From an uncultured Spartobacteria bacterium (lineage in GTDB: Bacteria > Verrucomicrobiota > Verrucomicrobiia > Chthoniobacterales > Chthoniobacteraceae), in NCBI GenBank assembly GCA_903919125.1, contig CAIXGS010000023.1, positions 1-49,315 on the forward strand: a stretch of 49,315 nucleotides of DNA, read 5' to 3'. The notes under the pieces were generated by a model that had not been told where the DNA came from, searched no databases, and saw nothing but the letters and a program-made list of their open reading frames with translations. Below are positions 1-49,315 of this stretch, in pieces (the first letter of the stretch is position 1; the number at the start of each line of letters is the position of its first letter). A program made the position numbers and the translations under genes.

Positions 1-130
1 GTTTGTTTGTTTGTTTTTGTCTTTGTTTGGTTGTTGGTTGTTGGTTGTTGGTTGTTGGTTGTTGGTTGTTGGTTGTTGGTTGTTGGTTGTTGGTTGTTGG
101 TTGTTGGTTGTTGGTTGTTGGTTGTTGGTT
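1..130. repeat. Microsatellite: TTTG run then about 14 TTGTTGG copies
   Basis: Bases 1-29 are a degenerate run of GTTT units. From about 31 to 130 the 7-mer TTGTTGG repeats head to tail without a visible error, giving roughly 14 copies. The array begins at or before the window edge. It lies downstream of the last gene of a minus-strand group (small CPXCG protein) and contains no ORF. Slipped-strand expansion is the usual origin of such arrays; no function can be read from the sequence. Confidence 0.95.
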
Positions 131-131
131 A

Positions 132-195
132 TTAGGGGCTTAGGGGCTTAGGGGCTTAGGGGCTTAGGGGCTTAGGGGCTTAGGGGCTTAGGGGG
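132..195. repeat. Eight tandem copies of the 8-mer TTAGGGGC
   Basis: Units start at 132, 140, 148, 156, 164, 172, 180 and 188; the last reads TTAGGGGG. The plus strand therefore has a run of four or more Gs every 8 bases with 4-base spacers, which satisfies the common G-quadruplex pattern. The array ends exactly where the stop codon of the minus-strand CPXCG gene begins (196-198), so it forms that gene's immediate 3' flank; the transcript there would carry the C-rich complement. A structural role is inference only. Confidence 0.95.
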
Positions 196-381
196 TCAGG
201 GGCGGTTTGATTCTAGGGAGTGGATTTCGCCTGGTTCGCATTCCACGCACACGGCGATTGGGCGGCAACACACAGCGCAATCTTCAATATGTTCGTGAGA
301 TCCTTGGGAGGTGTCGATGGACGTCGAGAAGACTTCGCCGCACCAAGGGCAGTCTATGGAGGCGTCTTGAATGTAGTGCAT
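196..381 (-). CDS. CPXCG-motif cysteine-rich small protein
   Basis: A 61-residue protein with the pattern expected of the CPXCG cysteine-rich family (Cys_rich_CPXG): CPWCGE near residue 12 and a second cluster around DCAVCCRPI near residue 34, plus one further Cys-x-x-Cys-like position. The paired cysteines suggest a small zinc-ribbon fold; no enzymatic role is known for the family. It starts with ATG at 381, 22 bp after the hscB stop codon, so it is probably the last gene of that transcript. Its stop codon abuts the TTAGGGGC array. The family call is firm from the motif and length; the function is unknown. Confidence 0.8.
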   Translation of the reverse strand: MHYIQDASIDCPWCGEVFSTSIDTSQGSHEHIEDCAVCCRPIAVCVECEPGEIHSLESNRP

Positions 382-402
382 GATTTTAAGGCGTTTCGCG
401 GC

Positions 403-996
403 TCAGAGCCGCTCTTCCAATTTCAACCGAGTCTCGTGCAACTGCTCTTTCCAGCGCTGCAAATAGCGCATTTCACGCTGGGTGTTGGCAAGGTGTCGCA
501 AGGTTTCCGCAGTGCGGCGATCCCAAGTGAGATCGGCGGCGCGCACCTGATTTTCGCAACGGATCCAATGGTGTTCCACGCGTTCGATGAGGTGATCCAT
601 GTCAGAGCGCAGCACCATGAGTTCGCCGTGTTGGACGGCGCGCTCCACGGGAGAGGGGGTGGGGCTGCTCTGGGCGAAAAACGTGCTCACCTCGCGCTGG
701 AAGGTCGCGATGGTCATAAAGAGCTCCGGCAAGTTTGACGGGATTGCCCCCTCACTGGCAATTGCGAGTGCCTCGGGATTTTCCAATTCAAGCGCCGCCT
801 CCAAGCGCTTTACGGGATCCTTGAGGATTTGGTGAGCGGTATTGATTTTCTGGAACTCCGACTGCGCCTCTGGGGCTGCGTTGGTGTCAGGGTGCCACTG
901 AGCAGCGAGCTTGATAAAGGTCTGCTGGACGGTCTCCGACGCAAGCCACGGCCGCACCGGTATTTGGAAAGTGGCAAAGGGATTTTGTTCGGACAT
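403..996 (-). CDS. hscB: HscB-like Fe-S assembly J-domain co-chaperone
   Basis: The protein has 197 residues from the ATG at 996. Residues 1-75 form a J domain with the diagnostic HPD triplet at 35-37 (QWHPDTN), followed by a helical C-terminal half of the HscB oligomerisation/scaffold-binding type. HscB delivers the IscU scaffold to the HSP70 HscA and stimulates its ATPase during iron-sulphur cluster transfer in the cytoplasm. The total length is close to the usual 170-200 residues. A longer reading frame runs upstream to 1158, but that part would overlap recN and has no family similarity. No hscA or isc gene is visible nearby, so the partner genes must lie elsewhere. Confidence 0.85.
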   Translation of the reverse strand: MSEQNPFATFQIPVRPWLASETVQQTFIKLAAQWHPDTNAAPEAQSEFQKINTAHQILKDPVKRLEAALELENPEALAIASEGAIPSNLPELFMTIATFQREVSTFFAQSSPTPSPVERAVQHGELMVLRSDMDHLIERVEHHWIRCENQVRAADLTWDRRTAETLRHLANTQREMRYLQRWKEQLHETRLKLEERL

Positions 997-1078
997 CGGA
1001 AGGGCGAGGCTTTGATCCACACCGCACCTTAGGCGTTGCGGGCTGGATTTGCGCCTCAAAAACAGAGTTTCGCAACCT

Positions 1079-2770
1079 TCAGCGAGTCGACTTTCCTTTT
1101 TTTGGACGGGCCAGCAGGCTCCGTGCAAGCTCCAGAGCCGAGCCGGACGTGTCGCCAAGCATCCGCGCGATTTCCAGCTCCCGCTCTGCTCCCTCGGCCC
1201 GTTCCAGAGCGGAAATGGTTCTGCCTCCAGTGAAGGATTTCGTGACGACGAATTGCTGGTCGGCCTTGGCCGCGACTTGGGGTAAGTGAGAAATGCACAA
1301 TACTTGGCGCCCTATGCCCAGAGTTTGCATTTTTTGGCCCACCGCGTGCGCGATTTCCCCGCCGACATTGGCGTCGATCTCGTCGAAAACCAGAAGGGGA
1401 ATGGTGTCTTCCTCCGCCAGTGCGGATTTTACGGCCAACATCACCCGTGAAATTTCCCCGCTGGACGCTATGGAGCGCAACGGCTTGGAGGGCTCGCCGG
1501 GATTTGGCGCGAACATGAATTCGACGACTTCCATGCCCGAGGGGCCCGCTTGATGCAACGGCTCCAAGCGCACTCCAAATTCAGAGCGCCTGAAGCCCAA
1601 GTCTTTGAGGTGGTCTACGATCCGCGCAGCGAGTAGGGGTGCCGAGTCGGAGCGGACCTTGCGCAGAGCCATGCCGTTGATTTCCAACTCCACGACGACG
1701 GCGGCCAGCTCGCTTTGAATCCGCTGCCGTTCTTCTCCCCGGGCGCGCAGTTTGTGGTACCGCTCGGAAACTTCCGCTCCCCGAGCAATAACGCTCTCCA
1801 AGGTGCCGCCGTACTTGCGCTTGAGGGTTTCCAGCACCTCGATCCGCTCCTCCAATTGCTTCAACTGCTCCGGATCCGTTTCCACGGATTCGCCATAGCG
1901 CTGCAATTCCGTCGCCAATTCTTCCACCTCGGTGAGCGCGCGCAGATGGGCCTCGTTGAGGCGGCGAGCTGAGGGGTCTAAGCGCTCCATGTCGCGCAGA
2001 GCGCGGCCCACGCTACTGAGTTTTGCCAGGGCCGCATTGTCGGATTCCACCAGTTTATCGAGCACTTGAGAAGCGAGTTCCACGAGGCGCTTGCCTTGAG
2101 TTGCTACGGAATATTTGGCGAGCAGGTCCTCTTCCTCTCCGGCCTTTAATTCAGCGGACTCAATTTCGGTGCACTGATGGAGCAAAATTTCACATTCGCG
2201 CTCGAAAGCGGCCTCATCGCCGTGCAGATCGGCAAGGGCGCGCACCAGTTCTGTGCGTTTTGCATAAGTCTGAGCGTAAAGGGCGAACGCTGAGGAGGCG
2301 TGAGCGAAGGCATCTAGCAGGGAACGTTGAAGATCTTGAGATAGGAGGGACTGGTGATCGTGGGGGCCGTGCAGGTCGACTAGACCGTCACCCAGCGATT
2401 TTAGCACGTTGAGGGTCGTCGCCGTGCCGTTGATAAATTGTCGATTGGTGCCCGATGTCGTCATGACACGCTTGATTAAGAGCAACCCTTCGTCGCAAGG
2501 CTCCACGCCGAACCCTTCGAGATGGGCGTTGAGGAGTGCTGCGTCCCGGACTTCGAAACTGCCCTCCACGGTGCATGCCTCTTCCCCTGCGCGGATGAGC
2601 GATTTGTCCGCGCGCTCTCCGATGAGCAGCTTTAAAGCGCCCACAATGATCGACTTGCCCGACCCCGTCTCCCCAGTCACCGCAGTGAAACCAGGTCCCG
2701 GCGACCAGCTAAGATCTTCTACCAGAGCGAGGTTGCGGATGCGAACAGTGGAAAGCCGGAGCGGAGTCAC
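1079..2770 (-). CDS. recN: DNA repair protein RecN
   Basis: An SMC-like ATPase used in recombinational repair of double-strand breaks. With a GTG start at 2770 it has 563 residues, the normal RecN length. Walker A is GETGSGKS at about 33-40. A long charged helical middle (about 150-380) is the expected coiled coil. Walker B is LLVFDEIDANVGG at about 459, followed by the ISHLPQVAA motif. The reading frame stays open upstream to 2929, but that part overlaps kup and does not resemble RecN. GTG 2785 is an alternative start, and no clear Shine-Dalgarno sequence separates the two. It lies about 45 bp after kup and 82 bp before hscB on the same strand. Confidence 0.92.
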   Translation of the reverse strand: MTPLRLSTVRIRNLALVEDLSWSPGPGFTAVTGETGSGKSIIVGALKLLIGERADKSLIRAGEEACTVEGSFEVRDAALLNAHLEGFGVEPCDEGLLLIKRVMTTSGTNRQFINGTATTLNVLKSLGDGLVDLHGPHDHQSLLSQDLQRSLLDAFAHASSAFALYAQTYAKRTELVRALADLHGDEAAFERECEILLHQCTEIESAELKAGEEEDLLAKYSVATQGKRLVELASQVLDKLVESDNAALAKLSSVGRALRDMERLDPSARRLNEAHLRALTEVEELATELQRYGESVETDPEQLKQLEERIEVLETLKRKYGGTLESVIARGAEVSERYHKLRARGEERQRIQSELAAVVVELEINGMALRKVRSDSAPLLAARIVDHLKDLGFRRSEFGVRLEPLHQAGPSGMEVVEFMFAPNPGEPSKPLRSIASSGEISRVMLAVKSALAEEDTIPLLVFDEIDANVGGEIAHAVGQKMQTLGIGRQVLCISHLPQVAAKADQQFVVTKSFTGGRTISALERAEGAERELEIARMLGDTSGSALELARSLLARPKKGKSTR

Positions 2771-2817
2771 ACGTGTAACATACACAGGGCAGGTGCCCTT
2801 GGCGCAACAGAGACTTT

Positions 2818-4734
2818 CTAAATGGCGACGCGCATGCCCAATTCCACTACTCGGCCTTCGGGCAGACGGAAGAAGGTGCCGGGCGGTTCTGCTACGCGGG
2901 CGAGGAATGCGAAGATGGTCTCGCGCCAAAGGGCCATGCCGCGTTCTTTGGAAGGCACAATGGTTTCGCGTCCGAGGAAGAAGGTGACCTGCTCTGGGTT
3001 GCAGTCGAAGTCGAAGTAATGCTTCGCGCGGCGCAGGAGTTGAGGGACGTCAGGTTCTTGGAGAAACCCGTAATGCCCGGAGAGCCTCCAGAAGCCGGGG
3101 GCTATTTCGGACAGTTCGACCTGCTTACTGGGAGAAACGAAGGGATGATTGTCGGTGACGATGGTCATGAAGATGATTCGCTCATGAATTACCTTATTGT
3201 GCTTCATGTTGTGCATGAGAGCATTAGGGGCGCGATGGGAATTCGCCGACATAAAAACCGCAGTACCTGGAACACGAATGAGTCGCTCCGAGCTCTTAAG
3301 GCTTTCAATGAGTTCGTCCTGACTAAAAGTGGCTTTATCGAGGTTTTCACGGACCAGTTGGCGGCCCTTGCGCCAAGTTGTCATGATGATCAATAAAAAG
3401 GCGCCTACGACTAGTGGCAGCCAGCCGCCATCGAGAATTTTGAGCGCATTGGCCCCGAAGAACGTGGTTTCGAGCGCAAATGCGATGACCACAATGGGCG
3501 CCACGCGGTTGAGGTCCCAACCCCAACTGTAGCGTGCGGCGAAGAAAAAGAGGAGCGTGGTGACCATCATGGTGAGGGTCACAGCAATGCCGTAGGCGGC
3601 GGCTAGCGCTTCCGAGGAGCCGAACATCTTCACTAGGACGACGCACGCCACCATGAGCATCCAGTTGATGGTCGGTATATAAATCTGGCCGCGAGTGTGA
3701 GCCGAAGTGTGGCGGATGCCCAAGCGAGGCAGGTAGCCTAGTTGGATGGCCTGTAGGGTAAGGGAATAGGTGCCGGTGATTAGGGCCTGACTCGCGATCA
3801 CTGTTGCGGCAGCGGCAAGAATAACCATCGGAATAAGAGCCCAAGGCGGGAAGAGCGCGAAAAACGGGCTAAAATTTTCCACCTGCATGATGTCTGGGTT
3901 TTCGAGAACCTTGATGCGAACCAAGGCTCCTTGGCCCAAGTAATTGAGGAAAAGTGAGGGGAACACGACGGCAAACCACCCCGCGCGGATCGGGTTTGCC
4001 CCGAAGTGTCCCATGTCAGCGTAAAGTGCTTCTCCCCCAGTGACCACGAGGAACACCCCGCCGAGCACGAAGAAAGCTTTGCTACCTCCGTTGTAAAATA
4101 GGTCGATGGCGTATTTTGGATTGATGCAGGCGAGAACACCGGGATCTCTGATGATCCAGGAAAGGCCCCCTAGGGCAATGGCCAAAAACCAGATCACTGT
4201 AATGGGGCCAAACCAACGCCCGACTTTTTCCGAGCCAGCGCGCTGCACGGAGAAGAGGCCGATAAGGATGCCAATGGTGATTGGAACCACGTACGGCTTG
4301 AATACTGGGGTGATCACGTTGAGACCTTCCACGGCGCTGAGCACCGAGATGGCGGGGGTGATAATCCCATCTCCAAAAAGCAAAGCGGCCCCAGCAACGC
4401 CGGTGAAAAGAAGCGCGGCGCGGCGTTTGGAATCGAGGCCGAGCTTTTCCACAGCCAGCGAGAGCAAGGCGAGGATCCCGCCTTCGCCATTGCGGTCGGC
4501 CTTCATCACGAAGAGAAGATACTTCACCGTCACGATGAGTGTCAGGGTCCAAACGATGAGCGAGAGGACGCCCATGACGTTGGCGGCGTTGGCTGGGACA
4601 GTATGGGCCCCTTTAAAGCATTCTTTGAATGAGTATAACGGGCTGGTGCCGATATCTCCAAAGACGACACCGAGTGCTCCGATGATTAGGGCAGAGTTCG
4701 ACGGACGGTGCTCTGCAGCGTGATTTGAATTCAT
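2818..4734 (-). CDS. kup: Kup-type low-affinity potassium transporter
   Basis: A 638-residue KUP/HAK/KT potassium:proton symporter. The family signature GDIGTSPLYSFKECF sits in the first membrane helix, followed by about twelve hydrophobic segments to around residue 440 and a soluble C-terminal domain of about 180 residues. The start is placed at ATG 4734 (MNSNHAAEH...), just before the first membrane segment. A further upstream start at 4797 would add a basic peptide unlike the family. The gene is divergent from purA and is followed by recN on the same strand. Product and family are clear; transport affinity is inferred from the family. Confidence 0.93.
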   Translation of the reverse strand: MNSNHAAEHRPSNSALIIGALGVVFGDIGTSPLYSFKECFKGAHTVPANAANVMGVLSLIVWTLTLIVTVKYLLFVMKADRNGEGGILALLSLAVEKLGLDSKRRAALLFTGVAGAALLFGDGIITPAISVLSAVEGLNVITPVFKPYVVPITIGILIGLFSVQRAGSEKVGRWFGPITVIWFLAIALGGLSWIIRDPGVLACINPKYAIDLFYNGGSKAFFVLGGVFLVVTGGEALYADMGHFGANPIRAGWFAVVFPSLFLNYLGQGALVRIKVLENPDIMQVENFSPFFALFPPWALIPMVILAAAATVIASQALITGTYSLTLQAIQLGYLPRLGIRHTSAHTRGQIYIPTINWMLMVACVVLVKMFGSSEALAAAYGIAVTLTMMVTTLLFFFAARYSWGWDLNRVAPIVVIAFALETTFFGANALKILDGGWLPLVVGAFLLIIMTTWRKGRQLVRENLDKATFSQDELIESLKSSERLIRVPGTAVFMSANSHRAPNALMHNMKHNKVIHERIIFMTIVTDNHPFVSPSKQVELSEIAPGFWRLSGHYGFLQEPDVPQLLRRAKHYFDFDCNPEQVTFFLGRETIVPSKERGMALWRETIFAFLARVAEPPGTFFRLPEGRVVELGMRVAI

Positions 4735-6438
<1,704 letters not shown>

Positions 6439-6515
6439 TCTGCTTTGTTTGGCAGTATGCGATTTCTCGATGGGATACGAAGTTCCACTCGGAGGTTAGC
6501 GTCGGCGGGTTGAGA

Positions 6516-7268
6516 ATGACTGCGAAGAGCTCAAACACACTGGAAAAAGGGAAGGAGGGCGTGGTGAAAATTCCTCCTCCCAAGCATATTGCCATTATCA
6601 TGGACGGTAATGGCCGGTGGGCTCAACAGAGGGGCTTGCCGCGGGTTTCGGGTCACGAAAACGGCGCCGCTGCGTTGCGAACCGTCACGGAGACGTGTTG
6701 CGAGATCGGGGTGGGCTGTTTGACGGTGTACGCTTTTTCCATCGAGAACTGGAAGCGCCCAGCGGAGGAGGTACACGCGCTGTTTGGTTTGCTGGAACAC
6801 TTTTTGGCCGCTGAACTGCCCACCTTACTGGCCAATAACATTCGCTTACGTGCGATCGGTCGCTTGCAAGAACTCCCGGCATCCGCCCTCGCTGCGCTGG
6901 AAAAGACCATCGATCTTACTTCGCACAATACGGGGATGAGCTTGGTACTGGCTATCAATTACAGTGGGCGCGCGGAGTTGGAAGACGCGGTGCGTTCTGT
7001 TTGCAAAGAAGTGGCGAATGGCTTGTTACACCCTGAAAACTTCACCCAAGAGGATCTTGAGCGTAACCTTTATACGCGTGATTGGCCGGACCCAGACTTG
7101 TTGATTCGCACTTCGGGTGAAATGCGCTTGTCAAACTTTTTACTTTGGCAATTGAGTTACACTGAGCTGTACGTTACCCCCAAATGTTGGCCGGATTTCG
7201 GCAGGGAAGACCTGCTGGAAGCTGTTTTGGATTTTCACCGGCGTAAGCGCCGCTTCGGAGGAATTTAA
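6516..7268 (+). CDS. uppS: Isoprenyl (undecaprenyl) diphosphate synthase
   Basis: A cis-prenyltransferase that extends farnesyl diphosphate with isopentenyl diphosphate to make the C55 lipid carrier for peptidoglycan and O-antigen. It has 250 residues from ATG 6516. The catalytic motif IIMDGNGRWA starts near residue 27 with Asp30, and the C-terminal substrate-binding block RTSGEMRLSNFLLWQ is intact. The reading frame is open upstream into purA but not conserved there. A GGAGG lies 20 bp before the chosen start, and an in-frame TTG at 6510 is possible. It ends 3 bp before the next gene, so the two are co-transcribed. Confidence 0.95.
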   Translation: MTAKSSNTLEKGKEGVVKIPPPKHIAIIMDGNGRWAQQRGLPRVSGHENGAAALRTVTETCCEIGVGCLTVYAFSIENWKRPAEEVHALFGLLEHFLAAELPTLLANNIRLRAIGRLQELPASALAALEKTIDLTSHNTGMSLVLAINYSGRAELEDAVRSVCKEVANGLLHPENFTQEDLERNLYTRDWPDPDLLIRTSGEMRLSNFLLWQLSYTELYVTPKCWPDFGREDLLEAVLDFHRRKRRFGGI

Positions 7269-7271
7269 CTT

Positions 7272-8735
7272 ATGGCACGTATTCAAACCATACTCATCGC
7301 GGATCCGGATCCGGATTTTTTAGTGTGGACAACCAACCAACTCTCCAGCGCCACTACCAAAGTAATTACAACCTCCGACTCTGAGGAGGCTTACCGGATC
7401 TACCTAAAGGAAAAGCCCGACGTCATGATGGCGGAGACTCACCTCTCTCCCTTCGGCGGGATGGAGCTTCTCGCGCGGATCCGGCAGCGCGCCCCCAATG
7501 CGATTGTGGTGCTTTCAAGCGCTTTTGGCACCACGCAGGCGGTGATTGAATCGATGCGTCTGGGCGCGTTTGACTTTGTTCGTAAGGAAACCCTGCCCTT
7601 CACGCTTAAGGCCGTGATCGATGTCGCACTTAAGGCGCAGGCTGAAATGCGGGCAGCGACTTCCGCCAAGCCGCAGCTTACGGTGGAAGAACATCAGGAC
7701 TCGCTTGTGGGCAAGTCGGAGGCGATGGCGCAGGTATTCAAAATGGTGGGGCGTGTTTCAGCCTCCGACGCGCCTGTGATGATCACGGGCGAAAGCGGCT
7801 CGGGTAAGGAACTGGTGGCGCGCGCCGTGCACACTTATTCGCAGCGCAACGGCAAGAGCTTTGTTGCCATTAACTGCGCGGCCATCCCTGAGCAGCTTTT
7901 GGAAAGTGAGCTTTTTGGTCACGAAAAGGGAGCCTTTACGGGAGCGGTATCCCAGCGCGCCGGCCGTTTTGAGCAGAGCAACGGCGGGACCCTGTTTTTG
8001 GATGAAATTGGGGATATGCCGCTTCAGCTCCAGAGCAAAATCCTTAGGGTTTTGCAGGATGGCGAGTTTTCACGCGTGGGCGGCTCCAGTTCGATCAAAT
8101 CCGACGTGCGGATCATCGCAGCCACCAACAAAAACCTCGAACAGGAAGTGGCAGAGCGGAAGTTCAGAGAGGATCTTTTTTACCGATTGAACGTGGTGCG
8201 CATTCAGTTGCCGCCCCTTCGCCAGCGCCTGGAGGACGTGCGTTTACTGGCCGAATATTTTCTGCAAAAGGTTTCCACGCGTCAGCGTTTGCCGAGGCTC
8301 AAAATTTCGGAGGATGCCATTAAAGTTCTCGAAGGTCACAACTGGCCGGGGAACGTTCGGGAGCTGGAGAATACCATCCACCGCGCCTGCGTTTTTGCGA
8401 CGTCCGACGTGCTTTTGCCCAAGGACATTCCCTTGGGTGCTGGACCGATGTTAAGCGAGGAGGACTCGGGTGATTTGGCCCCTAGCGGCCGCAATTCCAG
8501 TCTCGCGAACGTCGTGACCAAGGAAATGGCCATCGATGCTTTACTTAAAGCGGCGGAGCAGGATCCGAAACTACAGTTGCTCCCTTGGGTGGAGCGGGAG
8601 TTTACGCTGCACTCGATGCGTGCCACAAACGGCAATCAGGTTCGGGCGGCGAAGTTGCTGGGCATCACACGGGCAACGCTTCGCAAGCGGATGGAGATTT
8701 TTGGGATTTTCAAAGAGCTGAATATTACTGGGTGA
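7272..8735 (+). CDS. NtrC-type sigma-54 activator with atypical receiver (Glu at phosphosite)
   Basis: A 487-residue three-domain regulator. Residues 1-125 form a receiver, about 143-380 an AAA+ sigma-54 interaction domain (Walker A GESGSGKE, the loop GAFTGA that contacts sigma-54, and FLDEIGDMP as Walker B), and the last 45 a Fis-type helix-turn-helix. In the receiver the position of the phosphorylated Asp aligns with Glu55 (MMAETHLSP) and the second acidic-pocket residue is Pro12 (IADPDPD). The lysine is kept (Lys105). Phosphorylation control is therefore unlikely; a constitutive or ligand-controlled mode is inferred. A good GGAGG lies upstream of ATG 7272. It follows uppS by 3 bp, with no histidine kinase nearby. 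Confidence 0.93.
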   Translation: MARIQTILIADPDPDFLVWTTNQLSSATTKVITTSDSEEAYRIYLKEKPDVMMAETHLSPFGGMELLARIRQRAPNAIVVLSSAFGTTQAVIESMRLGAFDFVRKETLPFTLKAVIDVALKAQAEMRAATSAKPQLTVEEHQDSLVGKSEAMAQVFKMVGRVSASDAPVMITGESGSGKELVARAVHTYSQRNGKSFVAINCAAIPEQLLESELFGHEKGAFTGAVSQRAGRFEQSNGGTLFLDEIGDMPLQLQSKILRVLQDGEFSRVGGSSSIKSDVRIIAATNKNLEQEVAERKFREDLFYRLNVVRIQLPPLRQRLEDVRLLAEYFLQKVSTRQRLPRLKISEDAIKVLEGHNWPGNVRELENTIHRACVFATSDVLLPKDIPLGAGPMLSEEDSGDLAPSGRNSSLANVVTKEMAIDALLKAAEQDPKLQLLPWVEREFTLHSMRATNGNQVRAAKLLGITRATLRKRMEIFGIFKELNITG

Positions 8736-8822
8736 AATACTGGTTGGAGGGGCATTCGAGAGTGCCGGAGCGTAGAGCCTTCCGTGTGGTTCAAAGCTTC
8801 TTTCCATCTAACCAATGGCCGC

Positions 8823-8851
8823 TTGACTCCGCTATTGGTGTCCTTTACTAT
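8823..8851 (+). promoter_or_regulatory. Candidate sigma-70 promoter of the nusA operon
   Basis: A -35 hexamer TTGACT (8823-8828), a 17-bp spacer and a -10 hexamer TACTAT (8846-8851) form a near-consensus pair between the regulator stop codon at 8735 and nusA at 8977. Transcription would begin near 8858 and leave a leader of about 120 nt. Confidence 0.6.
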
Positions 8852-8907
8852 GCTTGGCTAGCTTAGAGTGCGGAGGTCAGTTCGGGGGAGCTTAGGAGAG
8901 AGAAAGG

Positions 8908-8928
8908 CGGGTTTTTGCCCGGTTTTTT
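8908..8928 (+). terminator. Weak intrinsic terminator or attenuator in the nusA leader
   Basis: A short hairpin, CGGG (8908-8911) pairing with CCCG (8918-8921), is followed within one base by six Ts (8923-8928). It lies downstream of the candidate promoter and 48 bp before nusA. It could end transcripts from the upstream regulator gene or attenuate the operon. The stem has only four GC pairs, so efficiency is doubtful. Confidence 0.35.
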
Positions 8929-8976
8929 CACCCTGATGTTCCCCTTTTCCGTCTCTACCACTCCCATTTTTTGAGT

Positions 8977-10230
8977 ATGAACAGCGAAATTTTAGCAGGT
9001 CTGGATTTTTTTGAGCGAGACAAAGGTATCAAGCGTGAAGTGCTGCTTGAAGCCATGAACAACGCCTTGCTGACGGCAGCCCGCAAAGCAGTGGGACCGG
9101 CCCGGGATCTGCGTGTGGAGTTCGATCCAAAAACATCCACTTTTAAGACCATCGCGAAGCTGATCGTAGTCGATAAAGTCACCAACAAGCACGACGAAAT
9201 CAGCCTTAACGAGGCTCTCAAGTTAGTGCCCGCGACTGTGGTGGGTGAGGAAATCGATGTGCTCGTCACTCCCAAAGACTTCGGTCGTATCGCTGCTCAA
9301 ACCGCCCGTCAGGCCATGATGCAACGCATTCGCCAGGCAGAGAGGGAGTTGATTTACGAAGAGTTTAAGGATCGCGCTGGGGAGATTGTCACCGGTACGG
9401 TGCGTCGTTTTGAGCGTTCGGACGTCATTGTTGATCTAGGTAAGTTCGAAGGGATCATGCCCAACCGTGAGCGTGTGGCCACCGAGGAGTACACCATTGG
9501 TGATCGGGTTCGGGCTTATGTGGTGGCCGTGGAAAACGGGATACGCGGTCCGGAAATCATTTTATCGAGGAGCCATCCGAATTTTGTACGACGTCTCTTT
9601 GAGATGGAAGTCGCGGAGATCGCAGACCGCACCGTCGAAGTGAAGGGGATCGCTCGTGAAGCTGGGCACCGCACTAAAATTGCGGTGTGGAGCGCGAACG
9701 AAAAAGTGGATCCAGTCGGTGCGTGCGTAGGAATGCGCGGGGCACGAGTGAAGAACATCGTCAGAGAGCTCAACAATGAGAAGGTGGACATTATTCGTTG
9801 GAGCGCAGACATTAAGGAATTAGTGATCGAAGCGTTGAAGCCCGCGAAAATCAAGACCATCACGCTGGACGAGGCTCGTAAGAACGTTGTGATTAAGGTG
9901 GAAGACGACCAGTTATCACTGGCGATCGGCAAGCGCGGCCAGAATGCCCGTTTGACTTCCCGTCTTTGCGGCTGGGATATTTCCATCGAAAAAGATGAGT
10001 CTGTTCGGGAGGCTTTCGAGCAAAACGTCGAGAAGGGCATTGCCGGTCTGATGAAAGCGCTTTCGGTCTCTGAAGAAATCGCCCGGAAGCTTACTGAAAG
10101 CGGGATGAACAGCGTTGAAGTGTTGGGCGAGCCCCAAGATATTTGTGACGTCACAGGCTGTGATCTCGCCACCGCCGAGCAGATTTACGCTGCTGGACAA
10201 GCTGCTGTGGCGGCTGGGCAACATGCTTAA
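8977..10230 (+). CDS. nusA: Transcription termination/antitermination factor NusA
   Basis: Binds RNA polymerase and nascent RNA and modulates pausing, termination and antitermination. The 417-residue protein has the N-terminal polymerase-binding domain (about 1-125), an S1 domain (about 133-200, GEIVTGTVRRFE), two KH domains (about 205-345, with GACVGMRGARVKNI and LAIGKRGQNARL) and a C-terminal helical acidic region with a helix-hairpin-helix-like repeat. ATG 8977 is chosen; a TTG two codons earlier is in frame. It opens a conserved translation cluster with infB and rbfA. The usual upstream rimP and the downstream ylxR/ribosomal-L7Ae gene are absent here. Confidence 0.95.
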   Translation: MNSEILAGLDFFERDKGIKREVLLEAMNNALLTAARKAVGPARDLRVEFDPKTSTFKTIAKLIVVDKVTNKHDEISLNEALKLVPATVVGEEIDVLVTPKDFGRIAAQTARQAMMQRIRQAERELIYEEFKDRAGEIVTGTVRRFERSDVIVDLGKFEGIMPNRERVATEEYTIGDRVRAYVVAVENGIRGPEIILSRSHPNFVRRLFEMEVAEIADRTVEVKGIAREAGHRTKIAVWSANEKVDPVGACVGMRGARVKNIVRELNNEKVDIIRWSADIKELVIEALKPAKIKTITLDEARKNVVIKVEDDQLSLAIGKRGQNARLTSRLCGWDISIEKDESVREAFEQNVEKGIAGLMKALSVSEEIARKLTESGMNSVEVLGEPQDICDVTGCDLATAEQIYAAGQAAVAAGQHA

Positions 10231-10358
10231 CGCGCCCCTTACAGCGAACCTCAAAACGCGCTGAACCTCAAAAACAACTTAGTTTTTCTAATTCTAAATC
10301 CTCTCTCGGAATTCTCTCCCCGAATTTTCCACCCTTCCCTCTGCGCACCAAGTACTGA

Positions 10359-12548
10359 ATGGCCACTCGAACACCACGCTCCACCACCACCCCGAAAACG
10401 CCAGCTGCATCATCCGCTGCACCCTCTGCGAGCAAGCAAACCGCACGGTCTAAGAGCGCAGCCGCCACCGGGCTTAGGGGCAAGTCAGCTGAAGTGCCCG
10501 CTCCTGCTCCTGCGCCGCCAACTCCGCCCGCTCCTAAACAGGAAGCGCTTTCGCTCATCGACGACAAACCGAAAAAGAAAAAAGTTGCTTCTACGCTAAG
10601 GCCCTTCAAGGCGCTTCCCTCCATTTCTAAGTTAAATGAGCCAGAGGTGGTGGAAGTGCCCAAAGAGGTCGAAGCGGAAGTTGCTGCGGAAGTTGCCGCT
10701 GATCATGGAGCCCACTCTGAGCCCGTTGCGGAGGTTTTAACAGAGGAAGTTCTCCCTCTCGTGGAGGATAAGGTGGTCCACCTTAAGCCGCCCATCGGTG
10801 TGCGCGACCTAGCCGCGGCGTTAAAGTTGCGGCCCTTCGAGGTCATCCGTGACCTCATGGGGATGAATATTTTCGTCAACCTGAATCAAACCGTTGAGAT
10901 CGACGTTGCTAGCGCCGTTTGTAAGAAGCACGGTTTTCTTTTTGAACGTGAGAAACGTGAGAAAGGCGCGGGCGTTCACAAGCAGGTTGAAAAAGTGGTC
11001 GAACCGCCCAAGGTAGCGGAGAAACCAAAGGCAGCCGAGATGAAGTTGCGTGCTCCGATTGTGACCTTTTTGGGGCACGTCGATCACGGCAAAACCACTC
11101 TCATGGATGCTATTCGCAAGGCGCGGGTGGCAGCCGGTGAAGCGGGTGGAATTACTCAACATATTGGAGCTTACTCGGTTAAGTACAAGGAGAACCACAT
11201 CACTTTCCTCGATACTCCGGGCCACGCCGCCTTCACTGCGATGCGTGCTCGGGGAGCGAACATCACCGACATCGCTGTGTTGGTGGTTGCCGCAGACGAC
11301 GGCATTATGCCCCAAACTTTGGAGGCTATTTCGCACGCGAAAGCGGCGAAGGTGCAAATCATCGTGGCCATCACGAAAATCGACACCACGGGGGCGAATA
11401 TTGATCGTGTAAAAGGACAGTTGCAGGAAAAAGGACTTTCGCCGGAAGATTGGGGTGGCGACGTGATCTGCGTGCCGGTAGCTGCGATTAAGGGCCAAGG
11501 GGTCGAGACCCTTTTGGAAAGTATTTTGTTAGTTGCTGAGGTGGCGGAACTCAAGGCGACGGATGGTGGCGTTGCGCGTGCCACGGTCATCGAGGCTCAG
11601 GTCGAACAGGGCAGGGGGCCCACTGCGACGCTTATCGTGCGCAGCGGGACGCTCAAACCGGGTGATGCGTTCATTTGCGGCAATTACAGCGGCAAGGTGA
11701 AGTCGATGCTGGATGATCACAATAAGCAGATAAAAGTGGCGCCTCCTTCCACCCCAGTCAAAATTGTGGGTCTTACGGGTGTCCCCAGTTCTGGCGATGA
11801 GTTGGTGGTGATGGAGAGCGAGCGTGCTGCGGAGGCTCTGTCAGAAGAGCGCTTGAACAAGATGCGCATGAGTAAACTCGAGGCGCCGGTTCGGCCGACA
11901 CTCGAAAGTCTCTTTGATTCTTTAGCGGATGAGAAACGCAAGTCGTTGCGTATCATTTTGAAGGCGGATGTACAGGGCTCCTCTGAGGCATTGGTGACTT
12001 CTCTTAAGCAGATTCAGAGCAAAAAAATCGACTTGGAGATGGTCCATGTTGGCGTTGGGCCGATTACTGAAAACGACGTTCTTTTGGCGGCCGCCTCCAA
12101 CGCGATCGTGGTGGGGTTTAATGTCAAGGTGGAGAACAATGCTGCCCAGAGCGCAAAGCGGGAGGGTGTTCAGGTCAAACTATACTCCATTATTTACGAA
12201 TTGCTCGATCAGGTGAAGGAAGCCATGGCTGGGTTGTTGGATCCTGAATCCCGTGAAAGCATCGTGGGCCACGCCGAGGTTCGACGCGTGTTCGACTTGA
12301 AGAAGGGCTGCGTCGCGGGAAGCTACGTGACAGACGGACGCATCGTGCGCTCCGGTCGGGCTCGTGTTTTGCGCGGTCGACAACCAATCTACGATGGCGG
12401 CTTGGCAACGCTTCGTCGTTTTCAGGACGACGTCAAAGAAGTTCGTAACGGGATGGAGTGTGGGATTCGCCTCGGTAACTTTGACGAGTACGAAGAAGGC
12501 GATATCATCGAGTGCTACATTCTGGAGAAGTTCGCGCAGTCTCTGTAA
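10359..12548 (+). CDS. infB: Translation initiation factor IF-2
   Basis: The GTPase that recruits initiator tRNA to the 30S subunit and drives subunit joining. It has 729 residues, shorter than the roughly 890 of E. coli because the N-terminal region is compact. Residues 1-140 are Ala/Pro/Lys-rich and low in complexity, followed by an IF2_N domain (about 145-195), the GTPase domain with GHVDHGKT at 239-246 and DTPGHAAF, and domains II-IV. The G4 motif reads TKID rather than the usual NKID. The start ATG 10359 follows a 128-bp gap after nusA. The order nusA-infB-rbfA is conserved widely. Confidence 0.96.
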   Translation: MATRTPRSTTTPKTPAASSAAPSASKQTARSKSAAATGLRGKSAEVPAPAPAPPTPPAPKQEALSLIDDKPKKKKVASTLRPFKALPSISKLNEPEVVEVPKEVEAEVAAEVAADHGAHSEPVAEVLTEEVLPLVEDKVVHLKPPIGVRDLAAALKLRPFEVIRDLMGMNIFVNLNQTVEIDVASAVCKKHGFLFEREKREKGAGVHKQVEKVVEPPKVAEKPKAAEMKLRAPIVTFLGHVDHGKTTLMDAIRKARVAAGEAGGITQHIGAYSVKYKENHITFLDTPGHAAFTAMRARGANITDIAVLVVAADDGIMPQTLEAISHAKAAKVQIIVAITKIDTTGANIDRVKGQLQEKGLSPEDWGGDVICVPVAAIKGQGVETLLESILLVAEVAELKATDGGVARATVIEAQVEQGRGPTATLIVRSGTLKPGDAFICGNYSGKVKSMLDDHNKQIKVAPPSTPVKIVGLTGVPSSGDELVVMESERAAEALSEERLNKMRMSKLEAPVRPTLESLFDSLADEKRKSLRIILKADVQGSSEALVTSLKQIQSKKIDLEMVHVGVGPITENDVLLAAASNAIVVGFNVKVENNAAQSAKREGVQVKLYSIIYELLDQVKEAMAGLLDPESRESIVGHAEVRRVFDLKKGCVAGSYVTDGRIVRSGRARVLRGRQPIYDGGLATLRRFQDDVKEVRNGMECGIRLGNFDEYEEGDIIECYILEKFAQSL

Positions 12549-12613
12549 AATCGGTTACGTAACGGGCTGGGGCGGGAATTCCTCCCCACGCTCTTGTTGC
12601 CCTCAATTTCTCC

Positions 12614-13039
12614 ATGGCCAAGCACCGTCTAGAACGCGTTAATGAAATGCTCAAGCGGGAACTCGGGGACCTTTTCCTCCGCGAACTAGTCTTTGACGCC
12701 CAATTGGTCACTATCCAACAGGTGGACGTGACTCCCGATCTGAAAAACGCGCACGTTTACGTCTCGGTGATTGGTACCGAAGGCCAGACGAAAGGCGTGA
12801 TGTCTTTGCTGCACACTCGTAGGCCCCATTTGCAGTTTCTACTTTCTCGCAGGATCATCATTAAGCATACGCCTCATCTTCATTTTAAGCAAGACTCCGG
12901 CATTGAACGCGGTTCCCGAGTGATTCACCTGATGGATGAGCTGAATTTGCTGCCCGCAGTGGAGTCATTAGAGCCTTTGGCGTCGGTGGAGCGGGGGCAG
13001 GATGAAATTGGAAACCCAACTCTTCCTCCTCAAACTTAG
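12614..13039 (+). CDS. rbfA: Ribosome-binding factor A
   Basis: A small KH-fold protein that acts in late maturation of the 30S subunit and 16S rRNA 5'-end processing. The 141 residues match the family throughout: an N-terminal helix (RVNEMLKREL), the central block VDVTPDLKNAHVYVSV, and the conserved LHFKQDSGIERG region before a poorly conserved tail of about 30 residues. It starts with ATG 12614, 65 bp after infB, and is followed by nrnA. Confidence 0.94.
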   Translation: MAKHRLERVNEMLKRELGDLFLRELVFDAQLVTIQQVDVTPDLKNAHVYVSVIGTEGQTKGVMSLLHTRRPHLQFLLSRRIIIKHTPHLHFKQDSGIERGSRVIHLMDELNLLPAVESLEPLASVERGQDEIGNPTLPPQT

Positions 13040-13122
13040 AGCGAGGCGCGCTGCCTCAAGATTTGGGAGTCTCTGAAAACTCCTCGCGAGCCGCTGAAGC
13101 CACAGAACTTTCTTTTTTTGGT

Positions 13123-14115
13123 ATGAATTCGAATTGCACTCTCGCTCAAATTGGAGCCGTCCTTCAGGAGCACCAACGTTTTCTGGTAGTGAGCCATTTT
13201 CGCCCGGATGGAGACGCCATTGGCTGTTCTTTGGCGATGGGGCTGTGCCTTCAAAAACTCGGTAAGGACGTCACCGTGTGGAACGAGGACGGGTTGCCAG
13301 AGCGCTTCGATTTCCTGCCGGGCGCGTCGTTGGTAACTGCGTCGCCAGAGGTGCCGATGGCTTTTGATGTCGTAGTGGTGGTCGACACCGCGGTGCGGGA
13401 GCGGGTTGGGGCCCGTACGCTGGGGGCAATTGCGCCGGGAGCACTGTGGTTAAATATCGATCATCATGTTTCCAACGACCGGAAGGGGGATCTCGTGTAC
13501 GTGGACACTTCGGCGCCTGCGGCTGGGCAGATATTGTTCGAACTCTTTGAGCAATGTGCCCTCCCTGTTGGTCGTGAAATTGCCGAGGCTCTCTACGTCG
13601 CGATCTCAACAGACACCGGCTCCTTTCAGTATCCGAGCACTACGGCCCGCACCTATGAAATTGCTGCCGCGCTGGTGAGGCAGGGCGTTCCTGTGGGGAG
13701 CATCAATCAGAGTTTGTACGAGAACTGTCCGCGGCGTCGGATTGAATTGCAACGGGCGCTTTATGACGTGTTGCGCTTTGACTTTGGCGACAGGGTGGCG
13801 AGTTTTGCGCTCACGCAGGCTGTTGCTGCTCAGGTGGGGGCGATCCCAGACGATACAGAGGGATTGATTGAATCGATTCGGAGGGTTGAGGGAGTGGTGG
13901 TGGCCGTGTTCTTTGAGGAACTCAACGCCGATATGGTGCGCATCAGCATGCGTTCCAAAGATGTTCGCATGGATGTTTGCAAAATCTGTGGTGAATTCGG
14001 CGGCGGCGGACATATCCTGGCGGCTGGTGCGCGGATTGCGGGCACGCTGAGCGTGGTGCAAGAGCGGGTGCTTTCCGCTATAGCCCGCCATCTGGAAGCT
14101 CTGCCCACGGTTTAG
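13123..14115 (+). CDS. nrnA: DHH-family oligoribonuclease/pAp phosphatase NrnA
   Basis: A DHH/DHHA1 phosphoesterase that degrades very short RNA oligonucleotides (nanoRNA) and dephosphorylates 3'-phosphoadenosine 5'-phosphate. It has 330 residues from ATG 13123. The metal-binding motifs appear in order: HFRPDGDAIG at 25-34, VDTA at 87-90, the DHH triplet at 113-115 and a STDTGSF block near 165. The C-terminal DHHA1 domain has the GGGGH nucleotide-binding loop. A TTG start at 13063 is possible but would add a Ser/Glu-rich peptide without similarity. It sits between rbfA and truB, as in many bacteria. Confidence 0.92.
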   Translation: MNSNCTLAQIGAVLQEHQRFLVVSHFRPDGDAIGCSLAMGLCLQKLGKDVTVWNEDGLPERFDFLPGASLVTASPEVPMAFDVVVVVDTAVRERVGARTLGAIAPGALWLNIDHHVSNDRKGDLVYVDTSAPAAGQILFELFEQCALPVGREIAEALYVAISTDTGSFQYPSTTARTYEIAAALVRQGVPVGSINQSLYENCPRRRIELQRALYDVLRFDFGDRVASFALTQAVAAQVGAIPDDTEGLIESIRRVEGVVVAVFFEELNADMVRISMRSKDVRMDVCKICGEFGGGGHILAAGARIAGTLSVVQERVLSAIARHLEALPTV

Positions 14116-14160
14116 TTCCACTGCGGAACCTCGTTTTTACTATTTTCTTACTTATTTTTC

Positions 14161-14880
14161 ATGCGCCCATTAGAAATTGACGGAGTTTTGCTAGTCGATA
14201 AAGCCAGCGGTATGACCTCGCACGACGTTGTCGCCATGGTGCGGCGGCGCTTGGGAATAAAGAAAGTTGGTCATTGCGGCACCTTGGACCCTCTTGCCAC
14301 GGGTCTGCTTTTGATTGTGCTAGGACGCGGTACTAAAATTCAGGATCTTCTCATGGCTGAGGACAAGGAATACACGGGAACTCTCCAGTTGGGCGTGTCG
14401 ACCGATAGTCAGGATGCGGATGGTGCGATCGTGGAAACTCGCACGGTTCCCAGCTTGGCGCAGCCGCAGATCGAGGCTGCTTTCCAGAAGTATCATGGGG
14501 ATTTTTACCAGATGCCACCGATGGTATCCGCTATCAAACAGGGCGGTGTGCCCTTGTACAAACTGGCACGGCAGGGAAAGACAGTGGAGCGTGAGCCACG
14601 CTTTGTGCATGTATTTGCGCATGAAATCACGGGGATCCGGCTGCCTGATGTGGATTTCAGGGTGGTCTGTAGCAAAGGTTTTTACGTGCGTACCTATGCG
14701 CACGACATCGGTGAGGAGCTGACTTGCGGCGCTCATTTGCGGGCGTTACGTCGGACAAAATCGGGGCGTTTCAGCGTAGAGAACGCGACGACGGTAGAGG
14801 AAATCCGCACACTGGATTCCTCGGTGCTTGCGAGCCGGGCGCTGGATTTACCCACGGTTTCGCGCTTGCGCGGGGCCTAG
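14161..14880 (+). CDS. truB: tRNA pseudouridine(55) synthase TruB
   Basis: Converts U55 in the T-arm of tRNAs to pseudouridine. The 239-residue protein opens with the family's GVLLVDKASGMTSHDVV block. The catalytic Asp43 is in GTLDPLATGLL, and the KEYTG and YVRTYAHDIG motifs follow. The C-terminal PUA-like extension found in longer TruB proteins is essentially absent, as in the shorter bacterial forms. It starts with ATG 14161, 45 bp after nrnA, and is followed by ribF with 20-26 bp between. Confidence 0.95.
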   Translation: MRPLEIDGVLLVDKASGMTSHDVVAMVRRRLGIKKVGHCGTLDPLATGLLLIVLGRGTKIQDLLMAEDKEYTGTLQLGVSTDSQDADGAIVETRTVPSLAQPQIEAAFQKYHGDFYQMPPMVSAIKQGGVPLYKLARQGKTVEREPRFVHVFAHEITGIRLPDVDFRVVCSKGFYVRTYAHDIGEELTCGAHLRALRRTKSGRFSVENATTVEEIRTLDSSVLASRALDLPTVSRLRGA

Positions 14881-14906
14881 CGGAGGCCTCAATTTAAAAA
14901 GTGGAA

Positions 14907-15887
14907 ATGGTGTTGCTGCGCTCCATCGCGGAACTAGCGAGTGTGCCTGGTCCTGTTGTGTTGGCGATTGGAGTCTTCGACGGGCTGCACTTGGGGCATC
15001 GTGCGGTTTTAGAGCGCGCACGCAGCGAGGCCGTCTCTCGGGGTGGGACCGCTGTGGCGCTTAGTTTCGACCCACATCCTGCGCGTATTTTGCGTCCTGA
15101 GCGTGCGCCCCGTCTTCTCACTGCCACCGAGCACAAACTCCGCTTGCTAGAGCAGTTGGGCTTCACCCACACGCTCCTGCTTACTTTCGACCAAGCACTC
15201 GCCGCCATGGATGCGGACGATTTCATTCGGAGTCTGGCGCATTACGCCCAACCGCTGGCCGCCATTTGCGTCGGCCACCAATGGAGTTTTGGGAAAGCTC
15301 GCAAGGGTAACCTCAAGCGTCTGGCGCAACTCGGATCAGCACTTCAGTTCGTTGAAATCGGCGTGGAGGAAGTTCAAATTGAGGGAACTCCAGTTAGCAG
15401 CACGCGGATTCGCAACGCTTTAATTGCCGGTGATCTGTCGCTTGCGAGTCATCTTTTGGGGCGGCCTTATACCGTGCTCGGAAACGTACAGCACGGCCGG
15501 GAACTGGGACGGACACTCGGGTTTCCCACCGCAAATTTGAGTTTGTTTAGTGAGCAACTCCCTCCAAACGGCGTCTACGCGGTGAGGGTGTCTCAGGCAG
15601 ACGAGGGCTGCCCTCGGCTTTCGCACTGGGCAAGCGTCGCAAATCTCGGGACGCGTCCGACGGTGACGACGACCACGACGGACTCAGGCGCGCTGACGCA
15701 GCCTAGCGAACCGGTGCTTGAGGTACACTTGCTCGAGTTTTCTGGCGACTTATACGGGCGAACGCTAGAAGTCGAATTTGTCGAGTTCCTCCGCCCAGAA
15801 AAACGCTTTGATTCGCTGGAAGCGTTGCGTGCCCAAATTGCTACGGATGCGAGGGACGCGGCCCGCCTCCTTGCCAACCGCCACTGA
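14907..15887 (+). CDS. ribF: Bifunctional riboflavin kinase/FAD synthetase
   Basis: Phosphorylates riboflavin to FMN and adenylates FMN to FAD. The N-terminal nucleotidyltransferase domain (about 15-180) carries GVFDGLHLGH at 22-31 and the SSTRIRNAL block. The C-terminal flavokinase domain (about 185-325) has GRTLGFPTANL and a typical end. ATG 14907 gives 326 residues; an in-frame GTG at 14901 is equally possible and is closer to the GGAGG at 14882-14886. It is the last gene of the nusA cluster; the ribosomal protein S15 gene that often follows is not here. Confidence 0.94.
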   Translation: MVLLRSIAELASVPGPVVLAIGVFDGLHLGHRAVLERARSEAVSRGGTAVALSFDPHPARILRPERAPRLLTATEHKLRLLEQLGFTHTLLLTFDQALAAMDADDFIRSLAHYAQPLAAICVGHQWSFGKARKGNLKRLAQLGSALQFVEIGVEEVQIEGTPVSSTRIRNALIAGDLSLASHLLGRPYTVLGNVQHGRELGRTLGFPTANLSLFSEQLPPNGVYAVRVSQADEGCPRLSHWASVANLGTRPTVTTTTTDSGALTQPSEPVLEVHLLEFSGDLYGRTLEVEFVEFLRPEKRFDSLEALRAQIATDARDAARLLANRH

Positions 15888-15970
15888 ATCTGTGATCCCA
15901 TCTGGGGCCCTCCCGGATCTCTCTCGCCAGAGCGCTCCGCAGCGACAGTCTACGCGGATAACAGATAACT

Positions 15971-16435
15971 TCAGCGAGTAATAATGCGCTTGTCGCCGTT
16001 AATGAGCATCCTCACCCATTCTCCTCGCTGAAAGTTCTCGCCCTGATCTTTTTGGACAATGCTCCAAGCCTGCCCAGAACGGGTGCGTACCATGATTTCC
16101 ACACCCGTGGAGGAGGTTACTTTCCGTTCAACCGCGTCTCCGGCTAACCCGCCTATCAATGCGCCCCCCACAGCCGTCAGAGCCGATGTGCTGCCATGGC
16201 CAATCATCGAACCTGCGATGCCACCCCCGAGTGCCCCCGCACCCACACCTACGATGGAAGACTCTCCGCGAAGGGCTACCCTTCGCACGGAAACAATTTC
16301 CACATCAAACACCTGCATCGCCTGACCACGGGACGAAGCGGGGTAGGAGGGCAGCCCCGCATCCTCCGTGACGCATCCCGGTAGAAAAACCATCACACCT
16401 AAGGCAAAGAGGATTGGTGAAAGCGACCGTTTCAT
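15971..16435 (-). CDS. SlyB-like outer-membrane lipoprotein with glycine zipper
   Basis: A 154-residue lipoprotein from ATG 16435. A basic start and hydrophobic stretch end in the lipobox LPGC, with Cys21 as the lipidated residue; Pro at -2 is somewhat unusual. Residues about 73-115 form a glycine-zipper pair (GVGAGALGGGIAGSMIG and GGALIGGLAGDAVE), and a short beta-rich C-terminal domain follows. This is the layout of SlyB/Pcp-type 17-kDa lipoproteins that sit in the outer membrane and help stabilise the envelope. A longer frame to 16528 lacks a signal sequence. It converges with ribF, 83 bp away, and no strong terminator is evident between them. Confidence 0.82.
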   Translation of the reverse strand: MKRSLSPILFALGVMVFLPGCVTEDAGLPSYPASSRGQAMQVFDVEIVSVRRVALRGESSIVGVGAGALGGGIAGSMIGHGSTSALTAVGGALIGGLAGDAVERKVTSSTGVEIMVRTRSGQAWSIVQKDQGENFQRGEWVRMLINGDKRIITR

Positions 16436-16718
16436 GCTGAGAGTTATTCTACCCCTAAGCGTGTTGCTAATCGTGCTGCTACGAATCTGACTAAAGGGGC
16501 AGTTTGCAGGAAGAGAGGGTTTGTTCATGGGATTTGAGAATGGGTTTGAAATTAAGTAGTGAAGTTACGAATGGCGCTTGAAGGGAACGCTTTAAAGGGA
16601 CGCTTGGAATTGAGATGCGACGACTTGTGGCTTACACCCCTTTATTCCTTTTGACCCGCGTCTGCGGTTCGGCGTTCACTAATAGTCTGCTTGGGCGTCT
16701 TTTTTTCCTGCCGCAATC

Positions 16719-17552
16719 GTGATTTTAGAACTGCTTGAATACTGCGTGACGCCTTGCTCTTGGAGCGCTCGTTCCATGGGCTTCCTTACTTCAAGTATCC
16801 AGGTCGCTGCCCGCCACGCAAGATGCTCTGCACAGTGGAAACCGCATTTACTGCGCACTAAAGAGGCTATTCTAGAAGCTGCGGCGTTGGCTCAAAACAG
16901 ACGCATCGCCGTCATTTTTGGCGCCGGTCTGCTCCATGATATTCCGTTACGCGAACTTTCTTCGATGTTTCAAGAGGTTATTCTGGTGGATGTGGTGCAT
17001 ACGCTTCGCACGCGTTGGGATGCTCGTAGTTTTTCCAATGTGCGTCTGTGCGCGTTGGATGTCACTGGGGTTACGGCGCAATTGTCGAAGATTGCTCACT
17101 CTCGTGGCGAGCCCTTGCCGAAGTCGGAGCCGACCGCCTTTTTAGATGAAAAGCGCTTGGACCTGAGTATTTCGGTCAATCTGCTTTCTCAGTTGGCGTG
17201 GGTTCCTGGGCGCTTTCTGAAAGGAATTCTATCGGAGGACGAAGTGGCCCAAACGCAAAAGCAGTTGCTTGAAGCGCACCTTCATTATTTGCGGCGCTTG
17301 CCAGGGCACACCGCAATGATCACGGATGTGCGTTGGCGCTCGCAACCAAGGCCCGGAGCGGTAGCAGGTGCCGAGTCGGCGACTCCGCAAGGCTGGGATG
17401 TTCTGCAAGGAGTTTCATTGCCGCGGGCGGCGTCTGCATGGGATTGGAATATTGCACCTGCGCCAGAGCGGTCTGTTCAATTAGACTACATTGCGACCGT
17501 GCACGCATATCCGGATTGGAAGCATTGCAGTGCGCTGGCTCCCCCCGAGTAG
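16719..17552 (+). CDS. Uncharacterised protein, possible Rossmann-like fold
   Basis: I do not recognise this 277-residue protein as a named family. From about residue 65 it reads like the first half of a nucleotide- or SAM-binding fold: strand AVIFGAGLLHDIPL with a glycine turn, helix, then VILVDVVH with an acidic residue at the second strand end. This is reminiscent of class I methyltransferases, but the motif is not diagnostic. No signal peptide or membrane segment is seen. The GTG start at 16719 is the longest option; ATG 16776 (MGFLTSSIQ) is an alternative. It is followed after 51 bp by the Lon-domain gene, and the two may be co-transcribed. Confidence 0.7.
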   Translation: MILELLEYCVTPCSWSARSMGFLTSSIQVAARHARCSAQWKPHLLRTKEAILEAAALAQNRRIAVIFGAGLLHDIPLRELSSMFQEVILVDVVHTLRTRWDARSFSNVRLCALDVTGVTAQLSKIAHSRGEPLPKSEPTAFLDEKRLDLSISVNLLSQLAWVPGRFLKGILSEDEVAQTQKQLLEAHLHYLRRLPGHTAMITDVRWRSQPRPGAVAGAESATPQGWDVLQGVSLPRAASAWDWNIAPAPERSVQLDYIATVHAYPDWKHCSALAPPE

Positions 17553-17603
17553 GAGTGCAAATGTTCAGATGCGCCTCGCTGCGATAGATGATAGAGTGAT
17601 GGT

Positions 17604-18224
17604 ATGAGATTGTCCGGTGAGGGAGATTCCAGCGAAGCAGTTTTTGATCTACCTGAAGTGGTGCCGGTGATGCTACTTGAGGGGGTGACACTTTTTCCTA
17701 ATATGTTGTTGCCCTTGTTTATTTTCGAGATGCGCTACCGGGCGATGCTGGAGCGGGCGATGGACACGGATCGGTTTTTGATTATGGCTCAACCCAGAGG
17801 GCCTGAAAATGATGAGGTTTGCCCAGTGGCGGGCGTAGGGTTGATCCGCGCCTGTGTGAGGGGCGATGATGGCACTTCAAATTTGGTGCTGGAAGGCGTG
17901 GCGCGTGTGCGTCTGACGGGTTGGCCGCAGTTAACCCCCTTTCGGATGGCTAGCTCGGTGCTCCACGGCACAAAGGAAGCTGAGACACCGGCTCAAAAGA
18001 AGGGACGCTTACGTCAGTTGCACGAGTTTTTGGAGGAGAAAGGAGGGGAATATCAGGAGCAAATGTCCACGCACCTCTCACAGATTGAGAACCCAGACGT
18101 GCTTGTAGATGTCATTGCATCCATTTTACTTGGAGATTCTTGGAAGCGTCAGGCAGTTCTCGAGGAAGGCGGGAACGTGCGTAGACAGGCGCTTCTTTTG
18201 GAGCTTCTCAACGGCCCGGCGTAA
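17604..18224 (+). CDS. Lon substrate-binding (LON) domain protein
   Basis: A 206-residue protein made almost entirely of the N-terminal substrate-recognition domain of Lon proteases: LPEVVPVMLLEGVTLFPNM near residue 15, FEMRYRAMLERAM, and the later LVLEGVARVRLTGW strand pair. There is no ATPase or protease domain, so it is a free-standing LON protein. Such proteins are common next to housekeeping genes, and their targets are unknown. It starts at ATG 17604. The C-terminal 60 residues are charged and helical. Confidence 0.85.
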   Translation: MRLSGEGDSSEAVFDLPEVVPVMLLEGVTLFPNMLLPLFIFEMRYRAMLERAMDTDRFLIMAQPRGPENDEVCPVAGVGLIRACVRGDDGTSNLVLEGVARVRLTGWPQLTPFRMASSVLHGTKEAETPAQKKGRLRQLHEFLEEKGGEYQEQMSTHLSQIENPDVLVDVIASILLGDSWKRQAVLEEGGNVRRQALLLELLNGPA

Positions 18225-18415
18225 TTGCTGGGGCGGAGCAAAATTCTCTGACCGCGCGAGACTTGGCGTCCCAGCCGGGCCAAGCGCGAAAAAACGGTGC
18301 GCGATAGGGGGTAGGAACGGGGACGGTCTTTTTTCTGCTTCCCATCAGTGCCTGATTTCTGAGAGTAGATAGTCGTGGTGATTGGAAGTCTTCTCGTCCG
18401 TTAGACTGAGTTTGT

Positions 18416-18447
18416 CTTGGAACGATCTTGGAACGATCTTGGAACGA
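18416..18447. repeat. Three tandem copies of an 11-mer (CTTGGAACGAT)
   Basis: CTTGGAACGAT occurs at 18416-18426 and 18427-18437, and a third copy lacking only the last base at 18438-18447. The array lies 48 bp before the ATG of the second NtrC-type regulator, within a 271-bp gap. Regular 11-bp spacing places the units on one helical face, as for repeated protein sites, but simple slippage is equally possible. Confidence 0.8.
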
Positions 18448-18495
18448 GATAGGCTTCGCTTTTCGCCGCTTTTTCTACCGGATCCCCCTCACCGG

Positions 18496-19926
18496 ATGGC
18501 TAGAGTACTTATTATTGATGATGATCCCGCGATGGCGCAAGTGATGTCGGCTCTTTGTGCCGAGATCGGCCACACGGTCGTCGTGTATTCTTCGACAAGC
18601 AAGGCGTTAAACCTCCTTTCGAGCCACTCGCCACAGTTGGTGATAGCTCAATGCAACGCAGGAAATGCTGGTGAGTTGGAGGTTCTAAAAGTGTGTCGAG
18701 CTAGTCTGCCGCATGTTCCTGTGATTCTGCTTACTGGAAACAAGAGCGTACCCGAGGCAGTAGCTGCGATGCGGGCGGGCGCTGCAGATTATTTGCTCAA
18801 GCCCTTTCATATGGGGGATTTAAAGGAGGCGATTCAGCGGGCGCTGTCGGATGCCCAGAGTCCTTATCCTGATCCGAGCGCAAGGGTTCGGGAAGGACAT
18901 GGTTTTGAGAACATCATTGGGAGTTCGGCCCGGATGCAGAATATTTTTGAGCTGATCGGGAAGGTTGCCCGCACCGACTCGACGATTCTAATTTCGGGAG
19001 AAAGTGGAACGGGCAAAGAGCTTGTGGCCAGAGCATTGCATTTTAATTCAGGGAGGCGGAGCCTGCCCTTTGTGGCAATCAATTGCTCCGCATTGCCAGA
19101 GAATTTGTTGGAAAGTGAGCTTTTTGGGCACAAGAAGGGCTCTTTTACTGGCGCGGTGCAGGACAAGGTCGGGCTTTTTGAAGAGGCAGAGGGAGGTACG
19201 ATTTTTCTGGATGAGATCAACTCGATGGCTGCCCTTTTGCAGACGAAGTTGTTGAGGGTGTTGCAAGAGCGGGTTATCCGCAGGGTGGGAGAGAATCGAA
19301 ATATACCCATTCACGTGCGAGTTCTGGCAGCCTCCAACGAGCCTCTGTTTAAAAAGATGAAGGCGGGTGGATTCCGGGAAGATCTTTATTACCGCTTGGC
19401 GGTGATTCCTTTGGAAGTTCCACCGCTTCGGGAGCGACGGGAGGATATACCTTTGTTGGTGGAGCACTTTCTCCAAAAGCACACTTTGTTTGGCAACTCA
19501 AACCGCCCGGCGGCCTTGGATCAGCGCACGATGCAGGCATTGTGCTCTTATTCGTGGCCGGGGAATGTGCGCGAGTTGGAGAACGCGGTCGAGAGGGCCT
19601 GCGCTTTGTGCGAAAACGGGGTGGTGCAATTGGGCGATCTCCCGCCGCACGTGGTGACAAGCGAGCCTCTTTCTGTGACCGGCGCCGTTCCGCACTCCCC
19701 GATTTACGCAACAACGTCGCTTCCTCAAACGTCGCTTCCCATTGGACGGCCCTTGAGCGAGTTCATTGCCGCCCAAGAACGCCGCTTCATTGAGGAAACC
19801 ATCCGTGCCAACCGTGGCGTTCGGGAGCGCGCCGCTCAAGTCCTGGGTATTTCTTCCGCGACCCTTTATCGTAAACTGGACGCCGCCAGCATGCCGCCCA
19901 TACAGAAGGTAGCGGATTCGCTTTAA
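18496..19926 (+). CDS. NtrC-type sigma-54 activator with atypical receiver (Gln at phosphosite)
   Basis: A 476-residue receiver/AAA+/Fis regulator from ATG 18496; the longer frame to 18382 is not conserved. The receiver keeps the acidic pocket (IIDDDP) and the Lys of LLKPF, but the phosphoacceptor position aligns with Gln52 in LVIAQCNAG, where Asp is expected. The AAA+ domain is complete: GESGTGKE, GSFTGA and FLDEINSM. The C-terminus is a Fis helix-turn-helix (RERAAQVLGISSATLYRKL). Gln at the phosphosite implies control other than by phosphotransfer. It is preceded by the 11-mer tandem repeat and has no cognate sensor kinase nearby. Confidence 0.93.
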   Translation: MARVLIIDDDPAMAQVMSALCAEIGHTVVVYSSTSKALNLLSSHSPQLVIAQCNAGNAGELEVLKVCRASLPHVPVILLTGNKSVPEAVAAMRAGAADYLLKPFHMGDLKEAIQRALSDAQSPYPDPSARVREGHGFENIIGSSARMQNIFELIGKVARTDSTILISGESGTGKELVARALHFNSGRRSLPFVAINCSALPENLLESELFGHKKGSFTGAVQDKVGLFEEAEGGTIFLDEINSMAALLQTKLLRVLQERVIRRVGENRNIPIHVRVLAASNEPLFKKMKAGGFREDLYYRLAVIPLEVPPLRERREDIPLLVEHFLQKHTLFGNSNRPAALDQRTMQALCSYSWPGNVRELENAVERACALCENGVVQLGDLPPHVVTSEPLSVTGAVPHSPIYATTSLPQTSLPIGRPLSEFIAAQERRFIEETIRANRGVRERAAQVLGISSATLYRKLDAASMPPIQKVADSL

Positions 19927-20024
19927 CCGTCCGATCGGTATCGTTCCCCTGATTCTTAGCATTTGTGAACTCGTTCCAAGGTTTCTGAGCCAGACGGGTT
20001 GTTCTCTGGTCACTTATCTTTTCA

Positions 20025-21347
20025 ATGCGTTCCAACATCTTTCACTTTGAACTTTGCTGTGCCCTCGGCCTTGGCCTTCTGACTTTTAGCGCTGAGGCGT
20101 CCAATTGGCCGCAGTGGCGGGGCCCCTTGCTGGACGGTTCCTCGGATGAAACTGGTCTTCCAAAGCAGTGGTCCACGACAGAGGGGGTGCGCTGGCGGAC
20201 GCCACTCCCGGGCTTTAGCGGAGCCACGCCGGCGGTTTGGGGAGATCGGATTTTTGTGTCTTCCCCCAACGCTGATAAGGAACTGATGCTTCTGTGCCTC
20301 GATAAGCGAGAAGGTAAAGTTCTTTGGCAGAAGGTGTTGAGTACTGGTGATACGACTAAGGGCAAGACCTCTCCCAACATGGCCTCGCCTTCCCCCATTA
20401 CCGATGGCAAGGCTGTCTACGCACTGTATGGAACCGGCGACTTTACGGCGCTGGATTTCGCGGGGAATCAGCTCTGGACGCGGAACTTAGCGGAGGAGTT
20501 CGGCCGTTTCTCTAATATGTGGCTGTACGGATCAAGTCCCTTGCTTTTTGAGGGGCGTGTTTATTTGCAAGTGCTTCAGCGCTCTCCAGTCCCTCAAGAT
20601 TACACTCACGCTCTGGATGGTAAGCCGGAGCGCGAATCCTTCCTGCTTTGTGTGGATGCTAAGACGGGCAAAACCATCTGGCGCGCGCTTCGTCCCACCG
20701 ATGCAGGAATGGAGTCGAAGGAAAGTTACGCCACGCCGATGCCGTTGGTGGCCAACGGGCGTAAGGAGTTAATTATCATTGGAGGCGATTATCTCACCGC
20801 CCACTCGCTGGAAGATGGTTCTGAATTGTGGCGTAGCGGCGGTTTTAATCCGAAGAAAGGCGAATGGATGCGCATTGTGGCCTCGCCGGTAATTTTTAAG
20901 GACATCGCCATAGCGGCTGGACCCAAACGGGTGCCGGTGATCGGCGTGCGTAGCGGAGGCAAAGGAGATGTCACCGAAACGCACACGGCTTGGAAGTTCG
21001 AGGAGTTCCCCCCGGATGTTTGCACCCCAGTTCTTTACAACGGATTCCTGCACGTTCTCGATGGAGACAAGCAGATGCTCACGGCGCTGAATCCTGAGAC
21101 GGGGGAGAAAAAGTGGCAGGTCTCTTTGGGGTTACGCGAGAACTTCAAAGCCTCTCCGACTGCCGCGGATGGACGCATTTTTTGCATCAGCGAACGCGGA
21201 ACTGTCGTGGTGGTGGATGCCAGCGCCGGAGAGGTGTTACTGACCGCGCCCATGGGAGGCGGGGCGCCGACGCGCTCCAGTGTGGTTTTAAGTGGCGGCG
21301 ATATTTTGCTGCGTACGGCTGAAGAATTGATTTGTGTAGGAAAATGA
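20025..21347 (+). CDS. Secreted PQQ-type beta-propeller protein (first copy)
   Basis: A 440-residue protein with an N-terminal signal peptide (about 1-25, ending near SAEAS). The opening NWPQWRGPLLDG is the signature of PQQ-like propellers abundant in Planctomycetes and Verrucomicrobia. Repeated blade motifs follow (ALDFAGNQLWTRNL, SLEDGSELWRSGG, ALNPETGEKKWQVSL). No PQQ dehydrogenase catalytic or haem motif is seen, so it is probably a structural or binding propeller. Its stop codon overlaps the start of the next gene (ATGA), which indicates translational coupling. Substrate unknown. Confidence 0.88.
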   Translation: MRSNIFHFELCCALGLGLLTFSAEASNWPQWRGPLLDGSSDETGLPKQWSTTEGVRWRTPLPGFSGATPAVWGDRIFVSSPNADKELMLLCLDKREGKVLWQKVLSTGDTTKGKTSPNMASPSPITDGKAVYALYGTGDFTALDFAGNQLWTRNLAEEFGRFSNMWLYGSSPLLFEGRVYLQVLQRSPVPQDYTHALDGKPERESFLLCVDAKTGKTIWRALRPTDAGMESKESYATPMPLVANGRKELIIIGGDYLTAHSLEDGSELWRSGGFNPKKGEWMRIVASPVIFKDIAIAAGPKRVPVIGVRSGGKGDVTETHTAWKFEEFPPDVCTPVLYNGFLHVLDGDKQMLTALNPETGEKKWQVSLGLRENFKASPTAADGRIFCISERGTVVVVDASAGEVLLTAPMGGGAPTRSSVVLSGGDILLRTAEELICVGK

Positions 21348-21976
21348 AAAAACTCGCGTTGTTAGCATTTGGGATGGCGGCGTTATTGGGGCAGGTGTGC
21401 GCTGCGGATACGATATTGTTCGAAGAGAATTTTAATGCGTTGCCTGTTGGTGCGCTACCGAAGGGATTTTTGGCTTTGGCAGGTGAATTCTCCGTCGTAG
21501 TGGAGGGAGAAGCGCATTATCTGGAATTACCTGGTTCGCCACTGGATACTTTTGGGGTGTTGTTTGGTCCGGCCAGTGCCGAGCCTTGCACGATGGAGGG
21601 ACGTTTTTTTGGGACAAAAACTGGGCGTAAATTCCCGACGTTTGGTCTCAGTTTGCGTGGGGCAGGGGGCTATCGCCTGCAGGTGAGCCCGGGTAAGGGG
21701 CAGCTCGAGATTTACAAGGGAGACGAACCTTTGTTGGGGGTTGCGTTCGCCTGGCAAAGCGGTTCCTGGACACAGCTTAAGCTTTCTTTTCGTCGGCAAG
21801 GCGCAGGTTGGATTATCGAAGGAAGTGCATGGACTGAAGGCGGCACGGCGCCCACCGAGCCTCAGATTCGCTGGGAAGTGGCCACAGATATCGCCGCTGG
21901 CCGCGCCGCCATTTGGGGTAGTCCTTACTCAGGGACCCCAGTGCGTTTCGATGATCTTCGTTGGATCGCCCAATGA
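21344..21976 (+). CDS. Secreted LamG/DUF1080-like protein
   Basis: A 210-residue exported protein with a clear signal peptide (MKKLALLAFG..., cleavage near VCAAD). The mature part begins LFEENFNALPVG and is rich in beta strands, ending with VRFDDLRW. This looks like a concanavalin-like jelly-roll domain such as LamG or DUF1080, which often bind or cleave glycans. No catalytic residues can be identified. The start ATG 21344 overlaps the stop codon of the upstream propeller gene, and a related propeller gene follows 68 bp later; the three probably act together outside the cytoplasm. Confidence 0.7.
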   Translation: MKKLALLAFGMAALLGQVCAADTILFEENFNALPVGALPKGFLALAGEFSVVVEGEAHYLELPGSPLDTFGVLFGPASAEPCTMEGRFFGTKTGRKFPTFGLSLRGAGGYRLQVSPGKGQLEIYKGDEPLLGVAFAWQSGSWTQLKLSFRRQGAGWIIEGSAWTEGGTAPTEPQIRWEVATDIAAGRAAIWGSPYSGTPVRFDDLRWIAQ

Positions 21977-22044
21977 GGCGTGACACGATAAAGAGGCTCA
22001 CCGAAAACTTTCATCCACTCTATTAAACTCATCCCTGTCATTTT

Positions 22045-23301
22045 ATGAAAAACACACTCCTTAAACTCCTGTTGTGCACTCCTTTGGTTACTAATGTGGC
22101 TCACGCTGCCGACTGGCCGCAGTACCGGGGACCGGCTGGGGATGGCGTTTGCGCCGAGCAAATTCAATGGAAGCCAGCGGGTTTGAATTCCGTGTGGAAA
22201 GTCCCGAGCGATGGCGGCTTCAGCTCCTTCGCCGTCGCTGACGGTCGCGCTTTCACTCTTTCGCTTAAGGAAATAGACGGTGCGAGTCAGGAAGTTCTCG
22301 TCGCGCACAACGCTGGGTCGGGTGCTGAACTGTGGAGCGTTGCTTTGCAAGTAGCCAAATATGACAAAGGGGGCAACGATGGCACGGCTGATAACAAGGG
22401 CGGGGACGGACCGCGTTCCACTCCGGCCATTGTCGGAAAAACCGTCGTGGTCCTATCCTCGGAGCTTGCCCTGCGTTGTTTCGACGCTGCTACGGGCAAG
22501 GAAGTGTGGACCTTGGACCTCAAAGCTCAACACGGGGGGCGCAATATTCAGTGGCAGAACGCCGCCTCGCCTTTACTCGAGGGTGGTTTGATTTACTTGG
22601 CGGGCGGTGGAGCAGGGGAGTCTCTTTTGGCGGTGAACCCAGCCGATGGCAAGGTGGTGTGGAAGGCGTTCGACGAAAAAATGACGCATGCTACGCCAGT
22701 TGCAGCAACCATTTTGGGCCAGAGGCAGGTGATATTCTTCCTGCAATCTGGTTTGCTCGCTGTTGAGCCTAAAACAGGTAAAGAGCTGTGGCGGTATGCT
22801 TTCCCATACAAAGTTTCGACGGCGGCGTCACCCGTGGTAGGCGGTGATATTGTGTACTGCTCTGCGGGTTACGGAGTGGGAGCCGGTGCAGTCAAACTCA
22901 CGAAGGAGGGTGGCGAGTTCAAGGCCACCGAGATTTTCCGCGCTCCGGGTAACACTCCCTTGGCCAACCATTGGAGCACCCCAGTGCTTAAGGACGGCTT
23001 CATGTACGGCATGTTCCAGTTCAAGGAATACGGAAAAGGACCCGTGAAGTGCGTGGAGCTTGCAACGGGTGATGTCAAATGGACGAAGGAAGGCTTTGGA
23101 CCAGGGCATGTGATATTGATTGGAAATGACGTCGTTGCGCTTTCGGATGCCGGCGAAATTGTCCGGTTCGCTGCGTCCCCAGGGGAGTACAAGGAACTCG
23201 GACGCCAGAAGGTGCTGGACGGCAAGTGCTGGACCACTCCCAGCGTTTCTGGGGGGCGCCTGTTTGTACGCAGCACGAAGGAAGCGTCCTGTCTGGAATA
23301 A
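22045..23301 (+). CDS. Secreted PQQ-type beta-propeller protein (second copy)
   Basis: A 418-residue paralogue of the propeller protein at 20025. It has a signal peptide (cleavage near AHAAD), the DWPQYRGPAGDG opening and several W-motif blades (CFDAATGKEVWTLDL, AVNPADGKVVWKAF, AVEPKTGKELWRYAF). No enzymatic signature is visible. It sits 68 bp after the LamG-like gene on the same strand and 103 bp before the oxidoreductase gene. The pair of propellers around a jelly-roll protein suggests a periplasmic polysaccharide- or protein-binding unit, which is inference. Confidence 0.88.
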   Translation: MKNTLLKLLLCTPLVTNVAHAADWPQYRGPAGDGVCAEQIQWKPAGLNSVWKVPSDGGFSSFAVADGRAFTLSLKEIDGASQEVLVAHNAGSGAELWSVALQVAKYDKGGNDGTADNKGGDGPRSTPAIVGKTVVVLSSELALRCFDAATGKEVWTLDLKAQHGGRNIQWQNAASPLLEGGLIYLAGGGAGESLLAVNPADGKVVWKAFDEKMTHATPVAATILGQRQVIFFLQSGLLAVEPKTGKELWRYAFPYKVSTAASPVVGGDIVYCSAGYGVGAGAVKLTKEGGEFKATEIFRAPGNTPLANHWSTPVLKDGFMYGMFQFKEYGKGPVKCVELATGDVKWTKEGFGPGHVILIGNDVVALSDAGEIVRFAASPGEYKELGRQKVLDGKCWTTPSVSGGRLFVRSTKEASCLE

Positions 23302-23404
23302 TTGCCGGAGTGGATGTCCGTTTCTTAACAAAAATTGTCAGAGCCAGTTCTCCGCCTTTTAGCCATAATGGCGCGGTGAATCTCTCCCCAGATTCTTTGT
23401 TCTT

Positions 23405-24529
23405 ATGCCTCGTTCAAAAGTAAATATCGCGATAGTCGGTCTGGGTTTCGGTGCGGAATTTATCCCAATTTATCAGCATCATCCCAACGCCCACATGTAT
23501 GCGATCTGCCAGCGGGATCGTAAAAAATTGGACGCAATCGGCGATGCTTTCGGCGTGGAAGCGCGTTACACAGAGTTTGCGGATGTGCTTAAGGACCCAA
23601 AGGTAGACGCGGTTCATATCAATTCTCCCATTCCCGATCACGGTTGGATGAGTATCGCGGCGCTGAAGGCCGGGAAGCATGTCAGCTGTACGGTGCCGAT
23701 GGCGACCACCGTGGAGGAGTGTAAACAGATCGTAGAACTCGTGCGCAAAACGGGTTTGAAATACACGATGGCTGAGACGGTGGTGTATGCCCGCGAGTAC
23801 CTTTTTTTGAAGGAGATGTTGCGAAAAGGTGAGCTTGGAAAACTGCAGTTTCTTCAGGCAAGCCATCAACAGGACATGGATGGATGGCCGAACTACTGGC
23901 CGGGACTTCCTCCGATGTGGTACGCGACCCATTGTGTTGGGCCCGTAAGTGGACTGGCTGGGGCGGCAGCGGAGTACGTGAGTTGCTTTGGCTCGGGAAC
24001 GATTCGCAAGGAACTCCAGCAGCATTACGGCTCGCCGTTTGCGGTAGAAACGGCGCACATCAAGTTCGCGGGGAGCGATCTCTCGGCGCGGATTATCCGC
24101 AGTCTATTTGATACGGCCCGCCAGTATCGCGAAAGCATTGACGTGTATGGAGATAAGGCGTCCGTGGAGTGGCCGCTGATTGAACACGAACCCATGGTGA
24201 TGCATCGCGCTAAGTTGCCAGAGAAAAGAATTCCCAAATACGTAAAGGCGCCGGATTACGCAAAACTACTGCCGAAAGCGATCCGCCCCTTCACCACCAA
24301 CGGCGTGTACGGAGTGGGTAAAAAGGCTCATTTGTCCTTCACTCAAGGCGCTGGTCATGGAGGCTCTCATCCCCATTTGGTGCATGAATTTGTCAGTGCC
24401 TTGGTGGAAGACAGGCAGCCGTTTCCGAATGCGAAACAGTCGGCAAATTGGACGTGTGTTGGGTTGTGTGCGCATCAGTCAGCGCTCAAAGGCGGCGCGA
24501 TCGTGAAGCTGCCCTCTTTCACGCTCTAA
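23405..24529 (+). CDS. Gfo/Idh/MocA family NAD(P)-dependent oxidoreductase
   Basis: A 374-residue sugar or inositol dehydrogenase-type enzyme. The N-terminal Rossmann fold has IAIVGLGFGAEF (residues 7-18). The family's conserved KAGKHVSCTVPMATT block is present, although the usual EKP is TVP here, and the catalytic-domain stretch GGSHPHLVHEFVSAL is near the C-terminus. There is no Tat or Sec signal, so it acts in the cytoplasm. The T-V-P change replaces the lysine that normally contributes to catalysis, so activity may differ. It follows the propeller genes and may oxidise a released sugar, but the substrate is unknown. Confidence 0.87.
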   Translation: MPRSKVNIAIVGLGFGAEFIPIYQHHPNAHMYAICQRDRKKLDAIGDAFGVEARYTEFADVLKDPKVDAVHINSPIPDHGWMSIAALKAGKHVSCTVPMATTVEECKQIVELVRKTGLKYTMAETVVYAREYLFLKEMLRKGELGKLQFLQASHQQDMDGWPNYWPGLPPMWYATHCVGPVSGLAGAAAEYVSCFGSGTIRKELQQHYGSPFAVETAHIKFAGSDLSARIIRSLFDTARQYRESIDVYGDKASVEWPLIEHEPMVMHRAKLPEKRIPKYVKAPDYAKLLPKAIRPFTTNGVYGVGKKAHLSFTQGAGHGGSHPHLVHEFVSALVEDRQPFPNAKQSANWTCVGLCAHQSALKGGAIVKLPSFTL

Positions 24530-24605
24530 GCCGCCTTCTCTCCCCACCTAATCAAGGGAGAGCACCAAGAACAAACCACCAAGAACTAGGAACAAAGAAC
24601 AAATC

Positions 24606-26054
24606 CTATCCCGTACGGTATTCGTTAAGCTTGTTACGCAACGTGCGGATACTGATACCAAGCGCTTCTGCCGCGCGGGTCCGGTTCCCTACGCAAACCT
24701 CGAGCACGTGAAGGATGTGTTCCTTTTCGATATCAGCGAGGGCTACGGGCTCTTTTGAAGCGTGGTTAGCCAGTGGCCGTGCCGGAGCTTGGGAACCGTT
24801 TAGGGCTTTGTTAGGACGCTGCAATTGCTCTTCTGGGATGTCGATGTTTTGAACTTCAGGCTCGCATACTTTAGGACTGGAAGCGTTCTGAACCTCATAC
24901 AGGCCCAGTAGAGAGGGGTTCAAGGGGTGACCCGGTTCGCTCATGATCACGGCGCGCTCAATGGTGTTCTGCAATTCACGCACATTCCCCGGCCAGCGAT
25001 GCGACTCCAAGATTTCGAGACATCGAGGACTCAGTTGCAAATCAGGCCGAGTGTACTGTCGCGAAAAGCTTTCGAGGAAATGCTTCGCGAGAACGGGGAT
25101 ATCGCCGGCACGTTCCCGCAAGGGAGGGACGAAAACAGGGAAGACATTGAGGCGATAGTACAAATCTTCTCTGAAATCGCCCTTCTCCACGGATTGTCGC
25201 AAGTCGCGGTTGGTGGTTGCGAGCACGCGCACGTCGACGTGTATGGTTTTAACCCCGCCGACCCGTTCGAATTCACGTTCTTGAAGTACACGCAGCAACT
25301 TCGCTTGGAGTCGTGGGGAAATTTCGCTAATTTCGTCCAACAAAAGGGTGCCGCCGTTGGCGAGTTCAAAGCGTCCTTCTCGCCGTTCCGTCGCACCGGT
25401 AAAGGAGCCTTTTTCGTGACCGAAAAACTCACTTTCCATCAGGTTCTCAGAAAGAGCGGCGCAATTTACTCGAATATATGGCGCTGTGGAACGAGCGCTG
25501 GCGTGGTAAATGGCCTGCGCCACCAACTCTTTGCCCGTTCCATTCTCGCCTTGGATAAGCACAGTGGCCTCCGTGGGGGCCACTCGCCTTAGCATGTCCC
25601 GCAGGCGGTTCATAGGCTCACTCTCACCCACCAGATCTTTGGCTCCTGCAAGTTCGGCGGCAAGATACTCGTTGACCTGCTTCATCTGCCGATAACTTTC
25701 AGCCTTACGCACCAGAACCTCTATTTGTCCGATCGAAAAAGGCTTTAGCAAATAATCAAACGCGCCCGCTCTCATACATTCCACCGCGGATTCAATGGAG
25801 CCGAATCCGCTCATCATGATGACCAGTGGCGGATGATTCTGCTTGGCGCAGCGCGACAGGAAAGTGGTGCCTTCTCCATCAGGAAGGCGAACATCGACAA
25901 AGATAACGTCGAACTCCTCCTTCTTCATGAGGCGCTCGGCCTCAGCTATTGAACCCGCACTGCTCACTCCATAACGTTTCCCTCGCAAAACCTCCTCAAA
26001 GGTTTTGCGGATGAAGGGTTCGTCATCTACGACAAGAATTTTTTCGACAGCCAT
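24606..26054 (-). CDS. NtrC-type sigma-54 response regulator (canonical receiver)
   Basis: A 482-residue regulator from ATG 26054. The receiver is complete: acidic pair in ILVVDDEP, phosphoacceptor Asp54 in IFVDVRLPDG, and the LLKPF lysine. The AAA+ domain has GENGTGKE, GSFTGA and LLDEISEI. A linker of about 85 residues precedes the Fis helix-turn-helix (RTRAAEALGISIRTLRNKL). It should therefore respond to a sensor kinase, which is not in the window. The gene directly upstream on the same strand (26112) encodes a small helical protein of possible FlgN type; sigma-54 activators often control such genes. Confidence 0.94.
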   Translation of the reverse strand: MAVEKILVVDDEPFIRKTFEEVLRGKRYGVSSAGSIAEAERLMKKEEFDVIFVDVRLPDGEGTTFLSRCAKQNHPPLVIMMSGFGSIESAVECMRAGAFDYLLKPFSIGQIEVLVRKAESYRQMKQVNEYLAAELAGAKDLVGESEPMNRLRDMLRRVAPTEATVLIQGENGTGKELVAQAIYHASARSTAPYIRVNCAALSENLMESEFFGHEKGSFTGATERREGRFELANGGTLLLDEISEISPRLQAKLLRVLQEREFERVGGVKTIHVDVRVLATTNRDLRQSVEKGDFREDLYYRLNVFPVFVPPLRERAGDIPVLAKHFLESFSRQYTRPDLQLSPRCLEILESHRWPGNVRELQNTIERAVIMSEPGHPLNPSLLGLYEVQNASSPKVCEPEVQNIDIPEEQLQRPNKALNGSQAPARPLANHASKEPVALADIEKEHILHVLEVCVGNRTRAAEALGISIRTLRNKLNEYRTG

Positions 26055-26111
26055 GAGAATATGGACGGGGGGCGCCCCTACCAATGCACTCACTCGGCAA
26101 AAATGTCATGT

Positions 26112-26537
26112 TTAATTCTGAGTCTCGTAGCGTTTTCTTACCTGTCTGGCGGTTGGCTTAGGAATAATTTGCAGGTCTCCACTGGAAGAAGACAGTGCGT
26201 GCTTCAGGAGCAGTTGCTCATTTTCCTTGTCCAAAAGCATTGCCTTCAAAAGGACGCGTTGAGCCTTGTTCGCCACGGCTTTAAGGGCAGGAGTCTTAGG
26301 CGCTTTCGTCACACTGGAGGCTTGGCGCATCGTCGAAAGCGAATCTTCGAGCGCTCTTAATAAGAGACGTTTTTTCTCTAAAACCTCCCATGCCTCCATG
26401 CTGCCACTTCCCCGAAGCACTCTGTTCTCTTCAATCAACAGATTGTACACTTCTTCGCATAACAAAGAATGGGAACAGATCAAGTCCACCATGGAAACTC
26501 TGGGCGCAGTTTGTGCCTGTGAAAGTTTGGGTTCCAT
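26112..26537 (-). CDS. Small helical protein, possibly FlgN-like
   Basis: A 141-residue, almost entirely helical protein with no signal peptide. The stretch around residues 33-68 (LLIEENRVLRGSG, then EKKRLLLRALEDSL) has the hydrophobic spacing and the E-K-R-x-L-L-x-x-L core typical of FlgN-type flagellar export chaperones. Similarity is too weak to name it. The rest is Ala/Lys-rich with a basic tail. It starts at ATG 26537 and ends 57 bp before the canonical NtrC-type regulator. No other flagellar gene is in view, so the assignment stays open. Confidence 0.6.
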   Translation of the reverse strand: MEPKLSQAQTAPRVSMVDLICSHSLLCEEVYNLLIEENRVLRGSGSMEAWEVLEKKRLLLRALEDSLSTMRQASSVTKAPKTPALKAVANKAQRVLLKAMLLDKENEQLLLKHALSSSSGDLQIIPKPTARQVRKRYETQN

Positions 26538-26608
26538 GTTGACTTAGTTTACCTAGTGTCTGGAGTGCCGAAAGGGATATTTAACAGAGAACGATTAATG
26601 CGGGATTC

Positions 26609-28516
26609 TTAACGGGGGATGTCTTTGATTACTTCACCGCCGGCTGTCGTTCGGAGTTGAGAGTTGGTGGAGCCTTCCCAGGCCAACTGCTCTACGCGCC
26701 AGCCAGCCATTTTCACCAAATTTCCGACACTTTGAGGCATCTTTTTAGAGCGGGATTCCGGCCTCTTGTTCTCGTCGACAATAAACTTAAAGCATTCCAG
26801 TGCACGAGGTTCAAGGCGGAGTCGCTCAAAGCAAAGGCCCATCTGGTACACCACCGGCCAGCGCCATTCTGGAGCATTCTCCAACGCTGCCAGCGCCTGG
26901 TAAAGGGTCACTGCATTTACAAAATCAGCTCTCTGATAGTAGTCATTCGCAAACTCGTTCCCTGCTTTTTTCTGCCAGAATGACCACGCTTTAGGATCCG
27001 CTTCTGACTTATCTTTTGCTGAGCGTAAAAGATCTATAACCGTGTCGTAGGCGTCCTGGGGGCGTCCCAAGGTTTTGTAAGCCGATGCCAGCATGTAGCG
27101 CGCCTCAGCTGCGGCGGGATGTTTGCTGTAATCTTTGAGAAAGCGTTCCAAGGCGTTGGTCGCACCGTTCATGTCGTTGCGCATGAAGGTACAGTGCGCT
27201 GAGCGAAACATCGCCACAGCGCGTTCTTCCTTGGGCAAATCCGAGCGCAGGGCCATGTTGTAAAACTTCTGAGCCTGCTCGAAGTCTCCTTTAACAAAAT
27301 AAGTGTTGGCGATCTCGCGTTGTGCTTCTCGCGTGGCCTTTTGGGAACGCTCGAAGTCCGTGGTGCCCATTTTCATGCCCAACTGAATCACGGCGTAATA
27401 ACGGGAAACGGCCATTTGGTAGGCACCTGCATCGCGGTACAACTGCCCCAACTTGAGGAGCCAAGACGATGTGTCCAGATCCTTGTCGAGCACACTGCAA
27501 AGCTTTTCGTAAATGGCGATGGCCTTGGTCATGTCGCCTTTTTCCTCGTAGATGCCGGCGACTTCCTGAAGCGCCCCCTTCTTTTCAGAGTCCGGCAAGT
27601 CCACTGAGATCAGCGAAACAAGAAAGCCCTCGGCTACAACATCGTCGCCCTTGCGAATAGCGGCGCGTGCCTTTTCGCAAAAGGCTTTGATTTCAGAAGC
27701 TTTGACTTGCTCGGGTGTGAGAGGAATGGCTGGCTCTTTGGGCTTCTTCCCCTTTTTGCCATCGTCGCCAAACAGATCGGCACTGCTGGAACCGAACCGC
27801 GATTTCCTCTTTTTCGGTGCTTCCCCTTCTGCTGGGGCGGCTAAGGCGGCGGCTGCGGCTGCGGCATCTTGGGGAACCGCACCGGTTGCCGTGGAAACGG
27901 CGGGAGCCGCTGGATTCGGAGAGGGCGCAGGAGCGGACGCTTCAGGTTTGGACGGCTCAGGTTTGGATGCAACCGTCTCCGGCTGAGTGGCTGGGGCTTG
28001 TGGCTGTTTCGCAGACATCGCCCCTCCAGTGGACTCTGGCGTCTTTGAAACTTTAGGAGGCTCTTCCTGTTTTGGAGCCTCGCTCTTGACCACCGGTGCC
28101 GCCTCCGGTTTAGCCGCAGGTTGCGCAGCCGCTTTGTCGCCTGAGGGCTTGCTCGCCTTATCGGCCGCCACTTTGTCTGAGGCGGCCTTTTTTTCCATCT
28201 TCTCAACGGCAGCTTTTTCCGCCTGCTGAATGATGGCTTCCTCCGCTTTGGCGGCTTCTAAAAGTGCGCGGGCAGCTTTGGCTGATTCTTTAAAGGCGCT
28301 CGCCGAAGATTCCGCAGATTTGCTGGATTCGCGAAGTTCCTCAGTCACTGCGGACTTGGACTTCGGGTCGGGCGCACCGGCACCATCACCCGAAGGAGCG
28401 GTCCCTTTCGTCGGCGCAGGCGATTCCTTCGGCGCTGCTATTCCCTGAGTGAGCACCATGGCGGCGCAAATCAGGACGAACCCTTTCGGGGGGCGAAGTT
28501 TAGCGAAGTGTTGCAC
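26609..28516 (-). CDS. Secreted TPR protein with long Ala/Pro/Lys-rich region
   Basis: A 635-residue protein if it begins at GTG 28516, the start that gives a signal peptide (basic HFAKLRPPKG then a hydrophobic stretch ending at QGIAA). ATG 28459 is an alternative with a truncated signal. Residues about 30-270 are low complexity, rich in Ala, Pro, Lys, Glu and Ser, and partly coiled. From about 300 to the end there are several tetratricopeptide repeats (YEEKGDMTKAIAIYEKL, TYFVKGDFEQAQKFYNMAL and others). It probably acts as a periplasmic scaffold. The first codons overlap the 3' end of the upstream gene by 17 bp, suggesting coupled translation. Confidence 0.8.
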   Translation of the reverse strand: MQHFAKLRPPKGFVLICAAMVLTQGIAAPKESPAPTKGTAPSGDGAGAPDPKSKSAVTEELRESSKSAESSASAFKESAKAARALLEAAKAEEAIIQQAEKAAVEKMEKKAASDKVAADKASKPSGDKAAAQPAAKPEAAPVVKSEAPKQEEPPKVSKTPESTGGAMSAKQPQAPATQPETVASKPEPSKPEASAPAPSPNPAAPAVSTATGAVPQDAAAAAAALAAPAEGEAPKKRKSRFGSSSADLFGDDGKKGKKPKEPAIPLTPEQVKASEIKAFCEKARAAIRKGDDVVAEGFLVSLISVDLPDSEKKGALQEVAGIYEEKGDMTKAIAIYEKLCSVLDKDLDTSSWLLKLGQLYRDAGAYQMAVSRYYAVIQLGMKMGTTDFERSQKATREAQREIANTYFVKGDFEQAQKFYNMALRSDLPKEERAVAMFRSAHCTFMRNDMNGATNALERFLKDYSKHPAAAEARYMLASAYKTLGRPQDAYDTVIDLLRSAKDKSEADPKAWSFWQKKAGNEFANDYYQRADFVNAVTLYQALAALENAPEWRWPVVYQMGLCFERLRLEPRALECFKFIVDENKRPESRSKKMPQSVGNLVKMAGWRVEQLAWEGSTNSQLRTTAGGEVIKDIPR

Positions 28517-29102
28517 GACTCGGTGGCAGGGTTCCGGGAATCGGCGGCTGAGCCGATTGGAAGATGGGGTCAAACAAGAAGCGGTTGGAGCGTTTCTGTG
28601 CATCTCCTTCCACTGAAGGCTGTTGGAAGAACTCCATGATTTCGTTCCCGTTGGATCCTGAACCTTGTTCGAGGAATGGGTTGGGTGCTGGGATGCCGCT
28701 TTCAGGCGAACCTTCTGGGATGGGTACCTTGCCCTTGAAAATGCTGCGGTAGGTCTCAATGGCTTCTGTACGAGCTTTGCCCTCAGCCGTATCGCTTAGC
28801 TCAGGGCGGCGATTACTCACGGGCACTCTTGGCGGGGTGCGCTCGTTACCAGAGGGAGACTGAGGACCGAAGCGCATTGGGGCGGGGCCGACGGTGGCCA
28901 AGTAGCCGACGTTCCGCAATGTCAGGGGATAACCCATTGAAGTAGAGCGGTCTGTGGGTGCATTGGTGGCCGCAGCCACGCTACTTGAGGGAGGGGCCGT
29001 GTAGGTGTCCCGGGTTTCTGGCGCGGCGTGAAGGGAGTTCACCGAGATCGGAAGGGATCCCAGTGACACAGTAAAAATAAAGGCGACGGTTGAAAAACGC
29101 AT
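28500..29102 (-). CDS. Secreted protein of unknown function, Pro/Ser/Thr-rich
   Basis: A 200-residue exported protein from ATG 29102 (signal peptide MRFSTVAFIFTVSLGSLP..., cleavage near LHAAP). The mature part is rich in Pro, Ser, Thr and Asn with few hydrophobic runs, and looks largely disordered apart from a helix near KARTEAIETYRSIFKG. I recognise no family. Its 3' end overlaps the start of the TPR protein gene, so the two are likely translated together and may work as a pair in the envelope. Confidence 0.7.
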   Translation of the reverse strand: MRFSTVAFIFTVSLGSLPISVNSLHAAPETRDTYTAPPSSSVAAATNAPTDRSTSMGYPLTLRNVGYLATVGPAPMRFGPQSPSGNERTPPRVPVSNRRPELSDTAEGKARTEAIETYRSIFKGKVPIPEGSPESGIPAPNPFLEQGSGSNGNEIMEFFQQPSVEGDAQKRSNRFLFDPIFQSAQPPIPGTLPPSRATLR

Positions 29103-29199
29103 TTCCGTGCGTCGTTGTAAGCACACGGCTTGCCATGTGCACGAAAAAGCGTGCTTAACCTGCTTTGCATTCCTGCGGCTGGGACTTTAGCCTCAGGAC

Positions 29200-29802
29200 G
29201 TGGAAAACAAAAACTCATGGCAGCCAATTCTCCCAGAAACGGGAATTGACGCCTTCATATTTGATTGTGACGGAACTCTTGCGGACACAATGCCGATTCA
29301 CTACAAGGCGTGGTGCTCTGCATTGGGCGAGCATGCGGTACACTTTCCTGAGCCGATGTTCAACGACTTGGGCGGGGTTCCGACCCACCGGGTGGTGGAG
29401 ATTCTAAACGAGCGACACCAACTGGAGTTGCCGGTGCATGAACTGGTGGCGGTGAAAGAAGCGCTTTTCCAAGAGTGGAGCCTGAAAGTGCAACCGATTG
29501 AGCCGATTGTCGCTGTCGCTCGCCGTTTTCATCAGGTGAAACCGATGGCGGTGGCTTCCGGTGGCCATCGTCATATTGTGCGCCGTACGCTGGAACTTAT
29601 CGGCATCCTTGATCTGTTTGGGGCGGTGGTTTGTGCCGAGGATACGGTTCGGGGCAAGCCCTATCCCGATCCCTTTTTGGAAGCGGCCCGTCTCTTGGGT
29701 GTGGAACCGCAGCGCTGCCTCGTTTTTGAGGATTCTGTGACTGGGTTAAATGCTGCGCAAGCGGCGGGAATGCAGTGTATTATTGTGCCACATCAGCGCT
29801 AG
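29200..29802 (+). CDS. HAD-superfamily phosphatase, beta-phosphoglucomutase-like
   Basis: A 200-residue hydrolase with all HAD motifs: the nucleophile block FDCDGTLAD near residue 22, VASGGHR as motif II, a lysine in GKPYPDPF, and VFEDSVTGLNAAQAAG as motif IV. The alpha-helical cap between residues 30 and 95 places it in the beta-phosphoglucomutase/phosphatase subfamily, which acts on small sugar phosphates. The start is GTG 29200 after the AGGA of CAGGAC. recQ follows after 24 bp on the same strand. Confidence 0.88.
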   Translation: MENKNSWQPILPETGIDAFIFDCDGTLADTMPIHYKAWCSALGEHAVHFPEPMFNDLGGVPTHRVVEILNERHQLELPVHELVAVKEALFQEWSLKVQPIEPIVAVARRFHQVKPMAVASGGHRHIVRRTLELIGILDLFGAVVCAEDTVRGKPYPDPFLEAARLLGVEPQRCLVFEDSVTGLNAAQAAGMQCIIVPHQR

Positions 29803-29826
29803 TAGCCGTTTCTCTCCCCATATCCC

Positions 29827-31641
29827 ATGTCCAGAGCGTCCCTTTCGTCCTTGTTGAAGAAGACTTTTGGCTATTCGACGTTTCGTCCGTTGCAGGAGGA
29901 AATTATAGCCGATGCGCTGGCGGGAGAGGACGTTTTTGCCCTTCTCCCGACCGGCGGGGGGAAGTCGCTGTGTTTTCAGTTACCTGCCTTGGTGAGGGAG
30001 GGGCTTACCGTGGTCATATCGCCGCTGATTGCGCTGATGAAAGATCAGGTGGATGGACTTCAGGCTAGCGGTGTACCTGCAACATTCTTGAATTCAACGC
30101 TTTCAGTTGAGGAAACCAAGTTGCGTTACCGCGGCCTGTATCGCGGGGAGTACAAGTTACTCTACATTGCTCCCGAGCGATTAATGCTGCCGGGCTTTGT
30201 GGACAGGTTGCCGGAACTTAATGTGCAGCAAGTCGCTGTGGATGAAGCGCATTGTATCAGCGAGTGGGGGCACGATTTCCGCCCGGAATATCGCCAACTC
30301 GCAGAATTGCGCCCTCATTTGCCGGGGGTTCCGTACATGGCGCTCACAGCGACGGCTACGATGCGGGTGCGAGAGGATATTGTTAATCTCCTCCAATTAA
30401 AGGAGGCGCGCTGCTACACTGCGAGTTTCAACCGGCCCAATCTCACCTACCGTATTATTCCAAAAGAAAAGCCGAGTGAGCAGGTGCTCAAATGGATCAA
30501 AAGCCGTCCTGAGGAATGCGGTATTGTGTATTGTCAAAGTCGCAAAACTACCGAGGCCGTCGCGGAGAAACTGCGTTCCGGAGGAGTTGCCGCGATGCCC
30601 TATCATGCAGGGTTAGATCCGGCGGTGCGTGAGAGAACTCAGAATGAGTTTTTGCGCGACAAAATTCGCGTGGTCTGTGCCACCGTGGCCTTTGGGATGG
30701 GCGTCCATAAACCTAACGTACGCTTCGTGGTACATTTCGATTTGCCCAAAAATATCGAAGGTTACTATCAGGAAACAGGGCGGGCTGGCCGCGACGGGCT
30801 TCCTGGGGAATGTATCCTCCTTTTCAGTTCGGCAGACGCTATTAAGCAACGGGCATTTATTGAGGAAAAAACCGACCCCGAGGAGCAGCGAATTTCCCGG
30901 GAGCAGTTGCAGCAAATGATCCACTACGCCGAAAGCGGTGACTGTCGGCGCGCGAGCTTGTTGGATTACTTTGGCGAGACGTTTTCCACCATCCCTTGCG
31001 GCGGATGCGACAACTGTCTCGAACCCCGCGAGCGCTTTGATGGCACCATGGCGGCGCAGAAGTTTTTGTCCTGCATCTTCCGCTTAAGGCAGGCTTCCCG
31101 GTTTGGCGTCGGGCTCAACCACGTCATTGAAGTGATCACTGGGGCGGCTACAGAGAAAATCAAGCGTTGGGGGCACGATCAGCTTTCGACTTATGGGATC
31201 GGAAAGGAGCATAGCCGTTCTGAGTGGCAAGAAATTGGGCGGGAACTGATTCGGATGGGGTATTGTCTCCAGACGGCGGAGCGCATGAGCACGTTAGATT
31301 TGTCCTCGGAAGGCATGGCGTGGCTCAAGGCGCGCCAACCGCTGACCCTCACGCGCCCGCTGCGGACACATGGTCGGGCGTTGCGGCAGAGGATTGAGGG
31401 CGACATCGTATGTGACGAGCGGCTGTTCGCTGAATTACGCACGCTACGGAGAACTTTGGCGGACGAACGTAACGTGCCGCCCTACATCATTTTCCCGGAT
31501 GTTACCCTTCGCCATCTCGCAGCCCGGCAGCCTGCGAGTTTGGAGGAATTCGCGGAGATTCCAGGTGTGGGCGAGCGAAAGTTGAACGATTTCGGGGCGG
31601 CGTTTTTGGCGGCCGTGGTCTCGTGGAAGGCTCGGCGTTAG
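29827..31641 (+). CDS. recQ: ATP-dependent DNA helicase RecQ
   Basis: A 3'-5' helicase used in recombination and fork repair, 604 residues. Motif I is PTGGGKS at 41-47, motif II is DEAH at 139-142 followed by CISEWGHDFRPEY, and the helicase C domain carries QETGRAGRDGLP. The RecQ zinc site (CGGCDNC, near 393-399) and winged-helix region follow, and a C-terminal HRDC domain (about 525-600) is complete. The start is ATG 29827. It converges with the CBM9-like gene, with only 16 bp between the two stop codons. Confidence 0.96.
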   Translation: MSRASLSSLLKKTFGYSTFRPLQEEIIADALAGEDVFALLPTGGGKSLCFQLPALVREGLTVVISPLIALMKDQVDGLQASGVPATFLNSTLSVEETKLRYRGLYRGEYKLLYIAPERLMLPGFVDRLPELNVQQVAVDEAHCISEWGHDFRPEYRQLAELRPHLPGVPYMALTATATMRVREDIVNLLQLKEARCYTASFNRPNLTYRIIPKEKPSEQVLKWIKSRPEECGIVYCQSRKTTEAVAEKLRSGGVAAMPYHAGLDPAVRERTQNEFLRDKIRVVCATVAFGMGVHKPNVRFVVHFDLPKNIEGYYQETGRAGRDGLPGECILLFSSADAIKQRAFIEEKTDPEEQRISREQLQQMIHYAESGDCRRASLLDYFGETFSTIPCGGCDNCLEPRERFDGTMAAQKFLSCIFRLRQASRFGVGLNHVIEVITGAATEKIKRWGHDQLSTYGIGKEHSRSEWQEIGRELIRMGYCLQTAERMSTLDLSSEGMAWLKARQPLTLTRPLRTHGRALRQRIEGDIVCDERLFAELRTLRRTLADERNVPPYIIFPDVTLRHLAARQPASLEEFAEIPGVGERKLNDFGAAFLAAVVSWKARR

Positions 31642-31657
31642 AACTTTTCGCCTTGGG

Positions 31658-32293
31658 TTACTCGAATTCCAGCACCCCAAAGCGTTCGGGGATATGGAAT
31701 TGAGCACGGCCAGTCGGCGACCATGCGCTGAGTTCCCGAGGTAGTCCTAGGGGACGGTCAATTCGGGTAAAGTTAACCCGCCAACGCGTTCCGGGCGCGG
31801 GAGCCTGGTTGACCACGCTCGCGAACGGAATGCTCAGTTCTGCCGCCCAACCGCCGTCAAAAATGCGCACGGCCGTCTGCAAGTTGGCACAACGCCACCG
31901 GAAGTCCTTGCGAAACCCGTTGCGAACTCGGCGCATACAACCGTCGAGAACGGCATTGTTCGGGTTCACTTCAATTTCGTAGTAACTCAGCCCGTCTCCC
32001 TCAGTGTCTAGAAACACTTCGCAGACTTCCTCCTTGTAAAGTGGAGAGTCGCGCTGTGTGAGAGTCGCCCACGGATACGTATCTTGCGCGATGAAAAGTA
32101 GATGCAGCCCGAGGGCGTCGTAGCCTAGCCGCACGTTGGTGCCCTGCGAAAGAACCGCGTCATTTGCGTTCGCTCGTAAATCATACGATGCCAGGCTGTT
32201 CCAAGGGGAAACCTCGGGATCAGCCGAAGTCGGGCCGAACACTGCTCGTCCGCATCGCGCCACTGGCAGCGGCGCTAAACTGTCGTCCTGCAT
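31658..32293 (-). CDS. CBM9-like carbohydrate-binding protein
   Basis: A 211-residue beta-sandwich protein resembling family 9 carbohydrate-binding modules and DOMON-type folds: NVRLGYDALGLHLLFIAQD, the conserved CEVFLDTEGDGLSYYEIEVN block, and later WRVNFTRIDRP. No signal peptide is present, which is unusual for a glycan-binding module but seen in stand-alone bacterial copies. The start is ATG 32293, 9 bp after the FHA gene stop, so the two form a pair. Ligand unknown. Confidence 0.78.
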   Translation of the reverse strand: MQDDSLAPLPVARCGRAVFGPTSADPEVSPWNSLASYDLRANANDAVLSQGTNVRLGYDALGLHLLFIAQDTYPWATLTQRDSPLYKEEVCEVFLDTEGDGLSYYEIEVNPNNAVLDGCMRRVRNGFRKDFRWRCANLQTAVRIFDGGWAAELSIPFASVVNQAPAPGTRWRVNFTRIDRPLGLPRELSAWSPTGRAQFHIPERFGVLEFE

Positions 32294-32302
32294 GCGAATC
32301 GC

Positions 32303-32836
32303 TTAGTGGGGCAGGGGCAGAGTCGTACTGAGGTAGCCCGCCCCTATGGCCGCCGCCACTGCAAAGAACGTGATTGCGATGGAGCCCATTACCAAAAGGC
32401 TTCTCTCAGCTTTGAGTGGTACAAAAACTCCTTCGGGATGTTTGGGGAAATCAAAGGAACCAGGAGAGAATGCCCCCTGAGCTCCGCCACTGACTTCCAC
32501 CACGCCCACAAGAACTGGAGGCGTCTCTGCCACGGAGGCCTCGGAAGCGATGTAGACCACTTCGACTCCTCCCATCTGAATCCGAGTGCCCGTCTCCAAC
32601 ATGTAATGCACTCCGATATCGATGGAATGGCCGTTAATGAAAGTCGCGCCCCCGCCCGCCAAGTCTGCCACAAGATACCCTGTGGCGTCCTGTAGTAGCT
32701 CCAAATGTATTTCCGCAACGGATTCGTTGGGAATCACGATGGTGTTTTCTACCCCGCTTCCAAGTGTTAAGCGTTCCTCGCCCACGTCGTGGGTCATGAG
32801 TTGGCCGTCTGGAAGGGTGATAATGAGCTTAATCAT
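32303..32836 (-). CDS. FHA-domain membrane protein
   Basis: A 177-residue protein. Residues 1-95 form an FHA domain, a phosphothreonine-binding fold (LTLGSGVENTIVIPN, VAEIHLELL, TFINGHSIDIG). A linker rich in Gly and Pro follows, then a C-terminal membrane helix near 145-170 (MGSIAITFFAVAAAIGAGYL). The canonical GR-S-H residues are changed here (GSG, EIH), so phosphopeptide binding is uncertain. A tail-anchored FHA protein near a membrane Ser/Thr kinase (34246-37752) is suggestive of a signalling link, but carA lies between them. It starts at ATG 32836. Confidence 0.82.
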   Translation of the reverse strand: MIKLIITLPDGQLMTHDVGEERLTLGSGVENTIVIPNESVAEIHLELLQDATGYLVADLAGGGATFINGHSIDIGVHYMLETGTRIQMGGVEVVYIASEASVAETPPVLVGVVEVSGGAQGAFSPGSFDFPKHPEGVFVPLKAERSLLVMGSIAITFFAVAAAIGAGYLSTTLPLPH

Positions 32837-32884
32837 GGCTGGGGAGGGGTAGGAACAGTTTGTTAAGTCGGTACAGACGGCTCT

Positions 32885-34045
32885 CTAAGATGACGTCTCA
32901 ATCAGTTTAGCGAATTCAGCGAAAAAGTAAGACGCATCATTTGGACCGGGCGCCGCTTCAGGGTGATACTGTACACTAAAGACGGGCAAGGTCTTGTGTC
33001 GCATTCCCTCTACGGTCTGATCGTTCAAATTGATGTGGGTGACCTCAATCTCTGGGGGGAGTGACGCTGGGTCCACCGCAAAACCGTGGTTCTGAGAGGT
33101 AATGGTGACTTTGCCGGTGCGCACGTCTTGCACAGGCTGGTTTCCTCCCCGGTGACCGAATTTAAGTTTGAACGTCTTCCCGCCGAAACCGTATGCCAAC
33201 ATTTGGTGTCCCAAACAGATGCCGAATACAGGCAATTGAGTGACGAGTTGGCGGATGTTTTCATGCACCTCAGTCAGCGCCGCAGGATCGCCGGGACCGT
33301 TGGACAAAAACACGCCAGCCGGCCGCATCGCGAGCACCTCTTTCGCGCTGGTTCCAGCCGGCACTACGCGCACTCCAAAACCCTCCTGACGTAACCGCCG
33401 CAGGATGTTGCGCTTCATGCCAAAGTCGTAGGCGACGATTTGATGCCGCACAGGGGGAAGCGGGGCGAATCCACCTTCTGGGCCGTTAACGCGCCCCTGA
33501 ACATGAGCCGTGCTCCAGGCTCGGGAAAGGACGGAGTCTGGATCCCAATCAAACGCGACCTTTGGGGTGACTTCCCTCACGAAATCCTGCCCTAGTACGC
33601 CTACGCTCTCGCGCGCCCACTGGACGGCTTGCTCTGTGGAAGTTGATAGCGTGGTGAGACATCCCTTCATTGCGCCCTTGTCTCGCAAGTGTCTAGTCAG
33701 CGCACGGGTGTCGATTCCCTGAATCCCAGGAATGTTCCAGCGCTTCAGATATGCGTCCAACGTTTCCTCCGAGCGCCAGTTGCTTGCCACTGGGCTAAGT
33801 TCTTCGATGACAAAGCCCCGTACGTGAGGACAATCGCTTTCGTCATCGAGTCGGTTGATCCCGTAATTGCCGATTTGTGGGCAAGTCATCGCCACCATCT
33901 GGCCACGGTAGGAAGGGTCTGTGAGCACCTCTTGGTACCCAGACATGGAAGTGTTGAAACAAACTTCCCCCACCGAAGTTCCCTCGGCACCGAAGGATTC
34001 CCCGATAAAACTCCGGCCGTCTTCTAGCGCTAGAATGGATCGCAT
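32885..34045 (-). CDS. carA: Carbamoyl-phosphate synthase small subunit
   Basis: The glutaminase subunit that supplies ammonia for carbamoyl phosphate, used in pyrimidine and arginine synthesis. It has 386 residues from ATG 34045; a longer frame to 34069 is not conserved. The N-terminal CarA domain is complete (FNTSMSGYQEVLTDPSY). The class I amidotransferase domain has its nucleophile in FGICLGHQ, and the His and Glu of the triad in QYHPEAAPG. The large subunit carB is not adjacent, so the enzyme is split across the genome. Confidence 0.96.
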   Translation of the reverse strand: MRSILALEDGRSFIGESFGAEGTSVGEVCFNTSMSGYQEVLTDPSYRGQMVAMTCPQIGNYGINRLDDESDCPHVRGFVIEELSPVASNWRSEETLDAYLKRWNIPGIQGIDTRALTRHLRDKGAMKGCLTTLSTSTEQAVQWARESVGVLGQDFVREVTPKVAFDWDPDSVLSRAWSTAHVQGRVNGPEGGFAPLPPVRHQIVAYDFGMKRNILRRLRQEGFGVRVVPAGTSAKEVLAMRPAGVFLSNGPGDPAALTEVHENIRQLVTQLPVFGICLGHQMLAYGFGGKTFKLKFGHRGGNQPVQDVRTGKVTITSQNHGFAVDPASLPPEIEVTHINLNDQTVEGMRHKTLPVFSVQYHPEAAPGPNDASYFFAEFAKLIETSS

Positions 34046-34110
34046 CGCCTGAGACTTTGCCCGCACCACGCGCTAGGTTCTAGTAAAATTTACGCGATGT
34101 GCGCGGTGAT

Positions 34111-34140
34111 AAAAAGCACGACGCCCCTTTCTCAGGGGGC
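34111..34140 (-). terminator. Possible terminator hairpin between the kinase gene and carA
   Basis: Read on the minus strand, GCCCC (34140-34136) pairs with GGGGC (34127-34123) around an 8-base loop, and five Ts follow at 34115-34111 after a 7-base gap. It lies in the 200-bp gap downstream of the kinase gene and upstream of carA. The gap before the T run makes it a weak terminator; it could also be part of a carA leader structure. Confidence 0.25.
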
Positions 34141-34245
34141 TGAAAACCCGCCGTGATTTCATTTCAAGAAATGGACACTGTTTTCAGGCGATGAATGCCA
34201 GTTGTCGCTAAGTTTATCAAAGCGCAACACCCTAGACGCGGGCCG

Positions 34246-37200
34246 TTACTCCGTCAGTTTTGAGCAGGAAGCTGGTTGGAAAGTGGAGATGATCTTTGCT
34301 TTGGCGACGTCCTCATTTTCAGAGCGGCCAGAACGCCTTACCGCAAGCGTGCGGCCATCTGGACTCCAGTACAGGCGGTCTGGGATTCCGGACAGACGGC
34401 CGATTGTCTCAACAATGGTGTCGGTGCGTAAGTCCACGATTTTAACCATAAAATCGTCGGAAGCAGTTGCGAGCAAGGGCAGGGTGGGATGCCAAGCTAG
34501 GGCCCTGATTGGCGCGTCGTGCAAACGGATCTCTCTGAGTTCGTCCAGTGATTGGGCGTCTCGAATTCGTACTTTCATATCACTTCCGCCCTCGGCGATC
34601 TGCGTGCCATCTGGGGAAGGAGCGAGGGTTAGGGCGTTGGAAGCGACCAATGTTTTTTCGCAGATGCCATTTTTTGCGTTCCAGAGTTGGATGCAAATTT
34701 GACGTGTCGCAGGAACGCCTTCGCCTTCGTGTGCGTTGACCATTGCGATTTGAGCGACGTAGTCATTGCGGATCCACCGCGGAGTCTCGTCAGTTTCGTT
34801 CAAACGTTCGTGGTCGATTTGATAAACTTCCTGCAACAGGCTGCCGTTTGCTACATTATATAGCCCTTTATCCGTCCAGAGCAATTTACCGTTTGGACTC
34901 ATAGTGCCGTAACGACTCGGGATATTTTTAATGGTTTGAACGGTGCTCAGTTCGTTTTGCTCCACACCAAAAATAGAAGCCTCGCTGGGGACCCCTTCAC
35001 CCTGCGAAAAAACTAGCAGCAGTTTCCCATCAGAGTTGGTCGAAAGTGTGGAGTCTGGAAGAGAGTTAAGAGCGGAAAAAGTGGGCTTAATTTTTGGGTC
35101 CGCCGACTGAAGATCCAGCACGTCTGTGAATCTGGTGCGCCCTTCACGCAAGGGCGACAGCAGAGCGATTCGCGAGGAGTCGCCAAGAAAGGCGAAAGCA
35201 TCTCCACGAAGCTCCGAAGGCTGTAAATACTCGCCCGTGCCGTTCTGGATACGGAGATTCCAAACCTTTATTTTTGCCCCCTGCACTAGCGCGACTTCGT
35301 CAGCGGCAGGCAACGCTACCAACTTCCAGTTGTGCGTTAAGGCGTTTTCAAAAAGTACAGGTTCCTCGCGTACGAGCGTCTGGGTCAGCACGTCCCACGC
35401 TTGGAGAATTGCGGACTTTGGTGATTGATATGAAATTGTGACAAGAATCTTGGCATTAGGTAAATAAGCCAGATCGCTCCAGTTCCGGCTGCCAGCGGGT
35501 AGCTCTCGCTCTCCGAGTACATTCCCGCTTTTCACCTCAATACGGCGCCAAAAACCTGCCTGAAGATACAGTAGGGATTTTGCTTCTGGCATCGCCAAAA
35601 TGCGTCTGCTGCCGTGCAGGTTCTTAGGGGAGGTAAGGTGTCCGTTTTTACTCAGTGAACGCACTTCCTTACCAGTCGCGCCAGACAGCAAAAGCATATC
35701 TCCATTTTGTGGCAGCAGGGCCACGTCCGTTTGCGATGAAAAGGAAGCAAAGGTCCGCCCGTCTCCCTCGCGCTTCCAACGAAGCTGCTCCGTTTTAAGG
35801 TCGAAGAGAAAAACTCCGCCACCCTCGACTGAGCTCATCAAAAGACTCTCGGAATCTGTACTAAACTCCAGCGCAACTTGCTTTACCAAAGGCTTATCTG
35901 CGACCGCCACAGAAAGTGATTTCTCCAGTTGTCCGCTGGTTAAATTCCAGACTTCTACTCGCGCACGTGCGCCGGTTTGAGCCGCCTCTTTGGGTAGTGA
36001 GCGACACAACGCCAAGCGCTTTCTATCAGAGGAGAGAGTCATCCCACTTTTGAGGTCTGACATTTCTACGACGGCGATAAGGGTGCTGGTTCCCTTGACC
36101 ACATCCATCCAGCGCAACTCGCCATTGGTTAGTAGGGTGAGCAGAATGTGAGCTTGGGTCGGGTGGCCAATGCATTCGGCAAACCCGCTAGAGCTGGGTG
36201 CCGAGTGAGACCAATCGGCATTATCCAAGCGCTTGGTGAGATACCACCAGCGGTTGTCTCGCAGATCCTCGGGCACGTGCATGAGGGCATGGCGCATTTC
36301 CTCTCCGGCTACATCGCGTTCGGCGGACTCTGCGATGGCGATTTGAGCGTCTACGGCTGCGCGTCTGGCGATGAGCTTTTCCGCCCGCGCCTGCTCCGCA
36401 TTTTCAAGTGCGAGGCGCGCTTGCTCCGTAGCCCTGAGGGCGTTGGCTTGAGCCTCGTGTTCGCTCTTTGAAAGGCGTACCGCTGAATTCGTCGCGCCCA
36501 GCATTGAGAGCGCAAGGACTACGGAAAGCACTCGGTGCCTTCCTATAAAAAGCCATACGAGCCTTCCAAAAGATGCTGATTCTGCGCTTGTTGCGAAGCC
36601 TCGCAAGTACGCATCAATATCCTCGTTCAATTGCTCGATACTGGCGTAGCGCTTCTTTTTTTTGAGTGCCATTGCTTTCAGCACAACAGCCTGCAAAGCC
36701 TTCGGAACGCTAGAGCGCTTCGCCTCCAGTCCGACGTTGTGCGTGTCGTCCCTCGGCGAAATCAGAGGGTTTAATTCGCCTCTTTTTACTTTGGATAAAA
36801 CCTCCTCCAGAGATTTCCCCTGAACCGGAGCACGCAGTGTTAAACTGGCAAACAAAACAGCGCCCAGAGCATAAATGTCAGTTCGCTCGTCCAGCGCATC
36901 ACCCTCCGCCTGTTCGGGCGACATGTACTGCGGAGTCCCCTCGACGTAACGCGTGTGGGGACTGGATTCCTCGCTGGTTTCGCTTCTGGGGCTAAGCCTC
37001 TGTATTTTTTGAGCCAGTCCCCAGTCCATTACCAACACCTCACCATATTCCCCAACCATCACGTTGTCCGGCTTAATATCCCTGTGCAGATAGCCTTTGG
37101 CGTGCGCGAAGGCGATGGCATGGCAAGCCTTTTGAAAGATCGACAGCAGCCGCTGCAACGTGAATTCAGCCAACGTCTCGGGGGAGCGTGTGCGCAGTTT

Positions 37201-37752
37201 TTCGATAATTGTCTGAAGGGTTTGCCCTCGAATCAGCTTCATCGAATAGAAGGGCTGGCCGTTGAGATCCTCTCCGACATTATGGATTGGGACGATGTTT
37301 GGATGCGCCAAATCGGCCAGCACTTTGGCTTCCTGTAAAAACTGGGATCGCTGCTCTGCATCTCTCGTCCCAACTACCTTGACGGCAACGACTCGATTAA
37401 GTACGGGGTCTTCAGCAGAATAAATGCGCCCCATGCCGCCCCTCGCGATCTCTTTGCCAAGATGGTATGTTTTTTGAACCGATGCCAAATCTGCGCGCGT
37501 TGATTCTTGCGGATTCAGTTGGTAGGCAATCGTCTGCTCGATGAAGTCTGGAACTGCGGTGGGCCTTTTGGGGGAGTCGCCTGGTAAAATCGTGGCTTGA
37601 TCTCCAGGAGGCAGAGTTTCCTGCACTACATTTTGGTCAGACTCCTCCTCCAAATGATTAGTTTCGGATATTCTCCTGCCTGACATCGCGATTTGGTGTT
37701 GAACGGAACGAATAACGTTTTCACCCAATCCTTGGCCTCGCGCAGGCGGCAT
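34246..37752 (-). CDS. Membrane Ser/Thr protein kinase with C-terminal WD-like propeller
   Basis: A 1168-residue kinase from ATG 37752; TTG 37779 and ATG 37686 are alternatives and none has a clear ribosome site. The PknB-type kinase domain (about 95-385) keeps VAVKVV with the catalytic lysine, HRDIKPDNV, MDWG in place of DFG, and GTPQYMSPEQAE. A membrane helix (near 395-420) is followed by an Ala/Glu-rich coiled stretch. From about 495 to the end there are repeated beta-propeller blades (ALAWHPTLPLLATASDD, LYWSPDGRTLAV). This is a characteristic Planctomycetes-Verrucomicrobia architecture: a cytoplasmic kinase coupled to an outward-facing sensing or scaffolding propeller. Substrates are unknown. 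Confidence 0.92.
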   Translation of the reverse strand: MPPARGQGLGENVIRSVQHQIAMSGRRISETNHLEEESDQNVVQETLPPGDQATILPGDSPKRPTAVPDFIEQTIAYQLNPQESTRADLASVQKTYHLGKEIARGGMGRIYSAEDPVLNRVVAVKVVGTRDAEQRSQFLQEAKVLADLAHPNIVPIHNVGEDLNGQPFYSMKLIRGQTLQTIIEKLRTRSPETLAEFTLQRLLSIFQKACHAIAFAHAKGYLHRDIKPDNVMVGEYGEVLVMDWGLAQKIQRLSPRSETSEESSPHTRYVEGTPQYMSPEQAEGDALDERTDIYALGAVLFASLTLRAPVQGKSLEEVLSKVKRGELNPLISPRDDTHNVGLEAKRSSVPKALQAVVLKAMALKKKKRYASIEQLNEDIDAYLRGFATSAESASFGRLVWLFIGRHRVLSVVLALSMLGATNSAVRLSKSEHEAQANALRATEQARLALENAEQARAEKLIARRAAVDAQIAIAESAERDVAGEEMRHALMHVPEDLRDNRWWYLTKRLDNADWSHSAPSSSGFAECIGHPTQAHILLTLLTNGELRWMDVVKGTSTLIAVVEMSDLKSGMTLSSDRKRLALCRSLPKEAAQTGARARVEVWNLTSGQLEKSLSVAVADKPLVKQVALEFSTDSESLLMSSVEGGGVFLFDLKTEQLRWKREGDGRTFASFSSQTDVALLPQNGDMLLLSGATGKEVRSLSKNGHLTSPKNLHGSRRILAMPEAKSLLYLQAGFWRRIEVKSGNVLGERELPAGSRNWSDLAYLPNAKILVTISYQSPKSAILQAWDVLTQTLVREEPVLFENALTHNWKLVALPAADEVALVQGAKIKVWNLRIQNGTGEYLQPSELRGDAFAFLGDSSRIALLSPLREGRTRFTDVLDLQSADPKIKPTFSALNSLPDSTLSTNSDGKLLLVFSQGEGVPSEASIFGVEQNELSTVQTIKNIPSRYGTMSPNGKLLWTDKGLYNVANGSLLQEVYQIDHERLNETDETPRWIRNDYVAQIAMVNAHEGEGVPATRQICIQLWNAKNGICEKTLVASNALTLAPSPDGTQIAEGGSDMKVRIRDAQSLDELREIRLHDAPIRALAWHPTLPLLATASDDFMVKIVDLRTDTIVETIGRLSGIPDRLYWSPDGRTLAVRRSGRSENEDVAKAKIISTFQPASCSKLTE

Positions 37753-38039
37753 CAACGCTGGGGGGCGCTTTGGATGCAACGGCCAAAAACACTGCTGGCT
37801 TACTGGTGAGGATATTACGCTTCAGAACCAAATGCAGCAAGGCGATGTTGCATCAATGTGAATGCGTCACTTGGAACGCTCCATCAGGGTCGTGTAAATG
37901 AGGACAGTTTGGCGTTGGGCGCGCAAAATTCTAAGAGTCGGCGCGTTGAAGATGTCTAGGCGATGTCGGCCTGACTCTGCATGAGGCGCTTTTCAGCTTT
38001 GTTAAATGTTCTAAGTGCCAAATCTTGAAGAAAACTGGT
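37753..38039. other. 287-bp gap upstream of the kinase gene
   Basis: This non-coding stretch runs from the kinase start to the left copy of the 137-bp repeat. I see no gene, RNA or clear promoter pair. Short frames on the minus strand that read from the repeat into it (37931-38152 and 37956-38267) have no conserved content within this part. Confidence 0.5.
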
Positions 38040-38176
38040 TCTTCTCTCCCGGGAACGCGGAGCCCTAGCTCCGCTTTGACGCCCCAAAAGCTCGGACAGG
38101 CATTGCGGAGCTGGGGCTCCGCGCTCCCAGGTGCTGAGGTCTCTTGAATCATCCAGAAAACTTAAATAGGTGGTAT
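38040..38176 (+). repeat. Left copy of a 137-bp inverted repeat with REP-like hairpins
   Basis: Identical over all 137 bases to the reverse complement of 49179-49315. It contains two palindromes with the same 7-bp arms GCGGAGC/GCTCCGC: 38057-38074 (loop CCTA) and 38105-38122 (loop TGGG). The 24-base blocks around them (from 38051 and up to 38128) are near-exact reverse complements of each other, so the element is a REP doublet (BIME-like). Its inner edge at 38176 abuts the SMP-30 remnant. No transposase gene is in the window. The outer boundary could lie further left, since the second copy is cut by the window end. Confidence 0.93.
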
Positions 38177-38410
38177 GAGAACTCGCTATGTACCGACGAT
38201 TGTTTTTGGGCCCTCCAAACGTCAAATTCGCACACCGCTCCGGCAGACGAATGAAACCAATTGGCACGCCCTCAGCATTAAAAAATCTTCACTCCGTCGG
38301 GCGACTGCAATTTGCGCCTGGACTGCCATTGCTGCCCCAGCCGCACCAAAGATTCCCTCCCGTATCAACCTTGAAGCCATAGATGGAAGCGGGACCGTTG
38401 GGAACCCAGA
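38177..38410 (-). pseudogene. SMP-30/gluconolactonase C-terminal remnant, frameshifted
   Basis: On the minus strand one frame gives GPASIYGFKVDTGGNLWCGWG, and after a shift the next gives DGVKIF; after a second shift at the T run (38285-38280, six bases where five would keep frame) NAEGVPIGFIRLPERCANL and TFGGPKNNR follow. Together these match the order of conserved C-terminal blocks of SMP-30/gluconolactonase enzymes, calcium-dependent lactonases and sugar-acid hydrolases. About 80 residues are left, with no N-terminal part and no start. The 3' end runs directly into the 137-bp repeat, which replaces the normal C-terminus. It lies 43 bp after the DUF1552 gene. Confidence 0.75.
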
Positions 38411-38452
38411 TGCGCGGGATACCATGACAAAAAGCGCAGCTAAAAATGCCGA

Positions 38453-39784
38453 CTAAATTTCCTCAAGCATCGACTTCGCATCACCGAAAGCCTTCGGGCG
38501 GACGTCCATTTTGTCCATCATCGACATAAACAGGCGGCAAAGTTGGCGCTCCGGTTTGTCCTTATAGTCTAACACGCGACCGCCTTTTATACGGCCGCCC
38601 GCTCCACCGAGCAGTATGACGGGGAGCTGATCGTTGTCGTGCTTGGCACCGGCCATCATGCTGGAGCAATGCAGGAGCATCGTGTTGTCGAGCAGAGTGC
38701 GCGGGCCTTCCTGAATGGCATCCATTTTCCGAGCGAGATAAGCGGTCTGCTCCAGAAAAAATTGATTTACCACAAGCCAGTCAGCCGCGTCTGAATGCGA
38801 AAGCAAATGATGAATCATGTAGTCAATTCCGCTGCCCACCTGCTGAATACTCGAGAGGTTAGGAAAACGAAGCGCACTATGGTCGTTGTTGAGCTTCAGC
38901 GTCGTGATCCGCGTGGTATCCGTTTGGAAACCAAGCACCAAGATATCGCACATGAGTCGCATGTGTTCAGCAATATCCTGAGGGATTCCATCGGCAGGGC
39001 GCGGAATGTTCGGTTTCTCCAGCGTCGGTCGCCAGCCCTGCAATTCGCCTCGCTTGCCGGCGTTTTCAATGCGCTTCTCCACGTCCCGCACAGACTCCAG
39101 ATACTCGTCGAGTTTGCTTTGATCCGCCCGGCTAATATCGCGCCGTAAATCCTGCGCGTCAGCTAGTACCGCATCGAGAACGCTTTTATCTCCAAGTGCA
39201 ACCTCGTTTTTAAAGAGTCTGTCAAAGGCGAGAGCAGGGTAAATTTCCAGCGGCGTCGGGGTGGTCGGTGAGCTCCAAGAAATGTGGGAGCTGTAGAGCA
39301 TCGAATAATTCTTGTGCACCGAGGGGTTAGCTAGCTCACAGCCGAGGACAAGACTAGGAACCTTTGTGGACCGGCCGTAAGTCTGAGCCAGAAGTTGATC
39401 CATGCTCGTGCCGGAACGGATTTCGCCCCCAGAGGCGATGGGCGCCCCAGAGAGCATGTTCCCAGTCTGGGAACTGTGGATATTCCCCTTCCTCGCTTCC
39501 TCGTGATAAAGCCCGCGCAGGAAGACGAGTTTCTCACGAAAATCCCCCAGCGGTTGGAGCACTTTACCTAACTCCATGGCACTCCCCTCGCCCTTTGCCC
39601 ACCATTCCTTGGAGTGAAAGCCATTTCCAGAAAACAACACGGCGAGCCTCACGGGCGCTTCACTCGCAGGTTTGTTACGGGTGGGGTCATCCCCCCAAAC
39701 ATTGTAGGATTCCAACCAGGGAAGAGCCATGCTAACGCCCAGACCCCGAAGAAAGGCGCGGCGCGAGAAGTGGTGTGTTTTCAT
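38453..39784 (-). CDS. DUF1552 protein, Tat-exported
   Basis: A 443-residue protein of the DUF1552 family, almost confined to Planctomycetes and Verrucomicrobia and usually encoded next to DUF1592/cytochrome-like proteins, as here. From ATG 39784 it has a twin-arginine signal (SRRAFLRGLGVSMALPWLE). The family blocks FSGNGFHSKEWWAKGEG, LGCELANPSVHKNYSMLYSS and MLLHCSSMMAGAKHDND are present. The function is unknown; export in folded form suggests a cofactor or metal. It begins 32 bp after the DUF1592 gene and is the last intact gene of the cluster. Confidence 0.92.
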   Translation of the reverse strand: MKTHHFSRRAFLRGLGVSMALPWLESYNVWGDDPTRNKPASEAPVRLAVLFSGNGFHSKEWWAKGEGSAMELGKVLQPLGDFREKLVFLRGLYHEEARKGNIHSSQTGNMLSGAPIASGGEIRSGTSMDQLLAQTYGRSTKVPSLVLGCELANPSVHKNYSMLYSSHISWSSPTTPTPLEIYPALAFDRLFKNEVALGDKSVLDAVLADAQDLRRDISRADQSKLDEYLESVRDVEKRIENAGKRGELQGWRPTLEKPNIPRPADGIPQDIAEHMRLMCDILVLGFQTDTTRITTLKLNNDHSALRFPNLSSIQQVGSGIDYMIHHLLSHSDAADWLVVNQFFLEQTAYLARKMDAIQEGPRTLLDNTMLLHCSSMMAGAKHDNDQLPVILLGGAGGRIKGGRVLDYKDKPERQLCRLFMSMMDKMDVRPKAFGDAKSMLEEI

Positions 39785-39816
39785 TTTTGGGTGATGGCGA
39801 GGAGGTGATAACAAAA

Positions 39817-42800
39817 CTAATGATTCGAGACGCTTGCGAAGTCCTTTCCGCGAACCTCCCGAAACTGTGGGCTGGTTACAATGAGTCTGAACGCATTTTC
39901 GAGCTTATATTCATGTGTTTTTAACTCATTAACCATTTCCGTGATAAGCGGCTTATCGGAAAGTCGGACGCTGCGACCCAAAGCATACCCCAGCAACTTC
40001 CGGCAGAACTGCCTCAGGAAGTCGTCGCTGCGCTGACTCAAAAGCGCCTCCCTAAGACCGACCAAGCCAACAATCGGGGTCCCGTCCGGAAGTGTGGTAT
40101 GGGTATCGATTGGGAGACCTGCGGAGTCGCTGCTCCGCGCGCGGCCAATAGCGTCAAATCCTTCCAGAGCAAACCCGAAGGGATCGATTCGCTTATGGCA
40201 ATTTGCGCAAACAGCGTCCGAGCTGTGTTTTTCGATCAGCTCCCGTTCAGTAAGTCCCTGTGGCGCTTCCTCCGGTAAAATGGGCACACCCTTGGGTGGG
40301 CGCGGCAACTTATCGCCAAGAACCACCTCGCTCAACCAGTTCCCCCTGAGGATAGGGCTAGTCCGCGACGCTCCACTCTGTTTGGCCAGCGTGCTGGCGA
40401 AGCCAAGGATGCCACCGCGCCCCTTCTCTCGCAAACCCTCAACCCGTTGCCAGTCTTCGCCCTGAATCGTGATCCCGTAATGCGCTGCCAGTGTCCCATC
40501 GACGAAGGTATGGTCCGCATCGAGCAAGGAGAGCACCGAACGGTTTTCTGTAAATAAATCTATGAAAAAGCGAACGGCTTCTTCCTGCATGGCGCCCCTG
40601 ACCGTTTTGAAGGTTGGAAAATGGCGTTCACTTTTTTCGTCAAGCGTCTCGATATCGCGAATGTGCAGCCATTGGCAGCCAAATTCTGTAGCGAGCCTCC
40701 GAACACGCGCATCCTTGAGCATCCGCTGGGTTTGTTCGAACAAGACCCTCGGATCATTGAGTGTTCCGTTTCTTGCTGTCGCGAGAAGAGCCTCATCTGG
40801 TGGCCCTGACCAAAGGAAATAACTCAACCGCGTGGCAAGTTCCCAAGGATTCACCGGAGCCGCCTTTAAGCCGGGAACGGGCCGTTCTCCCCTGTAAAGA
40901 AATGCTGGGGCGACGAGAGTTCGCGCCAAGAGCATTTTAATCGCCACAGCGTGCGGAATACCTTCGTTTCGAAATTTTTGGTAAAGTGAACGAAGCTCGC
41001 CCTGTTCTCGGGCGGCAAGCGGGCGGCGCCAGGCACGCGCTGCGAAATCCATAGCAGCCTGTACGTGCACAGGTTCGGCCTCCACGAGACGTTGCTTAAA
41101 GGTAGCTGCCGCCTTTTGGATGGGCTCACGCAACGGGGCCAGACGTTTGTCGCCATTTGGCTTATCGGGACCGTCCTGCGTGGAGAACTGCCAGATTTGT
41201 TCAAAAGCACCAACGGATGTCAGCGCATCTTGACTCACGAAATGGAGCTCGTCCCATAAGCGATCTATCTGATTCTTTTGATCCGCATCAAGCATCAGCT
41301 CCGAGAGCGCCTGATCCTCCCGATGAAACAAGGTGAGCGTCACGACTTCATCGGAAGGCACAATCTTCGCGTAACAAAGAGCCGCAGGGAATAGTTTGCG
41401 AAAATCAGCAAAAGCAGCCTCAAAACGAGCCCGTGCAGGGCTAGCGTCATGAACGAGAATAGGCGTTTCAAAAGCAACCGTTGTGGCGCTGTTGGTCCAT
41501 GCTCCACTCTGTGTTTGCGCCTTGGAGGCAGTGTATTGAAGGCCACTGTGCTGCGAGGGCCGGGTCGTGGAGGCCTGCATTTGTACGCTGGCCTCAGCGC
41601 CGCTCTGTGGATGGAGACGCCCTGTCGCCACAAACTCGGCCCCCTCGATTAATTGCGCAGGGAGCCGCACTTCAATGAGGTTCGGAGCCCGCACACACAA
41701 CGCGCCCGGCGGCACAACTTCCCCCTTGGGGTGCTTTCCAAAACGGGATTGATCCAGGCCATGGGGAGAAGGCGAGCCGTCATCACTAGCTGGTGCTGAA
41801 TAAAGAATCGAGCCAAGCAAGGGGCCGTTTAAGGCGAGCATCTGAGCGTAAAGCGCCTTCTCCAGACTGCCGGGAGCGAGGGTGGATATCTCTTTTTGCA
41901 ACAGTGTTCGAAGTTGCTGCGCAATCTCAGCCCGCACGAGCGCGTCTTTGGAATGACGCCATTCCGATAAAAGTGATCCCTTTGGAATCACGCCCGAAAC
42001 TCCCCGCTGCTCGGGTTCTCCAAAAAAATGCCACACGTCTTTATTGCCGTGACTGTCCGCATGAGGGTTACCCGCGAGGATATTTGGGGAGAGTTCCTTA
42101 GCGGCATTCCATTCCGTTTTCCCATCGCTAATGGAGAGTTCGATTCCAGTAAGATCGCAAGCGTGGTCGCCATTCTTTGGACCGATGACAATTGCAATCG
42201 CGTCCCCTTTGAGCACTTGGATGCCTTCATGCTTTCCTAATTCAACGAGCTTGGCGCCATCGCTTTCTCCCCTTGCCAAAGTTTCCAGAGTGTTTCCCTT
42301 CCGCAATTGAAGCTCCCATGTGATTCCATTTCCACAGCCCGTGTGCACGTCTTGGACGCTCCCAGTGATTTGCAAGGTTCCTTCGATGGGACTTTTCCAC
42401 GCAATGACCGCCGCAAGCTTTGCTGAGGGATGAGCCGCGATGCTGTAAGGCTTCATCGTCCCTGGCAGACGCACCGTTTGATCCGAGGAGTTTGCTTGAA
42501 TGCTGAACGCTGCGTCCCCTTTCCAACCTTTGACAAAGTTGTAGTCAGGCGTGCTCTCCATTTTAGTGGTGAGTAACGGGCCCAAATTCACCCCTCCAGC
42601 GGTCCCAATACCCAAATAGCGCAGCCAATCTGTGAGTAGCGCCTCCGAAACACCGTGTCTGACCGCCAGCTTTGCGACATCCGTACGGCTCTTTTCAAAC
42701 TCCGCCTCGTGGGCAGCCGCAAGGCAACTTTCCAGGGAGGCAACCACTTCCAACCGACGGGCCGCGAGTTGCTGCAAGGCGGCACGCACGTCTTTAAGGC

Positions 42801-43989
42801 GTAAGTCAGGGCGCCCCGCGACGACGAGCCTGGCGTCTTCCCAAATCGCAAAGTCCTGCGCGTTCCCATCTCCTGCATCGCCCGTGGAGAGATAGAGAGT
42901 GAGATCGCTCCCATCAACCGGCGGGGCGAGCTTCAGTTTAATTTCATGCTTCGCCGTGAGTGGGGTGATCGGCTCCATCCAAGACTTGGGACCATCCACT
43001 TTTCCAAGGTGACCAATACTGTTGAGTTTCCACAACGATTGCTGCCACGGTTCGATGTCAGCGGCTTGCAATGTTCCCGCAGCGTATTTGGCTCTCAGCG
43101 TATCGAGAAGTTGGGAAGGCTGTTTTCCATTGAGGGCCGCGCGCAGGGTCTCGAGATATCGGGCACTCAAACCAGACGCATTTTCCTTTCCCTGAAGGGC
43201 TGCAAGATATTTAGCCAAGGGGATGCGCCCCCCAGAGCCGGTATTTAATTTAATCCCCTGCTGCACAACCTCAGTGGCAGTTCCATCGGTTGAAAAACGC
43301 GAGTAGAACGCTCGGATTTTTGCGAGGATTTCATTAGTCCAATCACGCGCAGAGACGTTTTCAGAAAACCAGATTCCCTCCGGAGTGAGCACCGCATGGG
43401 AAGCGACGTTCTTCGCGGCGTCCAAATATTTCCCCAACAACGAGGGAGACATCACCAAGGCTGCCCCTACGTTTGTGAAGCCTTCGCCTGCGGCACCGTC
43501 GACGGGAAACTCTTTGGCAGGATCCAAAGTGGTCACCCCAGTGAGGTCTCTCACCGAATAGGTGTATTCCATGTTGGAGAGGCGTCGTAAAACAACCGGA
43601 CCAGGATCACCAGCACTCGCGAAGGCGATTTCATCAAGGGTGCCCTGCAACCAGTGAGTGAGGATCCGAAGCTGTTCAGGAGTAGGCTTCGGCTTGTCCC
43701 TTGGTGGCATTTCCTTATCGCGAATCTGCTCCAAAGCATGTTCCCAGACAATGGGATCAGCCTTAATCTCGGCCAAGTCATGGAAGCGCTCTAAGTCCAA
43801 GTCGCCCTTCTGCTTTTCAGTGGAATGGCAGGTGATGCAGTACTCTTTTAGAATGGGTTGGACGTTATCCCTAAATTCATCCTTGGCGGACTTTACCTCG
43901 CCGCGTGCCACGGATGACAAAAAGAGCCACGCAAGACCAAGAGCGCAGTGGAGCCGCTCATTTCCATATCTAAAAGGGTGCAGGCGCAT
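39817..43989 (-). CDS. Giant PSC/DUF1587-1592-1588-1585 cytochrome-like protein
   Basis: A 1390-residue secreted protein. After a signal peptide (about 1-30) there is a planctomycete-type cytochrome c domain with haem motif CITCH at 51-55, then DUF1587 (RRLSNMEYTYSVRDLTG, near 130). The middle of about 600 residues is long and contains beta-rich segments resembling carbohydrate-binding modules. DUF1592 follows (ELATRLSYFLWSGPPDEALL), then DUF1588 with a second haem-type motif CANCH at 1261-1265, and a C-terminal DUF1585 (FRLIVTSPQF). It is probably an extracytoplasmic redox protein acting with DUF1552. It starts at ATG 43989, 20 bp after the GntR gene. Confidence 0.92.
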   Translation of the reverse strand: MRLHPFRYGNERLHCALGLAWLFLSSVARGEVKSAKDEFRDNVQPILKEYCITCHSTEKQKGDLDLERFHDLAEIKADPIVWEHALEQIRDKEMPPRDKPKPTPEQLRILTHWLQGTLDEIAFASAGDPGPVVLRRLSNMEYTYSVRDLTGVTTLDPAKEFPVDGAAGEGFTNVGAALVMSPSLLGKYLDAAKNVASHAVLTPEGIWFSENVSARDWTNEILAKIRAFYSRFSTDGTATEVVQQGIKLNTGSGGRIPLAKYLAALQGKENASGLSARYLETLRAALNGKQPSQLLDTLRAKYAAGTLQAADIEPWQQSLWKLNSIGHLGKVDGPKSWMEPITPLTAKHEIKLKLAPPVDGSDLTLYLSTGDAGDGNAQDFAIWEDARLVVAGRPDLRLKDVRAALQQLAARRLEVVASLESCLAAAHEAEFEKSRTDVAKLAVRHGVSEALLTDWLRYLGIGTAGGVNLGPLLTTKMESTPDYNFVKGWKGDAAFSIQANSSDQTVRLPGTMKPYSIAAHPSAKLAAVIAWKSPIEGTLQITGSVQDVHTGCGNGITWELQLRKGNTLETLARGESDGAKLVELGKHEGIQVLKGDAIAIVIGPKNGDHACDLTGIELSISDGKTEWNAAKELSPNILAGNPHADSHGNKDVWHFFGEPEQRGVSGVIPKGSLLSEWRHSKDALVRAEIAQQLRTLLQKEISTLAPGSLEKALYAQMLALNGPLLGSILYSAPASDDGSPSPHGLDQSRFGKHPKGEVVPPGALCVRAPNLIEVRLPAQLIEGAEFVATGRLHPQSGAEASVQMQASTTRPSQHSGLQYTASKAQTQSGAWTNSATTVAFETPILVHDASPARARFEAAFADFRKLFPAALCYAKIVPSDEVVTLTLFHREDQALSELMLDADQKNQIDRLWDELHFVSQDALTSVGAFEQIWQFSTQDGPDKPNGDKRLAPLREPIQKAAATFKQRLVEAEPVHVQAAMDFAARAWRRPLAAREQGELRSLYQKFRNEGIPHAVAIKMLLARTLVAPAFLYRGERPVPGLKAAPVNPWELATRLSYFLWSGPPDEALLATARNGTLNDPRVLFEQTQRMLKDARVRRLATEFGCQWLHIRDIETLDEKSERHFPTFKTVRGAMQEEAVRFFIDLFTENRSVLSLLDADHTFVDGTLAAHYGITIQGEDWQRVEGLREKGRGGILGFASTLAKQSGASRTSPILRGNWLSEVVLGDKLPRPPKGVPILPEEAPQGLTERELIEKHSSDAVCANCHKRIDPFGFALEGFDAIGRARSSDSAGLPIDTHTTLPDGTPIVGLVGLREALLSQRSDDFLRQFCRKLLGYALGRSVRLSDKPLITEMVNELKTHEYKLENAFRLIVTSPQFREVRGKDFASVSNH

Positions 43990-44009
43990 GAGAAAATTCC
44001 TCCAAGCGT

Positions 44010-44702
44010 TTAGGCCATCGCGCCGTCAAGACCCTGATTGTACATCGGCGCCCATTCCATGGAATCTTCGATATGCGCAGCCATGGTTTGAGCCGCTTTC
44101 TCCGGACTCCCCGATGCCAGCGCTGCCAATAAGCGGCGATGCGCACTAACGGTTATTTGGCGAGGCTCGAAGGCGAGGCTTTGTTGATTGCGATGCAGTT
44201 TCGCAAGGCACATCTCAAATTGGCGGCGAATGCTCTGCCAGAGTGTCAGGACACGCTTATTATCTCCACGCAGCATCACATACTCATGCAGATCGATATC
44301 CAGACGACTCAGCTCCGCAAGGGTCGATGCATTGACTTGAGCCTTAAGGTTCACCTCGATCCACGCCGTATCTCCTGAAGTCCAGCGCGCGGCAGCGCGA
44401 CGCGCCCCCATACTTTCCAGTGCAACTCGCGCGTCACGAATTTCAAGGAAGTCGCTTTCCACAAGAATTCGCACTCTTGTGCGTCCGGTAGCCTGAAATT
44501 CCACAAGTCCCTCGCTCTCCAACTCAATCAAAGCCTCTCGGATCGGTGCACGACTAAAACCAAACCGCTTCGCAAGAACGGGCTCAGCAAGTGAGACTCC
44601 AGGTTCGAGTTTTCCCGAAATGATCTCTGCGCGCAGCGAGGAAACGACCTCGAAGGCGAGATTTCTGCGGGCGAGCGAGACGGAAGGGATAAGTGAAGTC
44701 AT
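44010..44702 (-). CDS. GntR-family transcriptional regulator, FCD subfamily
   Basis: A 230-residue regulator from ATG 44702. Residues about 14-78 form the GntR winged helix-turn-helix (RFGFSRAPIREALIELESEGLV). The rest is an all-helical FCD effector domain with the metal-binding Asp/His set: LDIDLHEYV, SAHRRLL and AAHIED. NanR, the sialic acid regulator of E. coli, belongs to this subfamily, and the gene sits next to sialic-acid-type genes, so a 2-keto-acid or sialic acid effector is likely but inferred. A perfect inverted repeat lies 16 bp upstream of the start and is the expected autoregulatory site. The giant PSC gene follows after 20 bp. Confidence 0.92.
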   Translation of the reverse strand: MTSLIPSVSLARRNLAFEVVSSLRAEIISGKLEPGVSLAEPVLAKRFGFSRAPIREALIELESEGLVEFQATGRTRVRILVESDFLEIRDARVALESMGARRAAARWTSGDTAWIEVNLKAQVNASTLAELSRLDIDLHEYVMLRGDNKRVLTLWQSIRRQFEMCLAKLHRNQQSLAFEPRQITVSAHRRLLAALASGSPEKAAQTMAAHIEDSMEWAPMYNQGLDGAMA

Positions 44703-44718
44703 TCGAGGAATCAAAAAT

Positions 44719-44753
44719 TGTCGACACTTTTAAACAACCCAAAAGTGTCGACA
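44719..44753 (-). promoter_or_regulatory. Perfect 13-bp inverted repeat, likely GntR operator
   Basis: TGTCGACACTTTT (44719-44731) and AAAAGTGTCGACA (44741-44753) are exact reverse complements separated by 9 bp. Each arm also contains the self-complementary TGTCGACA, with centres 27 bp apart. The site ends 16 bp before the gntR start. FCD-type GntR proteins bind short palindromes of TNGTNNNACNA type, which the TTGTCGACACTT arm resembles. Read as RNA on the minus strand it also forms a 13-bp hairpin followed by ATTTTT, so an attenuator or terminator after the sialidase gene is a second possibility. Confidence 0.75.
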
Positions 44754-44847
44754 GTCTTTGGCCTATTTAACCACTCCGCTCAAAAATCGCTAAAAAGTGA
44801 GATTTCCCTGCCCGCCGCGTCCCCCCAGAAATCCCCTCACCCACAAC

Positions 44848-46065
44848 TTACGGCGCAGTTAGCCACTCCAGATTGAAGCGCGCGAGGGTGAGTCGCCCTC
44901 CTGCGAAGGCAGCCAGCCCGGTAGCCAGTCCCTGAACTTCACCACTGCGTCCATAGAAGCAAAGAATCGTGCCGGAATGAGTCACGGCTATGTCTGAATA
45001 CATGCTCGCACCCGGTTCGATGGTTTTGTTGACGGGCCACGTTTGGCCTTCGTCTCGACTGATTTTCACCGAAACGTTTTTGCGGTCGCGATTCTTGCCC
45101 GGCTCAGCCTTGCCCTTTGCCTTCTCCAAATTGTGCGGATTGGAGAAGAGAATGAGGTTCTGATCGCCAAAGGCGTATCTCACAATTCCTGCCATACAGA
45201 TGGGTTCGAGGAGGGCGTCATCAAACTTTGGTGTGGTCCAAGCAGTGGCACCGTCAGGACTGGTGGTAATGAGGCGACGATGTGCTTTGGATTGGCTACG
45301 GACGTTGAGCATGACGCGCCCATCGTTTAGCTCAATAGCGACGGTCTCATTCGGGTCGTCCCACTCTTCTGTGGCGGGAACGGCGATGTCGCCCGCGTGC
45401 CACGATTTGCCGGAGTCGTCGCTGTAAATGGTTGCAGAGACGCTTGGGTGATGCCCGTTTGAACCTGTCCCCGTAGACAACCAGACGGGTACCACGAGGC
45501 GACCGGTTTTTAGTTGGATGCCGTGATTTGGCCCTGTTGCGAGCACCTTCCAATCGTAGTTCTTTTTGAAGCCCTCGAACGCGCTGGTGATCTCAATGGG
45601 GGTACTCCACGAAACTCCGTCATCATCGCTTCGTTGATAAAAAGCGCGCATGTACTCGAGGCAAAACAGCATGTGCACCGCGCCATTTTTGTCCGCAATG
45701 AGTACAGGATTGTTGTACGTCACATCGTTTGGATCCACATTCTTCATCTGTAACGCAGACGGGTTTTTCGCTTTCGGGCCGGGCACATCAGCGATGCTTT
45801 TCGGGGCACTCCAAGTTTTGCCCTCATCCGTGCTTCGCCGCAGCAGGATGCGAATATCATCCCAATCCGAGACGCCTGAGGGACGTTTCCGCGCCTCGCA
45901 CCAGGCGAGCACCGTCCCCTTAGCGGTCACGACAATTCCAGGAATGTGATAGACGTTGTATGCGGGATCTTCGCCACTCACGAAGAGATCTTGTTTTGTG
46001 AGGAGCGGTTCGGCGGCTTGAACGGTGACGCAGGAAAGCAGTGCGAGGAGAAGAAATGTGCGCAT
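44848..46065 (-). CDS. Secreted BNR sialidase-like protein with His in the Arg triad
   Basis: A 405-residue six-bladed propeller with a signal peptide (about 1-18) from ATG 46065; ATG 46092, which overlaps the upstream stop codon, is an alternative. Four Asp boxes are visible (STDEGKTW, SDDDGVSW, SDDSGKSW, SRDEGQTW). The acid/base Asp region SDWDDI, the ETVAIELNDGRVML block with Glu and the second Arg, and the Tyr nucleophile region SMYSDIAV are kept. The first Arg of the triad, in the normal YRIP motif, is replaced by His40 (YHIPG). It may act on a different glycan or have lost activity. It follows the RraA gene with overlapping or near-adjacent coding ends. Confidence 0.88.
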   Translation of the reverse strand: MRTFLLLALLSCVTVQAAEPLLTKQDLFVSGEDPAYNVYHIPGIVVTAKGTVLAWCEARKRPSGVSDWDDIRILLRRSTDEGKTWSAPKSIADVPGPKAKNPSALQMKNVDPNDVTYNNPVLIADKNGAVHMLFCLEYMRAFYQRSDDDGVSWSTPIEITSAFEGFKKNYDWKVLATGPNHGIQLKTGRLVVPVWLSTGTGSNGHHPSVSATIYSDDSGKSWHAGDIAVPATEEWDDPNETVAIELNDGRVMLNVRSQSKAHRRLITTSPDGATAWTTPKFDDALLEPICMAGIVRYAFGDQNLILFSNPHNLEKAKGKAEPGKNRDRKNVSVKISRDEGQTWPVNKTIEPGASMYSDIAVTHSGTILCFYGRSGEVQGLATGLAAFAGGRLTLARFNLEWLTAP

Positions 46066-46085
46066 AGAAAGGAGATTATTGAAGG

Positions 46086-46829
46086 CTACCATTCACCGCG
46101 GCGCTGAAACTTAGCCTTAGCGTTTTTACCGAATTGCGCCCCAGCATTGGATAAACTGACGAGAATCTCTTCCGTAGAATGACCCGCCGCGCCTCTTGCC
46201 GCAGGAATGACAGTCTGACATTCGTTGGCATCCATAAAGCGTGCTGCCTCGAGAATCATCGGCTCCTCCTCCGGCGAGAGGACGATAAACCCGTGCTTGT
46301 CGGCATGGATAAGGTCCCCAGGAGAAACCCTTCGCCCGAAGACCTCCACCTCACAGTTCCAGCGCACGGGATGCACATGTGCATGACCGACACAAAGCCG
46401 CTTAGCGAGGGCCTTAAACCCCGCATTGGTCATCTCGTCCACATCCCTAATTGCGCCATCCACAATCGTGCCCACGCAACCCAAAGCGCGGTGCATGTTG
46501 CTACTGACCTCGCCCCAGAAAGAGCCGATGGTGCGCGGTTTATCGAGATCCTGAATGCACACAATTTTCGGCCCCGGAATCCCTGCAATATAGCGGCGAT
46601 ATTCGTCCCACGCATTCGGATTAACTTCGCGGTGCGCCTTATTACTCGGCTCAATGACGACCGTTACAGCGTAGCCGACCATCGGCCCCATTTGCGGCAT
46701 GAAGTCGCGGGTTTCCTCTAGGTTGAAGGCATCAGCGGCGGGATCACGTTTGGTGATCTGCTCCCAACCATTATAGATTGTCGGAGTGTTCCAACGTTTG
46801 AGTTGAAGAAGTTCAGAATGAGGAAGCAT
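46086..46829 (-). CDS. RraA-family aldolase/decarboxylase-like protein
   Basis: A 247-residue protein of the RraA/HMG-aldolase family. The conserved block LGCVGTIVDGAIRDVDEM, with the metal-binding Asp, and WGEVSSNMHRALG are present, with GDLIHADKHGFIVL towards the C-terminus. Members are class II aldolases acting on 4-hydroxy-4-methyl-2-oxoglutarate or related 2-keto acids, or the inhibitor of RNase E. The catalytic residues and the neighbours (sialic acid lyase) favour a 2-keto-acid role. The length exceeds the usual 160-200 residues because of an N-terminal extension of about 60. The start is ATG 46829; a 111-bp gap separates it from nanA. Confidence 0.85.
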   Translation of the reverse strand: MLPHSELLQLKRWNTPTIYNGWEQITKRDPAADAFNLEETRDFMPQMGPMVGYAVTVVIEPSNKAHREVNPNAWDEYRRYIAGIPGPKIVCIQDLDKPRTIGSFWGEVSSNMHRALGCVGTIVDGAIRDVDEMTNAGFKALAKRLCVGHAHVHPVRWNCEVEVFGRRVSPGDLIHADKHGFIVLSPEEEPMILEAARFMDANECQTVIPAARGAAGHSTEEILVSLSNAGAQFGKNAKAKFQRRGEW

Positions 46830-46940
46830 GGCGTTAAGAAGTATTCGTGGTGTTCCTAGTGGTATAGATTTTTGACTGTGAAGTGATGATACTAGATGCC
46901 GCCGAAAGGTATGCGCTGTCTGACAAAAAACGGGAACTTC

Positions 46941-47858
46941 TCAAGCTAAGGAACAGAAATCAAAAAAGCCTGCGCCCTCCAATTCCGAGCGAAGTTCCCG
47001 TTCACGAATTTCCGACGGACTCCGAAGCGGCAACCGGACTGAGCCACAATCCAGACCAATAAAACGCATCATCGCCTTTCCAGCCGCCAATCCTCCAAAC
47101 TTCACAAAAATAGCGATCATTGCATTTGCACGCGCTTGATGAGCCCGGGCGCAGTCGAGATCTCCCCGCTCAAACGCCTCAATGATACGGTGATAAATGG
47201 GCGCGGCAAAGTTGTAGGTGCTGCCGATCGCTCCTTTTGCACCCAAAGAAAGGCCCGCTAAAAGAATTTCGTCCCTACCGAATACCACATCAAAACGCCC
47301 CTCCTGCATTCGGACGCATTCCGCAAAATCCATAAGATTCTCAAATGTGAATTTCACTCCTGCTAGATTTGGAATCCGCTCCTGACCCAGCCTTAAAAAC
47401 TCCGCTGCAGGTAGTTGCACTCCAGTCATAGAAGGAATTTGATAATAATAGAAGGGCAGCGCAGGCGCGCTTGAAGCGACTTCCGCACAGAACGCCACGA
47501 GATCTTCCTGATTCGCCGGCTTGAAAAAGAACGGAGCATAACAACCCACGCCTTGCGCCCCGATTTGTTGGGCGTGTTGAGCGAGTGCTTTGGAATCCGG
47601 CAGAGCGGTATGACCTACGTGGACGATGACCCGCAGATTTGCGCCAGCGACTTCGCACCACCGTTTTGCTACCAGCATTCTTTCAGCAACGCTCAACGAA
47701 GCACCTTCCCCCGTCGTGCCGCAAACAAAAGCGCCAGTGACGCCATTTTTGATAAGCGAGTGCGCCTGCGCCTCAATTCGATCAATGTTCAAGCTGCCGT
47801 CGGAATGAAATGCGACGAAGGGAGCGGCTATGAGGCCGTTGAGTCTTGTATAATTCAT
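46941..47858 (-). CDS. nanA: N-acetylneuraminate lyase
   Basis: A class I aldolase that splits N-acetylneuraminate into N-acetylmannosamine and pyruvate. The 305-residue DapA-fold protein keeps GTTGEG at 47-52, the catalytic Tyr139 in YYYQIP, and the Schiff-base Lys169 in AGVKFTFENLMDF. It also has GRDE near 194 and GSTYN at 212-216, which distinguish sialic acid lyases from dihydrodipicolinate synthases. The stretch around Lys169 is closer to animal-type NPL than to E. coli NanA. ATG 47858 overlaps a TGA in another frame (ATGA), see findings. It is followed by the RraA gene. Confidence 0.92.
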   Translation of the reverse strand: MNYTRLNGLIAAPFVAFHSDGSLNIDRIEAQAHSLIKNGVTGAFVCGTTGEGASLSVAERMLVAKRWCEVAGANLRVIVHVGHTALPDSKALAQHAQQIGAQGVGCYAPFFFKPANQEDLVAFCAEVASSAPALPFYYYQIPSMTGVQLPAAEFLRLGQERIPNLAGVKFTFENLMDFAECVRMQEGRFDVVFGRDEILLAGLSLGAKGAIGSTYNFAAPIYHRIIEAFERGDLDCARAHQARANAMIAIFVKFGGLAAGKAMMRFIGLDCGSVRLPLRSPSEIRERELRSELEGAGFFDFCSLA

Positions 47859-47933
47859 ATTCTCTTTAACTTTAACTGATCGCCAACTTCAAGCGTCCCG
47901 CTGGTCACAGCGCCAATCGAAGCGAGCGTATTT

Positions 47934-49034
47934 TCACCGAGAATTTCCCTGCTCAAAAGACCAAACCTCGGGAGTGCGCACTCTCGGGCGAACTTCACCG
48001 CTGGGTATCACCACGCGATTTTTCCACAAAACCGTCGGCGCAGTCGCTCTCGAAAATGGAATCGAACCGAGATTTTTCCAAGTATCGCTATTCATCTCAT
48101 AGCAAAGTACATCCTGCGGAAAACCCGGATGCTTTTCTATCGGAGAAAAGTCCACGTTCGCGCCATCGTCTCCTGTGAAAACAAGCAACGAGGATTGCCC
48201 AAAAGTGGGCGCAGGCGTGGGAGCCGCCACCGCTGCCCGAGGCAGATCTGCGATGCGCCTCCAGCCGCGTTCCGGGGTAAAACGATAGGCGTCCCGAAGA
48301 TATTCCCGAACGACTTTCCCTTCGCTATTCTTCAATAATCTGGTGCCGCTGATTAGAAAAAACGAACCATCCTGTACACCCGCGACGGCCAGCATCCGCT
48401 CGGGTCCCGGCCAAGGCTCAAGCGCCTTCCAAACGGGCGCGGGAGACGTGAGGTCAAGGGCCCAAAACGTTCGCATTGCCTGCTCGGAAGTGGGCGTCTC
48501 AAGACCGCCAGCCACATAAATGGTGTTCCCAAGAAGAGCTCCGCAAGCTTGCGCGCAAGACGTTGGGAGTGCGGGAAGCTGAGTGGTTCGGACTGCGCCG
48601 TTCTGCCATTGGAGTTCAAACACTTCGGAAAAATGGCGAGTTGCATCACTCCCGCCCGCGCAGATTAACCCATGTTTTGAGGTGATCGAGACTCCGTATC
48701 CAATGGGGCGTGGCAACTCAAATCCACCGCTCCATTTTCCATCCGGTTCCAAAAGAACGAACAGACTGGAGTACCACTTTTTTTGGATCGGATTGTCCCA
48801 GCGCTGACCGATGATGTTAGCGCCTCCGGCGACCAGTAAAGCGCCGTTACTGACACCGGCAAAAGACCCTGCAAATCCCTCTTGATCAGGGATCGGAGGC
48901 AATTGTTTCCAAGAAAACGCAGAATTCATCGGCTCAAATTTCGGAGTGGTTTCGGCAGCGCCTTCGCTTGGTGAACAAAGTACGAAGAGAAATATCGAGA
49001 GCCATGGCATACGTGGAAGTTGAATGGCATTCAT
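47934..49034 (-). CDS. Secreted Kelch-repeat protein, NanM-like
   Basis: A 366-residue exported Kelch propeller with a signal peptide (about 1-27, ending near SEGAAE). Kelch blades are seen as SFAGVSNGALLVAGGANI, LLGNTIYVAGGLETPTSEQ and later segments, and the protein ends with VVIPSGEVRPRVRTPEVW. This layout matches NanM, the periplasmic N-acetylneuraminate mutarotase that converts released alpha-sialic acid to the beta form. The adjacent nanA supports the role. It is the first gene of the minus-strand cluster; the right copy of the 137-bp repeat lies 144 bp upstream. Confidence 0.87.
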   Translation of the reverse strand: MNAIQLPRMPWLSIFLFVLCSPSEGAAETTPKFEPMNSAFSWKQLPPIPDQEGFAGSFAGVSNGALLVAGGANIIGQRWDNPIQKKWYSSLFVLLEPDGKWSGGFELPRPIGYGVSITSKHGLICAGGSDATRHFSEVFELQWQNGAVRTTQLPALPTSCAQACGALLGNTIYVAGGLETPTSEQAMRTFWALDLTSPAPVWKALEPWPGPERMLAVAGVQDGSFFLISGTRLLKNSEGKVVREYLRDAYRFTPERGWRRIADLPRAAVAAPTPAPTFGQSSLLVFTGDDGANVDFSPIEKHPGFPQDVLCYEMNSDTWKNLGSIPFSRATAPTVLWKNRVVIPSGEVRPRVRTPEVWSFEQGNSR

Positions 49035-49109
49035 GGCGAGTTGCTCGGGGGATCAACAGGAGTTTGCAGAGAAATTGTAGGGAGCAAAGGCGGAAGATGC
49101 ATCGCATCA

Positions 49110-49139
49110 AGATAACGAGGCGATTTTCACTCCAGACAA
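49110..49139 (-). promoter_or_regulatory. Candidate promoter of the sialic-acid-type operon
   Basis: On the minus strand TTGTCT (49139-49134), an 18-bp spacer and TTATCT (49115-49110) form a moderate sigma-70 match. Transcription would start near 49103, about 70 nt before the Kelch gene. The only other space upstream is short and ends in the repeat at 49179. Confidence 0.35.
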
Positions 49140-49178
49140 GCAAGTGTTGGTGAATTAAACCCGCTACCCTCGGCACTT

Positions 49179-49315
49179 ATACCACCTATTTAAGTTTTCT
49201 GGATGATTCAAGAGACCTCAGCACCTGGGAGCGCGGAGCCCCAGCTCCGCAATGCCTGTCCGAGCTTTTGGGGCGTCAAAGCGGAGCTAGGGCTCCGCGT
49301 TCCCGGGAGAGAAGA
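49179..49315 (-). repeat. Right copy of the 137-bp inverted repeat (cut by window end)
   Basis: Exact reverse complement of 38040-38176, with the same two GCGGAGC/GCTCCGC hairpins. The window ends inside or exactly at the end of this copy, so its full length is not known. The sequences diverge immediately on the cluster side (at 49178 versus 38177), which marks the inner boundary of the element. Confidence 0.93.

Follow-up and report, generated by a model that had tools for sequence, protein, structure and literature searches.

The window, the whole stretch of 49,315 nucleotides analysed here, carries on its minus strand the end of a gluconolactonase-type gene that runs up to the edge of a short repeat and stops there. 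The locus raises the question of how the gene was broken and what became of its other parts. A sequence-only reading had proposed that either the arrival of the repeat or a deletion at its edge destroyed the gene. The features that bear on this question are collected in Table 1.

Table 1. Features of the window around the interrupted SMP-30/SGL gene (G000, own genome; G009, sister genome)
Feature	Position	Strand	Evidence
Protein kinase/WD40 gene, far side of the MITE	34246..37779	-	Profile match; comparison with G009
Spurious 103-aa frame, final 30 residues of the remnant running on into the MITE	37956..38267	-	ORF reading
MITE copy, 162 bp, two REP-like hairpins, imperfect terminal inverted repeats	38015..38176	+	Copy survey, target duplications, fold
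TGA target duplication, remnant side; partner at end of G000:C38	38176..38178	+	Duplication survey, flank comparison
C-terminal fragment of SMP-30/SGL (gluconolactonase-type) pseudogene	38177..38401	-	Pfam SGL, blastn, third-position mismatch bias
Frameshift 2, one base gained relative to intact relatives, inside T6 run	38280..38285	-	Sequence and pairwise alignments
Frameshift 1, one base lost relative to intact relatives	38301..38308 (approximate)	-	Pairwise alignments to intact genes
DUF1552 (HXXSHH) gene adjoining the remnant	38453..39814	-	Profile match; G009 orthologue
Second MITE copy, inverted, cut by contig end; inner flank begins TAAGTGCC	49176..49315	-	Copy comparison

The SMP-30 remnant

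The remnant is 225 bp long, and its homology starts about 52 bases beyond the stop codon of the DUF1552 gene. Its read-through matches the end of the Pfam SGL profile (PF08450, E 3e-5, profile positions 188-246 of 246), and 222 bases, from 38401 to 38180, are aligned by blastn with an intact betaproteobacterial gene (E 6e-24). The two remnant frames, combined with a piece of the gene end from contig C38 that is described below, score 28.0 bits, above the Pfam SGL gathering cut-off of 26.3. The translation reads NGPASIYGFKVDTGGNLWCGWGSNGSPGAN / LQSPDGVKIF / NAEGVPIGFIRLPERCANLTFGGPKNNRRYIASSH, each slash being a frameshift.

When the remnant is compared with eight intact relatives, the mismatches are found mostly at third codon positions (about 50-60%, versus 10-20% at positions 1 and 2). 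In one example the pairwise alignments give 37/72 at the third position and 10/74 and 10/73 at the other two. For most of its history the remnant thus evolved under coding constraint. The profile match, the blastn match and this bias together bear out the assignment of the sequence to the SMP-30 family as a pseudogene that the sequence-only reading had made, and the pairwise alignments place its frameshifts, including the one in a six-base T run. That reading had the match carried by three frames, of which two in fact carry it. It was right that the match ends at the edge of the repeat, which interrupts the gene, and that a short odd frame reported across the repeat is explained by this junction (Table 1).

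The 5' part of the gene is gone. The first 275 or so codons are absent from the remnant, and a search elsewhere in the same genome did not find them. Instead of a complete beta-propeller enzyme, the last 90 or so codons alone survive. The loss of about 275 codons makes the gene a pseudogene whether or not the frameshifts are real, and the locus is a remnant, not a functional member of the family. It has in common with betaproteobacterial SMP-30 genes, for example that of Pandoraea cepalis (L137), the C-terminal blocks VDTxGNLWCGWGSNG, GFIRLPERCANLTFGGPKNNR and SSHSLYxLYVEAxGAV. Unlike the Pandoraea gene, it is reduced to some 90 codons with two frameshifts, has its last two blocks separated by a MITE and encodes no working enzyme.

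Origin of the gene

The top matches to the remnant come from Pandoraea cepalis (76% protein identity) and from Burkholderiales (74-75%), among the 80 matches listed in a search of 84,980 species with exact peptide patterns, by which a closer relative from the host lineage could be missed. The best match among 147 relatives is 55% identical, and the best in the phylum, for which 387 genomes were sampled, is 54-57%. Two trees, calculated from the whole alignment and from its C-terminal part, both place the remnant among proteobacterial proteins, without any sampled member of its own phylum; they rest on about 90 residues, and the nodes around the remnant are weakly supported. As the betaproteobacterial relatives are the closest (76% versus 54-57% in the phylum), the remnant is probably the relic of a horizontally acquired gene of betaproteobacterial type. 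The transfer would have preceded the loss of function.

The gene could instead have been a native paralogue, inherited vertically within the phylum, given the intact SMP-30 genes found in the genome (C38:56358 and C76:186178). However, these are 43-48% identical to the remnant, compared with 76% for the betaproteobacterial genes, and a native origin is improbable.

The 162-bp MITE

The repeat is longer than the 137 bp first reported for it (Table 1). It is a short element without coding capacity, bounded by the imperfect terminal inverted repeats ATACCAAATCTTGAAGAAAACTGG / ATACCACCTATTTAAGTTTTCTGG, with the ends ATACCA...TGGTAT, and its two REP-like hairpins fold together (z -4.0). Copies are dispersed over about 40 places in the genome, many of them at contig ends. 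Matching 3-bp target duplications, nearly always TNA, flank 24 of the 33 copies that have both ends; 7.0 are expected when the flanks are shuffled, and none of 20,000 shuffles reached 24. Duplications of the 3-bp TNA type are known from some groups of the IS5 family, such as IS1031, and the MITE may belong with that family. It resembles other bacterial MITEs with TNA duplications in being short and non-coding and in having terminal inverted repeats and dozens of near-identical copies, whereas its two REP-like hairpins, which serve as a group II intron target, set it apart from them.

The young copies are 99-100% identical to one another, showing that the insertion is recent. Diverged copies and shorter versions of 78-97 bp are found in genomes of the same genus, and the sister genome G009 has 80 matches to the terminal repeats. 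No autonomous IS with the ends of the MITE was seen among the loci read, and none of the plasmid records searched contained the MITE. An older and a younger copy are joined in tandem at TGATACC in one place (L025, G000:C17:8343-8629).

The two copies in the window are inverted relative to each other and identical over 140 bp. In the copy that adjoins the remnant, the left end is altered, having GTGCCA in place of ATACCA. This copy is flanked by AAG on the left and TGA on the right, without a target duplication across the join.

The missing end of the gene

Within the window the gene halts at the MITE, and a continuation looked for on the left side of the element was not found, as would be expected if a deletion at the MITE edge had removed the end of the gene. 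However, a search of the MITE flanks with an intact protein traced the last 14 residues to the end of contig C38, beside the left end of a MITE. The flank there reads TCA-TTCGCTTTACGGGCTTTACGTTGAAGCCTACGGCGCTGTGTACTGA and extends the ...SSH of the remnant as SLYGLYVEAYGAVY followed by a stop codon, the Pandoraea counterpart being SLYSLYVEAEGAV. The joined site, ...NNRRYIASSH-SLYGLYVEAYGAVY-stop, is in frame, and the piece on C38 consists of the last 45 or so bases before C38:118172. It is the only one of 29 distinct MITE left flanks that matches the gene end, which it resembles at 34/42 bases, compared with 21 for the next best.

The target duplication also matches, as TGA/TGA, once the remnant side in the window is paired with the C38 end. 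TGA is present at none of the other loose right ends of young, intron-free copies. Since the C38 flank is homologous, stays in frame to the stop codon and has the matching duplication, the insertion is, as judged from these sequence comparisons, a clean one, situated in the His codon that precedes the stop by 15 codons, with no deletion at the edge. Loss of the gene end by deletion is thus very improbable; of the two causes first proposed, interruption by the element is upheld and deletion is not. The arrival of the MITE need not have been what killed the gene, because it cost the last 15 codons, while the loss of about 275 codons and the two frameshifts lie elsewhere.

The window join and the 11-kb segment

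In the window contig the remnant is continued, across the MITE, by an unrelated left flank that carries the protein kinase/WD40 gene. Located here between carA and the MITE, this gene is absent beside carA in G009, where the carA side (to 34095) runs on 90 bp later into a block found here at C12:122817-120005. The G009 orthologue of the DUF1552 gene (95%) lies on a separate contig and is not followed by an SMP-30 gene; the DNA homology to that side ends at 38454. An ancestral place for SMP-30 in the DUF1552 cluster at this site was considered and rejected, as other genes come after DUF1552 in both G009 and G001. No synteny with G009 was found for the C38 end or for the upstream side of the DUF1552 cluster. 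The gene content of the window includes DUF1552, DUF1587-1592 and a planctomycete-type cytochrome, which points to Verrucomicrobiota or Planctomycetota as the probable phylum. The contig starts with a tandem array of the GGTTGTT type (window 1-149).

The two MITE copies, in opposite orientation, bracket the 11-kb segment from 38177 to 49175, which contains the genes DUF1592, DUF1552, GntR, BNR, RraA-like, DHDPS-like and kelch. On the kinase side the flanking sequence is TTCTAAGTGCC; the far copy has TAAGTGCC as its inner flank, a sequence also present beside the copy at 38015. This pairing of the flanks at 38015 and 49176 depends on 8 matching bp, about 3 of them informative, and weakly suggests that both flanks once belonged to a single insertion, one on each side. 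If so, the 11-kb segment is now turned around with respect to the arrangement that gives both insertions their duplications.

The present arrangement could have arisen in two ways, both of them sub-cases of the history preferred below. There is roughly an even chance that the contig was wrongly joined inside the MITE, leaving the C38 end as the only real neighbour of the remnant. The exact MITE stretch shared is 159 bp, longer than the overlap of about 140 bp at which other contigs break. The join also lacks the target duplication that the fully assembled young copies at C38:74301 and C72:52227 possess, and the C38 end would otherwise have no TGA partner at all. On the other hand, the altered left end, GTGCCA, is unique and must derive from reads; moreover, about 14 other loose right flanks were available to the assembler, which nevertheless made this join.

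Alternatively, recombination between the inverted copies may have flipped the segment in some or all members of the population, a possible though somewhat doubtful course of events. The identical copies bracket exactly this segment, TAAGTGCC is present at both of the predicted original flanks, and an inversion explains both the absent duplication at the join and the partner on C38. However, orientation ambiguity in short-read assembly yields the same pattern. Mis-assembly is placed somewhat ahead of a real inversion because the 159-bp exact stretch exceeds the overlaps of about 140 bp at which contigs break. It is unlikely that MITE recombination makes the segment, with its DUF1592/DUF1552 pair and its RraA-like, DHDPS-like and kelch genes, invertible in nature. 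As the join across the MITE is not the original neighbourhood of the remnant, the event does not cleanly date the DUF1552 cluster, contrary to what the sequence-only reading had supposed.

Group II introns in the MITE hairpins

All ten group II intron 5' ends detected in the genome lie in the hairpins of MITE copies. The insertion point is GCGGAGCTRGGGC^TCCGCG, giving two possible sites per MITE, one in each hairpin, on opposite strands. The intron ends lie at contig ends of this genome (for example 5' ends at L238-L247 and 3' ends at L224, L230 and L235-L237), and an Rfam group II domain match accompanies the 3' ends that were read in MITE copies. The MITE appears to be distributing landing sites for the group II intron.

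REP elements are known targets of IS elements and occasionally of group II introns, two of the nine group II introns of P. putida KT2440 being so placed (PMC1525189). There, as here, mobile elements enter short palindromes, but the palindromes described here are themselves borne by a mobile element and are used by every one of the intron 5' ends detected. A MITE that interrupts a metabolic gene has been described in hupL of Candidatus Thiomargarita nelsonii, and the same paper describes a MITE associated with a group I intron (PMC4853749). In that organism a MITE lies inside the intron, whereas here the introns lie inside the MITE; furthermore, unlike hupL, the SMP-30 gene may already have been dead when it was interrupted. 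Nothing closer than these two reports was found in the literature on the combination of MITE, interrupted gene and intron.

Proposed history and its meaning

The best explanation overall, and a highly probable one, is a combination of transfer, decay and splitting of the gene by the MITE, with the 11-kb segment most likely in the opposite orientation. An SMP-30/SGL gene of betaproteobacterial type would have entered an ancestor of the genome by horizontal transfer and then decayed to a pseudogene, of which the loss of the first 275 or so codons and the two frameshifts in the rest are directly observed. Insertion of the MITE in the His codon, with duplication of TCA (plus-strand TGA), split the gene into the part at 38401-38177 and the piece at the C38 end, as the reading frame, the homology and the duplication attest. 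The segment 38177-49175 is most likely opposite in orientation to its state at the time of insertion, through the action of either the assembler or recombination between copies.

The locus shows that a short-read contig can disguise a clean transposon insertion as a deletion. It also shows that the true partner can be recovered across contigs from a target duplication together with a reading frame. Were the segment invertible, the SMP-30 pseudogene would be alternately rejoined to and parted from its own end. The MITE entered a gene that had itself probably been transferred, and MITE hairpins in turn became landing sites for group II introns; the spread of intron target sites by a MITE would merit separate study.
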